A stretch of 64,000 bases of DNA. Source: Chaetoderma sp. LZ-2023a (lineage: Eukaryota > Mollusca > Caudofoveata > Chaetodermatida > Chaetodermatidae). This document shows positions 1 to 64,000 of the stretch, piece after piece. Below the pieces are notes generated by a model. That model was not told where the DNA came from and made no database searches. It saw nothing but the letters and a program-made list of their open reading frames with translations. Each line of letters begins with the position of its first letter. The stretch's first letter is position 1. The stretch is from contig CM067373.1 of assembly GCA_034401795.1 (NCBI GenBank), positions 88,435,448 to 88,499,447 on the forward strand, read 5' to 3'. A program made the position numbers and the translations under genes.

Positions 1-149
1 AAATGTGCATAATGTCAACCCATTTCATTCTATTTGCATTTATTAAAATGAAAAAATTCCTTATTATTATTTTGATATCAATTTAATTGAGGCAAATAAT
101 TTCTAGTGAACTCCTTGCGATCGCGACTGACACATGTCAAAGAAAACAG

Positions 150-480
150 ATATGTGAGGAGTGGTTAGTATCAGGTCACATATGTCAACTGTGATGAGAG
201 CTACATTGGGGAGACCCACATATCTAGAGCATTATGTGTGAGAGTTAAAAGAACACCAGACCAGAGCCTCATCTGCAATATATGAACACTGCAGGGAACT
301 GTCAGACATCAAATAAGTATGGATAACATCAAAATACTAAAATACTAACAAAAGAAGAATATTGGAGGCAACATAACGGTACATGAGTGCAAGCCGACAG
401 AAACCAAGGACTGGAACTCCTAGCAATTTATGACACTCTCCTGATCCTGCGAGTTATCGCGGAGTCTCTGAATGAATGAG
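150..480 (+). pseudogene. Penelope-like element GIY-YIG endonuclease remnant
   Basis: Conceptual translation from about 165 gives YQVTYVNCDESYIGET, then RALCVRV; after a one-base shift it reads KEHQTRASSAIYEHCREL, and near 340 LTKEEYWRQ. The order YIGET...R..EH...EYW is the usual layout of the GIY-YIG nuclease domain at the C-terminus of Penelope-like retroelements. The region then runs into text resembling LLAIYDTLL, typical of the stretch following this domain. At least two frame changes and a stop break it, so it is a fossil. No reverse transcriptase part is visible; it would lie left of the window. Another GIY-YIG retroelement family is possible. Confidence 0.65.
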
Positions 481-559
481 ACCAACCAGAGAACAGTGTG
501 GCTGAGCGAAATATTCCAATTGAGTTAATAAAAAGCTTTGAGTCATTTAAAAATGTCTA

Positions 560-904
560 ATTATGAAGCCGGAGATACATGTATATGTAGGACATAATAA
601 TAAATTTGGACTTACATGTAACCGTAACATGATTTATCGTTGTGATGTAGGCAGCTTTCTCAGAAATGTTAAAGATATGATTGACTGATGGAACCGATTT
701 ATACTCTGAGTACCGGTACATATCTGAGTACATTATAGAACTTATTTGAAAGTTGCAACTAAAATCAGAAGTCAAAGCTACATGTACTATTAAAAGGGCA
801 TTCATGACTGTTTGTACTTCATGGTAAATCATTTAAGGTGCATGTATAGTATGTACACGAGACCACTGAGCATTGATATACATGTATCTATGTTTGGCCA
901 TCAG
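560..904. other. No gene seen
   Basis: AT-rich sequence with a few TACATGTA motifs. I see no coding, RNA or repeat structure. Confidence 0.4.
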
Positions 905-2125
905 GTGCTAACCCAGGCCCAAAAAAAGCTTGGATATTCATGAATATCCAAGTTCTGTGGAGCTTGAATAAACCAGCTAATCCTAGCTAATCCAAGCTTT
1001 TAATAACCTGGAAAAGCTTGGATTAGCTTGCTGGTATTGGCCACATAAAATTCCAGATAATTCAAGAAAATCCAAGAAAGGCCTAGTTAAAGTAAAATCC
1101 AAGAAAATTCCAGATAGCTTGAACATTCAAGAAAATCCGAGCTAACTCGAACATTCAAGATATCAAGAAAATTCCAGTTATCTAGAACTTCAAGAAAATC
1201 CCAGCTAATCCTAGCTTTTAAAATAGGTTATCCATTAACATAAAATGTATGCACGTACACATAAATGCTGCCACAGAGATTATATATGCTTAAAAACCAA
1301 AATCACACCTTCATGGGAGTTGAGTTACTCAATAACAAATACAATTTCAGCCAGACATTAGCAATGTATGAGTTTCTGACTGATTTGTCTGTTATTCTTA
1401 TAGACATAGATTGTTAATGTGCCATATTATTTAGAAAGTCATCATCACTGCATTAATTACATAGAACTGAAAAAGCTATACCAAAACTGGTAATTCTGAA
1501 TAAATCTCTGGAAATCAATAGAATACATACCTCAAAATACAGTTCTGTTTCCATTTAAGGTTACTGATGCTAAGCATTCTATCTAACAGTACTGTCAGTC
1601 TTTCCAAACTATCACATTCTATATATCCATAGCTGGTAATGATCAATGCAATGAATGTACTGTTTTGCTTTTTACAAAAACTTTTTAAATTTCCCACCAA
1701 TTTACCAGGTCAAGGTCACCTCTAGTCATGACTATACAGAACCTGTTCTTGCCTTAGTGCAAGCTATTTCAAGATAATCCAAGGTAGCGTAAGTGAGTCT
1801 ACAAATTCAAGGATATCCAAGTCGCTTGAATTCTTTTATGTCTGACAATACAAAGTCCTAGAAAATCCCAGCTAGCTTGAATTCCGTCAAATCAGAAAAG
1901 TCCAAGCAAATCCAAGAAGCTTGCACTTTTTCATGATGATATTCAAAAAGTCCTAGAAAATCCCAGCTAACTTGAATTATGAGAGGGGGGATTTTCAATA
2001 AGTTCAAGCAACTATATAAAGTCCAAGCTAATTCAAGGAAATCCAAGCTGGTATGGGTTGAATAATTTTCCAATAGCTTGGATGTTCAAGAAAATCCAAG
2101 CTAATCCAAGTTAACTTGAAATTTA
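905..2125. repeat. Degenerate CCAAG/CTTGGA-rich repeat
   Basis: Two blocks (about 905-1225 and 1750-2125) are built from short, imperfect copies of motifs such as AATCCAAGCTAATCC, AGCTTGAA and CAAGAAAATCC, in both orientations. A palindrome, CTTGGATATTCATGAATATCCAAG spread over about 929-953, opens the first block. The middle (1230-1750) lacks the motif and may be an insertion. Unit length is too irregular to define by eye. No protein product is proposed. Confidence 0.55.
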
Positions 2126-3911
2126 TTTCACACGGGAAATTTGCTAGCATTACAGAAATTAGAAGGGAAGTTAAATTTCTAAACCTTATCATGCCTATTA
2201 TGAGTGCATATACATGTACATATCATGTACATGTATATACAAACATGTCTCAAATTAATTATGATTTTTAAATATTATACGGTATATGGTTATTGTAAAT
2301 TGTATAAATCAAGTAAAAATTCTGCATTTATTACCATTGTAACATTAGAATTGATCTGTAAAACTGTTTTATAGAGATTATATACACCATATCAAAACCC
2401 GAGTCATACATGTATATATGCCAATTCCAGTCATCAAAAGTAAACACTATGCCTCGCTCTTTCGGACATGATGGTTGAATAGTCAAGTCAATTTTTGCCT
2501 ATGTTGGTTGATGTATTAAAAAAGCCCAATCCGTCATTGCCAAATTGATTTAGTTTGTTTGGCAAAAGTAGTATGATGTGGGGGGGGGGGGGGTTCACAC
2601 AACTGTAGAAAATGAAAGGTGTGCAATGTAGACGTCCTTGTATGCCTGATCAGAAGTGCTATTGGCTTAATTCTTAGAGGAATATGTAAATACAATTCGG
2701 TCAGGGTTCTCTGGGAAATGTCAGCTCTGTCTAACATGGCATTGTATGCAGCCGTCTCATCCACCCACTGAAAATTTTCCATCATGATTGCCCAATATCC
2801 TTCTAAATACTGTGCATGGAAGATATTTACATGATATACATGTACATTTATATCTAGACAGATATCAGATGAAATAATCAGATTAAACATCACGGCTGAC
2901 TTAAGCTTTATATCTTTCAATGGCATTGCTTTCGAGATATTCAGCATTTTTCCAGACTTTAGCTGTACAGTGAAAATGATGAATAGTTTTCTAGAAATTT
3001 AGAATGAAATTGGTCAATAATTAACTGAGAGTCCTAGAAAGAACCTATAACAGCGGCACTAGCTTAAGTCTATACGCATTCAATAAAGACGTGGATAATG
3101 TTTCTGATGGCAAACAATTTACAGGATTTCTGAAATTATAAGAAATGATAATCTTGAGGAAGCAGTGGGTGCTGCGCTACATCAGGCCAACCCAATATTT
3201 ATCCATACCTTCCTCAAAACATCACTTAACAGTGAATCTATCAAACTGGACTTGTAGCACAACAGAGTGAATTATAAAGATTGCTAGAAATTTAGAAAAA
3301 CTCACAGAACTGTACTAGTTATTATTATAAAATAATATTTTTATTGAATACATCGAGAGGATGACTGAATAATTGATGTAAAGTTAACAACATGCAGCAT
3401 GTCAAACAAACACCCAGAGGAGACTGACAGGCATCGATCAATGAAAGATTGATTATAATAGTTCCGGGTTCTTGCACTGAGATGCCCACACTCAAGTCTG
3501 AAAGCATGTTTCTATTGACCAGATGGCTTGAACTGACCATTTAGAGAAACACGCTTAACATTTCTCAATCTGCCGTCCAAGATAATTATGATGTAGTTTC
3601 ATGAGGATCACATTTAATTATACAAAACTTGAGAATATTTGGAACTTAATTTGAGTGAGACTTTACTGGCTCTGTCAAATAATCTTCAGAATAAACAGTT
3701 CAGGTGATGGAGTAAAGATTTATACAGTATTCCCGATAATCTATGGCGCACAGAAGGAAATGGGTTAACAAAGCCCATTCTACTTATTTTCACTGATGGG
3801 TGTATCTTCGAGCAGACTGGAAAATCAATAATGTGATAATGGTAATTCCAAGTGTAACTGGATCAGCTATTGTTCCATGAGCTTATTCAGGAGGGCTGCC
3901 ATTAAAACACA
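2126..3911. other. Unassigned AT-rich DNA with poly-G tract
   Basis: No convincing gene. A run of G lies at about 2579-2593. A 71-codon minus-strand frame at 3325-3540 resembles nothing I recognise and is short enough to arise by chance. Confidence 0.35.
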
Positions 3912-4303
3912 TTAACCCTTAAATTTGGTCAAAAATATCCATTTGCAGACTAAGAGATTATTTTTGAAAATTTATCACTGAAATGACCAGCTCGGTTAGC
4001 AAGCCAGTCATTCCAGGGTAGATTGTCAAAAATAGTCTTCTCATGGTCTGCAAATCGGTATTTCCCAAGATTACATAAAGCCATTTTTGGCCAGTTTCAG
4101 TGTTTAACTCTTTCACACTCATCTCAGCTAAAAATGGCTTGAGAAATGTCCATTTGCAGAGCAAGAGAAGACTATCTTTGAAAATAACCAAGCCAGTCAT
4201 TACAGTGGTAAATTTTCAAAAGTAGTCTTCTCTTGCTCTGCAAATGGACATTTACTGTGAGAAAATCGAATTAAAACAAAAACAAATTCAAGAGTTAAAA
4301 CGG
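3912..4303 (+). mobile_element. Foldback MITE, two nested copies (family P)
   Basis: Begins TTAACCCTT at 3912. Two successive copies of the family-P foldback follow (about 3938-4084 and 4110-4255). Each has an arm reading TCCATTTGCAG...AAGA and its reverse complement TCTTCTCTTG...CTGCAAATGGA around a CCAGTCATT centre. The second copy appears to sit in the flank of the first. No protein. Family P has about 18 copies in this window. Confidence 0.75.
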
Positions 4304-4489
4304 TTATGTTTCAAGGCTGAATAAATACTGATACAATTTAGAACTGTCTCATCTTAAATCACCAGAAAAGTATATTATAACAAGATATAATGGAGTTGCA
4401 TAGTAAAAAAGGTTTCAAAGGAGCTTAACTGTCTCATTGCTGCAAGCCTCCAAACAATAATTTCAATGAACAAAACCTCTTCACTTGCT

Positions 4490-4574
4490 GGATATTTTGA
4501 AAATAATTTGACTGAAAGTTGTTGGTGGGTTACCCACCAACAACTTTCAATCAAATTGTTTTCAAAATATTCAG
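4490..4574. mobile_element. Palindromic hairpin repeat (family T)
   Basis: Near-perfect inverted repeat: ATATTTTGAAAATAATTTG...GTTGGTGGGT against ACCCACCAAC...CAAATTGTTTTCAAAATAT, with almost no loop. The same outer arms (AATATTTTGAAA.TAATTTGACT) recur about 18 times in the window with different central sequences. Confidence 0.75.
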
Positions 4575-5028
4575 CCAGTCCAGAGATATAACCCTTTGAC
4601 TATGTCGTCTGCAAACACTCATCAGTCAGACGGTTCAATTATGACGGGGGGGGGGGGGAGGGGGGAATGACAAAGGTTGCAATGCAACCATTAAGCTCAA
4701 CTTTGCAATGAACTATGAAGCTTGACGGTAAGATTTTAACAAACATAGACGGCTTATCAATACACTTATCAATAACCATGACTTTTGACCTTTTGACCAC
4801 AAAGTAATTGTCCCATTCATTCTCATTAGCAAGTGTCCAAATTTGGGTGCAGCATGATTAACACATGTGACATGGACTGCTAAGTTGGGGTAAAAGCAAA
4901 ATGTTACTGTTGAGAAAACCCTTGAGTTTTGTCATTATCACATTTACTTTGACCTTTTGATGCCAATGTGATTGTGTCATGCAATCTCATTATAAGGAAG
5001 GATGTGTCTGAATGTGGGCCATGCTTAA

Positions 5029-6642
5029 AGGACAATTCCGGGATTGGTAAAGTGTACTTTATTTGAAAAACTATTATATGACTAACATATTGGATCCTAA
5101 ATAAAAACAATAGACAAATAGTAAGTGTAATTATACCATTGAATTATTTTATCTCCCGGGCGGTGCCATTTTCTTGCAACGAGAGTGAGATTTCATGAGA
5201 TCCTGACGTCATCCCTGCACCAACGCTATCTTTGCCGAGCACAAAGGCTGTACAGTAAATATGTATATGCATGGAGGCCTAACATGTGCTAATTTGTAAT
5301 CATTAGGACATTGTCCAGTTAAGCTAGTAAGTTTTTCATGTAATTCTAGTATCCGAAGTCGGTGGGGAGTCGTTAACCCCTAGACCGCTGAAGCATAGAT
5401 TCCATTTTCTCTATCCTATCAGAATGTGTTCATTTTGGTAACAATGCTGCTGTAAGTCATTGCTGTGCACAATAGCAACACGTTTCAGCAACAATTTTTT
5501 TCAAAATGTACCCCGGGACAATCTCTGTAAGTAGGCTATTATGCATTTTACACCATGCGATAAGGGTTAAATGAAGTGACATACTTGACACGTGTGTGTT
5601 GTCAAATTACTCAGCTGACTCAAGATACTGTTATAGCGTGTGTCGCGGGAAGTGTAAATATATATTCCTAAAAAACATGATATGATAATATTGCCGAACC
5701 ACAGAACCGATTGTAATAATTCAGATACCTACTGTTGTACATTTGTACCTGTAGCTGCAAACTCGAAGATTTATCCAATGCTAGGGATGTTAGAATCGGC
5801 CTAGTGGTTCAAAAGATACACTCTGAGGGAAAAACTTAGCCAGCAAAATTTCAAACAAAAATTTCAGGATACGCTCTTTCCATCATCCCATATCACAATG
5901 AGTATTACTGCTACAATGACAGAATTTGCTGTGCCGAAGCTTTACAATGTTATCACATAACGGGAAAGATTCCATCAAAATACCTTAATTATTGAAATTA
6001 CTACAGCTTGGCGGGCAATATTGGTCGGCGATGAAAATTCCAAGATTTTATGTCAAAATGTTAATTCATTTGGTGATATCTCTGACAATATTCATGTGAA
6101 CAAAATTATAATTGGTTAGGCAAATAGCCATTTCTTTCAGCTTTAAACACACTCCAAGTTAACGACAATATGCAAAGATAGTCTGCGAGACAAAAAACAT
6201 CTCATGCTGAATTTTACCAAAAAAAGGATAACATATTCTCATATCGTATCTTAGATGAATACATTTTTTATATATTCCAGTCTTTTGAACCTCTTGTCCG
6301 ATATTAACATCCATTATACCATATTACTCCCGAGGTCGGCACCTATTTAGATATCCTAGAATCATTGGAATCGCTTCAGCGGTTCATTTGCTATTATCAT
6401 TTATGCATACTTCCTTAAAATATATACCCGCATCTATTGGCCTCGCTCCTCCAGTCATAGCAATAGCGGTGGCGTGATAAAATGGCAGCGCCCCGATGTG
6501 CGAAAAATTTTCAATTTTAAGGACTTTATTTAGCGATAGTTGGTTACGCTATTTCTATCCAGTTATTATTCTGGTGCAATTTCATTAAACATGTAATAAT
6601 CTTTCAAATAAAGCACACTTTTTATCATCCCGGAGTTGTCCT
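5029..6642. mobile_element. Non-autonomous DNA transposon, TTAA target, 52-bp TIRs
   Basis: The left end AGGACAATTCCGGGATT and the right end, whose reverse complement is AGGACAACTCCGGGATG, continue as inverted repeats to about 52 bp, including AGTGT.CTTTATTTGAAA. TTAA lies on both sides (5025-5028 and 6643-6646). The host tandem units have a single TTAA at this point (CTTAACCAAACATG), giving an empty site. TTAA plus AGG ends resemble Kolobok-type elements. No ORF of useful size is present, so it would depend on a transposase supplied elsewhere. Confidence 0.8.
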
Positions 6643-7379
6643 TTAACCAAACATGAGATATAAACTGTTAAGTTGAGCTAAATGCAATATGTTAGTTTTG
6701 AAAAACTAGGTCTAACCAAGGACATGTAGTGACCTTGACCTTTGACATTTTGACTCCAAGGTGTCATGCGTCATTCCCACTCATGATAAAGAAGCATGTG
6801 TCCAACTTTGGCTCTGGTATCATTAAGAACACGAGATATAAACAGTGAAGCTGAGCAAAACACAAAACTTTACTGTTGAAAAGGTTTTTCCCAAGACCAC
6901 AATGATCTTTGAGCATTTAAGCCTTAAATGTCATTGTTTCATTAGCCTTCTCCTTATAAATAAGGAAGTATGTGTTCAAGATTGGGTCCATGAAATAAGA
7001 TTACGCAAACATGAGATACATGTATGAACTGATAAGTTGAGACAAACTCAAATTGTTAATCCTAAAAAAACCAAAGTTTTTAGCAATTTCACAATAACCT
7101 TGCCCTTTTCACTGCAACATCATTGTTTGATGCCCTCCAATTATAAGGAAGCATGTGTCTAAGGTTGAGTCCAATATACTTAACCAAACTCAGCTAAGTT
7201 GAGCTAAATGCAAAATGTTAATGTTGAAAAAACAAGGTTTTTTTATGAAGGTCACAATGACATTGCCCTTGCCCTTTGACCCCAATGTAATTGTGTGATG
7301 CCCTGTCAATATAAGGTAGCATCTGTCCAAATTTGGGTCCCGTATGCTTAACCAAAGATGAGATATAAACAGCTATTAA

Positions 7380-7700
7380 AGGTAGATATTCACAGCAGAA
7401 TGGTTCAAAGTAAAATTGTTAAAATTGTATAATCTTAGAGGCTTAAATTTTGTGCCTAGATGTAATGAAATGAAATAAATCTTAACATATGATGATTTCA
7501 TTACATATAAATTAATATAATTTTTTAAGTTGTCAAACTGAAATAGAGGCACGAGTCTCTCATTCAAATTCACAACTAAACCTACAAAATTTATTTATAT
7601 GGAATGAAATCATCATATGCTAAGATTTATTTCATTTCATTATATTATATATATATTATAACAATTTTATTTTCAAGCATTTTTGTGTGAATATGCACCT
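7380..7700. mobile_element. MITE K2, copy 1 (TTAA target)
   Basis: 321-bp element. Left end AGGTAGATATTCACAG; right end TGTGAATATGCACCT. TTAA flanks both ends (7376-7379, 7701-7704). The family-D units it interrupts carry one TTAA at the matching place (GTTAAGTTGAGCTAAA). The inner sequence matches the copy at 10653-10998 in opposite orientation. Confidence 0.8.
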
Positions 7701-8379
7701 TTAAGTTAAGCTAAACGGAAAATCTTAATGTTGAAAGAATAAAGTTTTTACCAAGGTCACAGTGACCTTGACCATTGATGCAATTTACCTCAAGGTCATT
7801 GTGTCACTGTGTCCAGTATGGTTAACCAAACATGAGATTATAACAGAAACGTTAAGCTAAATACAAATTAGACGACGCCGACTCCATGTGACGCCACCAG
7901 ATGACATGCAGGGTACCGACATGTCCATAGCTTGTTTTACCTCGTAAAGTCGAACAAAAAAACACTGACTATTTTTTAAAACAATTTGACCAAAAGCCAG
8001 TAGCTTATACTCCCCATTTTAACTCCCAGGTCTATTTTAATCAAACTTTTGTGGAAGGGCCCTTATCATAACCAGACTTCCAAACCACTCTGCAAAAAGA
8101 TAATTGCTCAATTTTCTCAGGTCTTTTATTTGATTAAATTATTAAAATGGAAATTTTTTTTCCAAGTTTGGCACATTTATCTTAGATTATTAACTTTAAC
8201 TTGTTTGACTATATATTAAAATGTCAGGCAGCTAACATATATAGGTGATAGTAAGTTAACATATTTTAGTGACATTATAATTTTGGTCAGAACTCTCAAT
8301 AGACTTATGGCTATTAAAAATATAAATACAAAATAGTAAAAAAATAGACAGAATGTGAAAATCCCAAGAACACCAAAAG

Positions 8380-8969
8380 AAATGAGCAATCAAATTTAAT
8401 AATTACACCTTCTGACGCTTATTACAATAAAGTCAGTCCAACGAAGATGTTTTTAAATCGGCTTATTCATTAATGACAATTTTTCCATGGACAAATTCAG
8501 AAATATAAAATGGCGTTAAAACAAGTTGACCAATCAAATTTGAGGCCTACATTGTACAAAGTACCACCATACAGTTATTCAGGTCCAGTTTGTTGGAAAT
8601 TGGCTGATCTAACACATAATGAGTAGCAGTCTTTTGAATGATTTACTGGGCTATTTTTGGAAATCCTTTAATTGCTTCCAAAAGAATGGCTCAATCAAAT
8701 TTCTCTATAGAAATTCCAAAGCCTGTTACACCATTGAATGCTTCCAGAAAGCTTGGCTGAAAATGGCTTAGCGCTTAATGGGAAGTATTTTTTTAATGAT
8801 TTCCTGGACATTCTCAACTTTTTAGAAATTCAAGATGGCCACCAAAATTGTTGACTGTCACTCATTTGTTATCACTGTAAAGAACTACGGAATCCTACAT
8901 ATTATGTAGCATCCTTTGGAGTCCTTCCAATCAAGTTTGGTTGAAATTGACCCAGCGGTTAATGAAACA
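8380..8969 (+). repeat. Diverged tandem-core repeat, family F1-like
   Basis: Three or so diverged cores carrying CAATCAAATTT, CCTTCCAATCAAGTTTGG, TTGAAATTG and GCGGTTAATG phrases. They match the cores of the element that follows at 8970. I see no head sequence, so this may be a headless or older copy. Confidence 0.5.
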
Positions 8970-9739
8970 AGGGCCCAAGGGCCTGTGGCACTCACCCGGA
9001 CCATTAGCATTTGAACCATTTGCATTTAAATACTAGATATGATGGATCCTTTCCAGAAAATCCAAGATGGCCACCCCAAAAAATGACCAATTAAAATTCT
9101 GAATAGATGTTCTAGAGTCTACCATGATAGGGTCATTCTATCCAAATTTGGTTGAAATATGTCAAGCGACTACGGAGAAGCAATGTATTGACAATTTCTG
9201 GTAAATTTTTCATAAAATCTAAGATTTTGACCCAAAAATTTCTCAATCAAAATTCTGAACAGATTTTCTAGAGCCTACCACCATAGAATCCATCTAGTGA
9301 AATTTGTCTGAAATATGTCAAGCAGCTAAGGAGGCATAGCAATTTGATAATTTCAGGGAAATTTTTCATAATATCTAAGATTTTCACCCCAAAAAATTGA
9401 TCAACCAAAATTCTGAAAAGACATTCTAGAACCTACCACCATAGATGCATCTAGCCACATTTGGTTGAAATATGTCAAGCAGCTAAGGAGGAGTAGCATT
9501 TCGACCATTTCCGCTAGATTTCTCATAAAATCGCCGATTCTCAGGCAAAAAATTTATCAATCAAAATTCTGAAAAAATCGTCTGGATGGTACCAGCTTAG
9601 GATCTTTCCAGCCAAATTAGGTTGTAATTGGTCAAACCGTTACGGAGAAGACGCGATTTGACAGATGGACGGACAACGGACAGACGACGGATGGCCGCCA
9701 TGGCGCAAGCTCACTTGGCCTTTCAGGCCTGGTGAACTA
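8970..9739 (+). mobile_element. Tandem-core interspersed element, family F1, complete
   Basis: The head GGGCCCAAGGGCCTGTGG...CTCACC is followed by CATTTGCATTTAAAT. Four cores of 156-158 bp come next, measured from AAAATTCT at 9093, 9249, 9407 and 9563. The tail has GGACGGACAACGGACAGACG and then a stem-loop, AGCTCACTTGGCC, TTTCA, GGCCTGGTGAAC. This resembles the non-autonomous Pearl/HINE-type elements described in bivalves: terminal hairpins plus a variable number of internal cores. It has no coding capacity. The family name is an inference. Confidence 0.7.
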
Positions 9740-9984
9740 AAAATGAACAACAACCTGTAGCATGCCAAAGTGGCGTTTGGACAATTATTAGGCTATGGCT
9801 AGGAAATTGTTAGCCTAGCATGACCTGCTCACATCTATATGTTTGGGTGAAATAATTACTCATGTGTTCTATTTACTGGTTTCAGCCCTAATAAATATAA
9901 ATTTAAAAATTAAATTCTTTCAACCATGCCAACTGATGAAACATTACACCCACTCGATCTGACAAAGCAGAATTTTCATAGCAA

Positions 9985-10330
9985 TGGACCTGTCCAGTTT
10001 TAGCTATGCCCTGCCCATCTCAATCTAAGCTCCACCCCACACCTTGTCCGTGTTGGGATCGGTCGATCTGATTATAAATTTCCAGAAAACTATACATGTA
10101 AGCTGTTGAATATTTTGAAATTAATTTGACTGGGTGCTGTTGCTGCCCATAGCAGCAACAGCGCCCAGTCAAATTAGTTTTAAAATATTCAACAGCGTGT
10201 TTATTAAATAGCAAAGACATACAATTCATACGTGTCAAATTATTAAGCGTTAAAGACGGGCGATATAGAATCATTCATGACGTCATGATTATGACGTCAG
10301 AATACACATCACTTAGTTGATTATGATGTC
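9985..10330 (+). mobile_element. ~345-bp repeat (family L) with central T palindrome
   Basis: Starts near GTCCAGTTTTAGCTATGCC, runs through GTGTTGGGATCGGTCGATC, contains a family-T palindrome at 10103-10195 (TGTTGCTGCCCATAGCAGCAACA at its centre, spread over about 10137-10160), then ATAGCAAAGACATACAATTC and several TGACGTCA-like motifs. Related copies lie at about 12200-12560, 18030-18330 and, inverted, 38690-39050. This suggests that the palindrome is part of a larger element in these places. Confidence 0.65.
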
Positions 10331-10652
10331 ATAATGATGGATGGATAAACTGGAAAGGTGAATTACGTTGTTGTATAGCAATATGATCAATTTGGGGGCA
10401 TGCTTAGCTATGTATAGTGCACATACATATAGCCCTATATACTAGACAGCCTTTGTGTTAATATAAATAATAATCAATCATAATTGCATGCAGCTTGTCC
10501 ATATTTTAGGACACCAGGTCATGCTAATTAAACTAATTCCTAACAATGACCTTTAAAGTAATTGTAAAATATTTCACAAAAATTTTTGTCATCAAAATCT
10601 CTTAAATAAGAAATTTTAATAGGGAACCTGAAAGGCATGTTTGGTCACTTAA

Positions 10653-10998
10653 AGGTGCATATTCACACCAAAATGCTTAAAAATAAAATTGTTGAAATTA
10701 TATATATTTAGATGCTTAAATCGTGTATCTCAATGTAATGAAACGGAAGAAATCTTAACATATGCTGATTTCATTCCATATAAATAAATCTTGTAGGCTT
10801 AGTTGTGAATTTTAATTAGGGACTCGTGCCTCTAATTCAATTTGACAACTTAAAAAATTATATTAATTTATACGTAATGAAATCATCATATGGTAAGATT
10901 TATTCGGTTTTCTTACATCTAGGCACACAATTTAGACCTCTAAAAGCATACAATATTAAGAATTTTATTTTGAACCATTCTGCTGTGAATATGCACCT
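10653..10998. mobile_element. MITE K2, copy 2 (TTAA target)
   Basis: 346 bp. Ends are AGGTGCATATTCACACC and GTGAATATGCACCT, flanked by TTAA (10649-10652, 10999-11002). It is inverted relative to the copy at 7380-7700: its right half TCTAGGCACACAATTTAGAC matches that copy's left half. Its symmetric ends make it a second intact insertion. Confidence 0.8.
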
Positions 10999-11002
10999 TT
11001 AA

Positions 11003-12199
11003 GTAAATTCGAAAATACCTTTAACTCTACATGTATTTAGAAAGTAAAAGGACAAAATTGGTCATCAACTAAAACTCACTCTGATCACCATCATTCAAAC
11101 AAACTTGGGTGGCTATGGCCAAGGATGATTCGCATTTCCTAGCCTGAATTACTGTCCTTTACAAAACTCATTATCCACTACATTTGGGGATGCCTCACTT
11201 TCCTACAAGTATCCTATTGATTTGAAATTTGGCCACATGAGCAAAGGTGAAAAAATCTAAATATCTCACAAATTTGAGCAATATTGATCAGCAGTTTACA
11301 AGACAATAAAACATAGGCAGTTCTTACACTTCTATTTCAATTGTTGCAAATGGCGCCCATATTTAGATTTTCTGATCATTGTGAATTAAGTATGAACCAT
11401 TTTTTTAATGAAACTAATCAAAATAGATCAGCCATAACAAAATTCAGTATATACATGTATACTACTCATTACCAGACTTCAGGATTCATTCCGATAAAGA
11501 CACCCAGGAATGGGAACTCGGAGTTCAAAAAAGGCTTTTCAGATAAACAGCAGCTTCAAATCAGACTCGCCAACTCATGAATATGCAAACAAAGAGTTGT
11601 ATGAAGGATGGATGGACATACATGTAATGATGATGTATGCATGCTACGTACTGCATATGCCTCCAGGGGTGGGGTGTGTGGGGGCATCAAAAGTTCAAAG
11701 CGGTGAACGTGGAGATTTGCGACGCATGACCGGAGCAATCTAATTTTACATGCATTAGTACATGTACATGGATAATTTTTATGCTTTTGTCTTTATATCA
11801 TGGCATGTTCATCACGATCAAAAATTGTCCTGAGCATGTCTGATTAATAATTCTGTCTCACTATACTACAAGACAATCTCTATTTCCTAACCAATGCCAG
11901 ACGATGATGAGGGCGACAGAACACATATATAATCCATATGTCTCGCCAACACTAACTATGGTGAGACAAATATTCTGCAGCCCACTTGACACACAATTAT
12001 TGATTCCAGCGCTTAGTTTATTCAATTCGAATGGCAAAACAGAAAATCGTCTTCAGGCTTCGGAGTAAAGGAGACCACATCTCCTTTGTTACCCAGTTTG
12101 TACAAGAAACTGAAAAAAATGGTTTTCATTCTCAACATGGACTAATCATTTAAAATAATTCCTCTGGCATAGAACTTGATGTCAACAAGGGTTTCATAA
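11003..12199. other. No gene or repeat recognised
   Basis: Mixed-composition sequence with short overlapping open frames around 11341-11743 that lack any recognisable domain. Confidence 0.35.
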
Positions 12200-12560
12200 T
12201 ACATGCAAACATTTCTAGCTATGCCTCGCCTATTTCTAGCTAAGCTCTGCCCATGTTTTGTGTGTGTTGGGATCAATTTATATAACTTGAACAATGAATT
12301 CCCAATTGCAATGTATCTATATAGGTAAGATGGTGAGTATTTTGAAACTAATATGACCGGGTGGGGTGGGGGGGGGGGGTGGGCTGATGCTAGGTCCCAG
12401 TCAAATTAGATTCAAAATATTCAAAAGAATGTTTATTTAATTGTAAATCTATCAAAGATACTTGTATATACAATTTGTACACTTCCCGATGGACATCCAA
12501 TTTTCATGACACGCGTTAACCATAATAATGATTGCGACTTCAGCTCACTAGTGATGTTTA
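12200..12560 (+). mobile_element. Family L repeat with altered T palindrome
   Basis: Diverged copy of the element at 9985-10330: CTATGCCTCGCC, GTGTTGGGATCAATTT, then a family-T hairpin at 12333-12426 whose centre has become a G-rich tract (about 12358-12381), then TTTATTTAATTGTAAATC. The G tract disrupts the usual CTGTTGCTGC arm. Confidence 0.55.
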
Positions 12561-12690
12561 AATGATGTCAGATACCTGAGTGACAGATTGGATTCCTCCA
12601 TACCCAGTAGGGCACGGGTGGTAATAAGTAGAATGTGGTGAATCGATTAATTAATGTACATAATATTTCTAGATGATCACAATCCCCACA

Positions 12691-14335
12691 TTGTATCATT
12701 CAAAGCAGCCTGTATCATTCAAAGGGGCCTGTATCATTCACACGGGCCTGTATCATTTAAAGCAGCCTGCATCATTCAAGGCGGCCTGTATCATTCAAAG
12801 CAGCCTGTGTCCTTCAAAGGGGCATGTATCATTCAAAGCGGCCTGTATCATTCAAAGGGGCCTGTATCATTCAAAGGGGCCTGTATCATTCAAAGTGGCC
12901 TGTATCATTCAAAGCGGCCTGTATCATTCAAAGGGGCCCATATCATTCAAATGGGCCTGTATCATTCAAAGGGGTCTGTATCATTCAAAGCAGCCTGTAT
13001 CATTCAAAGGGGCCTGTATCATTCAAAGCGGCCTGTATCATTCAAAGCAGCCTGTATCATTCAAAGGGGTCTGTATCATTCAAAGCGGCCCGTATCATTC
13101 AAAGCGGCCTGTATCATTCAAAGGGGTCTGTATCATTCAAAGGGGCCTGTATCATTCAAAGGGGCTTACATCATTCAAAGCAGCCTATATCATTCAAAGC
13201 GGCCTGTATCATTCAAAGTGGCCTGTATCATTCAAAGCAGCCTATATAATTCAAAGGGGCCTGTACCATTCAAAGCGACCCGTATCATTAAAAGCAGCCT
13301 GTATCATTCAAAGGGGCTTGCATGTATCATTCAAATGGGTCTGTATCATTCAAAGCGGCCTGTATCATTCAAAGCGGCCTGTATCATTCAAAGCAGCTTG
13401 TATCATTCAAAGTGGCCTGTATCATTCAAAGCAGCCTGTATCATTCAAAGGGGCCTGTATCATTCAAAGCGGCCTGTATCATTCAAAGCGTCATGCATCT
13501 TTCAAAGGGGTCTGTATCATTCAAAGGGGCCTATATCATTCAAAGCGGCCTGTATCATTCAAAGCGGCCTGTATCATTCAAAGCGGCCTGTATCATTCAA
13601 AGGGGCCAGTATCATTCAAAGCGGTCCATATCATTCAAAGCGGCCTGTGTCATTCTAAGGGGCCTGTATCATTCAAAGGGGCCTGTATCATTCAAAGTGG
13701 ACTGTATCATTCAAAGTGGACTGTATCATTCAAAGGGGCCTGTATCATTCAAAGCGGGCCATTTCATTCAAAGCGGCCCCTATCATTCAAAGCGGCCCCT
13801 ATCATTCAAAGCGGTCCGCATCATTCAAAGCGGCCCATATCATTCAACATGGCCCATATCATTCAAAGTGGCCTGTATCATTCAAAGCAGCCTGTATCAT
13901 TCAAAGGGGCCTGTATTATTCAAAGGGACCCATATCAATCAAAGCGGCCCATATCATTCAAAACGACCCGTATTATTCAAAGTGGCCTGTATTATTCAAA
14001 GGGCCCTGTATTATTCAAAGCGGCCTGCATCATTCAAAGCAGCCCATATCATTCAAAGCAGCCTATATCAAAGGGGCCTGTATCATTCAAAGGGGGTCTG
14101 TATCATTCAAAGCGGCCTGTATCATTCAAAGCAGCCTATTCATTCAAAGGGGTCTGTATCATTCAAAGCGGCCTGTATCATTCAAAGCAGCCTGTATCAT
14201 TCAAAGCAGCCTGTATCATTCAAAGCGGCCCATATCATTCAAAGCGGCTTGTATCATTCAAAGCGGCCTGTATCATTCAAAGTGGCCTGTATCATTCAAA
14301 GCGGCCCGTATCATTCAAAGCGGCCCGTATCCTGA
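12691..14335 (+). repeat. 19-bp minisatellite, about 86 copies
   Basis: Tandem array of TGTATCATTCAAAGCGGCC. Most variation lies in the last six bases (GCGGCC, GCAGCC, GGGGCC, GTGGCC, GCGGCCC), with rare one- or two-base changes or short units near 14060. 1,645 bp divided by 19 gives about 86 units. Because 19 is one more than a multiple of three and the unit has no stop in any plus frame, all three plus frames stay open (up to 565 codons) and encode a 19-residue peptide period containing YHSKRPVSFKAACIIQSGL. I regard this as a property of the repeat, not as a gene. GATCAC occurs just outside both ends. Confidence 0.9.
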
Positions 14336-14571
14336 TCACTGGCAGCATCAGTTTTTATACTGTGAACTGAAATATTTGAACATTTCTGCTGAAATATAAG
14401 CATTTCTGTATGAAATATGAATATCTGTTCCAAAAAATTTCGACAAAAAAAGAATTAATGACTGCCGCTAAACCCTCATTAAACAATCGGATCGAAGAGT
14501 ACGAAATCCCTATTAACCTGGTCAGTGTTAAATCCCTGAAAAAGTATATTCTTTATGATATAAAACTTATT

Positions 14572-14664
14572 CTGTTGAACATTTCAAAATTAATTTGACT
14601 GGAAGCCGTTGCTGTGTTAGGTAGCAACAGCTGCCAGTCAAATTAATTTCAAAATATTCAACAG
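14572..14664. mobile_element. Family T palindrome
   Basis: TGTTGAACATTTCAAAATT...CTGGAAGCCGTTGCTG faces its inverse TAGCAACAGCTGCCAG...AATTTCAAAATATTCAACA. It lies 240 bp after the minisatellite. Confidence 0.75.
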
Positions 14665-14811
14665 TTTTGCTGTATTCTAGCATTGAAAACGAGAAATCAG
14701 GAATTCATCGGCCCTTTCGGTGAAAGGGATTAAGCAAGTCATAATTATATATCAATTGTCATTCGCTGTCAAAATTCATCAACTACACACACATGTAACA
14801 TGAGGCCCAAG

Positions 14812-15850
14812 GGGCCTGTGTTGCTCACCTGGTGCACTATAAATTTTTGTCAAAATTGTTGGTGAGTGTTTTAGAAGTAGTCTTTTAAATGAGTTTGTGG
14901 ACATTTTTGCAAGTCCAATATGGCTGCCAACCACGCTACATTTTGATTGGTTCACTGTGACCCATGTTTTTGACGTTACTCCTTCTCTTGAACAAACTTT
15001 AATGGCACTCAGTGCCTAATCATACATGTATCTCCCAAATTTCGGCCCAATCCGTTCAGTGACTATGGAGTTTTGACAAAAAATAGGTTATCCAAGATGG
15101 CTGCCAAACGATTTGGTCAATCAAGTTCCCTTGAACAGTTGGTGCAGCTCTTCCCCTAGATGATATTTCATGCATTTTATATTGATCCCCCAAGCGGTTT
15201 CGGAGAAGATTAATAGACATTTCTAAAAATCAGCCAAAATCCAAGATGGTCACCAGCCAAATTGGCCGATTGGCTTTGTTTGAACAAACATGGACCTCGA
15301 TGTCCTAAGAATGTTTCCTGCCAAATATACTTGAAATCGGTCCAGTGGTTCTCGAGATGATATTTTAAATTTCCATTGCTTTAAAATGGGAGTTTTTGGC
15401 AGGAAAAAGATTCAAGATGGCCGCCAAATGGTTTATCCGACAGTTTCAAAAATGGCAAACATGAAATCAGAATACTCACAAAAATATATAAAACCAATTT
15501 ATGCCAAAATATCCATATGGCTGCCAAACACGCTACATTTTTATTAGCCAACGGCAGCCATGTTTTTTGACCGATCACCTTCCTTTGAACAAACATTAAT
15601 GGCCCTTGGTCTCTAATCATATATCTCCCCAATTTCAGCCTGATCACTTCAGTCATGTCAGTGGTTCTAGAGAAGTCGTTTTCGGGAAAACTAGGTCATC
15701 CAAGATGGCCACTGAACCATTTAGTCAGTCAAGTCCTATTGAACAAACTTGGCTTACCTCTTGCCCTAGATGATGTTTCATGAGTTTTGAATCGATTTGC
15801 TAAGCGGTTAGCTCGGCTTCATTTGAACAAACTTGGATCCCTATACCCTT
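14812..15850 (+). mobile_element. Tandem-core element, family F2 (tail lost)
   Basis: Head GAGGCCCAAGGGGCCTGTG with a GGCCC/GGGGCC stem, then CTCACCTGG. The body repeats sentences such as ATCCAAGATGGC, TTGAACAAACTTGG, CCTAGATGATATTTCATG and AAGCGGTTTCGGAGAAG. The ATCCAAGATGGC box at about 15090 and 15698 gives a higher-order period near 608 bp. No terminal hairpin tail is recognisable, so the element seems truncated near 15850. Confidence 0.65.
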
Positions 15851-17409
15851 GATGGTCGCCAGATTTATTTACGTATTAAACGCCCTTGTATGAATTTGGA
15901 TGGCTCTTAAGTAGTTCAGATTCCATTTTGGCCTGATGACCCTTCAACGATTCTGGATGGGTTTTTAATGGAAATTTTATGATCCAAAATGACTACAACG
16001 TAACCAATCATGTTTTCTCGAATAAATTTGTTTCAGCCATTGTCATAACACGATGTTTTTGTAGTTTCACGTAGGCCTGTTCGGTTAATTGATATATAAT
16101 CAATAGTTGATTATTTTTCCTGCTGAATACATAATTGAGTGTAAAATAGATATAAAATAATCGAAAAATCGGAAGAAAAGTTGAGGAAATATTTATTGTA
16201 TTTATTTTAATAAGGCATAATTTAGTATTTAGCTTTGTAATACAGATAATGCACCGCCGGTTTAATTGTTCTAGCAAGGAAGTTGTATAAACATCTATCT
16301 GTGGCGTTCAATCCCACACCTCCCGAATCATAATCCATGCACGCGAATGTTTATATAAGTAATTGCTTGATACCACGGTGATCGGAAACATTGGATTGCT
16401 ACTGTTTATGGAACATCCGGCTCTGAAGTTCTGGCGAGATAAACTCATTGGTATTGGTGGCCATTTAAAAAAAATGCAAAAAATTAATTACTGTTTTTCA
16501 GAGTGAATTCACAAAATTTTGATGCAAATTTTCACAAATTCGGCTGATTGTTATGGAACTAGTTTAAATTAAAGCAATAACTTGCAGTCAAATGATCTTC
16601 AAAATATTCAACTTTTCTAATGCTGGAAAAATAGGGAAACGTCTTAGATAGGTTTTACGGGTGAAATCTATATCGTAATAAAAATAGAAATAATATGCCA
16701 TTTCGTGAGAAAATGCACAAAATTGACTTACTGTTTTGGTAGTAAATTCACAAATTTTGATAAAAATTTGCATAAATTCTGCCAATTGTTTTGGATCTAA
16801 TTTGACCTAAAGCTGCTGCTGTTGTCTAAGGCAGCATTACGCATTACAACCGGCAGTCAAATGATTTTCAAAAAATTAAGCTTTTCCAATGCTGGAAGCA
16901 TTGAAAATAGGGAAATATTGAAGATAGGTGCTACAGACGTCAGCTCTATATAATTAAAAGTTAATCTATGTAATGCTAAAAATGAAATTGGAGCCTTTTA
17001 CTGGCTTGAAAATCTGGGCATACGCGCCGATTTCTTAAAACCTTTATCCTGTGAGAATGAGTGGACAACGGATTCCAAATTGACTTAATTATACTGGGCG
17101 GGGGTTGTTCCTCACGTTCACCCAATCAGAGAACTGGTTGATATAGCTCAGATTAAATCAATTATTTTCCAGACATCAAAATTGATTATATGTATTTATT
17201 TCTCTAACCGAGCAGCCCTAGCTTCGCATCAATTGGCCAAGTGGTTTGAGAGAATATCTTTATAATCGCTAAAAATTGCAGAAAATCCCAGATGCCTGCC
17301 GATCAAATCAACCAATCATCTTCGTTCGAATAACCTGCTCAATTAATCTGATTTTAGCCCTTTCACCGACAAATCACTAAAAAATTATTATCCTTATGAC
17401 ATAGAACTT
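15851..17409. other. No gene; two half palindromes
   Basis: Contains decayed family-T arms near 16588-16620 and 16790-16880 (GCAGTCAAATGATTTTCAAAA). Otherwise nothing is recognised. A short run near 17100-17170 is GC-richer but shows no motif. Confidence 0.35.
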
Positions 17410-17472
17410 CTGGTGAATATTTTGAAATTAATTGGACTATGGCAGCAACGCTTCCAGTCAAACTAATGTCAA
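17410..17472. mobile_element. Family T palindrome, shortened
   Basis: GGTGAATATTTTGAAATTAATTGGACT, then GGCAGCAACGC, then CCAGTCAAACTAATGTCAAAATGTTCAA, spread over these positions. The central loop is deleted. Confidence 0.6.
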
Positions 17473-18029
17473 AATGTTCAATAGTTTTCTTAAATATGGT
17501 ATTGTTAAAATGAGATATGACCATGAATTGAACTTAGCTGGCTATGAGTCTTACATTATTTTCTAACATTTGTTGTCAGATCTTGTTATTTGTGTTCTTC
17601 TACCATTTAGTCAGTAAGCCACCTGCCTTTAAAGGGTTATTTTCTGTTAGGAGTAATTTCTCGCATACAATAGCATACTAAAAAGGTTCATGAACCAGTT
17701 CGTGGTTCGGACATCTGTATCGTGAACCGGTTCGGTTCGTGAAAATCCTCACAAACCTCAGCCCTAATACTTACATGTATATCATATATGTAGCACCCAC
17801 CTAGATCAACAAATGCAGACCTGTATTATAATTGCCTTTTTCACTATAGATCAAATTCCATCATATCCATTAACTATCAAAACTCGCTTTTGATTGGTGT
17901 AAGGTAGCCATGGTTTTTCAAGTATCAATTTGAGGAAATTTTAATGGCACTTACAGTAGCCCCCAATTATCTTTGCCACATTTCGGCACAATCCCTCGAT
18001 GACATAGATAAAGTTCTCCGACATTCATG

Positions 18030-18380
18030 TCAATAGACCTTTCCGGTTTAGCTATGCCCCGCCCATCTCCAGCTAAGGTCCACCCACCCCTCGCTCATGT
18101 TGGGTTCGATCAATCTCTGAACACCCTGACCATTAATTTCCAAAAAATACACAGGTAAGCTGTTGAATATTTTTAATCTAATTTGACTGGGTGCTGTTGC
18201 TGCCTAAGGTTTATTAAATAAAGAATTACAAAGACATACAATTCATACAATGTGTCAGACTATTTGAGATTTGATGACGGTCTATATGGAACCCTTTGTG
18301 ACATAATGATTGTGACGTCATCATACACGTGCTGAACAACTTTCAGTCAGATTGTTTTCAAAATATTCAGCAGGTCCAGA
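18030..18380 (+). mobile_element. Family L repeat, T palindrome half deleted
   Basis: TTTAGCTATGCCCCGCCC, TGTTGGGTTCGATCAATC, AGGTAAGCTGTTGAATATT, then CTGGGTGCTGTTGCTGCC. The right arm is missing and the text passes straight to TTATTAAATAAAG and AAGACATACAATTCATAC. A separate right arm occurs at 18335-18375. Confidence 0.55.
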
Positions 18381-19062
18381 GTTATTGCCCATTGAAATTA
18401 TGGCCTGGTGGCTTGCAGCAGCGAGACAGTTAAAAAAAAAGTTGATGGATGAGACTGATGACAGAAAACAGACAGACAGGCACCATTGGCATACGATCAC
18501 ATGGACATTCTGGCCAATTTAACTAACAATACATTGTATATGCATAATATAATATATTATATGCGGAAATGCATATTTTTTAGAAAATCTAATTACACAA
18601 TGCAAATTTACATTTCTGTTTTTTTTAGAAATGATAATGAGCATGATATTAATTTTAAAAATTTTTCCGATAGACTGCACAAGGACTCCATCCTTCAGTG
18701 ACTTCAGGTACATTGTTTGTATATGCAAGAGTCTTCTCAGCATTATTATATCAAACACATTAACATATTTTATCTTGCTCTAAATGTATTTGATTATCTA
18801 ATATGTATATGTATATGTAAGCAAATGATGCTCAATATCTTGAAAACAATTTGCATGAGACAGTGCAACAGGTTTCTGTCAAATGGTATCAAAGTAACTC
18901 AACTTTTAAAGCTACACTGCATTTATCAAGACCCGGTTTGAAGTCACAGTCGGAAGCAAGAATGACCAGAAATGTGGTTGCAATGCAACCATGACGACTT
19001 TGCAATGAAGTATGAAGCTTGACATCAAACATAAAAACTAAATATAGAAGGCCTTATCACCA
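18381..19062. other. No gene recognised
   Basis: AT-rich. Short open frames on both strands overlap each other without any domain. Confidence 0.3.
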
Positions 19063-20271
19063 AGTGGCCCAAGGACCTGTAACGCTAACCTGGACCATTG
19101 GGATTTAAACCATTTGCATTTAAATACTGGTAGACATGATGGATAATTTTTGACAAAATCAAGATGGCCACCAAAGAAAAATTCTCGTTTGATATTTTGA
19201 AGCATACATGAATCCACCCAAGTCTCATTGAAACTGGTCCACTAATTAAGGGGTAGTGTTTTAAATGGTTCTGGAAAGTTTAAAATGAATCGAAAAGGCC
19301 CCCCAAAAATTGACCAACCAAAATTCTGAATAGAAGTTCTAGAGCCTAACACTATAGAATCCTTCCAGTCAAATTTGGATATAATCCACCAAGCGGTTAT
19401 GGAGAAGATGTATTTTGACAATTTCCGGTAAATTTTTCATAAACTTTGTTTTTCACCCCAAAAATTGACCCATTAAAATTCTGAATAGATGTTCTGGAGC
19501 CTACCATGATACCAGGGTCTGTCCAGCCAGCTGGGGTTGAAATCTTTCAAGCGGCTAGTGATTAGTAGCGCTTAGACAATATCCTGTGAATTTTTCATAA
19601 AATGTAAGATTAATTTTGACACCCCCACCCCAAAAAAATTTACCAATCAAAATTCTGTAGAACGGTTCTGAAGACGAGCCCCATAGAGTCATTCCAGCCA
19701 CAGTACATGTAAGTTGAAATCTGCCAAGTGGTTAATGAGGAGTAGCGCTTTGACAACTTCTAGTAAATATTTCATAAAATCTAAGCTTTTGACCAAAAAA
19801 CTTGATTAATCAAAATTATGTATACAAGTTCTATCCCCATAGGGTCATTCCAGCCAAAGTAAGGTAAAATCTGCCAAGGAGTATCGTTTTGACAATTTTC
19901 GGTAAATTTTTCATGAAATTTTTCATGCCAAAAAAATTGACCAACCAAAATTCTGTATAGACGATCTGAAGCTGAAAACATTAGGGTCATTCCAGCCAAA
20001 TTAGGTTGAATTCCGCCAAAAGGTTAATGAGGATTGGAATTTTGACAATTTCTGTTAAATTTTTCATAAAATCTGATTTTCACACAAAAATTAATTGACA
20101 AATCAAAATTCTGTATACACGTTCTGAAGCCTACACCTATAGGGTCCTTCAAGCCAAATTAGGTTGAAATCCGCTACGTGGTTAATGAGGAGTACCGTAG
20201 CATTCTTAAACACAAGCTGACAGACAGACTAAGGACTACAGATGGTCGCCAAGTGTATCATATCAGCGACC
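19063..20271 (+). mobile_element. Tandem-core element, family F1, six cores
   Basis: Head GTGGCCCAAGGACCTGT, then CCATTTGCATTTAAATAC. AAAATTCT-type landmarks at about 19321, 19475, 19649, 19813, 19947 and 20105 give six cores of 134-174 bp. The tail is reduced to GACAGACAGACTAAGG and GATGGTCGCC, without the terminal hairpin. Family-D sequence follows directly. Confidence 0.65.
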
Positions 20272-20473
20272 TAGACCTTTGATCTTTTGACCACAACATC
20301 ATTGTGTGATGTAATGTCAATATAATGAAGCATGAGTCCAAGTTTGGGTCCAATATGATTAACCAAACCTGAGATAAACAGAAGTTGAGCTAAACAGAAA
20401 TATTTCAATGTTGAGAGAACAAGGTTTTATCACGTCACAGTGACCTTGACCTTTGACTTTTTTACCTCAACCT
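20272..20473 (+). repeat. Family D unit (left part of an interrupted unit)
   Basis: Contains CAATATAATGAAGCATGAG, TTAACCAAACCTGAGATAAAC and GTGACCTTGACCTTTGAC. It stops at 20473 inside CCTCAACCT and resumes at 23285, where the hAT-like element ends. Confidence 0.6.
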
Positions 20474-20967
20474 CAGGGCTTCACTTTAGTTAGAAAAATG
20501 AATACCGGCATCGATATCAATTTCCATACTGGTATACCTTTTATAGATCGGTATTATTGCAATGAGCAAAATGGAGTGAGAGTTGGTTATGATAAAATAT
20601 TCAACATATATCAGCGCTCTGAAACAGTTGCTGAACTTTACAAATCTCCACAATAAAACCAAGAAATTACACGAATCCTGATATTAAACGCTAAATTATA
20701 ACTGTCTTCAATTAAATCATATCACAAAAAGGGTTAAATAATCCCAAAATCGGCCCTACAAAAAATGACAATTTGCCACCAAATTACACCTATTTCTGCG
20801 ATCTTCACAGCGACGATCCTGCGTGGAGATCGCGAGATAACCAGTGACCATCTCATCCCAAATAAACTCATCTAATTAGACTTTGCGACCAGCTAAACCT
20901 GTTGATATTTGACTGAGAAATATCAATCTTATGAGACAAAAACGTTGGATAATGCGTATAAGCATAT

Positions 20968-22031
20968 TTTTGTAACACAACAAAAATACTAAGCCACTCA
21001 ATTCACTGTTTGCTATAAGTCACCTGACTTATATATCTCACGGCCCATTGCTAATAATGTTAAATTAGCCTGCAAAAATGGCGCCAATACCAGGGTGTTC
21101 AATATGGGAAATTTTAATGCCATGACCGAATCGCGAATTAATATGATGGTCTTGTCTTTATTGTAATGTGACTGACATGACTGATCATCATGAAGTACTT
21201 GCGACGTTCATGTTAGTTGGTTAGTAACGGTCCTTAGAAGGACCACTCGCTTTTCTTCAGGGGATGATCGTGGTGTATCCTTGTGGGTTTCATCCGGTCC
21301 ACCCTGCCTGTTTGCACCACTGTCATGTTCTTAATATAACCAATAATTTCCCAACTGGTATGTAGGATACCTTATGTAGATGTTCCAAACCGGTATATAG
21401 TATACCTTATGTAGGAACGAGCCTCTGTGGCTAAAATAGGATCAGAGAGTTTGACTTCACCTTGATTAATTGTACCACGAAGCTGATTGCTGACGCCATT
21501 TTCTTTGTAGTCACGAAAACTTTCCATTGTTTCATATCCATGTAAATTATAGCCTTTGTACATAAAGTACATGACTTGTTCAACAAAGACTGCAAGTTCT
21601 GTGACATTCATGAAAAATCAAATGTGGATGTAGCTCCACAAGATTATGGAATGAATAGGATTTGTTGAGATAAAAATTAGGTGTTTCCTGTAATACAGAA
21701 AATTAATTAATGACGGCTTGGACTCGGTCGCATGCATAGTAGCATAAGTGCGCATGCACACAGACTCGTTTATATGTACTCTATAGGAATAGAGGAACCG
21801 GTTCCCTAGATTAATGACTGCTTTAGAGTTAAAGAGATACTATCAAGAATACCCAATGGAGGGATGTATCTCTGCTAACCTTGTTTACTAGGCAACTCAC
21901 ACGCCATGGGAACCAATAGGTTAAAATTTTCTGAGATATCTAAGTCAGGTGACTTATAGCACACAGTAAATTGAATGGTAAGTATGTTAGCTAACAAAAC
22001 GCCAGACCAGTATATACGTCTGGGTCGTTTT
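20968..22031 (+). mobile_element. DIRS-derived 1.06-kb deletion element
   Basis: The left end TTTTGTAACACAACAAAAAT matches the left terminus of the DIRS element at 30041. The right end AAAACGCCAGACCAGTATAT...CGTTTT matches the right terminus at 37221, including its extra extension. The inside (21041-21690) is the reverse complement of 30360-31127, the leader of that element, next to a nearly full right inverted repeat (21700-22031). Only about 75 bp of left repeat remain. No coding sequence. It is a non-autonomous or rearranged derivative. Confidence 0.75.
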
Positions 22032-22264
22032 ACTAATTTTTCTGCCTACTTGTGTTGATACACTACAAAATAGTAAATAAACATTCCACGAAAACTTGTG
22101 CTATATAGGACGAATTTGCAATGGGACCAAACCACCAGTAATCGTGCAAATCTCTGCACAGGCGTACAACTTAACCATTATACAACTTACTAAATAGACC
22201 ACCATATATGTATGTATGATTACTGTATTCTGCGGCTGTAGTAGTAGAAACATCATACAGTTGC

Positions 22265-22617
22265 AATCAGTCCTTCTTCGCTTTTGCCCACTGTGTCTTG
22301 ACCTCAGCCAAAATCTGTAGCTTCCTCAGGTCCATTCTTGACTTGAGCGTACCTAATCCTGCTTTCTTGAAGTCACCTCGTAGCACGTTTAGCAGATTTA
22401 TGCAATAACATCCTCTCCTGGCTCTGTATTTTCTGGCTCCGAGTAGGGCGAATTCCAAGCCTCTCTGCGCTGGTGTGTCTTCTGGCATCTGTAGCACATG
22501 GCCAAGCATGGTCCATCTTTGCTGGGCGACTTTTACAGACAGCAGCGACGACCACCATATATGCTGAGAATTAATACATAGTGCTACGCTCACTCCCTTT
22601 AGAGTACCTTGTATCAA
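22265..22617 (-). pseudogene. LINE reverse transcriptase C-terminal fragment
   Basis: The minus-strand translation has QQRWTMLGHVLQMPEDTPAQ followed by a basic segment (GARKYRARRG) and a C-terminal WAKAKKD. The phrase LGHVLRMP is characteristic of the region after the reverse transcriptase domain in many animal LINE ORF2 proteins. Only about 80 residues are left, with no catalytic part. It lies inside the hAT-like shell. Confidence 0.65.
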
Positions 22618-23284
22618 TCGATATCTAGCAAAACACCAACATAAGAAGGGAATAGAGCTCGCATGGATTGAGAAATTTTTCTCATATTGTCGGTCCCTCT
22701 TTACGCTTCACTAAAAAGTTATACAATTCTACAAAATTGCTAACTAACCAGGCTGTAGAATTGAGATAAAATATTATGACGCAAAATATTCATTTGAAAT
22801 TGTGATTTTCTAGCAAATAACGGGCCAAAATTATAAAATATTAACGCAAGAAAAGATATATTTTAGGCATTTTTAACCATTCCCTGTCCTATGAGGTTAA
22901 TTAAAATAAGTTTTATTTTATTTTTTTCTGAGAAGTGCATTCTTATAAGTATCCAATTTTCATGGCAGTAATCGTTAATTTATCAATTTCTCTAGTATCC
23001 AAATAAGAATTTGACAGATCCGGATAAATAACAAAATGTTAAGTGTGGTCGCTAATTAAATATCATTTTCCTATAGGAAGAGCAGTCGACAGATTAGACA
23101 GATCTGTATACTATTGAATTTTGCTAATGGAAAGCAGATTATCTTCCTAAACAGAATGTCATACCGGTTTTATGGAATATCTCAATATTTCGGTATCGGC
23201 AAACTTATATCGGTATGATTAACGGTATAGCTATGATACTGGTATTTGATATAATATTGGTATATCGTGATTCGTGAAGCCCTA

Positions 23285-23478
23285 CCGCTACCTCATTGTG
23301 TGATATCAGGTCATTATAAGGAGGCATGTGTCCAAGTTTGGGTCCAGTATGATTAACCAAACCTCAGCCAGAGACATAAACAGAAAATTCGACCTAAACA
23401 GAAAATATTAATGTTGAAAAAGACCAAGGTTTTTACCAAGGTCATGGTGACCTTGACCTTTTAGCCACAACGTCATTG
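23285..23478 (+). repeat. Family D unit (right part)
   Basis: Continues the interrupted unit: CATTGTGTGATATCAGG, AAGGAGGCATGTGTCC, TTAACCAAACCTCAG and GGTGACCTTGACC. Confidence 0.6.
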
Positions 23479-23860
23479 GCGGAGCCAAATCTAAATGTCC
23501 TCTTGCACTCCACAATCATAAGGGAAACTCAAACCAAATTTGGGGGAGTTCCGTCCCACAGTTTCATGAGATGAGTTATACTCAATTGGACCTATTGATC
23601 CCTGCCCCGCTCCAATATGGGTGGAGCCAAATCTAAACATTGTCTTGCAAAGCTATTGGTAGAAGCAACCATGTACCCAAGTTGTGTTCCATTAGGCTAA
23701 AGTAGTCCCAAAATATAAGCTGATAAGATTTCCTAAACGCACAAAAGCAATGTTATATTAAGATATAACCAAGTTTTGTAGAGATCAGTGACCTCCATGC
23801 CACCATCCTGTATCTTCTTGGTATAAGGATCAATGTACCCAACTTGTATTCGTTTAGGGG
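23479..23860 (+). repeat. ~150-bp tandem repeat, split by the 763-codon transposon
   Basis: Two units start with GGAGCCAAATCTAAA (about 23480 and 23630) and contain ACCCAAGTTGTGTTCC and TAAAGTAGTCCCAAAATATAAG. The second copy of the latter stretch is cut at GGGGTAA (23863) and continues at 27560 as CCAATCACGAAATATTACC. This gives an empty-site comparison for the transposon between them. Confidence 0.6.
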
Positions 23861-23863
23861 TAA

Positions 23864-26800
23864 TAGTCCAGTCAATCTACGCTTAAATAAGGTTAACCTA
23901 GAACAAATTGCAACAGAAGCTTTTTTGGTTTTATTTGATACTACTGGTCTTCAAGTACCACAAAATAAAAAATTCTTAAAAATTCCACAACGGGAAAGGT
24001 CCTAATTAATGTGATTAAAAATGGCTGCCACATTTTTGTTGCAAGCTAAGGATTACATTTCCTATTAATTTTAGACGCATATAATGTATTTCTAAAAAGT
24101 AAGAAATGGTAGAATGTGATGCTAAGTGATTGAATCTACTAGTAAAAGTGTTGTGCTGTCTCATTGCTAGTGTATTTACGTCACCAGCCCTTAATGGTGA
24201 CGTCACATGTAGACAGGATGCATTGAAGTATTTATACATTATGCTAGAAGCATCCATTTGTAGGAAGTCTATGGCTAAATTGTAGCTAACGGCGGAATTT
24301 ATGCGCATAATGTCTCATATGTGCTCTTTATTGTCAGCAGGTCCTTTATAACGAGCAGAGGGACATTTAACACTTTCTGACTATTATTTTCCGTGAATGT
24401 ACGTTCCGGGCGGAACTTTTTATAAACTTGTTTTCCATATTCATTTCTGTTTTCTCCACACATTTTGTAAAGTTTTCACTTCATCAAGCTTTTCTTTGTC
24501 AAGCTTTGGCTTTATCAAGTCATTCTTCATCAAATCGGCTGAAACAAACAGTGTTTGTTTACTTTATGCACACAGAACCGCTATAGAGCGCTTTCAAGGA
24601 CCTGGTGTCCAGAGCGCATGTACATATGAAAACCCTACACATACATTAATTCACAACACTTTACCCATTACCATATATGAATTACTGTTGAAATATGTAT
24701 GTCATTGTGTCCCATGATAATTAATCATTAATTACATTGTTTTACTTCACCATTTCAACGTCATGGACGAAACAGCAAATGTAGCATGCTGTGCAATTTG
24801 TGGGGAGAGTCTTGACAATGGCAAACCCACATTTGTGATATCATCAAAAGGTATTGCTGGAATAAATGAAGCCAGTTTGACCCATGAGATTGCACCTATG
24901 ACTATTGTAAAAGGGCAAAGATTACATGTTTCCTGTAGGAGAGATCACATTGATAGAACTAAGATCGAAGCAGCCAGAAAAAGAAAATTAGAAAGCAACC
25001 GGCGAAATACCCCATCACCCATTCTCCGCTCACAGGTACCTGAATTCCGATTCAAGGACCACTGCTTTCTATGTGGGACGGCAGTTGAGACAAATAGTAG
25101 GTGTGATGAGAATGATGATGTTTTCAAGGTACGCACATGGGATTGCCAGAAATCAATTATTGCTGCATGTGATGAAAGGCCTGAAGACGATAGTTGGACA
25201 GAAGAGGTTCGAGGACGGGTCATATATGCTAGGGATCTTCTTGCGGTGGAAGCTGTATACCACCAAGTGTGCAGCGTTAATTTTAGAACTGGCAAACAGA
25301 TTCCCATGCGATATAGAAGAACCCCAGTAGATGAACCCAAAATTCCACGTTTGGGCAGACCAGTAGATACATCGAGGGAGGACGCTTTCCTGAAGGTAGT
25401 CAATTATCTGAGGGAAATCGATGATGAACAGACAACTGTAGTTGACCTGGTTAACAAAATGTCAGAATTCTGCACTGAACCTTACAGTGTAAAATTTATG
25501 CGACAAAAGCTTGAGAATCATGTAGGGGAAAGCATAGTAATAACTAATATTAACGATCGTCCAGATGTTGTAACCTTTCGAACAACTGCTGCAAAGATAT
25601 TGCAGACATTTCATGATGCACCAAAGGTGGACGACGAGGAGATAAGAAAGCATCAGATCATTAGAACGGCATCTGCGCTCATAAAAAATGACATCAAATG
25701 TATGCAGACATCAAAAGATGTCTACCATGGGGCAACTGATATCAGATCCTTGGAACATAATTTGGCATATCTGCCAACGACACTTCGCGTCCTCCTAGAA
25801 AACCTTTTAAATGGGGAGTCAAAGGATGTGAAAGTTGCTTCTATTGGTCAGTGCATGATTCAGATGACCAGACCGAGGGTTGTCATTGCACCAATACCAT
25901 TAGGACTTGGAGTACAAATGCATCACCAGTTTGGGTCAAAGTCTTTGATTGAATGCTTGGCAAGTCATGGCTTTTGTGTTTCATATTCAGAGGTGGTCAA
26001 TTTCTCAAAAAGTGCAGCGTGCTTTCCAGGGACTGATATCCCAATGTCTGGACATTTTGGACAATATATTGCAGATAATGTTGACCACAACTTGCGTACG
26101 TTGGATGGACATGGTACCTTCCATGGCATGGGCATGGTCATAGCCGTTACCCCTGAGTTAGCACAGCAACATGTCATTCCACGGCTAGAGTTAGCCAGTA
26201 ATAATGTCCATAATGCAAAAATTGCTATTCACTACTACAAAGCAGTAAAGGGCAATAGGGTACCTTTGGTTTATGATAAACTACCTGTTGTTAGTGTGGC
26301 TGACATTTGGAAACACCTGGATGTAATGTGGAAAGTGTCCTGGCCGTTGCGTCCTAATCGCCCCAGTTGGTCTGGAACCATGCAAGCCATTTGCAAAGGA
26401 GTTCATCCGGGAAAAGCATCAATCCACTTTCTCCAAATGCTAGATATGGATCCAACTGACATGAGTTGTATTTATTCAACCTTGCACTTCATTGCTTCGG
26501 AAAACCAACGTCATGGTTCAACACCCATTGTCACCTTCGATCAGCCACTTTGGTGGAAGGCCAAGACAATCATGGCTCATGAAGGCGAGAGAAGTGATTT
26601 AGTGCAAATAATCTTGATTCTAGGTGGCTTCCACACAACAATGAGCTACCTTGGTTGCATTGGTCACCTCATGCAGTCATCGGGGTTAACAGACGTACTG
26701 GAGTTGGTGTATGCTGAAAATGCTGTAACGCACATGTTGACTGGAAAAGCGTATGCCAGAGCTGTACGTGGACATTTCCTGGTTGATGCAGCACTTAATG

Positions 26801-27556
26801 CAATGGTTCTGTCAACGGCGTATGGCATTCCTATCTTAGAGGTGAGTGAAGGAAATATAGATAATGCAGTAGTGACGTGTGATGATATTGAAGCAGCTCT
26901 ACGCCATTTTGATGTTGTTATCAAATATGACTCTAGACTTGAATCAGTGATATCCGACGATGTGTTTGAGCGGATAAATGAGAAGTTAGAATCAGAGAAG
27001 TCAATGATTGTAAGTAGTCTAACAGGACGTTTATGGGTGAATTTGACGACATAGACGTTGGTCTTGTGTAAAGATAATATGAGTATGTTGGACCTTGCCG
27101 TCCATTGAGAAAATAACGGATGTAACTGTTTGTATATAATAAACCATTACTAAATTCATCATACTGATTCAACAAATCATAAAACTTGGATTAAATTTAC
27201 TTGAATATTGGAAGATTGATAATTGACGTCATGATGACGTCATCAAGAGACGTAGTAACGGATCTACTGTTAGCGGGATGTCATATAGCGATCATATCAC
27301 GAAATAAGTTCTTTGCTATCACTTTTATTTATGTAGTTAAGACATGTTATGGGTCTCCAGTCAAAGATACGTAAGATATTCACCTTAATAATTGGTTTTA
27401 AGTGGTCCTATTAAATTCTGTGAAATAGTCCTTTACCGGGATAGAATTTTTAGGAATTTTTTATTTTCTGGTAGGTGAGGACCAGTAGCATTACATAAAA
27501 CCAAAAAAGCTTCTGTTGCAATTTGTTCTAGGTATATCCCTATAATGACTGGACTA
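23864..27556 (+). mobile_element. Complete 3.7-kb TIR transposon, superfamily unassigned
   Basis: The termini TAGTCCAGTCA and, on the opposite strand at the right end, TAGTCCAGTCA are followed by inverted repeats of about 140 bp. Within these a block of about 45 bp (23898-23940) is nearly identical on both sides, including ACCTAGAACAAATTGCAAC. TAA flanks both ends (23861-23863, 27557-27559). The surrounding ~150-bp repeat is continuous once the element and one TAA are removed. The only large reading frame inside is the 763-codon gene at 24763-27054. A TAA duplication also fits PIF/Harbinger (TWA target), but the protein does not look like HARBI1; a two-base AT duplication cannot be excluded. 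Confidence 0.85.
24763..27054 (+). CDS. Putative transposase, 763 aa, unassigned family
   Basis: A single uninterrupted frame starting in a good context (GTCATGG) and ending at TAG. The N-terminus has two related metal-binding-like modules: C10-x2-C13 with H55-x2-C58, and C101-x2-C104 with H167-x2-C170. A basic stretch (KIEAARKRKLESNRR, about 67-81) lies between them. The C-terminal half has conserved-looking blocks ADNVDHN (437-443), TFHGMGM (452-458), FDQPLWWKA (592-600), LGGFHTTMSYLGCIGH (620-635) and YAENAVTHML (650-659). I recall multicopy invertebrate hypothetical proteins with these phrases, but no assigned function. D441, D593 and E652 could form a DDE/RNase H-like catalytic set; this is inference. 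Position between matched inverted repeats supports a transposase role. It has no introns and no frameshift, so the copy may be young. Confidence 0.85.
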   Translation: MDETANVACCAICGESLDNGKPTFVISSKGIAGINEASLTHEIAPMTIVKGQRLHVSCRRDHIDRTKIEAARKRKLESNRRNTPSPILRSQVPEFRFKDHCFLCGTAVETNSRCDENDDVFKVRTWDCQKSIIAACDERPEDDSWTEEVRGRVIYARDLLAVEAVYHQVCSVNFRTGKQIPMRYRRTPVDEPKIPRLGRPVDTSREDAFLKVVNYLREIDDEQTTVVDLVNKMSEFCTEPYSVKFMRQKLENHVGESIVITNINDRPDVVTFRTTAAKILQTFHDAPKVDDEEIRKHQIIRTASALIKNDIKCMQTSKDVYHGATDIRSLEHNLAYLPTTLRVLLENLLNGESKDVKVASIGQCMIQMTRPRVVIAPIPLGLGVQMHHQFGSKSLIECLASHGFCVSYSEVVNFSKSAACFPGTDIPMSGHFGQYIADNVDHNLRTLDGHGTFHGMGMVIAVTPELAQQHVIPRLELASNNVHNAKIAIHYYKAVKGNRVPLVYDKLPVVSVADIWKHLDVMWKVSWPLRPNRPSWSGTMQAICKGVHPGKASIHFLQMLDMDPTDMSCIYSTLHFIASENQRHGSTPIVTFDQPLWWKAKTIMAHEGERSDLVQIILILGGFHTTMSYLGCIGHLMQSSGLTDVLELVYAENAVTHMLTGKAYARAVRGHFLVDAALNAMVLSTAYGIPILEVSEGNIDNAVVTCDDIEAALRHFDVVIKYDSRLESVISDDVFERINEKLESEKSMIVSSLTGRLWVNLTT

Positions 27557-27559
27557 TAA

Positions 27560-28324
27560 CCAATCACGAAATATTACCTGAGAAGATTTGCTGTGGCTGC
27601 TGCCGTCGGAAAAGTGACACATTTAATGTCTCACATTCTGGCTTCACAGACCGGAGACAAATTTTGCTTTGCAATGATGGACTCGGTTAATGATACAGTA
27701 ATTCTAGTGGTAAAATTTCTAAAATAGTCTTCTTTTCTGCAAATAGACATTTCTCGAAACCACAACCGAAGCCGTTTTTTATGGCTTAGTCATTAAAGTG
27801 TTATATAAATACATGTACTGTACATGTACAAGACCCATGCTGGTCCCGGAAGTATGACGTCAAAATAGCTTACTCAGATCCTGAATGAACATGCTCAGAA
27901 TTCAGAGAAACTATTAACCGTGTTCTAACTATAGACAGAGGTGTAAGATAATAACAATCCCATGCGTGCTCTTGTCACAACTAATGTATCAATATGCCAC
28001 GTTATTTAAAATCAATCCCACAAGCAGGATGATTTTAGTTAGACCCACACGTTCAAGAAATTGTTGAATTTCTAATTTTTCTGGGAAGATAACTCTCGCG
28101 AATGTGGACACATTTTATTTTGTCACTCGTGATGCATGCATACATTCGTTCCAAGATTACCCTCCTGAAATAAATATGGATGCACATGCATGGCTGCCTG
28201 TGCATGAACAGGCCTACGTCAACAACATTCTGTGATTTATAGAATCTCTGATAATGTTTAACCATTTGAACCGGAATGGGAAAAATAAAAAACAATCATT
28301 CACCATGCAAGAAATATTATATTA
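27560..28324. other. No gene; single arm of a family P foldback at 27695-27801
   Basis: After the transposon the old repeat resumes for about 80 bp. At 27695-27801 one arm of family P is present (AGTCTTCTTTTCTGCAAATAG), without its partner. The rest is unassigned. Confidence 0.4.
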
Positions 28325-28415
28325 AATAATTTGAAAATAAATTGACTAGGAACGGTTGATGCACAGCACAGGCAGAAAGAGCTCCAAATCAAATTAGTGT
28401 CAAAATACTCAACAG
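28325..28415. mobile_element. Family T palindrome
   Basis: AATAATTTGAAAATAAATTGACT faces CAAATTAGTGTCAAAATACTCAACAG over these positions. The centre (GGTTGATGCACAGC) is diverged. Confidence 0.55.
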
Positions 28416-28457
28416 CTAAAAACTTGTCATGAAGTTATTATTCTGGGACTTCAGCAT

Positions 28458-28692
28458 TTAACCCTTTGACACATGTATTTGGTCAAAACAATTTCAGTTT
28501 TCTCATAGAAATGTCCATTTGCAGACCAAGAAGACTTCTTTCAAAATTTACCACTGGAATGACTGGCTCGGTTATCGAGCCAATCATTCCAGTGGTAAAT
28601 TTTCAAAAATAGTCTTCTCTTGGTCTGCAAATGGACATTTCCCAAGACCACTGGAGAAGCCGTTTTTTGCTGATATGAGTGTTAAGGGTTAC
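28458..28692 (-). mobile_element. Family P foldback MITE
   Basis: TTAACCCTTTGACACATG at the left and AAGGGTTAC at the right. Arms with GTCCATTTGCAGACCAAG pair across a GGCTCGGTTATCGAGCC centre (about 28563-28579). Confidence 0.8.
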
Positions 28693-29030
28693 ATGGTCAA
28701 TAACATGACATACCGGTACATTACGCCTTTGATCACGAGTAAATGACAACTTCGCATGCTAATGAAATGAAAACATTGAGTGAAAAAAAAATGATTCCGT
28801 GTGTGTGTGTGTATGATGAATAATGAACATGATGTATTTTTAATTACAGTTGATGATACCGAGGAAGGTACACAATGAATGGCTGGCTCTGATCTGTGGG
28901 TCTGTAATAATAACAGAATCGATAGTACGTATATGTACGGCACAATATATGTATATTATTATATTTATACCTACATGTATGTTGCCTTGTTTCACAAACT
29001 AGATGGACTGTGTTCAATGTGTCGAGCCCT

Positions 29031-29229
29031 TTAACCCTCGATTTTGCTTTTTTTTAAATTGCAATTTTCCCAAAGAAATGTCCATTTGGAGACCAAGAGA
29101 AGACTATTTCTAAAAATTACCACTGGAAAGACTGGCTCGGTTATCGGTCTTCTCTTGGTCTGCAAATGGACATTTCTGAAAACCACTGAAAAAACCAGTT
29201 TTTGGCGGGTATGAGTGTTAAATGGTTAA
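29031..29229 (-). mobile_element. Family P foldback MITE, centre deleted
   Basis: TTAACCCTCG left and AATGGTTAA right. The left arm reaches GGCTCGGTTATCGG, but the matching inner right arm is deleted and the text jumps to TCTTCTCTTGGTCTGC, so the hairpin is asymmetric. Confidence 0.7.
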
Positions 29230-29846
29230 TTTTTCTGCATAACTCACATCATGTGTGGCAGTGTCGTGAAATAATAATATATAGCATACATTGTAATACC
29301 CCCTTGACGAATCAAATGTTCATTCGACATAGGCATGGAAAAGATTTTTAAATCATTTTAATTTGCAGCAAACTGAATGCAATAATGATAATATAGAACA
29401 AATCTGTAAAACTTCATTGACATGATTGGAATCGGCTAATCCCTTGATAAATTAAAAGTCCATTGAAAAGCTAACATTCTTCCAATTCTTGGTAAAAAAT
29501 AAACTAAGTCCAAACGACGTAAAAATATGGAAACAATTTGACAATCATTTTCATTATGATGGCGTCTAGATGCAATGGTGGCATAGAACAAATCTGACGT
29601 ACAGTTTTATTGAGATCGGTAAGCCCTTGATGAAATAAATGTCCATTGAAAAACTTTAATATTTATTTAATTTTTGGTACATACGCGGATGCCATCAATG
29701 CCGGACATCATTTGGATCTCTACATGTATGTTGAGATACTGCACTTCACTATGGGACAATAACAACATGGTTACGCTGGCATGGCTGGTCAGCTTCTGAA
29801 TCTATGTTGACCAACAACTTCCACTTTATCAAATAAGTTCCTCTGA

Positions 29847-30040
29847 CCGCTTTAACGCTCAAGCTGGCCAAAAATGGCCTAATGAGCATGACAATTTTTG
29901 AAAATTTATCACCAAAATGACTGGCTCGATCGGTAACCAAGCCAGTCCTTCCTGTGGTAAATTTCAAAAATAATCTCTGTCTGCAAATGGATATTTTATG
30001 AGAAAATTTAAATTTTCTTGAACAGGTTTGAGCATTAAAG
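29847..30040 (+). mobile_element. Family P foldback MITE, cut by the DIRS left end
   Basis: Starts CTTTAACGCTCAAGC and runs through the hairpin to TTTGAGCATTAAAG. Other copies continue with GGTTAA; here the sequence switches at 30041 to TTTTGTAACAC, the DIRS left terminus. Confidence 0.7.
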
Positions 30041-30599
30041 TTTTGTAACACAACAAAAATACTAAGCCACTCAATTCACTGTTTGCTAAAAGTCACCTGA
30101 CTTAGATATCTCAGAAAATTTTAACCTATTCATTCCCATGGTGTAGGTTCCCTTGAAACAAGTTTAGCAGAGATACATCCCTCCATTGGGTAGTCTTGAT
30201 AGTATCTCTTTAACTCTAAAGCAGTCATTGCTCTAGGGAACCGGTTCCTCTATTCCTATAGAGAACATATAAACGAGTCTGTGAGCATGCGCACTTATGC
30301 TACTATGCATGCGACCGAGTCCAAGCCGTCATTAATTAATTTTCTGTATTACGGGAAACACCTAACTTTTATCTCAACAAATCCTATTCATTCCATAATC
30401 TTGTGGAGCTACATCCACATTTGCTTTTCATGAATACCACAGTACAAGTGGTCTTTGTTGAATAAGTCATAGTACTTATGTAAAATGGTTATAATTTACG
30501 TGAATATGAGCAGAAAGTTCGTTGTGACCAAGTTGAAAGAAAATGGCGCCAGCTTCACATTACAAGCCAGGTGAAGTCAATAACTCTGATCCTATTTTA

Positions 30600-30850
30600 G
30601 CCACGAGGCTCCGTTCCTACGAAAGGTATACTATATACCGGTTTGGAACATCTCCTACGAAAGGTATCCTACATAACATATGTAACATACCGGTTGGGAA
30701 GTTAGTGGATCAATTAAGAGTTTTGACTAGGTACGTATTTCCGAGCGTCATTCTTTCCTACATAAGGTATACTACATACCGGTTTGGATCGAATCCTACA
30801 TAAGGTATCCTACATAACTATGTAATATACCGGTTGGGAAGTTATTGGAT
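30600..30850 (+). repeat. Repeated ATACCGGTTTGG/CCTACATAAGGTAT blocks in DIRS leader
   Basis: Four blocks of GGTATACTATATACCGG or GGTATCCTACATAAC type lie at about 30618-30650, 30656-30695, 30760-30790 and 30796-30832. They form two tandem pairs. Each contains the palindrome ACCGGT and follows CCTAC(A/G)(T/A)AAGG. The same blocks are present, inverted and fewer, at 21355-21420. The position downstream of the left terminus suggests a regulatory role; this is inference. Confidence 0.5.
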
Positions 30851-31127
30851 CTATTAAGAATGTGACAGTGGTGCAAACAGGCGTGGTGGACCGGATGAAC
30901 ACCACAAGGATACACCACGATCATCCCCTGAAGAAAAGCGAGTGGTCCTTCTAAGGACCGTTACTAACCAACTAACATGAAACTCGCAATTACTTCATGA
31001 TGATCAATCAGTCATGTCAGTCGTATTACAATAAAGACGAGACCATCGTATTAATTCGCGATTCGGTGTTCGCTTTCAATTGGCGGCGTTTTTGCAGGCT
31101 AATTTAACATTACTAGCAATGGGCCAT

Positions 31128-34100
31128 GAAACCTTTTTACCTTTTATTTAATATCTTATAAAAATTACTCGAGATTTTATGTTTTCTAATACCTGGCGGG
31201 GTTAGTCGACGCAAGTATTTTTTATGGCCGTAGTTTCATGAAAAATGTAAACATTACGTTGCTATGGGATATCCTCTTTAGTGTGTCGTAAATTGGCAAA
31301 TGTTGGACGATCTCGGAATGCCCGGATGTTCAAAATTACGATACTGAATTGAATCCTCGTAATCACATAACCCGCTTTTGTTAGATAGGCTATTAAGCCT
31401 GTGCCAGATTATCAGGTTCACTTGATTTGTAAATCTAGGGAGAAACTTGCGTTCACTTGATTTCTAAATCTAGCGTTAAAACTTATTATATATATTACTG
31501 GTTATATTGTAATGTGAACCTAAAATGATCTAAAACGTAATGCGATGTTCTAGAAAAATTGCATGAACGGCCGATAATTAAACTGGGTAGCCAGCGTCTA
31601 TTGTTAGCGAGCCGGACAGTGGCAAAGTAAATCTCCGTTTGGAGGCGCTGACGAGAAGCGTAGATCTCATTGCCGAATTTCCGATTCCAGGATATCTATA
31701 TCCGAGTACTCGCTTAACCTACTTCATTAAAATTTAATCTGGTCAGATAATATCACGTGATTTATATATCATGTGATTATCACGTGATTCTGATTTATAT
31801 ATTATAAAGACGACATTTATGTCAAGTTAGGATTAATTTTGATGGAAAAAACAATCTTTATTAAAGGATACGCAATATTTAGGCTGCTCAATTTAACAAT
31901 TTCACTTCTGCGAATGATGTTTTGAGGTATACATTAAGCATAGCCGCGAGGTGACAAGATTTGTGAAGGGTTTTTTCGTGGTATCTTCAGACGTTAAGAT
32001 GTTTAAAAATTCAGAGGAAAATAAGTTTTATCCTTGTATATAGTGCGCGCAAATTTTTTAGAACATGTAAATTGAGCATAAATGTGCGACCTATTTATGG
32101 ATTTTTAAGTAAATACGCCACTCCCATATTTGCTGGTACTCATTCAGAGTCAACTTATTTCAGTTGCAACTTATGACTAATAACTTCGAGAGTTAAATGG
32201 TTAATATTTTGATAGTAAACGCTACAAACTTTGATGACCAAGTTTTACTATATCAGAGATGTGTGTTGATCTCAGTGTTTTAGTAGCAAGCATAGCCTTT
32301 GGATCAGGAAAGTTCTTGACTATCAGCCACTTTTATTAGCCCTAAGATGGGTTTTTTCCCTACTTAATGTATAATCTAATCTCTCATCATTTTGTAAATT
32401 CTTTCTGCGGGTACTTAACTTGGGTGAAATTGGATATATAGAGCACGTACCCAGGCTATGAGGGATCATTCTATCGGCTCTCAATCGATTAATTGTTATA
32501 GTCAAATATAACATTCTGCTTGCAAATGGACTATTACTCGTGGAAATCATCTGAAAGTCTAGAAGAGGGGGAGAACTAACCTAGTTAGAAAAATTTTCTC
32601 TCTAAGGGGTGTGTAAACTGAAATGTTGGTCTGAACATGTTGTTTCCACACCATCTCTTAAAACATTCGAAAATAGTTTAGGTAGGCTTTGGCATAGTCA
32701 AGCCAATGTATGACTACACCGTACACGCAACCCATGACTAGAAGTGACGGCACAGGCATGGAGATAAATGAAGAAGAGATGACCATGAGGCCTAATTGTC
32801 CTGTGCTCAGTATTATTACCTAGATTATAACTCAATTTTTATGGCATAGCAACTGATTATAATTAAACTTCTGGTTTAGGTATGCCAAATCAAATCACTT
32901 CTGGTGTTTTGCTGGTATTGTTTGTTTCTAAATCACTTGACAGTTTAAATGCCCTATTTCAGGGGCTCTTATTTTGGATTCTTTAATTCTTTATTAGTTG
33001 CTCTTAGTGCAATGGCTGAACCATCCAATTATCCTCATCCTTCGAAACCTTGTGTACACCCAACTCTTCGCATTTATCTTCTAGGAATAATTTAATTTTT
33101 TCTTATGATCCTAGCAGTGCTTTTGTCATTTTGATTTCACTAGATTTCGTTTTGCTCCTGAATCTTCTCATGTATTACACTCTAACTATCAGCCTCCATC
33201 TTTCGACTAATATCAATCTGCAAATAAGTGCGTCAGACTTTATTATGTTAATTGTGAATAGTGGTTTGCTATCTTTTAGTATCATATCTGGCCTGATTTA
33301 TTTTTAACATAGTTTTTCAGTCTTTCTTTTCTGTCAGTAGGATCCCTCGCCATGATGAAGCATATCTATGGGTGAATGTAAGCTTGTCACAATAACAAAA
33401 TCTTTTTTGTCTTATCAAGATTTACACCGCTCCTTTCTCGAGTTCAGTAGAAATTTTGATCTTTTTATTTGTCTAGGGATATATCTATTTCTATTATTGT
33501 CATATGGAGAGGTCTTCTCAGCCTTATCTATTCAAGCCTATTTTTTATTCTTCTAAATTTCCCAGGCATTATTAAATAAATTCCTCAAGGGGGCCTAACC
33601 AAGATGATTGGATTATTGCCTTTGCATGGATTGTGGAATATGGTTTTTTCCTTTCACCCTTCTGTGTAGTTTCAGTCCTTTGTCCTTATCCATCATTGAT
33701 CTGGTCACAGGTTTGATGGACTTCTTTCCTGTTTAATCATCTGATAAAGATATTAACAATTGGGCTCATATCATACTAGCTTTGTTTTAAAATTAGATTT
33801 GTAAAATAAGATTCTGCAGGTTTATTCTGGTCCTAGCTGTCATGCTAAAGCGCTTCTATATAATCTCTACTCTATCAGGGGTGGGATGGGTATAGCTAGC
33901 CTCATGCATGTCTTAGGTAGCAGATTTCCTACATATAAGGTACAATCAATGTAGTCATTGAATCCCCCTTTTTTCTATCAAACCATGTTGGTCTCCTTTG
34001 ACATTAGTCCTGCTTCTGTTCCTGATCAATAATTTTCTGCTCTTTTCAAGTAGGATACAGTGGAGGAATGGCAGAATCCAGACTTTAAGGATTATGAGGT

Positions 34101-34870
34101 GCTGGCAGATCATCTTTTATAGGGTCTCGGCTCTTATCTTCAACTCATATATTTATCCTTTTCTGACAACTTCCAAAAAATGTACACTTCATGATTTAAT
34201 ACTAATTCTGTTGTATATTTTGGAATTATTTTGTCTGGAACCCATGGCTGCTTTGATACTGTTTGAGACAAAAATTACTTAGTCAATCGTTTTATATTCA
34301 ACTCTTTTCCTACTATGTTGTCTCAGAAATGGAGTTCATCGATGAAAGGAATAATATGGACATGGAGTCATTTTGCCTAGTCATCACTGGTCTAGTCAAG
34401 GATAAGGGACAGTGTTTTCTGATATTTCTATATATACAGAATTTGTCCTAACTGGGTCTGGGTTCTTTTAATTACATCATAGCCAGTCTGGGATTCCTCT
34501 GGCTTGGAAGGTTGCTTAATTGTGTTAAAATTTGGGCCGAATGGAGTCAGTTTTGTGTACGAAGGTCAAGTCTGGTAATTCAGAATTTTGTCCCTCACCA
34601 CGACTGCATACACTGCATTTTCATTCGTTGGGTGTCATCGGTACCAATTCACCAGTTAATCCATCTGCAGGTCCAGTTTGATGTCTTGTTCTTACGTGTT
34701 TGGGGGAGGGGATCTCGTTCTTGTGTCTATGGAATCAGATAAAGTAGTCTTACTACTCTCTTCCTTTTCAGGAACTAGAACAGGAACTAATACTCTAGTA
34801 TTCCTCTTCAATACTCAGGAATATTGGAGAATGAAGAGATATTGTCTCTTTCACAAGCACCTATCTGCTC
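31128..34870 (+). pseudogene. Decayed gag/RT region of DIRS element
   Basis: By position this should hold gag and reverse transcriptase. I find only weak hints: a CQDDW-like string (NQDDWII, near 33600) that could derive from the YxDDWL motif, and no intact domain. Stops occur in every frame. Assignment rests on the surrounding element. Confidence 0.35.
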
Positions 34871-35120
34871 ATGCAGTCATTTCTATAGTAGTGACCTTCA
34901 TCAACAAGCAGGGCAGTTGAGGTTATCATATTTTGTCTGGAGTCTTGGTCTTCCTCCTGCGGTGGAGATGTCAGCAAAACTTTCAGCAGCTCACATTCCA
35001 GGTAGAATGATTTTCCTTGTAGCTCATTTATTACATCCCATTAAGTTTCTACTCAGTATAGTGTCCAGATTTGATGTTCATATTCTTCCTCCAGGCTAGG
35101 CTCTGGCGGTAGATGCTCTG
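34870..35120 (+). pseudogene. DIRS RNase H remnant
   Basis: VTFINKQGS (about 34890-34916), then after a frameshift LSAAHIPGRMIFLVAHLLHP (34981-35040). These match the DIRS RNase H end, where families read YIN.QG and LSA.HIPG..N.LAD.LSR. The catalytic aspartate of the last block is replaced (LVAHLL). Confidence 0.65.
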
Positions 35121-36016
35121 GCCCAGTCATAGACTTCACATTTTTTAAAATTATCTTCAATTTAACTTTCTAGTGCCAATTGTATTTAAGAACTTTTGTC
35201 AGCGGTTTCTAGTACAATTGTCTTTAAGAACTTTTGTCAGCAGAATGTATTATCCCTTTAATCACAACTGCTTGGCCCAATGAGAGTTATTCAGTGGATC
35301 TCGTAGTCCTCTTTGTGGAAATCCAAAGCGTCTTACCAATTTTGCTGATTTTCTATCTCGTTTAACAGCAGCTTTCAGTTCATCATTCCACAAATCTTCA
35401 ATATGTATATATGGTATTTTCCAAGAGACCTGTTTTTCAGAAATTGATTTTTTGTCTGAACTTTAGTATTCTTAATCAATTCAAACTATCTGTTACAGGA
35501 GAATTTACCAGAGTATATTTAAGGTTTTCAAATGGTTGTTAGAACAGCACATTATCTCGCCCGATTCTGCATCCCATCATCAAGTCATAGATTCATGGCA
35601 TATTTTTTGATGATTTAAATCCCTGTATGCTGGGGTGGTGTTATCGTTTTCACTAGCATCTATCCTTCTTTGTTTTCTAGAAGCCGGTTTGAGAGTTATT
35701 AAGTATTTACATCATTTATCCATGGTACCGGTATTTTTAGGGTATAGCACAAAGGCAAATACCTATAATAAATTCCTCTATTAATTCATTCTTGGGTCCA
35801 TCTGTTTAATTGTATAACTCTGAAATCATTCGCGGCCGCGTTTGTTAGAGGGCATTTTGATATTCATATTCTTTTTGGGAATGATCTTTTCTAGGTGGTA
35901 GGAGAGCTGGCCTCATTCTTTGCCCTTGAAGAGATCTTATATATATATAAAACCTAATTAATTGTTTTCAATCCTTTCCGAAAACTATGCCCAATTTAAA
36001 ATATCTTTTTGAAACA

Positions 36017-36350
36017 CCGTTCAGGTTACTTATGCAAATTTGTTTAGTAAGCGCGCATCTCATCAACTGGATTACAGACACCATTAATCGACACTAGAAT
36101 GTACCTCCAGGAGACACTCAGTAAGTGTTAAGGCACACGATGTTCGTGGTATGGCCTTCTCCTTCGCATTCTATGCAGATCTACCGTTCAGATTACTTAT
36201 GCGAATTTGTTTAGTAAGCGCGCATCTCATCAACTGGATTACAGACACCATTAATTGACACTAGAATGTATCTCCAGGAGACACTCAGTTTGTGTTAAGG
36301 CACACGATGTTCGTGGTATGGCCTTCTCCTTCGCATTCTATGCAGATCTA
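36017..36350 (+). pseudogene. DIRS tyrosine recombinase: tandem duplication of the HxxR segment
   Basis: Two copies of a 167-bp segment, each ending in KAHDVRGMAFSFAFYADL (36130-36183 and 36297-36350). The HDVRGMA.SFA phrase is the H-x-x-R box of DIRS recombinases. 167 is not a multiple of three, so the duplication breaks the frame. The copies differ at only a few bases, so the duplication is fairly recent. Confidence 0.75.
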
Positions 36351-36640
36351 TCAGTGGACGACATTATGTAAGTTGCAGTATAAATGTCAGATTCTACATT
36401 ATTTTTATCTGAAAGATCAGATTCAAATTCACAATCTGACATTTCTCGTTTCGCCACTCAAACCTAGGCTCAGTTGCCTAGATTCTTTAGTCAGCCGTCT
36501 TCTTCACCATCTCACGGCTGTTTTTAAATTCTCTTTGCTGAGATTTTCTAATTATCATTATATTATTGTATTTTATTTCGAACATTTGTTTGTTCGTGCT
36601 ATTTCAGCACTTCAGCGATTTAGTTGGTTTTAGTATTTTT
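36351..36640 (+). pseudogene. DIRS tyrosine recombinase C-terminus
   Basis: Continuing from the second HxxR copy: SVDDIM, stop, VAV, stop, MSDSTLFLSERSDSNSQSD. Related elements read LDD.MQVAGWKSESTF in this place. Two stops, one at the usual tryptophan, show it is dead. Confidence 0.7.
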
Positions 36641-36712
36641 GGTGATTAACCTTTCATTCCTGATTTGCAATTTACCAACCCACCTAGTATTTGGGCTCTG
36701 ACCAATTCTGTG

Positions 36713-36832
36713 TTTTAGCAAACAGTGAATTGAGTGGCTTAGTATTTTTGTTGTGTTACAAAACGACCAGACGTATATATACTGGTCTGGCGTTTTGTTA
36801 GCTTACTAAAATACTTACCACTCAATTCACTG
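36713..36832 (+). other. DIRS internal complementary region (circle-junction template)
   Basis: 36713-36763 is the exact inverse of the left tip (50 nt), and 36757-36832 is the exact inverse of the right tip with extension (about 75 nt). The two overlap at TACAAAA. Its centre is itself palindromic: AACGACCAGACG...TATATAC...TGGTCTGGCGTT. In DIRS elements this region templates completion of the ends. Confidence 0.85.
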
Positions 36833-37482
36833 GGGCCCACCTCAGCCACCCCGCATCGTTAAATTGCAAATCATTAAAAAATTTGTGGAATTAATTAATG
36901 ACGGCTTGGACTCTGTCGCATGCATAGTAGCATAAGTGCGCATGCTCACAGACTCGTTTATATGTTCTCTATAGGAATAGAGGAACCGGTTCCCTAGAGC
37001 AATGACTGCTTTAGAGTTAAAGAGATACTATCAAGACTACCCAATGGAGGGATGTATCTCTGCTAAACTTGTTTCAAGGGAACCTACACCATGGGAATGA
37101 ATAGGTTAAAATTTTCTGAGATATCTAAGTCAGGTGACTTTTAGCAAACAGTGAATTGAGTGGTAAGTATTTTAGTAAGCTAACAAAACGCCAGACCAGT
37201 ATATATACGTCTGGTCGTTTTGTAAATGTCAATCTGAATGAGCTTTAGTCATGTGAGTGAGTTAAACGATTTCAATCCTAGACAAGCTTACCCCCTTTCA
37301 CCTCTGAATTTGTTTCGACAGAAGCATCAACCATTTTGAGTTCATAGCAAACACATCAACTGACCCACCCACCAAACTTGCCTTTTTTAGCATGTTAAAT
37401 TTTATATTAATTAGAACTTATAATCCTTTTCACATTTTTGTGTATGCCAATGTGATTCTTCGCCAATAGAGAAATTTTCACT

Positions 37483-37930
37483 TTAACCCTTTCACAGATG
37501 AATTCCCCATATAATGCACATTTTCAAGTCAACCATACAGTAAAATTGCTGAATATTTTCGAACTTAGTTTGTCTGAAAGCAGTTGCTGGCTAAGGCCTT
37601 AGGCAGCACCACCTGCCCGTCAAATTAATCTCATAATATTCAACAGAATAAGTTTTATATCGCAAGGAATATGTATTTGTCAGTGAAAGCTTTAATAAAC
37701 CTCGTTCATTCAGGACACCTCAATCTGAGGGCACAATACTGGCCCTTAGCCCTTGAACACTCATATCAGCTTCTGCGTGGTCTTGAAAAATGTCCATTTG
37801 CACACCAAGAGAAGACTATTTTTGAAAATTTGAGAATAAACTTTCAAAGATAGTCTTCTTCTCTTGGTCTGCAAAAGGACATTTTCTATCAGAAAATTGA
37901 CATTTTCTTGAACAAATTCAAGGGTTAAGC
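37483..37930. mobile_element. Family T palindrome and family P foldback side by side
   Basis: A family-T palindrome lies at 37544-37646 (ATTGCTGAATATTTTCGAAC...ATAATATTCAACAG). A family-P foldback lies at 37738-37928: CTTGAACACTCATATCAGC, arms with TCCATTTGCACACC and GGTCTGCAAAAGGAC, ending GGGTTAAG. A TTAACCCTTTCAC at 37483 may be the left tip of an older P copy into which the T palindrome inserted. Confidence 0.6.
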
Positions 37931-38689
37931 GGTTATAATTAACATAGATAAGACCTGTTTATCATATACATGTAGTCGCGCCAAAATAAAAAATAGTTTC
38001 GTTTCCTGTAAGGCTCCCTGGTGAAATTTTTCTTTTTTTTCACCCGACCGGGAATTAAAAAAAATTTTCTACCCAGCATAATTGCTAAAACATCCATACG
38101 TTTGTCAAACTATACAAATGACCATGTTTTAAGGCCATTTGTATGCAATGTGAATCCCTTTAGCTAATTGTGACATGAAAAACATGACAAATTTGACAGT
38201 TACAACTATATTTCATGGACATCTTGTTAAATATCTGAAAAACAAGTATTTATGACCTTTTTAAAATAAATTAATAATTGAAAAAATAAATAAATTTCCT
38301 CCCTCCCTACTGAACTCTTTTTCCCCATCCGGTTTGCAGGAAACAAAGGGTTTTTTTTACGGATGGCCTGAAGACCTGCTCTAATCTAAGGAAATTATCC
38401 CAAACATATTGGACATATATTCTTTAGTCACAACAACAAGGACCCAACGTATCCGACCAGCATGGCATAAAGGACACCGGATTATAAAGGACAATGCGAC
38501 CCTAGTACGTGTCATTCATAGACACTCCGCTATATGCCATAGCGAAGTTGCTTTAATATAATACAAATATTCTGACACATACCTGTACTGACTATCAGAC
38601 TTCAAGAGCAGTGAAGTGTTGTCATTTTCACAGTTCATATTCAGGTTGTATCCCTAAAAGTCACATTGGTCAATAGCAAATGGAAGAGT
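37931..38689. other. No gene recognised
   Basis: AT-rich and unassigned. Thymine-rich tracts near 38030 and 38350. Confidence 0.3.
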
Positions 38690-39050
38690 CCAGTTTCTCA
38701 GTTAATCATATGACATCATAATCGACTATGTGACGTGTAGGCTGATGTCATAATCGATTACGTCATGAATCATGTAGCTTAAACTTTGTCACGAATGCTT
38801 AATTGATGACAGACTTAAGAGTTGTTGTGCGAATTGCATTGTCTTTACTATTTAATAAACGTGCTGTTGAATATTTCGAAACTGATTTGACTGTGCGCTG
38901 TCGCTGCTTACCCAGTCAAATTAGTTTCAAAATATTGAACAGCATATCTGCACTTTTCTCGAAATTGATAGTCAGGGAGTTCATACATGTAGATTGATCG
39001 ATCCCAACACAGGCAGTGTGTGTTTAGCTTAGCTAAAACTGGATCCCTCC
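38690..39050 (-). mobile_element. Family L repeat, inverted, with T palindrome
   Basis: Repeated TGACATCATAATCGA motifs, then CTTTACTATTTAATAAACG, the T palindrome at 38874-38942, and TTGATCGATCCCAACACAG and TAGCTAAAACTGGA at the far end. It is the reverse of the layout at 9985-10330. Confidence 0.6.
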
Positions 39051-39393
39051 ATTAAATAGCTTAGCCTGTGTTTAATTGCTTATGTTGTACTTTCAATGAT
39101 GACACAAGCATGACAGGTATTATCATTAACTCTTAGCACTCTGATGTCAAATTTTTTAAATTTACAAATTAAATTAAAATACGAACTAGTGTTAATTTTC
39201 CAACAAATTTAGTAGTCGATGGTGCTGTCGTAGACAGCAACATCATCCACCAAAATTGTTGAAAAATGTACATCAGATTCTTCGCTATCGAACCAATAAA
39301 ATATAGAATTTTGACATCAGAGTGGTAAGGGTTAACCACCTCATCAATGTATTCCACATATCTCAACTTCAAGACAATAATACAGGAAGGTTG

Positions 39394-39463
39394 TCAAATT
39401 TTTTGAAAGTAATATGATTGGAATTTGCTTCTGCCAGTCATATTAACTTTAAAATATTCAACT
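39394..39463. mobile_element. Family T palindrome, diverged
   Basis: TTTTTTGAAAGTAATATGATTGG pairs with CCAGTCATATTAACTTTAAAATATTC over these positions. The centre is short. Confidence 0.5.
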
Positions 39464-39569
39464 GCAATTATGCTATGCATCGGAAAGAAGTTACTTTTTC
39501 AGGGACTTGTCGATGAAAGGATTACTGTACCAATTAATTTTCGAGATTTATCGAGAAAATTTAAATCTT

Positions 39570-40010
39570 TGCTTGGTGAATGTCCATTGCCAGCCAAGAC
39601 GACAACTTGAAAATTTACAACTGGATTGACTGGCACAATTATTTAGCCGAGTCACACCACTGGTAAAATGAAAAAAAACATTCTTCTCTTGGTCTGCAAA
39701 TGGACATTCCTCACGATGACAGCAGAAACGTTTTTTGGGCAGCTTGACCATAAACGGTTTAACTCATATCAGCAAAAAATGGCCTCTATAGTGGTCTTGG
39801 AAAATGTCCACTTGCAGAACAAGAGAAGCCAATTTTTAAAAATTTACATCAGGATTTACAACTCGATAACAGAGCCAGTCATACTAGTGGTACATTTTCA
39901 AAAATAGTCTTCTTGTGGTCTGCAAATTGATATTGTCTTTGAGAAAATTGAGAAAATTTAGTTTAAAAAAAAAATGTAATGTTTATAGGGTTAAACAAGT
40001 TCAAAGCCTT
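39570..40010. mobile_element. Two decayed family P foldbacks
   Basis: First copy at about 39570-39765 (GTCCATTGCCAGCCAAG to CTTGGTCTGCAAATGGAC). Second at about 39758-39960 (GTTTAACTCATATCAGC, TCCACTTGCAGAAC to TGGTCTGCAAATTG). Both hairpins carry several mismatches. Confidence 0.6.
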
Positions 40011-40239
40011 GTCTATAATGCTATGATGAAATAAAACATAATAAATATTCAGCAATAAATGTAGCTCGAAGGTACACATGCATGTTGTATATATATCATT
40101 GGTGGCAAAATATAAAATCAAATGTATTCGATATGCATGGATATAATCTACGTGAGCGTGCGTGCGTGCACGCGCGCGCATGCATACATGTGTATGTGCT
40201 TCCTCTACAGTTCTGACAACCACACAGTTGTGCGACTGT

Positions 40240-40459
40240 TTAACCATTTAACATAGCTTCTACAGTGGTCTTGAGAAATGTCCATTTGCAGACGAAGAGA
40301 CTATTTTTGAAAATTTTCCACTGGAATGACTGGCTCGATAACCGAGCCAGTCATTCCAGTGATAAATTTTCAAAAATAGTCTTCTCTTCGTCTGCAAATG
40401 GATACTTGCTAAGAGAAAATTAAAATTTTCTTGAACAAATTCAAGTGTTAACGGATTAA
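40240..40459 (+). mobile_element. Family P foldback MITE abutting the neurexin splice donor
   Basis: TTAACCATTTAAC at the left; arms GTCCATTTGCAGACGAAG...CCACTGGAATGACTGGC and their inverse around CTCGATAACCGAG; right end CAAGTGTTAACGGATTAA. The hairpin is almost perfect over about 60 bp per arm. It ends about 20 bases from the donor at 40480-40481, inside the presumed first intron. Confidence 0.8.
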
Positions 40460-40475
40460 TACTTTTAGAATTTAT

Positions 40476-40481
40476 ACTCAC
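40476..40481 (-). other. 5' splice site of neurexin exon
   Basis: The minus strand reads ACA, then GTGAGTAT; positions 40480-40481 are the GT. It closes the reading frame precisely after the EGF domain. Confidence 0.85.
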
Positions 40482-41229
40482 TGTGTTCACAACGAGGCCC
40501 TTCGTAATCAGTGTGTGTGCATTCACATATGATGCCATTGTCTGTACTAAGACACACACCACCATTTTTACATGGATTTTCCTGTTCACACAAATCTTCA
40601 AGCGACGTACGGATTCCTTGAAATTCCAGCATATGAGGCCGTATTTGAGATCCATTACAGTCAAGATACAACAGATTTCGAACAGAGCCTTTAAATCGTG
40701 GTTCAAACATTACAGATGGAAGTGCCAGTTTACTAAGCTTTCCGCTATACTCAAGCGGCATTCCACCGATAAATACAGCGCTATTCTGATCATGCTTTCC
40801 AAAATAAAACTCTTTTCCTTGTGAGGATTTAGTTTGAGCAACGCTGTCAACAATCAGAGTGGTCTGCTCCGTATTTCTGCGCAACTCAACTTTGTGCCAT
40901 TGTAAATTGTTCAGAGTCTGACCAGCTGTCAAGATGACGGCGCCATCTCCCAAGTTGAGTCGCAGTCGCAGCACTCCACCAACAAGTTTAATTTCAAAGA
41001 AATCATACAATCCTCCATCATCCGTGTAAAGGAGCAATGCATTCGGCTGATCGGTTTTGAACTCAAATTGTAAAGATCCATTCAAACATGGCTGCCATTT
41101 GTTAAATTTCACGTAAGATCTCTGTGATCCTTCCAGATGGAAGCAGTCACATGTCCGTCGAAGTACGAGCACCAATATAATAAGCATCGATGACATAAAT
41201 GTCTTCATACTGAGCCTTATGGCTGCCAT
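40482..41229 (-). CDS. NRXN: Neurexin, first coding exon (partial gene)
   Basis: Minus-strand exon of about 249 codons plus one base. Start context AAGATGG; a second ATG seven codons later is possible. Residues 1-29 look like a signal peptide (SSMLIILVLVLRR core). Residues 34-191 form a laminin-G/LNS domain with KFNKW, LLLYTDDGGLYDFFEI, WHKVELRR and VFIGGMP. Residues 214-247 form one EGF repeat (CEQENPCKNGG..C...C.C...Y.G..C). This order, LNS1 then EGF1 after a signal peptide, is that of alpha-neurexin, a presynaptic adhesion receptor; the KW and GLYDFF-type phrases fit neurexin LNS1. The exon ends RCEH plus A before GTGAGTAT (phase 1), an excellent donor. The remaining LNS/EGF units, membrane anchor and PDZ ligand lie in exons not seen here. 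Confidence 0.9.
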
Positions 41230-42290
41230 CTTAGCTACTGTGTGCTTGATGTTAACACACTGAACACCGCTGTGTCTATCTTTCCATAACGATTACCAGA
41301 TGTCTATAATAACTATATTAGTACTACAGTTAATTAAGAAATGTTATCCAACAGCTCCAGTAAACATGACCAGAAATGGACATTTACACATTCAGATCAG
41401 ATGTTCAGGAAATGTAGACGTATAAATGTGAGCAGCGTCTTCAATAGATAGAAGAATATACCAGCGACAAGCTAGCCATAGACAGTGAGTACTGGTATAC
41501 ATCTACGGCTGTAGAGCAATGGCAGCAGCAGTCGCTCTCATGTGCTGACACCAAGGAGATCTACAGAACTACACAGCAACCACTGCTATTCCAGAAGAGA
41601 CTGACAGAGGCAATGGATCAATCGGCAATGACCCATCGTAATGGCTGCCACGGCGACTGCAGCAGTAGCAGCAGTAGTACATCACCAGGACCATGTACGT
41701 TGATACCGCTGCGTAGTCGACGATGCTGATGACGTTGAGGACGCCGCGTTTGTGCACACATGATGGGGGATCAATACCTGAAACAGGCCGTCATGATCAA
41801 TACCCGCCTGCAGTCAAAGCCTGTGGAGAGATAAATATTATATGATCACATTATTTAATATAGTTGTTTTAGCTAACACTTGTGCACCAACCATCTGCAA
41901 TATCTGACATTATAATTACAACTGTAGCAATAATGGTTACACAGTTTAACCAATTTAGTCCTGAATACTGTAGTAAGTAAGATTTATAGTATGATATAAT
42001 AAAATATTATACTCCAACTTACTATTTTGAAAGCAATTTGATAAAACATTTTAGGTCAAGTTAAAATATTCCGTCATGATTATTTATATTTATCTTCACT
42101 GAAAGTAAGTTTATAGAAAGTAAGTTTATCCAAGTAGAAAGATTATTCGGAGTGAAAATGGTTGAAGCTGATTATGTACATTACATTACTAGAGATAATA
42201 TTAATGTGGCATACATATATTCATTTATACCCTCTTTAACCCATTAAACATTACAAACATGAAATGACGAATTCTTTACATGTAAGGAAT
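41230..42290 (-). other. Neurexin 5' flank / probable 5' UTR
   Basis: No transposon copy is obvious in the first 600 bp upstream of the start codon, unlike nearly everywhere else in the window. 41500-41720 is rich in GCAGCAG/GTAGCAG. This could be 5' UTR and promoter, or a small upstream exon; I cannot place a transcription start. Confidence 0.4.
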
Positions 42291-42292
42291 AT

Positions 42293-42384
42293 TCTGTTGA
42301 GTATTTTGAAAATAATTTGACTGGGAGCTCTTGCTGGCATAGGCAGAAACAGCTTCCAGTCAAATTAGTCTTGAAATATTCAAC
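42293..42384. mobile_element. Family T palindrome
   Basis: TGTTGAGTATTTTGAAAATAATTTG...GGGAGCTCTTGCTG faces CAGCTTCCAGTCAAATTAG...AATATTCAACA. Confidence 0.7.
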
Positions 42385-43007
42385 AAGTTTCCTGGGGAGT
42401 TGCCTTGAATTTAATTAAAACACAGGAATTTCATTTATTTTAATTTTATCTAGAATGAGAAATTTTAAGAATGTGTGCAATATGATGTTTTGACATATTT
42501 AATTAAGGATGCTGACTAGATCCAGCCCAAAGTTATGAATTATATCGTTACTTTTGAAACACAAAAATATGTAGATCATTAAAAATATATTAATTTAGAA
42601 ATTTGCTATAATCATATCTATTCAAAAATAAACACGATATAAGATTGTACAACAAGAGCCCTAAGGCACCCTACATGTAGCTACATCACTCACCTGGAAC
42701 ATTGAATTTCAACTAGAAAGGCACTGTTCTACATGTAGAGCCATATACATAATTTGCAAGAAATTCAACAGTTCTGGTCTGTGAGAAATACCAAAATTTA
42801 AGTTTTAAAAGTACACATTTTGGCCAGGTATTTTAGGAGTAATATTTTAAAACATACAGCAATTATCACCATCAAATAAAACAAGATGTCCCCTGATCAA
42901 ATGACTAATACGGTTCTGTTGAACAATCTTGGAATTCTCTATGACCCAAGGATGTTTCTTGGCAATTTATATGGTTGCAATTCGCCAAGCGCTTCTTGAA
43001 AAGTTGT

Positions 43008-43239
43008 TTAACCCTTTCATGCCGAAGCCGGCCAAAATCAGCCTCTGCAGTGGCTTTGAAGAATGTCCATTTGCAGGCCAAGATGCTTACTTTTTTTAAT
43101 TGACCACTGGAACGACAGGCTCGAGCCTGCTAATTCCAGTGGCAAATCTTAAAACATTATTTTCTCTTGGCTTGTAAATGGACATTCAATAAGGTAACAT
43201 TCTGATTTTCTTGACAAAATCTCATCAATAAAGGGTTAA
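43008..43239 (+). mobile_element. Family P foldback MITE, first of a head-to-tail pair
   Basis: TTAACCCTTTCATGCC to AATAAAGGGTTAA. Arms have GTCCATTTGCAGGCC and CTTGTAAATGGAC around GGCTCGAGCC. Its right TTAA (43236-43239) is also the left TTAA of the next copy. Confidence 0.75.
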
Positions 43240-43475
43240 CCTTTTAGTGGTCAAGCCAACCAAAACCAGCCTCTGCAATGGTCCTGAGAGATGTCCATTT
43301 GCATGCCAAAAGAATACTATTTTTGAAAATTTATCACTGGAATGCCTGGCTCGATGACCGAGCCAGTCATTCCAGTGGTAGATTTTCAAAAATAGTATTC
43401 TTTTGACCTGCAGATACATATTCAGTAAGTAAATATTTAGATTTTCTTTACCAAATTTGACCATTAAAGGGTTAA
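43236..43475 (+). mobile_element. Family P foldback MITE, second of the pair
   Basis: TTAACCTTTTAGTGG to ATTAAAGGGTTAA. Near-perfect arms around GGCTCGATGACCGAGCC. Same orientation as the previous copy. Confidence 0.8.
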
Positions 43476-43664
43476 CCATCTTCCCATCTATTTCCTATAG
43501 GATTTTGTTATAAAAATCAAGATGGCCTCCACACTGCATTCATCTGACACTTTTTAAAGTGCCAAATTTGAAATTAGAATTCAGATAAACCATGTCTATA
43601 TAAACCAATTTTCACCCTGAAAATCCATCATATTAAGATATCCAATATGACCACCACCAGTTTT

Positions 43665-43905
43665 TTAACCCTCTAAGCCTTGAATTTGTTCAAGAAAATG
43701 TAAATTGTTTCAAAGAAAATGTCAGTTTGCGGACCAAGAGAAGACTATTTTTGAATGCTTAGCACTAGAATGACTGGCTCTGTTATCGAGCCAGTCATTC
43801 CAGTGGTAATTTTCAAAAATAGTCTTCTCTATAAGTCTGCAAATTGACATTTCTCAAGAACACTGTAGAAGCCATTTTTGACTGATATAAGTGCTAAAGG
43901 GTTAA
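43665..43905 (-). mobile_element. Family P foldback MITE, opposite orientation
   Basis: TTAACCCTCTAAGCC to GCTAAAGGGTTAA. The side carrying TTGAATTTGTTCAAG is on the left, so it is reversed relative to the pair before it. Centre GGCTCTGTTATCGAGCC. Confidence 0.8.
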
Positions 43906-44171
43906 TATACAGTACCAACTAATCCCTTGAAAAAATAGTCCCTAGTTATATTCACAAAAATCTGGCCTGATGCCTTCAGTCGCTCCATAGAAGAACAAGT
44001 TGGGTTTTTTTGTGAAAACTAGGTCATCCCAGATGGCCACCAGACAAAGCGACCAATCAGGTTCTCTCGAATAAACTAGGTTTAGGACTAGCCCTGGATG
44101 AAGATTTTTGAGTTTCAAATCAATCAGACAAGCGGTTTCGGAGATTTCAAAACATGTTTCTAAATTAAAAG

Positions 44172-44945
44172 CAAGAGGCCCAAAGGCCTGTCACGCTCAC
44201 CTGGTCCATTAGCATTTGAAGCATTTGCATTTAAATTAACCTGATTCTTTAGTTGTTTTACGTGAGATTACCAATCAGCGTGATTGATGCCTCTAGGATA
44301 CATACAATGTGATTGATGGATCCAGAATTCTTCACGATCCTTTACATTAAACAAGATGGGAAAATAAATTTCAGGGGAAAATCTAACAATCAAAATTCTG
44401 AATGGAAATTCTGGCGCTTATGATAATAGGATCATTTTAGCCAAGTTTGGTTGAAATTGCTCAAAGTAGTAAGTAGAAGCAATTTGACAATTTCCGGTAA
44501 TATTTTAATAAAAATGCGAGATTTTTAGCCAAAAAAATTGATGAATCAAAATTCTAAATGCAGGTTCTAGAGCCTATGATCATAGGGTCCTTTTGGTCAA
44601 ATTTCTTGAAATCATTTAAGTTGATAAGAAGACTTGTTGAATATTTCAAGACTAATTTGACTTGGAAGCTGTTTCTGTCTATGCCAGCAATTTCTGGTAA
44701 ATTTGTCATAAAATCTAAGATTTTCGCCCAAAAAATTAATCAATTAAAACTCTGAATACATGTTCTAGTGCCTACAACCATAGAATTCATCTAGTCAAAT
44801 TTGGTTGAAATATACTATGTCAAGCAGCCAAGGAGTAGTAGCATTTTGACTATTTCCAGTAGATTTCTCATGAAATCTAAGATATTCACCCAAAAAATTG
44901 ATCAATCAAAATTCTGAAACTTGTAGAGTCTACCACTATAGAAGC
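44172..44945 (+). mobile_element. Family F1 tandem-core element, tail lost
   Basis: Head AGAGGCCCAAAGGCCTG, CTCACCTGG, CATTAGCATTTGAAGC and CATTTGCATTTAAAT. Four cores with CAAAATTCT follow. A half family-T palindrome (44633-44690) interrupts the third core. It ends in a GTGCGTGCGTGC tract near 44950. Confidence 0.6.
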
Positions 44946-45049
44946 CATGTGCGTGCGTGCGTGCTTGCGTGTGTGTCGTCGTCATGCCTGTGGCAACTAC
45001 CACCACATCGATCGTTTCCAAAACAACTTCTTTTGTGTGATGGAAGCTA

Positions 45050-45132
45050 AAAGTTTTACTTTTTCACAACATTGAAATATTTATGTAGGCTACCTACATA
45101 AATATTTCAATGTTGTGAAAAATTAAAACTTT
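45050..45132. repeat. Solitary long hairpin, 40-bp arms
   Basis: AAAGTTTTACTTTTTCACAA...TTATGTAGG and its inverse, with one mismatch in 40 bp and a three-base loop (CTA, 45090-45092). I see no second copy in the window and the arms match neither family P nor T. It may be a MITE remnant or, less likely, a hairpin RNA precursor. Confidence 0.75.
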
Positions 45133-46012
45133 AGTGAATAAACAAATTTTAAATAAGTAGGTGAACCAGATCTTTAAAGATTGCGAGTATATCGTCTTTA
45201 CGTACAGTGCAGTTCATAAATAAGTTTAGATGCTTACAGAAACATGTTAATTAGTACCATATGAACACGATGTAAGACACGTTCTGTTGAATTGGTTTGG
45301 AATCCAATTATGTTCAAAATATTAAACCGTATGTTTTAAGTTATTTCTAAGCTGTACTGTAGTCTAGTGAACATTTGTATGTGACCCTTCACCTCATGCG
45401 GACTGCAGTGAGAGCCGCACTGTCACTGCCTAAAATGTAAACAAACAGTGTGTTCTTGATACTATTTTACGTCGCCTATAAAAAATAGATTAGTTTTATT
45501 AATAGATTTATATTTACAACAATTTTCATTTTAGTTAATTTTAAGTGCCTAATTGCTTTATTACAATCGTAAATTTACTCAAAGGCCTATACAATGGTAA
45601 ATTGTGATCTTACATGACACAGTGTGCTGCTACTAACATTGAAAAAGTTATGCGTTTGTGTACATGATGCTACACGTGTGTCTATAGCCTGCATAAAATC
45701 GCAGATTTTATTAGTCAATCTAGAAAGATATAAGCTATATATATGCATTCATATAATTGTATTCCAAAAGGTGTGTGGTGATGTTTGATTAGATATAGCC
45801 TATCCCTGAACCTCGTACCGACCATATAATATAGTATTTATAATCTACGCCCAGATATGTAGCCTACACGCTCACCGTAGGCTATATTGCCTATTGCTCT
45901 ATTAAAATAACGTCTAAAGCACATGAGATGACAGAACCACTGATATTTTTGCATAAGCCTACTTTTGCAATTCGCAAGCCAATGTAATTTCGGGTCCAAT
46001 TCATGTAGACGA
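45133..46012. other. No gene recognised
   Basis: AT-rich with a decayed T arm near 45285-45328. Nothing else seen. Confidence 0.3.
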
Positions 46013-46405
46013 AACCCTCCAACAGACCGCCCCTTGCGGGTTGGTCTGTAGTTTTATTAACCACTATATAACATACTTACCATTCAATCACTACTTGCTA
46101 AATCAACTACTCTGCATTTAGCCACCAGAATAAGATTTTTATGTTTGCTTACATACCCCCATATGCTTATTCCATTTCAATATGTACCCTCAACCAGGCT
46201 ACTGGTAGGGTACACCCCCAGCACATGCCCTGATAGAGACTGGCACCAGTCTGTACTCACTCCTTGGTGACACCTGTCACTAAGCATGTCTGCGCATGTG
46301 CAATGGAGCCCAAATAGGAAACATTCACTTTTAAATTTAAGTGCCAAATATTATAAACAAATTCTCAAATCATTCCCACACAGGGTGGCTGAGACCGGGT
46401 CGTAG

Positions 46406-46535
46406 TGATTGAACAGTAAGTATGTTTTATAGTGGTTAATAAAACTACAGACTAACCCGCAAGGGGGGGGGGTGTCTGTTGGGGGTTGTTATTACATCAC
46501 AAAAACATCTATACCGTTCAATCACTACTTGCTAA
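46406..46535 (-). other. DIRS 2 internal complementary region
   Basis: 46406-46480 is the inverse of the tip at 46013-46090 (TTATAGTGGTTAATAAAAC); 46484-46535 is the inverse of the tip at 52120-52175 (GGTTGTTATTACATCAC). The junction lies in a G-rich stretch where GGTT is common to both tips. Confidence 0.8.
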
Positions 46536-47345
46536 ACCCGTAGATTTGGTCAGTGCCCCACTTACAAACCCTTTGTGGGTGGAGATTTTTAAACAAGGAT
46601 AAAAATTAAACAACTCATACCCAAATGTTACAGACATACAGAATAGAGAAATTGGTGAGATGTGCTTGGTAAATGGTCCTTGGCTTGTTTTGTTAAAATC
46701 GTTATATTTCTTAAAAAGGAGGCCGCTGGGATCTGATCCTTTAAATAGAGAGGTAAAAGTTGATTCATATTTCCAACCTGCGACTTGCATACCATCGTCC
46801 AATGATGAGCCGGCGAAAAGAGCGAAGGAGGGAGCCATACCACAAAGGTCGAGAGCCTTGACATTGGCTAACTTGATCTGACTTGGGGAGGCAATCTCAT
46901 AGCATAATTTTATGGTCTTACAGATCCATCTGGCACCTGTGGCCTTAGAAACTGGTCTAGCCACCTCCTCCGCGTACGCAACCCATAAGTGCGAAGAATC
47001 GGATCTTTTAAAATTGGTACAACGTTTATAGACTTTTAAGGCCTTGACAGGACACCAGAATCTGTCGGACGGCGAAAAAGACGATAAAGATTTAAGAATA
47101 ATAGGTTTGGCTGAGTAACGGTTAGACTGGGTCTTCGATAAAAAATCCCTTCTGAGATATAAAACTAGACCATCCCCAGATTCGATAAATCTGTCTTTTT
47201 CTGCGGAAAGAGCATGAATTTTGGATCTTCTCCTAGCTGAAGTGGCAGCAACAAGGAAAACAGTCTTAAGAGTCAATAGTTTGAGACTGATAGATCCAAT
47301 TGGCTCAAAATGGTGACCTGCCAAAACTTGAAGAACCAAGGCCAA
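46518..47345 (-). CDS. DIRS tyrosine recombinase, catalytically degraded
   Basis: An open frame of 275 codons. Residues 31-46 (LVAATSARRRSKIHAL) give the first catalytic arginine region; FWCPVKALKVYKRC (96-109) and FALFAGSSLDD.MQVAGWKYESTF (174-197, with gaps) are typical of DIRS recombinases. The H-x-x-R box, usually AHDLRGMA, reads ALDLCGMA (164-171), so both histidine and arginine are lost. It should therefore be inactive although the frame is open. The C-terminus overlaps the internal complementary region. The start is arbitrary; homology continues upstream in other frames. Confidence 0.75.
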   Translation of the reverse strand: MALVLQVLAGHHFEPIGSISLKLLTLKTVFLVAATSARRRSKIHALSAEKDRFIESGDGLVLYLRRDFLSKTQSNRYSAKPIILKSLSSFSPSDRFWCPVKALKVYKRCTNFKRSDSSHLWVAYAEEVARPVSKATGARWICKTIKLCYEIASPSQIKLANVKALDLCGMAPSFALFAGSSLDDGMQVAGWKYESTFTSLFKGSDPSGLLFKKYNDFNKTSQGPFTKHISPISLFCMSVTFGYELFNFYPCLKISTHKGFVSGALTKSTGLASSD

Positions 47346-47867
47346 ATTTCAGGAAAACAAAGGCTTAGCCACTGGAGGACGAATATTGCCCAATCCTCTA
47401 ATAAAACCATTGAGAATCTTCAAATCCTTGATATCAGCATTCAGAAGACAAGGAACAGAAGAAGCCAAAGAAATCTATAACCCCTAACGGTGATAGCTAA
47501 TAAATGAAATGAATCGAATAGATATGATTAAAAATCTAACACCTAGGAAATAAAAACAGAATCAGGCAAGAAACCATGTTTTAAACACCATTCTCCAAAG
47601 ATTTAGTAGTCAACCTTTGTACAAATTCGACAGGTCGACTCCCTCCTGGAAGAGACAATGATTTCCTGAGATCTTGAAGAAAATTGATCTCGGAGACCGG
47701 ACACTCAAAAATTCTCCAAACACACAGGATGAAGAATTCTGGATTGGATGAAGCCCCTTACTTGAGCGAGATCTGATGATACTGGGAGAACGCAAGCAAA
47801 ATCCTACCAGAAGATTGAGAAAGGCTACCAATCTGATCCTCTTTGACCAAAAGGGAGCTGCTAGAAG

Positions 47868-47868
47868 A

Positions 47869-47918
<50 letters not shown>

Positions 47919-48190
47919 GTACATTTATACCGCGCGAAACTCCATGCAGAAGCATGCTCTAGGCGCATACAATATGAGAAAACATTAAATTTAATTTAGT
48001 GAATAAGATTGAGTGAATAGGAATGTTTTTAGACTAGATTTGAAAGTGGGCAAGGTAGGAGACAATTTAAGGCTTGTAGGGAGATTGTTCCATTCAGTAG
48101 CAGCGGTAAAAGAAAAAGATCTTTGCCCATACGTTGACATTTTTGCACTAGGAATTTTGAGCAGATGCTTATTTTCAGATCGTAGCAAAC
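47868..48190 (-). mobile_element. 5'-truncated CR1/L2-type LINE nested in DIRS 2
   Basis: On the minus strand, YGQRSFSFTAATEWNNLP...TFKSSLKTFLFTQ (48188-47991) is the usual C-terminal tail of ORF2 in CR1/L2/Jockey-like LINEs. A short 3' UTR with GCGCGGTATAAATGTAC leads into an (ATT)n tail, seen as (AAT)n at 47868-47918. DIRS sequence matching the third DIRS element is continuous on either side. Confidence 0.75.
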
Positions 48191-48199
48191 TTCTCTAAA

Positions 48200-48830
48200 C
48201 TTGTCCATGACTATCTTCAGAACTATTAGAATAATGACTATTGGAAGGAACATGATATCAAACAATCCTGTCCAGAACTGAGACAGTGCGATCATAGCCC
48301 AAACCTGACTCTTCGAAAATGGAGACATGAAAGATGAGATCTGAGCAATCAGACATGTCGCAAAAAGATCTACATGGGGAAGACCCAGAAGCTTGAAAAC
48401 GCTTTTGGCAACGACCTCTTAAACTGCCACTCGGTGAGAGAACTTGCTAGGACTGAACTACTTGTCTCCAAGAAATATCCGTCTGTCTGAAACATGACTG
48501 AAAACTAGAACGATTTGGATCTAGTGACATCCCAAGAAAAGGATCCAAAATCCCGATATAAAGAAGGAAAGACCTCGTTCCTCCGTCTGAAAATGAAAGC
48601 CACGTGGCATTGACTGATCGAATCGAGATCTTGATACCTATCACTCGATCCGACCAAATGTGGAGAGGCTTCTTGACAAGTCACAACTCCACTAAATTGA
48701 TGTGAGAAAATGACTCCTCCAGGGACCAAAGACTGGCAAAATCAGGGAGTCCCAAACTGCTCCCCACCCCTCCTCTGAACAAACCATGAAATAATCACCT
48801 GAGGGGAGGTCTTGACTAATGGAACACCCA
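48200..48830 (-). pseudogene. DIRS 2 RNase H region
   Basis: Fragments in several frames: VPLVKTSPQ and EEGWGAVWDSL (about 48830-48730), a D.YQDLDSISQ stretch (48650), and SQFWTGLFDIM (48290-48258). Each parallels the third DIRS element (VPLVKSSPQ, SQSWTGMFAYA). Multiple frameshifts are present. Confidence 0.6.
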
Positions 48831-49194
48831 TCTGAGGGAACTAGAATGTCTGCTTCTAGACAAAGATCACAAACATTAGTCTTCTCATCTATGTCTCAAT
48901 CCTGCTTCGCAGGCAAGACAAAAACTGAGATTTAGAGTAAAGAATTACGCCAGAAAAATGGAAAAGAAGAATCAAACTGACAGATAAGACAACGATTGAC
49001 AGCCACTGGCAGTCGGAAAAAAACAATATTTAAAAAAATTACTAGCCGAATAGAACTGACGCTGAGATGTAATGAAGCTTTGAAGCATAAGGATAAAACT
49101 AGAAGCGAGCCAAAAAGACGAAAAATATTAGAGAACAAGAGCTCCGCAAACGGCGCATAATACCCTGCCATGATGACAAACCAATGAATGAGAG

Positions 49195-50150
49195 TTATCA
49201 GCTATTTATTTCTTCCTCAGCCCCATCAGGACCAGTCATCCTTATGAAGTCTCAAAGCGATCCGTTAAACGGTCAAGGAGATATCCTCCGAAAACCAATT
49301 TTCAAGATGGCTGCCGCTGACTGGTGGCCATATTAGATTTTGGATTATCATAAATTTCAACAAGTTTCTTCACCAGATATATTCCAATGACCGTAGGATC
49401 TTCTCCACACCTAGTCCAACCACCCTATGAAGTTTCAAAGGGATCCGATAAACGGTAACAGAGTTATCATTTGGAAACCCATTTTCAAGATGGCCACCGG
49501 TGGCTGGCAGCCATCTTGGAGTTCGTAAAATTGTCAATCACGATAGGTTTCTTCCCCAGAGGCAGTCCAACCACCCTATGAAATTTCATAGCGATCCGAT
49601 AAACGATAACGGCGTAATCAATTTTCAAGATGGCCACCGGTGGCTGGTGGCCATCTTGGATTTTGGATCATTGTCGATTTCGATAGCTTTCTTCCTCAGA
49701 CCTTGTCCAACCACTCTATGAAGGTTCAAAGCGATCCGATAAAGGGTAACATCAGTTAACCAATTTTCAAGATGGCCAATGGTTACTGGCGGCCGTCTTG
49801 GACTTCGGATCATTGTCAATCTCGATAGGTTTCTTCCTCAGAGGTAGTCCAACCACTCTATGAAGTTTCATAGCGATTCGATAAACCATAACGGAGTTAT
49901 CAATCGGAAACCAATTTTCAAGATGACCGCCGGTGGCTGGTGGCCATCTTGGATTTCGGATCATCGTCGATTTTGATAGGTTTCTTCCTCAGTCTTAGTC
50001 CCACCACCCTATAAAGTTTCAATGCGATTCAACAAACTGTAACGACGATATCATCCGGAACCCACTCTGCCGCCTGCACACCCGACCGCCTGCCCGGATG
50101 GACGGCACCATTACATAATACCCCGCAGAATTTTTTGGCGGGGTATAAAA
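49195..50150 (+). mobile_element. Tandem-core element with hairpin cores, nested in DIRS 2 (family F3)
   Basis: Five cores start at 49303, 49485, 49627, 49769 and 49918 (spacing 182, 142, 142, 149). Each carries a hairpin of the type CAAGATGGCCACC, six-base loop, GGTGGCCATCTTGG. Between them are GGTTTCTTCCTCAG and CCAACCACCCTATGAAG phrases. The tail has CCCGGATGGACGG and a perfect terminal hairpin, ATACCCCGC (50118-50126) against GCGGGGTAT (50138-50146). Non-coding. Confidence 0.7.
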
Positions 50151-50799
50151 AGTAAGAAAAACGCTGAAAAGACAAAGAGGCGATATGAAACCAGGGCGAA
50201 ATGACTTGCCGAAACCATGACGACAGAGAAGAACTCGGCTTTTATCCCTTCTTCCTTTTTCGGTTATTTCTCCTTTCTTAGTGTCTTTTTATTCTTGTGG
50301 TCATTATTCTTGGTGCCATTCTCTTCCCTATGTATCCTCTTCTGACTCTATTGCCTTTCAGTGACTGTCAGATTTAGAATAAGAATTACGCTAGAATCAG
50401 GGCAACAAATTAACTCCGTTTGGTTAAAATAAATATGTCAACCTGCCGGCATAATAGGAAAAAAGAGCGAGAGAAAAGGCTGAACGGCCCGAAGACAACT
50501 GGCCATATAAAGTTGGATGAAAGGGCAAATTACGTATCTAGAGATAATGCGTAAAATAGACTGACTTATCGGCTGAGTGAGACCATTCGAAATTAAGCGA
50601 TGATATGCGCATATGAAATAAGCTGCAACAAAAACCCCATACGGCAACCAGTCGGAGGTCTTTAATTACGTTGAAATATTGTCACTGATAAAAGAATAGA
50701 TGCTGAATATCTTTATAATTTCAAGAGAGTCTTCAGGACTGGAAATGTCTCGGTATGAAGATTTTCAGCCATTAAACATTCTGATTTTTAAAAACAATT

Positions 50800-51280
50800 A
50801 CGGAAATAAGACTAACTCTTAGGCAAGATGATGACTAGATCCTAGGAAAACGAACATGTAAACCGGACCTGAAGAACACCTATCACCGGAAATCCAAAAC
50901 AGGAAGACCGGACCTGAAGTTAATCCTGGAACACAAGAAAGATCCATGAAAACCGGAAATGACCCTATCCCCGGATGTACGAAATCTGGAAGTGGACAAA
51001 TTTTTTTAACCGGAAATACATGAACCGGAAATAGAATAGGAAACGGAAATGCGCAAACCGGAAGTAGACAATGGGAAACTGACCAGGATCCTACAGACCC
51101 GGATGTACAGTAAAAAACCATAAGTAGAATAGGAACCAGAACTACGCAAATCGGAAGAATACCGGAAGCGGAAGAGGAAAGACTGGAAACGGAAACTGGA
51201 AGTAGCCCAGGGTCTTGCCGACCTGAATCTACCAAGCACCTACCGGAAGTGCTTGTCAAACCGGAAGTTATCATTTATTT
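50800..51280 (+). repeat. CCGGAA(A/G)T-rich tract in DIRS 2
   Basis: About fifteen occurrences of CCGGAAAT or CCGGAAGT, unevenly spaced, with ACGCAAA(C/T)CGGAA repeated. The overlapping minus-strand open frames (50819-51274) are low complexity and not convincing. Confidence 0.5.
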
Positions 51281-51690
51281 TTTGTACTAAGAAAGGAACA
51301 GGTGATCTCTTGACGTTTCTGGTTACAGGACTCACGGAAAATTGAACGTTGGTATAGGCAGCTGAATCAGGGACTTCCGTCACCGACACCACTGCTTGAG
51401 GGTAATGCCCCTTCTCAAGGCATAGGAGGGTTTTGCCCGGTGACTTACACGAAACCACCTTTATGGGCTTTTTTCTTAAAGTTTTTGGGTTTCGGTTTCA
51501 GGGACCGAACCCCTAGTCTGGATGTGAGGGAAGACCATCCGGTTATCGTCCAACTCGGATGACTCTTCCTGTCCGTGCGAATGGCTGTCGAAAAACCTGA
51601 TAGCCATGGTATTAAAACATGTAGATATAAGTGAATATAATGGATAAGTAATTGAGGGATTTCAATTGATGATGATGGCTTAGGCATGAT
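51240..51690 (-). pseudogene. DIRS 2 gag-like N-terminal remnant
   Basis: Minus-strand segments reading MPKPSSSIEIPQ and, in another frame, an acidic piece HGQEESSELDDN, then VTEVPDSAAY. Position just inside the left terminus and acidic composition fit a DIRS gag start. Weak, positional evidence only. Confidence 0.35.
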
Positions 51691-52175
51691 TGACTACTAG
51701 GAAAATGGTTTACTACCAGTCATAAAAGAGTAATAACACCACGAAACATTCAATAAACATCCTAGGGAGGATGGACTTCATGTTAGGCATAATCCTGAAT
51801 AGAAGAACTCTCAAAAACGTAAGCTGAACACAGCGCAAAGAACAAAACTTAAGCTGGAATATTGGCAGACTGTACTGCTTGCAGAATATTTAAAAAGTGA
51901 ATATGTTTCCTAGTTGGGCTCCATTGCGCATGCGCGGACATGCTTAGTGACAGGTGCCACCAAGGAGTGAGTACAGACTGGTGCCAGTCTCTATCAGGGC
52001 ATATGCTGGGGGTGTTCCCTACCAGTAGCCTGGTTTAGGATATATTGAAATGGAATAAGCATATGGGGGTATGTAAGCAAGCATAAACATCTTTTTCTGG
52101 TGGCTAAATGCAGAGTAGTTGATTTAGCAAGTAGTGATTGAACAGTATAGATGTTTTTGTGGTGTAATAACAACC

Positions 52176-53060
52176 GCTGTTACGGTCACCACCAACAGGG
52201 GTATGTTAGCATTATGATGTTAGTCACTATAGGCCTACTGGTCTGTCCTTTAATCGACAAAATATCACCCACTTTTGCAATATTACTGAATCTTTGTGCA
52301 ACTTGAACAATGTATATAGTGTCCATGTGTGAACAATGAATTGCCATACAACACCGATGTGTAAAAAATAGGTGCGTATAGGTGCTTAATACAGGCAGTA
52401 GTAGGCGCCTATGCTCCCCATAGTATTATTTCGAATAATAATCTGACAGGAATTGACGACCGCTTCCCGGGGTGACATCACAACTTTAGCTTGATAGCTG
52501 AAAACCTTTGGTTGTCAAGATGGTTGCTATGTGCTTATCTCAGCTTTGGCTGGGCCGATTTAAAAAATTTAAATAGCATTTTGCTCTTTTAGTAAAGGAG
52601 AATATATATTATGATTGTCAAGTTAATCCGAGCAATTGGGTAGCTAGTCCTCACAACAGCTTTAAATATGATGATTTCATTCAGTATAAATTAATTTTTA
52701 GCTGATTAGTTGAATTAGAGACTGCGTTGTATCGTGCCCATCTCACCTCGCCATCAGCACTGCATGGGCTTATCTGTTTGATAATGTTGTACACAATGTT
52801 CTCAAGGATTTATCCCTTGTTATCACTTTAATGGGATGCTAATCTCATCTCAAATCCAGTATTTCAGACAGATTATGGTTTATAGATTCCACATCATTCA
52901 TATCCTGTCACATTCCCTTATCAGTATCACAATTATCTGCCCTTGTAATACCAAGTAAATGTTAAACAGTGAATGCCACCATTTTCTCTCCACAAGCGAT
53001 AGTGTGTGATGTCATGTAAGTGCCAATTCATTACAATCGTTTTATGTAATACCCATCTAG
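52176..53060. other. No gene; possible K2 MITE scrap
   Basis: 52665-52735 has ATGATGATTTCATTCAGTAT and TTAGAGACTGCG, echoing the K2 interior. Nothing else recognised. Confidence 0.3.
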
Positions 53061-53134
53061 TTGCATATTTTGAAACTAATGTGACTGGAAGCAGCAACAA
53101 CTTCCAGTCAAATTAGTTTCAAAATGTTGAACAG
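53061..53134. mobile_element. Family T palindrome, compact
   Basis: TTGCATATTTTGAAACTAATGTGACTGGAAG faces CTTCCAGTCAAATTAGTTTCAAAATGTTGAA over these positions, with loop CAGCAACAA. Confidence 0.7.
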
Positions 53135-53483
53135 CTTACCACTTTTATACCACATTGTCAAACTATATATGGCACCTCTATGATTTAAATCCCATATAGG
53201 GAGGCAGACATGCTAGGTTTTTTCCGACTGGTTGAAAAGGGAATTATTGATACCCATCATAAGCTGTAGAAATGTATCAACATTTAGCTACATGTAGTAG
53301 TCTGAATAACTTTCGTTATGAGCATAATAAAAAGCTAAAATGACATGGATGGATTATGTGTGGCAAATTCTATCACCTGAATGGTTAGCATAAGATAAGG
53401 TGAGGTTCTGTTGCTTCCATTACTAGCAAACGCTCTAAGTAAAATTAGTTTCAAAATATTCAACAGAACACTCATTACAAGAG

Positions 53484-53722
53484 TTAAGCCTTAGTCTTGA
53501 ATTTGCTCAAGAAAATTTCAATTTTCTCAAAGAAAATGTCAATTTTCAGACCAAGAGAAGAATATTTTTGAAAATTTACCACTGGTATGAATGGATCGAT
53601 AACCGAGCCAGTCATTCCAGTTGTAAATTTTCAAAAAATGTCTTCTCTTGGTAGGGAAATGGACATTTCTCAAGACCACTACAGAAGCTGTTTTAGGCTG
53701 GTTTTGAATTTTAAAGGGTTAA
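53484..53722 (-). mobile_element. Family P foldback MITE
   Basis: TTAAGCCTTAGTCTTG to TTTTAAAGGGTTAA. Arms have CAGACCAAGAGAAGA and TCTTCTCTTGGTAGGG. Centre ATCGATAACCGAGCC. Confidence 0.8.
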
Positions 53723-53954
53723 CCCTTGGAAAGTGAACCAGTATGTCTACTAGAAGATTAAATACTTATGGTACCCACAATGTTCTCTTCAAATAACAAG
53801 ATTGGAATTCCATCTTGTTGCAATCACAGCAGTTGTCAAGCGCCCATAACAATTGGTGATTAAGTTTGTGTGACAAGTTAGTACCACCATAATAGAATAT
53901 AATACCCACCATTGCCATTCGCATCACATTAATGGTCACTACGTTTTGCGATGC

Positions 53955-54330
53955 TGCAATGAACTTGATCCAGTACCCACAATGCACCATCAGTATAATT
54001 ACTGAATTACTGACATGAAGAACTTACTATGTCCTGTAGGAACCATTGACATGAACTTGATCCAATACCCACAATGCACCATCAGTATAATTACTGAATC
54101 ACTGACACAAATGACTTACTATGTCCTGTAGGAACCACCGACATGAACTTGATCCAATACCCACAATGCATCATCCCAATGACATGAATGGCCACTACAT
54201 CTTAAGGGACACACAGACAAGAATGATCCAATACGGACGATTCACCATCCCACTGGCACTAATGCCCGCTATAAGTCTAGTCGAAACTATTGTCAGGAAC
54301 TTCATCTTAGTTTAATTCCCACAATGCTGC
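53955..54330 (+). repeat. 92-bp tandem repeat, about four units
   Basis: GAACTTGATCCAATACCC at 53961, 54053 and 54145, and a diverged unit at about 54223. Each has CACAATGCACCATC and ACTATGTCCTGTAGGAACC. Confidence 0.7.
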
Positions 54331-54782
54331 CATCCCACTGATAAGAATGACTACTACGTCGTGTGTGGACCACGGCCATGGTCAAAGGGAAACAGCATTT
54401 CAGCACACCCAGACATCTTGGGACATATTCTGAGGATTGATCATGCATGATGTCAAGACATGCTAGAGGGTGATCATAAAATTGAGGTTGCTTATTTTCT
54501 AAATCATTATGTTGCATCAACAATCTCATTAACTTCACGATCACAGTGAATGACCATAAATACTACTGAGACAACGTTACGTATCATTGATTTCGTGCAG
54601 GCATTATACTCCTTCTTTCCTTCATGGACAAGCTTAAATATAGATCAATGGTCAATGACATTTTAATGCCGCTCACACAAAATATGTTCTCCACTGCTCT
54701 GGATATTTGCGTATTAAATTTTAACGCTTCATTCCTATTATGGTCAAATTTTGTCATATGTGCTTCTAATCTAAGATGTGGC

Positions 54783-55013
54783 TTAACCATTTTATATCGG
54801 CAAAAAACGCCTGTGGAGTAGTCTCAAGAAATGTCTGCTTCCAAGCCAGACGAGAATTTCCGAAACTTCACCACTGGATTGACTAGTTCGATAACTGAGC
54901 CAGTCATTCCAGTGGTAAATTTTCAAAAATAGTCTTGTTGTGGCCTACAAATGGACTTTCACCAAGAAATAGTTTCCAATATGTGTGAAAAATCTTGACC
55001 ATTAAATGGTTAA
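54783..55013 (+). mobile_element. Family P foldback MITE, left arm decayed
   Basis: TTAACCATTTTATATCGGC to ATTAAATGGTTAA. The right arm (CCAGTCATTCCAGTGGTAAA) is well kept, the left arm less so. Confidence 0.65.
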
Positions 55014-55480
55014 ATGCTATCATCAGCCTACATCACAACAGGTGGACTTGAACTATTCCAGTGTTAGGACAGTACGCCGGCACAGACAGTACAGTCAGGA
55101 CAGAGTCCGGGAGATGGTAGATTTGGGATAGAAGCTCAAGAATTTATCCCATAATGGAAATTAAATCTATATTTTATACATTTGCGGAAAATAAATATAA
55201 TAAAATTGCTTAGATTTTAAAATTGTTAATGCCATAACTGTCCAGACAGCATTGTCTCTTGCTGAAGGTTATATATAATAGTTAAATTCACTATTCTCAG
55301 AAATTTCTCTCTTGAGCCATAGAAATTGCATTTTAGTCGATTTTCATCTCTTTAAAGCCTTATTGAATAATATGTAGATATAAGCTCTCAAACAGCTCTA
55401 CATTTACAGATAATGTATAATGTACCCACAGCGAAAACTGCTCATCATAATGAATACGAAAAATTGTTGTTTACGTAACC
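55014..55480. other. No gene recognised
   Basis: AT-rich, with a GC-richer patch at 55060-55120 containing repeated ACAGT. No domain. Confidence 0.3.
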
Positions 55481-55865
55481 AGTTAATGGTCAAAACAGCC
55501 AAAACCAACCTCTGCAGTGGTCTTGAGGATTGTCCATTTACACGCCCGGATTAGAATATTTTTTAAATATATCACTGGAATGACTGGCTTCATTTGAGTG
55601 ATAATTTTCAAAAAATTGTCTTATCTAGGCCGGTAAATGGATATACACTGAGGAAAAATTTACGTCTTTCATGGTGAAGACGGCCAAAACCAGCCTCAGC
55701 AAAATTAATTTTCAAAGGTTATCACTGAAATGACTGGCTCAGTTATCGTGGCAGTCATTCGAGTCGTAACATTTTCAAAAACAGTCTTCTCTTAGACTGC
55801 AGACATTTTTCAAGACTACTGTAGAATCTGTTTTTGGCCCACTTAACTTTAATGGCCAAGAAACT
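55481..55865 (+). mobile_element. Two decayed family P foldbacks in tandem
   Basis: First 55481-55665 (GTTAATGGTCAAAACAGCC...ACTGGAATGACTGGC, right arm partly deleted). Second 55666-55865 (GGTGAAGACGGCCAAAACC...ACAGTCTTCTCTTAGACTGC). Both keep the ACTGGCT core. Confidence 0.55.
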
Positions 55866-55877
55866 AAAAATGTTCCC

Positions 55878-56089
55878 TTAACCCTTTAACGCTCATATCA
55901 GCCAAAAACGGCTTCTGTAGTGGTCTTGAAAAATGTTCATTTGCGGACAGACTATTTTTGTAAATTTACCACTGGAATGACTGGCTCGATAACCGAGCCA
56001 GTCATTCCAGTGGTAAATTTTCAAAAACAGTCTTCTCTTGGTCTACAAATGGACACATTTAAAAAAGAATTTGTGCCTTAAAGGGTTAA
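55878..56089 (+). mobile_element. Family P foldback MITE, cleanest copy
   Basis: TTAACCCTTTAACGCTC at 55878 to CTTAAAGGGTTAA at 56089. The body pairs ATTTACCACTGGAATGACTG with its exact inverse around GCTCGATAACCGAGC. TTAA lies at both ends, with CCCTTTAA/TTAAAGGG tips. TTAA plus CCC tips are typical of piggyBac-type targets. No ORF. Confidence 0.85.
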
Positions 56090-56099
56090 TGCTGTACAT

Positions 56100-56640
56100 T
56101 TACAGGCCAGGAGGAAATTTCTTTTTAACTTAACGCTAAAATGATTGGCTCATTAACCATGAAATGATTTGCATTAAACAGTCACTTGTTTATAACAACA
56201 GCCTTTATCTTGCCCCTCAGGAGAGGTCATAAACAGATTTACAACCAAGTTTGTCTGGTTCATAAGTGGTGGATATGGCATAAACAGATCAATAACAATT
56301 TTGACTTTTATCTGGACCCAGGGCTAGTGTCACACACAAATCCACAACCACTTTTATCTGGGCCATTGGTGCAGGTCACTCATGGTCATAAACAGATCTA
56401 CAGGCACTTTTATCTGGGCCTTGGGCAGGGTGGGGGTGGGGCACATACAGATCAGACAATACAGTTTAGCTTGTACATACACAACAATTACATGCGCTTG
56501 TCTCGTTCCTTAGGTTCCTGAACCAAGCCAGTTATTCCAGTGACAAATTTTCAAAAATAGTCTTCTCATGGTTTTCAAACGGATATTTCTCAAGACTATT
56601 GCAGATGCCTTGGGCTTGCCCATTAAAAGCTTAATTTAGC
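56100..56640 (+). mobile_element. Split family P foldback with tandem repeat in its loop
   Basis: Left arm at 56100-56170 (AATGATTGGCTCATTAACC) and right arm at 56522-56600 (CCAAGCCAGTTATTCCAG, AAATAGTCTTCTCATGG). Between them are about four ~60-bp units containing CATAAACAGATC and ACTTTTATCTGGGCC (56225-56450). Confidence 0.5.
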
Positions 56641-56755
56641 CATACTTCACGTCTTTATGTCCAACCCACTGTGACAACGCTACACAACAGATAATAAATA
56701 AGCTAACATGTTTCCGACACAGACAGAAACAAAATGGTTAGTTAGTAAGGAATGT

Positions 56756-56820
56756 TCTGTTGAATATTTTGAACATAATTGGATTGGAAGACGACCCAAT
56801 TATTTTTTAAATATTCAACA
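56756..56820. mobile_element. Family T palindrome, short
   Basis: TCTGTTGAATATTTTGAACAT...GGATTGG pairs with CCCAATTATTTTTTAAATATTCAACA; the centre is nearly deleted. Confidence 0.55.
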
Positions 56821-56934
56821 GTACGTTTTATTCTGTTTTAAGTTCTTTCTAAGCTGTACTGTATGACATGTATATCGCTGTGACATCATCCGGAAGCAGA
56901 GCACTTCACAAGTTAGTAATGATATAACGATCCA

Positions 56935-58549
56935 TTCATCGGATCTGGAGAAGTCATTTTCGCAAAAACTAGGTCATCCAAGATGGCCGCCGAACCATTT
57001 GGCAAATTAAGTTCCCTCCAACAAACTTGGTTCAGCTTTTGCCCTAGATCATATTTCATGAGGTCATCCCCCAAGCAGTTTCAGATTTTTAAAGACGTTT
57101 CTAAGTCGGCCAAAATTCAAGATGGCTGCAGGTCAAACTGGCCGATCATCTTCCTTTGAACAAATTTGTATCCATATTCCCTAAGGATGCCTACTGTCAA
57201 ATATGCTTGAATTCGGCCCAGTGGTTCTCAAGAACATATTTTTAATTTCTCATTGCTTTAGTATGGGAGTGTTTGGTCGGAAAAAGATCCACGATGGCTG
57301 ACAAACCGCTTATCCGACAGTTTCGAAAATTGCAAATTTGAAATCAGAATACCTAAAAACCTATATAAAACCAATTTCAGCTTCAAAATCCATCAAATAA
57401 AAACATCAAATATGGCCGCCAAACACTACATTTTGGATGGCGGCCATGTGTTCTATGTATCAACTTCCCATGAACAAAAATTAATGGCCGTTAGTACCTA
57501 ATCATATCTGCCAAATTTTGGCTCGATCCGGTCAGTGGTTCGGGAGAAGACGTCAGTTTCGGGGAAAACAAGTTCATCCAAGATGGCCACCAAGCTATTT
57601 GGCCAATCAAATTGGCCAAACAAACTTGGTTCAGATATTCGCCTAGATCATATTTCACGAGTTTTGAACCGATCCCCCAAGCAGTTTCGGACAAGATTTT
57701 TATAGACATTTCTCAAACTGGGCCAAAATCTAAGATGGTCGCTGGCCAAACTGGTCGATCGGCTTTGTTTGAACAAACTTGGATACCTATGCCCTACGGA
57801 TGATTCCTGCCAAATATACTTGAAACCTGCCCATGGTTCTCGAGAAGACAATTTAAGTTTCCCATTGCTTTAGTATGGGAGTTTCGGTTGGAAAACGATC
57901 CAAGACGGCTGCCAAACCGTTTATTCGAAAGTGGTAAATTTGAAATCAGCATACTCAACAACATATACAAAATATAAAACCTATTTCGGCTTCAAAATCC
58001 ATCAAAATAAAATTCTAAATGGCTGGCAAATGCGTTACATTTTGATTGGTCCAGGGCGGCCAAGTTATTTGCTGTCTCAACTTCTCTCGGACAAAATTTA
58101 ATGGCCCTTACTCCCTAATTATATCTCCCAAATTTCGGCCCAAACCCCTTCAGCGTTTCTGGAGAAGTAATTTTCGGGAAAACTAGGTCATCCAAGATGG
58201 CCGCTGAACTATTTGGCCAATCAAGTTCCCTTGAATAAACTTGGTTCAGCTCTTACCCTAGATGATATTTTATGAGTTTTGAACTGATCCCTCAAGTAGT
58301 TTCGGAGACTTTTAAAAATGTTTCCTAAAATCAGCCAAAATCCAAGATGGCTGCCGGCCAAATTGGCCGATCGGCTTCGTTTGAACAAACTTGGATCCCT
58401 ATGCCCTAAGGAGGCTTCCTGCCACATATAATTGAAATCGGACAAAGGTTCTTGAGAAGTCGTTTAAAGGAAAAGTTGACAGACGATGGACGGACGACGG
58501 ATGGTCGTATGGCATAAGCTCACTTGTCCTTTCACGACAGGTGAGCTAA
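56935..58549 (+). mobile_element. Family F2 tandem-core element with tail
   Basis: TCATCCAAGATGGCC boxes at about 56975, 57575 and 58190 define higher-order units of about 605 bp. Each includes TTGAACAAACTTGG, CCTAGATCATATTTCA, AAGCAGTTTCGGA and a GCTTTAGTATGGGAGT block. The tail has GACGATGGACGGACGACGG and ATAAGCTCACTTGTCC...GACAGGTGAGCTAA. The head is missing at the left. Confidence 0.7.
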
Positions 58550-58671
58550 GAAGGCTGCATTCTAAAACAGGATATTGATTATTCCTTTGTTCTTTATTTA
58601 TAATATGCTCTATGCCATGCATGTATATTGTAGACTGCTGCAACATTGGAAAGCGATGACTTAATCAAAAC

Positions 58672-59911
58672 AACAGGCCCAATGGGCCTGTATCGCTCAG
58701 CTGGAATTATTGGTCACTGGCACAAGCGAAGACATTGAGATGACCACTGGAAAAATTTACCAATCAAATTTTATTAAAATTGGGACAGTGGTTAATAAGT
58801 GGGCTTTTCATGATTTTCTCAGAATCTCAGGCACGTTTTTTGACATCAACTTTCAATAGACAAATTTAATATAATCATAACTTTCAAATTTTGCCCAGAT
58901 CTGTTCAGAATTTCTGAGGATTCGTTTTCGCGAAAACTAGGTGATCCAAGATGACCGCCAAACTATTTGGCCAGCCAGGTTCCATTGAACAAACCTGGTT
59001 CAGCTCTTCCCCTAGATAATACTTGATAAGTTTTAAATCGATACCCCAAGCGGTTTCGGAGAAGTCATTTACGGAAAAAAGTTAGGTCATCCAAGATGGG
59101 TGCTGAACTATTTCGCCAATCAAGTTCCTTTGAACAAACTTAGTACCGCTCTCTCACTAGATCATATTTTATGAGTTTTGAATGGATGCTCCAAGTGGTT
59201 TCGGAGAATATTTTTAAAGATGTTTTTAAAAAGCGACCAAAATCCAAGATGGATGCTGGCTAAATTTTTTATTTCCCATTGCTTTAGCACGGGAGCCTTT
59301 GTCAGGAAAATAATCCAAGATGACCGCCAAACCGTTTATCCGACAGTTTCAAAAATGCCAAATTTGAGCTCAGAGTACCCAAAACACATTTAAAACCAAT
59401 TTCGGTCTCAAAATCCAATAAAATAAGAAAATCCAATATGGCCGCCAAGCACACTACATTTTGATTGGCCCACGGCGGCCATGCTTTTTGACGGATCAAC
59501 TTCTCTTGAACAAAATTTAATGGCCCAAGTAGTTCCTAATCATATCTCAGTTCAGAAGTCAAACATGGCTTACCTCTTTCCCTAGATGATATTTCCTCAG
59601 GTTTGAATCAATTCCCCAAGCGGTTTTGGAGAAGATTTTAAAGATGTTTCCTAAATTCGCTCAAAATCTAAGATGGCCACCACCCAAATTGCCCGATCGG
59701 CTTTATTTGAACAAACTTGGAGGACCCTATGCCCTAAGGATGCTTCCGGCCAAATATAATTGAAATCGGCCAAGCGGTTCTTGAGAAGTTGTTTAAAGGA
59801 AATTTGACGGATGGACGAGGAATGGACGTCGGATGAGGGATGGATGTCAGACACACGACGGACGGTCACCAGGTCATAAGCTCACTTGGCCTTTCAGGCC
59901 AGGTGAGCTAA
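58672..59911 (+). mobile_element. Family F2 tandem-core element, head and tail present
   Basis: Head CAGGCCCAATGGGCCTG with a GGCCC/GGGCC stem, then GCTCAGCTGG. The tail ends with the stem-loop AGCTCACTTGGCC, TTTCA, GGCCAGGTGAGCT (13-bp stem, one mismatch). It has ATCCAAGATG boxes at 58946, 59089, 59243, 59312 and elsewhere. Non-coding. Confidence 0.75.
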
Positions 59912-60990
59912 TAATGAGCATGAGATTAACTACATATCCATACATCTGTGTATAGACAGGATATTACATAATTAGATCTCTTTGTAGCTTGAACCATCAC
60001 TGATAACCATCAATCACACCCTGAGTTTCTTTACAAATCATTGGCATTACATACAAAGCCTACAAGTCTTTAAATAGATGGTACATGTAATAAGGTTTTA
60101 AAGCATAATACACATGTAATGACCCGTGGTTGATCATTTCATTTCTGAATCCTACTACTTTCACTTTAACGCAGCCACACATGAAATCTGCTTTGAAGAT
60201 ATCTTAAATAATTTGACTGAGAGTTGTTGCTTCCTTATGTATACCTTCCAGTTTTCAAATGTTCACTAAATTACATAAATTATAAGTATTTAGAAATAGT
60301 TCATATCTGGTAATACTAGTCTATGACACAAAATATTAAATAAACAAATAAAATACAAATGAGGAGCAGATTTAGTTTTGACAGATGAACAATCTGTGTT
60401 TGACAATTTCATTGTTGAGTCCTAGTCGTTTCATTTTAATGTACCCTTACATAAAATCTGCTTAATATTTTGAAAATAATTTCACTTTAACTGTGGAACT
60501 TGTTGTGGCTTTAGGTAACTGATTTACATAATATCCGTAGTGCATAATATGGGTAATTAATTAACACTAATGGCTGAATTTAATTAATAAAATTTTAATT
60601 TTCTCCTAGAAATTGTCCATTTGCAGGATAAGACTATTTTTGAAAATTTACCACTGGAATGACTCCCTCAATTATCGGTTAAATTATTTAATATTTACAT
60701 GTAATGCAACGTGTTTGATTTCTTATATATCCATATTTTAAATTGTTGCATTGCCATATTAAAGCATTCTGTAAGTATTGCTTTGCACTACATGTCCCCT
60801 GCCTGGGGATATAAATCTTTAGAGACTGACAGCCAAAAACTCCATTAAAAATTGACAGAAGCAGCTGAAAATCTGAACTTGATCTGTAACTTCTCACAAC
60901 AAAGCAATATACCAAGTGTCAGTTATATATGGTGAAAAGAAAACTTGAACTTAGAGATAAATAAAAACCAAAATAAACTCTCACCATTTC
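59912..60990. other. No gene; scraps of families T and P
   Basis: Half T palindromes at 60196-60255 and 60452-60510; a left P arm at 60600-60690 (GTCCATTTGCAGGATAAGAC...ACTGGAATGACT). Otherwise AT-rich. Confidence 0.4.
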
Positions 60991-60994
60991 TTAC

Positions 60995-61800
60995 AGATGC
61001 AGTCTTAACGAAAATGGCGAGATGTGCTTGGTAAATGGTCTTCGGCTATTTTGGTTAAAATCGTAATATTACGAAAGAAGGAGGCTGCTGCACTCTGATC
61101 TTTCAGATAAAACGTTGTAAAAGAGGATTCAGATTTCCATCCTGCAACCTGGATGACTTCATCTAAATACGAACCGGCAAAAAGCGTAAAAGAGGAAGCC
61201 ATTAATTTGTTCCGGAGATGCAATCTCGTAACAAAGCTTAATCGTCTCCCAAATCCCTCAGGATATCGTAAACTTTGAGACCGGCTTAGCTAACTCTTCT
61301 GCATAAGAAAACCATAAAAGGGACGGATCAAATCTTTTGAAATCAGTTCCCTAATAGGACATCAGAGTTTGTCAAAAGGCGAAAAAGACGATAATGATTT
61401 TAAAATGATCGGACTAGCAGGAAACCGGTTAGACTAAGTTTTAGATAAAAAATCCCTTCTGGGATATAAAACTAAACCGTCTCCTGAAACCATAAATCTC
61501 TCCCTTTCAGCAGAAAAAGCATGAATTTCTGAATGCCTTCTAGCAGAGGCTGTTAATACTAATAGAGGAAAGAGGTACAATATGACGGCCTGCCAGCACT
61601 TGAAGAACCAAAGCCAAGTTCCATGAAAATAACGGCTTAGCTTTCGGAGTATGAATATTGCCTAGACCTCTAATAAAAACTATTAAAGGTCTTAGTGCCC
61701 TTGACATCGGCATACAGAAGGCAAGGAAGAGAAGATGCCAGAGAAGATCTATATCCCCTAACCGTATTAGCTGATAAATGTAAGGAATAAAAGAGATATG
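60995..61800 (-). pseudogene. DIRS 3 tyrosine recombinase, broken
   Basis: Minus-strand pieces parallel the DIRS 2 recombinase: SFTLFAGSYLDEVIQVAGWK (61195-61136) then SESSFTTFYLKD; ETIKLCYEIASPEQIN upstream; and LRRTF-type text about 61500. At least three frame changes and several stops. The segment that should hold the H-x-x-R box is missing between EQIN and the SFTLFAG block. The 3' end of the element is cut near 60990, with no inverted repeat found to the left. Confidence 0.7.
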
Positions 61801-62127
61801 TTAAAAAGTCTAATACTTGGGGAAAAGAAACAGAATCGGGCACGAGACCTTGGTCTGAAAACCATTCTCAAAAAATTTTAAGTCGAAACTTGTAAACTCT
61901 GCGGGTCGACTCTCTTCTGGAAGAATCGATAATAACTGGAGATCTTGAAGAAACCTTATTCTCATAGACTTTAGTTTCGATATTCTCCAAACACACAGAC
62001 TGAAGATTTCTGGGTTTGGATAAAGACAAAGACCTCTTACTTGAGACAGAAGATCCTGGGAGAATGGAAGAAGATGAGGGAAGTCTACCACGAGATCTAG
62101 AAGATCTACAAACCAAATCCTCTTTGG

Positions 62128-63039
62128 CTAAAAAGGAGCTATTAAAAGAATCTCGCAGATTTGTTCTTTGAACTTCTTCAACACTAACGGAATCAAAATC
62201 GTTGGAGGGAATGCATAGGCGAACATTCCTGTCCAGGACTGAGACAGGGCATCCACCGCCAGGGCTTGACTGTCCGGAAAAGGAGACATGTAAGAGGAGA
62301 TCTGAGGATTCAGAGATGTCGCAAACAGATCTACCAGAGGACGATCCATAAGACTGAAAATCGCTTTGACAACCGACCCCTTTAACTGCCACTCTGTGTG
62401 GGCGATTTTGCTGGGACGTGACAGTTGGTCCACAAGAAAAATCAGACTGCCTGGGACATGAGAAGACACTAGAAGAATCTGATTCTTGCGACACCATAAG
62501 AGAAGGTTCCACACTTATAGACAAAGGAGGGATGACCTTGTACCCCCCTGCCTGTTGATATAAGAGACCACTGTCGAATTGTCTGACCGAATCGAGACTT
62601 TGAGACCTATCACAAGATCTGACCATGAAAGGAGAGCCTTCTTGACAGCACACAATTCCAGAATGTTGATTCGAGCTGTCGACTCCTCCAGAGACCAAAG
62701 ACCAGAAAGCGACAGGGAGTCCCAGACCGCTCCCCATCACTCTTGAGAAGCGTCTGTGAAGATAATCGCCTGAGGGGAGGACTTTACCAGTGGAACACCC
62801 ATCAGAAGCAGAGAACGATCTTTCCAAAAATCTAGAAGAGGAATCAAGTGTTCTCTGATGGGAATCTGATGGTAAATAGAGTGTACCGACTGCTTCCAAA
62901 GGGACATTAAATACATTTGGAAGGGTCTTCTCATCAGCGCCGCCCATGGAATAACATTCTCTACGTTGAGCATCACACCTATCACTCTTAGCAGAAATCT
63001 TGCTAAGACCATGGAAGAACACAGGATTTCCATTGCCAC
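62128..63039 (-). pseudogene. DIRS 3 RNase H and following region
   Basis: One frame with stops: MGVPLVKSSPQAIIFTDASQ (62799-62740) is the first RNase H block with its DA aspartate. Then VSSHVPGSLIFLVDQLSRPS (62466-62407) is the last block. PLVDLFATSLNPQISSYMSP and ALAVDALSQSWTGMFAYAFP follow, the usual region between RNase H and recombinase in DIRS. All share frame with the reverse transcriptase piece at 63157-63531. A 495-codon frame over 61868-63355 is out of register with this homology. Confidence 0.75.
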
Positions 63040-63156
63040 TGATAAAGCCTCTATTCTTGGATTTGAGGGGAAGACTAGACCGATCGAAAGAAACGCCTAG
63101 ATGCGTGAAGATTTGAGAGGGACCTAGGCTTGATTTCTTTAGATTTAAAATCCACC

Positions 63157-63531
63157 CTAGGTTGCATGCCAGACTGCAAACCTCTGGAAGAATTCCTGAG
63201 AGAATTGAGTAAGACTTTGCTTTACTAACCAATCGACTATATAAACGTGAGGATGGATAGAATGACGGTGTAAAATTCCTGCCACGGCTGAGACTAGGCG
63301 AGTAAAAAGAAAAGGAGCCATGGTCAGGCCAAAAGGCATGGCGCGAAACTGCCAAACTCGATCTTTGTAAGCAAATCTCAGGAATTTTCTGAAGGAAGGG
63401 TGAATGAGAACATGAAAGAAGGCGTCATTTTGATCGATGGAAAATGACCACATACCCTGATCTAGACTGGAAATGACCTGGGAGATGGTCTCCATCTTGA
63501 CTTGGGAGTAAGAATCATGAGATTTAATCAT
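63157..63531 (-). pseudogene. DIRS 3 reverse transcriptase fragment
   Basis: Reads QVKMETISQVISSLDQGMWS, FSIDQNDAFFHVLIHP (motif A with its aspartate), LRFAYKDRVWQFRAMPFGLT (motif B-like) and HPHVYIVDWLVK. The last should be Y-x-D-D-W-L; the first catalytic aspartate is valine. The upstream fingers region is deleted or scrambled. The domain is typical of DIRS reverse transcriptases. Confidence 0.8.
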
Positions 63532-63769
63532 GTCATACCCCCTTGTTAAATTAAAATTAATGCAGAATTGGATGTTTCAGAATGAATCGAGATCATTACA
63601 TTTTATTAAGATTTAATGACAGGGTAGGAATTCCTACCCTAGGCTGAATGCTCTCATGTATGTATAAGGCCCTGTACCAACAGATCCAAAGAGCCAAGAA
63701 GAGGAGGAGAAGAGATAAAATAGAAGAAAGGGTTGGACCCACCCGGGCAGAGGTCACATCTTCACTCGC

Positions 63770-63845
63770 TTAGCTAGAAAAACCTCTGTGAGAAGACCTA
63801 CCACTAGACCTTGAACTAGGTCTGTAAAAATAAGCCTGGCCCCCC
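63770..63845 (-). pseudogene. DIRS 3 gag C-terminal scrap
   Basis: The minus strand reads AYFYRPSSRSSGRSSHRGFS before a stop. An Arg/Ser-rich tail of this kind is common at the gag end of DIRS elements. A poly-C tract (63841-63852) interrupts it. Confidence 0.4.
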
Positions 63846-63917
63846 CCCCCCCTCACTCTAAGAGCAGGGGGTTGACTAAAAAATTTTAACATGAGAGAAA
63901 AGAACTTCCCAGGAAGC

Positions 63918-63918
63918 T

Positions 63919-64000
<82 letters not shown>
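63918..64000 (+). repeat. (AG)n microsatellite at the window edge
   Basis: Uninterrupted AG dinucleotide run apart from one AGG slip near 63982. It continues past the window. Confidence 0.9.

Follow-up and report, generated by a model that had tools for sequence, protein, structure and literature searches.

A 3.7-kb DNA transposon in Chaetoderma sp. LZ-2023a, very probably an internally deleted, non-autonomous copy of an Academ-type (AcademX-like) element

Introduction

When a single long open reading frame is enclosed by inverted terminal repeats, the question arises whether it encodes the complete transposase of a new transposon group or part of an enzyme of a known type. Such a frame lies in the stretch of 64,000 nucleotides of Chaetoderma sp. 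LZ-2023a analysed here as a whole (contig CM067373.1; referred to below as the window), where an original prediction, made from the sequence alone, had described an intact 3.7-kb transposon whose protein would be the transposase and which would define, or extend, a group of DNA transposons.

Several superfamilies offer themselves for comparison. PIF/Harbinger elements use a 3-bp TWA target, Zisupton/KDZ elements generate an 8-bp duplication, and the nuclease of AcademX elements is XPG. The Academ superfamily was reportedly described by Kapitonov and Jurka in 2010, and Kojima 2020 is cited in connection with its AcademX branch in PMC10045372. Among the papers searched for Academ, none defines AcademX with XPG. 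In excerpts of the published literature, Academ is listed among the superfamilies with the 2010 description cited (PMC4455052); AcademX is assigned duplications of 3 or 4 bp and AcademH of 9 or 10 bp, this length being tied to the encoded enzyme (a nuclease in AcademX, a helicase in AcademH), and Zator is given 3-bp duplications and an ISAzo13-like transposase (PMC10045372); and curated bivalve Academ elements have a mean length of 5,565 bp (PMC10294476).

Boundaries and target site

The element (Table 1) is a genuine cut-and-paste DNA transposon copy. Its outermost 11 bp, TAGTCCAGTCA, are perfect at both termini (23864-23874 on the plus strand, 27546-27556 on the minus strand), and at up to one mismatch this motif has one other site in the window (2480-2490, one mismatch), against a chance expectation of 0.81. 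The inverted arms form a repeat that is imperfect overall, matching at 86% over 114 columns past an indel of about 10 bp, and they share an identical 39-bp core, which in 100 shuffled versions of the window never occurred twice at up to three mismatches. The inverted termini that had been predicted are present, the outer coordinates given for them are exact, and the TAA expected on both sides is there as well. Neither a second match to the element DNA (blastn) nor any match to four family proteins (tblastn) was found in the rest of the window at E 1e-3.

Table 1. Features of the element and of its insertion site (positions within the window)
Feature	Position	Strand	Remarks
Whole element	23864-27556		3,693 bp
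Left inverted terminal repeat	23864..23999	+	starts TAGTCCAGTCA
Right inverted terminal repeat	27430..27556	-	
TAA target duplication (3 bp), left copy	23861..23863	n/a	
TAA target duplication (3 bp), right copy	27557..27559	n/a	
Diverged host repeat, uninterrupted copy	23656..23734	+	serves as empty-site reference
Interrupted host repeat copy, left half	23818..23863	+	35/46 identical to 23656-23701
Interrupted host repeat copy, right half	27560..27592	+	24/33 identical to 23702-23734
Front part of the transposase gene	24763..27054	+	763-codon frame, cut by the apparent deletion
N-terminal CxxC/HxxC motifs	24790..25272	+	residues 10, 55, 101, 167
Winged-helix-like region (predicted)	25357..25584	+	residues 199-274
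RNase H-like core (predicted)	26017..26634	+	residues ~419-624; D438/D441 + D593
Apparent deletion junction	27037..27039	+	~2,119 nt of coding sequence absent relative to P0001
Remnant of the original gene end	27039..27071	+	EFDDIDVGLV-stop in a different frame; identical to the P0001 C-terminus

The element was inserted inside the second copy of a diverged host repeat. When the right flank is read from its fourth base onwards, it continues the first copy (23702-23734) without a gap at 24 of 33 positions, the other 25 offsets (-10 to +15) giving 3-15 matches; a score of 24 is reached at two of 63,967 window positions, namely the reference copy itself and the junction. BLAST of the joined flanks returned no match across the junction; direct alignment with the neighbouring repeat found one. 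Since shuffled right flanks reached the joined-alignment score once in 300 trials, and the score of the unjoined right flank 18 times in 300, the case for the 3-bp duplication rests on the register test. As read from the register of the neighbouring host repeat, the target duplication is 3 bp, and the prediction that this repeat becomes continuous once the element is removed is borne out. The locus is thereby an example of how a diverged host repeat alone, without any other genome, can fix a 3-bp duplication. Directly to the right of the element, at 27657-29196, there are diverged direct and inverted repeats, and stretches resembling them are also present in other parts of the window, such as those near 43770 and 55904-56020.

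Coding capacity and relatives

As had been predicted, one frame inside the element remains unbroken through 763 codons. Its best relative, P0001, is a protein of 1,162 residues without its N-terminus, encoded on a metagenome contig 4,073 bases long, and is 96.6% identical to the window frame over 447 residues. Past the residues TGRLWV, P0001 extends for another 716 residues; the window frame stops four codons later, and these last four codons (NLTT) are read outside the frame of the family. The gene-end peptide that is left in the window in another frame, EFDDIDVGLV, was found in one of the 236 retrieved proteins. The simplest account of this arrangement, judged by the alignment with P0001, would be a deletion of ~2,119 nt (~2.1 kb) together with a frame change. 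Assuming the codon number of P0001, the parent element would have measured ~5,812 bp (~5.8 kb) and encoded ~1,475 residues.

The gene is not intact: its relatives show that the frame covers the front half of a longer one, and with ~2.1 kb of coding sequence gone, the 763-residue protein is not a whole transposase. The word intact, which had been applied to both transposon and gene, must accordingly be given up, with the C-terminal ten codons of P0001 surviving in another frame. That the protein is the transposase holds in so far as the frame derives from one; it does not hold for a complete enzyme.

The first protein search, whose length limit excluded proteins of more than ~1,335 residues, listed 120 matches, of which 27 reach window residue 740; 18 of these 27 extend at least 100 residues further, 6 extend 25-99 residues, and 3 (P0011, P0049 and P0050) stop within 25 residues past that point. 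The second search, with P0001 residues 300-1162 as the query, favours long proteins because the query was taken from the C-terminal part; the best 120 of 408 relatives were listed, and among the 116 new proteins in this set, 77 are 1,400-1,600 residues long and all 90 that reach window residue 740 extend at least 100 residues beyond it. Each of the 23 other rows in the family alignment, which were picked by hand, extends past the break by over 600 residues.

Similar unnamed proteins had been expected in marine invertebrates, and the named matches among those listed do include Holothuria, Porites, Mytilus, Patella and Nymphon. One family member, P0064, is deposited under a Sedimenticola (bacterial) assembly, and may be animal DNA within it. 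No match was obtained by tblastn in phages with the window frame or in plasmids with P0121, and pattern scans of viral contigs and prokaryote genome contigs with a few conserved words confirmed no relative.

Domains kept and lost

The folds and active-site residues given here and in Table 1 are predictions. The part kept in the window includes the N-terminal CxxC/HxxC motifs, which by their sequence are possibly zinc-binding, the winged-helix-like region and the RNase H-like core with its aspartates. In the relatives, the deleted part comprises an invariant Glu, a FEN1/EXO1/XPG-like nuclease domain in which the conserved acidic residues are retained, and a C-terminus rich in cysteine; the invariant Glu may complete a DDE triad, for which the candidate residues in P0001 would be D125 or D128, D280 and E538.

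The nuclease domain, at P0001 residues 735-1077, is clear by structure but almost invisible to Pfam, where XPG_I was matched in one of 24 family members (E 0.013). Only one Pfam family recurs, the uncharacterised DUF6589, which matched 13 of the 24 members at an E cut-off of 0.1 (best E 1.3e-06); a literature search on it found no paper. With the window frame alone, neither Pfam nor PDB sequences gave a useful match, and a search of NCBIfam with five proteins did not give one either. A TetR regulator, obtained by PDB profile search at E 0.022, was taken as chance. In the comparison with structural databases, which had been suggested as a check, Foldseek returned no match at E <=0.001 for the model of the window protein, and a single one at that threshold, T5 flap endonuclease, for the model of P0001.

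Classification

By comparison with published features, the superfamily looks like Academ, and within it AcademX. The 3-bp duplication falls within the 3-4 bp given for AcademX in the excerpt of PMC10045372, the complete relatives encode, in the predicted structure, a nuclease behind an apparent DDE transposase, and the inferred parent of ~5.8 kb would lie near the bivalve Academ mean of 5,565 bp in the excerpt of PMC10294476. The window copy itself differs from AcademX: its nuclease and C-terminus are gone, as is the Glu that is probably catalytic, and we class it among the deletion derivatives of the family and not among the autonomous members. AcademH, which the excerpt of PMC10045372 places in the same superfamily as AcademX, differs from the present element in its 9-10 bp duplication and its helicase; here the duplication is 3 bp, and a Pfam search of 24 members at E 0.1 matched no helicase.

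It is very unlikely that the element belongs instead to another superfamily with 3-bp duplications, Zator or PIF/Harbinger. Zator does give 3-bp duplications according to the excerpt of PMC10045372, but no ISAzo13-like transposase family was matched by Pfam in the 24 members at E 0.1, although a remote link might lie below the reach of Pfam. The relatives, furthermore, carry an XPG-like nuclease, and DUF6589 alone recurs among their Pfam matches. For PIF/Harbinger, TAA fits the TWA target, but the transposase domain is absent from the same Pfam matches (24 members, E 0.1). Zisupton/KDZ has no Pfam support, and its duplication is 8 bp as against the 3 bp found here.

The advice to compare Academ first was thus a good lead, the 3-bp duplication and the nuclease matching the AcademX description, while Zator and Zisupton/KDZ, named alongside it, drew no support from Pfam. 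Because the complete relatives show the published AcademX features (a 3-4 bp duplication and a nuclease), the idea that the element defines a new group is not supported.

Proposed mechanism and alternative readings

Very probably, the element is an Academ-type (AcademX-like) DNA transposon copy that has undergone internal deletion and is non-autonomous. The sequence directly shows the ends, the 3-bp duplication, the empty-site register and the coding loss relative to the closest relative; the roles of the domains in transposition, the mobilisation by a helper and the Academ name are inferred.

The parent, of ~5.8 kb, would encode a single protein of ~1,475 residues, in which N-terminal Cys/His motifs would be followed first by a winged-helix-like part and a DDE-type RNase H-like core, the latter carrying a long insertion ahead of its Glu, and then by a FEN1/XPG-like nuclease and a C-terminus rich in cysteine. 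Such a full-length protein would most likely bind the inverted ends, excise the element and join it to a staggered TAA target, resulting in the 3-bp TAA duplication, and the nuclease would process or trim flaps or ends during transposition. The ~2.1 kb would have been lost from inside the gene either before or after insertion into the host repeat. The window copy is most likely unable to move by itself; being without the parts for a working enzyme, it would need a helper, and since both ends are kept, a complete relative could in principle mobilise it.

The P element KP form is internally deleted and lowers transposition, and KP-type derivatives resemble the window copy in that the ends are kept, the interior of the transposase is lost and an N-terminal part is still encoded, a likeness that does not imply relatedness. 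By analogy, the short form might be kept by selection as a repressor of full-length Academ elements in the same genome, an Academ counterpart of KP whose protein, left with DNA-binding parts and a portion of an active site, would bind the ends or join the full-length protein, thereby lowering transposition, and which would spread as a hitch-hiking short form. The open frame, with its N-terminal Cys/His motifs and winged-helix-like part remaining, agrees with this idea, but we consider it highly improbable. The window protein and P0001 differ at 14 of 446 residues; at these sites the commonest residue of the family stands in the window in 3 cases and in P0001 in 5, a split that gives no sign of selection either way, and window residues 322 and 394 deviate from residues that are otherwise shared by 21/21 and 21/22.

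That the element is a compact, self-sufficient transposon, with the 763-residue protein as the entire transposase of a new group, is extremely unlikely. An open frame and well-preserved ends would suit this idea, but the last ten codons of the long form persist in the window in a different frame, the lost part includes both the invariant Glu and the nuclease, and most of the listed relatives that reach window residue 740 run on for at least 100 residues. An assembly error, by which 2.1 kb of a complete host copy would have been dropped, is exceedingly improbable, since an ordinary internal deletion would also leave a clean junction within the gene, with perfect coding pieces on either side.

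Other features of the window

On the minus strand at 40465-41292, a 275-codon open stretch matches laminin G (Pfam E 1.7e-24) and, weakly, an EGF-like domain; it is probably a host gene exon, and may resemble the start of an alpha-neurexin. Retrotransposon remains occupy 61868-63576 (minus strand), with a match to the reverse transcriptase family RVT_1 at 63157-63576 (E 5.5e-10) and, beside it, a 518-codon stretch with no Pfam match at E 0.01. Likewise, the 276-codon open stretch at 46518-47348 (minus strand) had no Pfam match at E 0.01. The long frames at 12692-14331 are due to a 19-bp tandem array of ~86 copies, which is open in several frames. Scans of the window for tRNA and Rfam families found nothing.

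Implications for AcademX-type elements

The structure predicted for the long relative furnishes a testable domain plan for AcademX-type proteins, consisting of a winged-helix-like part, an RNase H-like core with a long insertion, a FEN1-type nuclease and a cysteine-rich end. What seemed an orphan gene has turned out to be the front half of a transposase that looks to be of a known type, and for this reason it should not seed a new superfamily.
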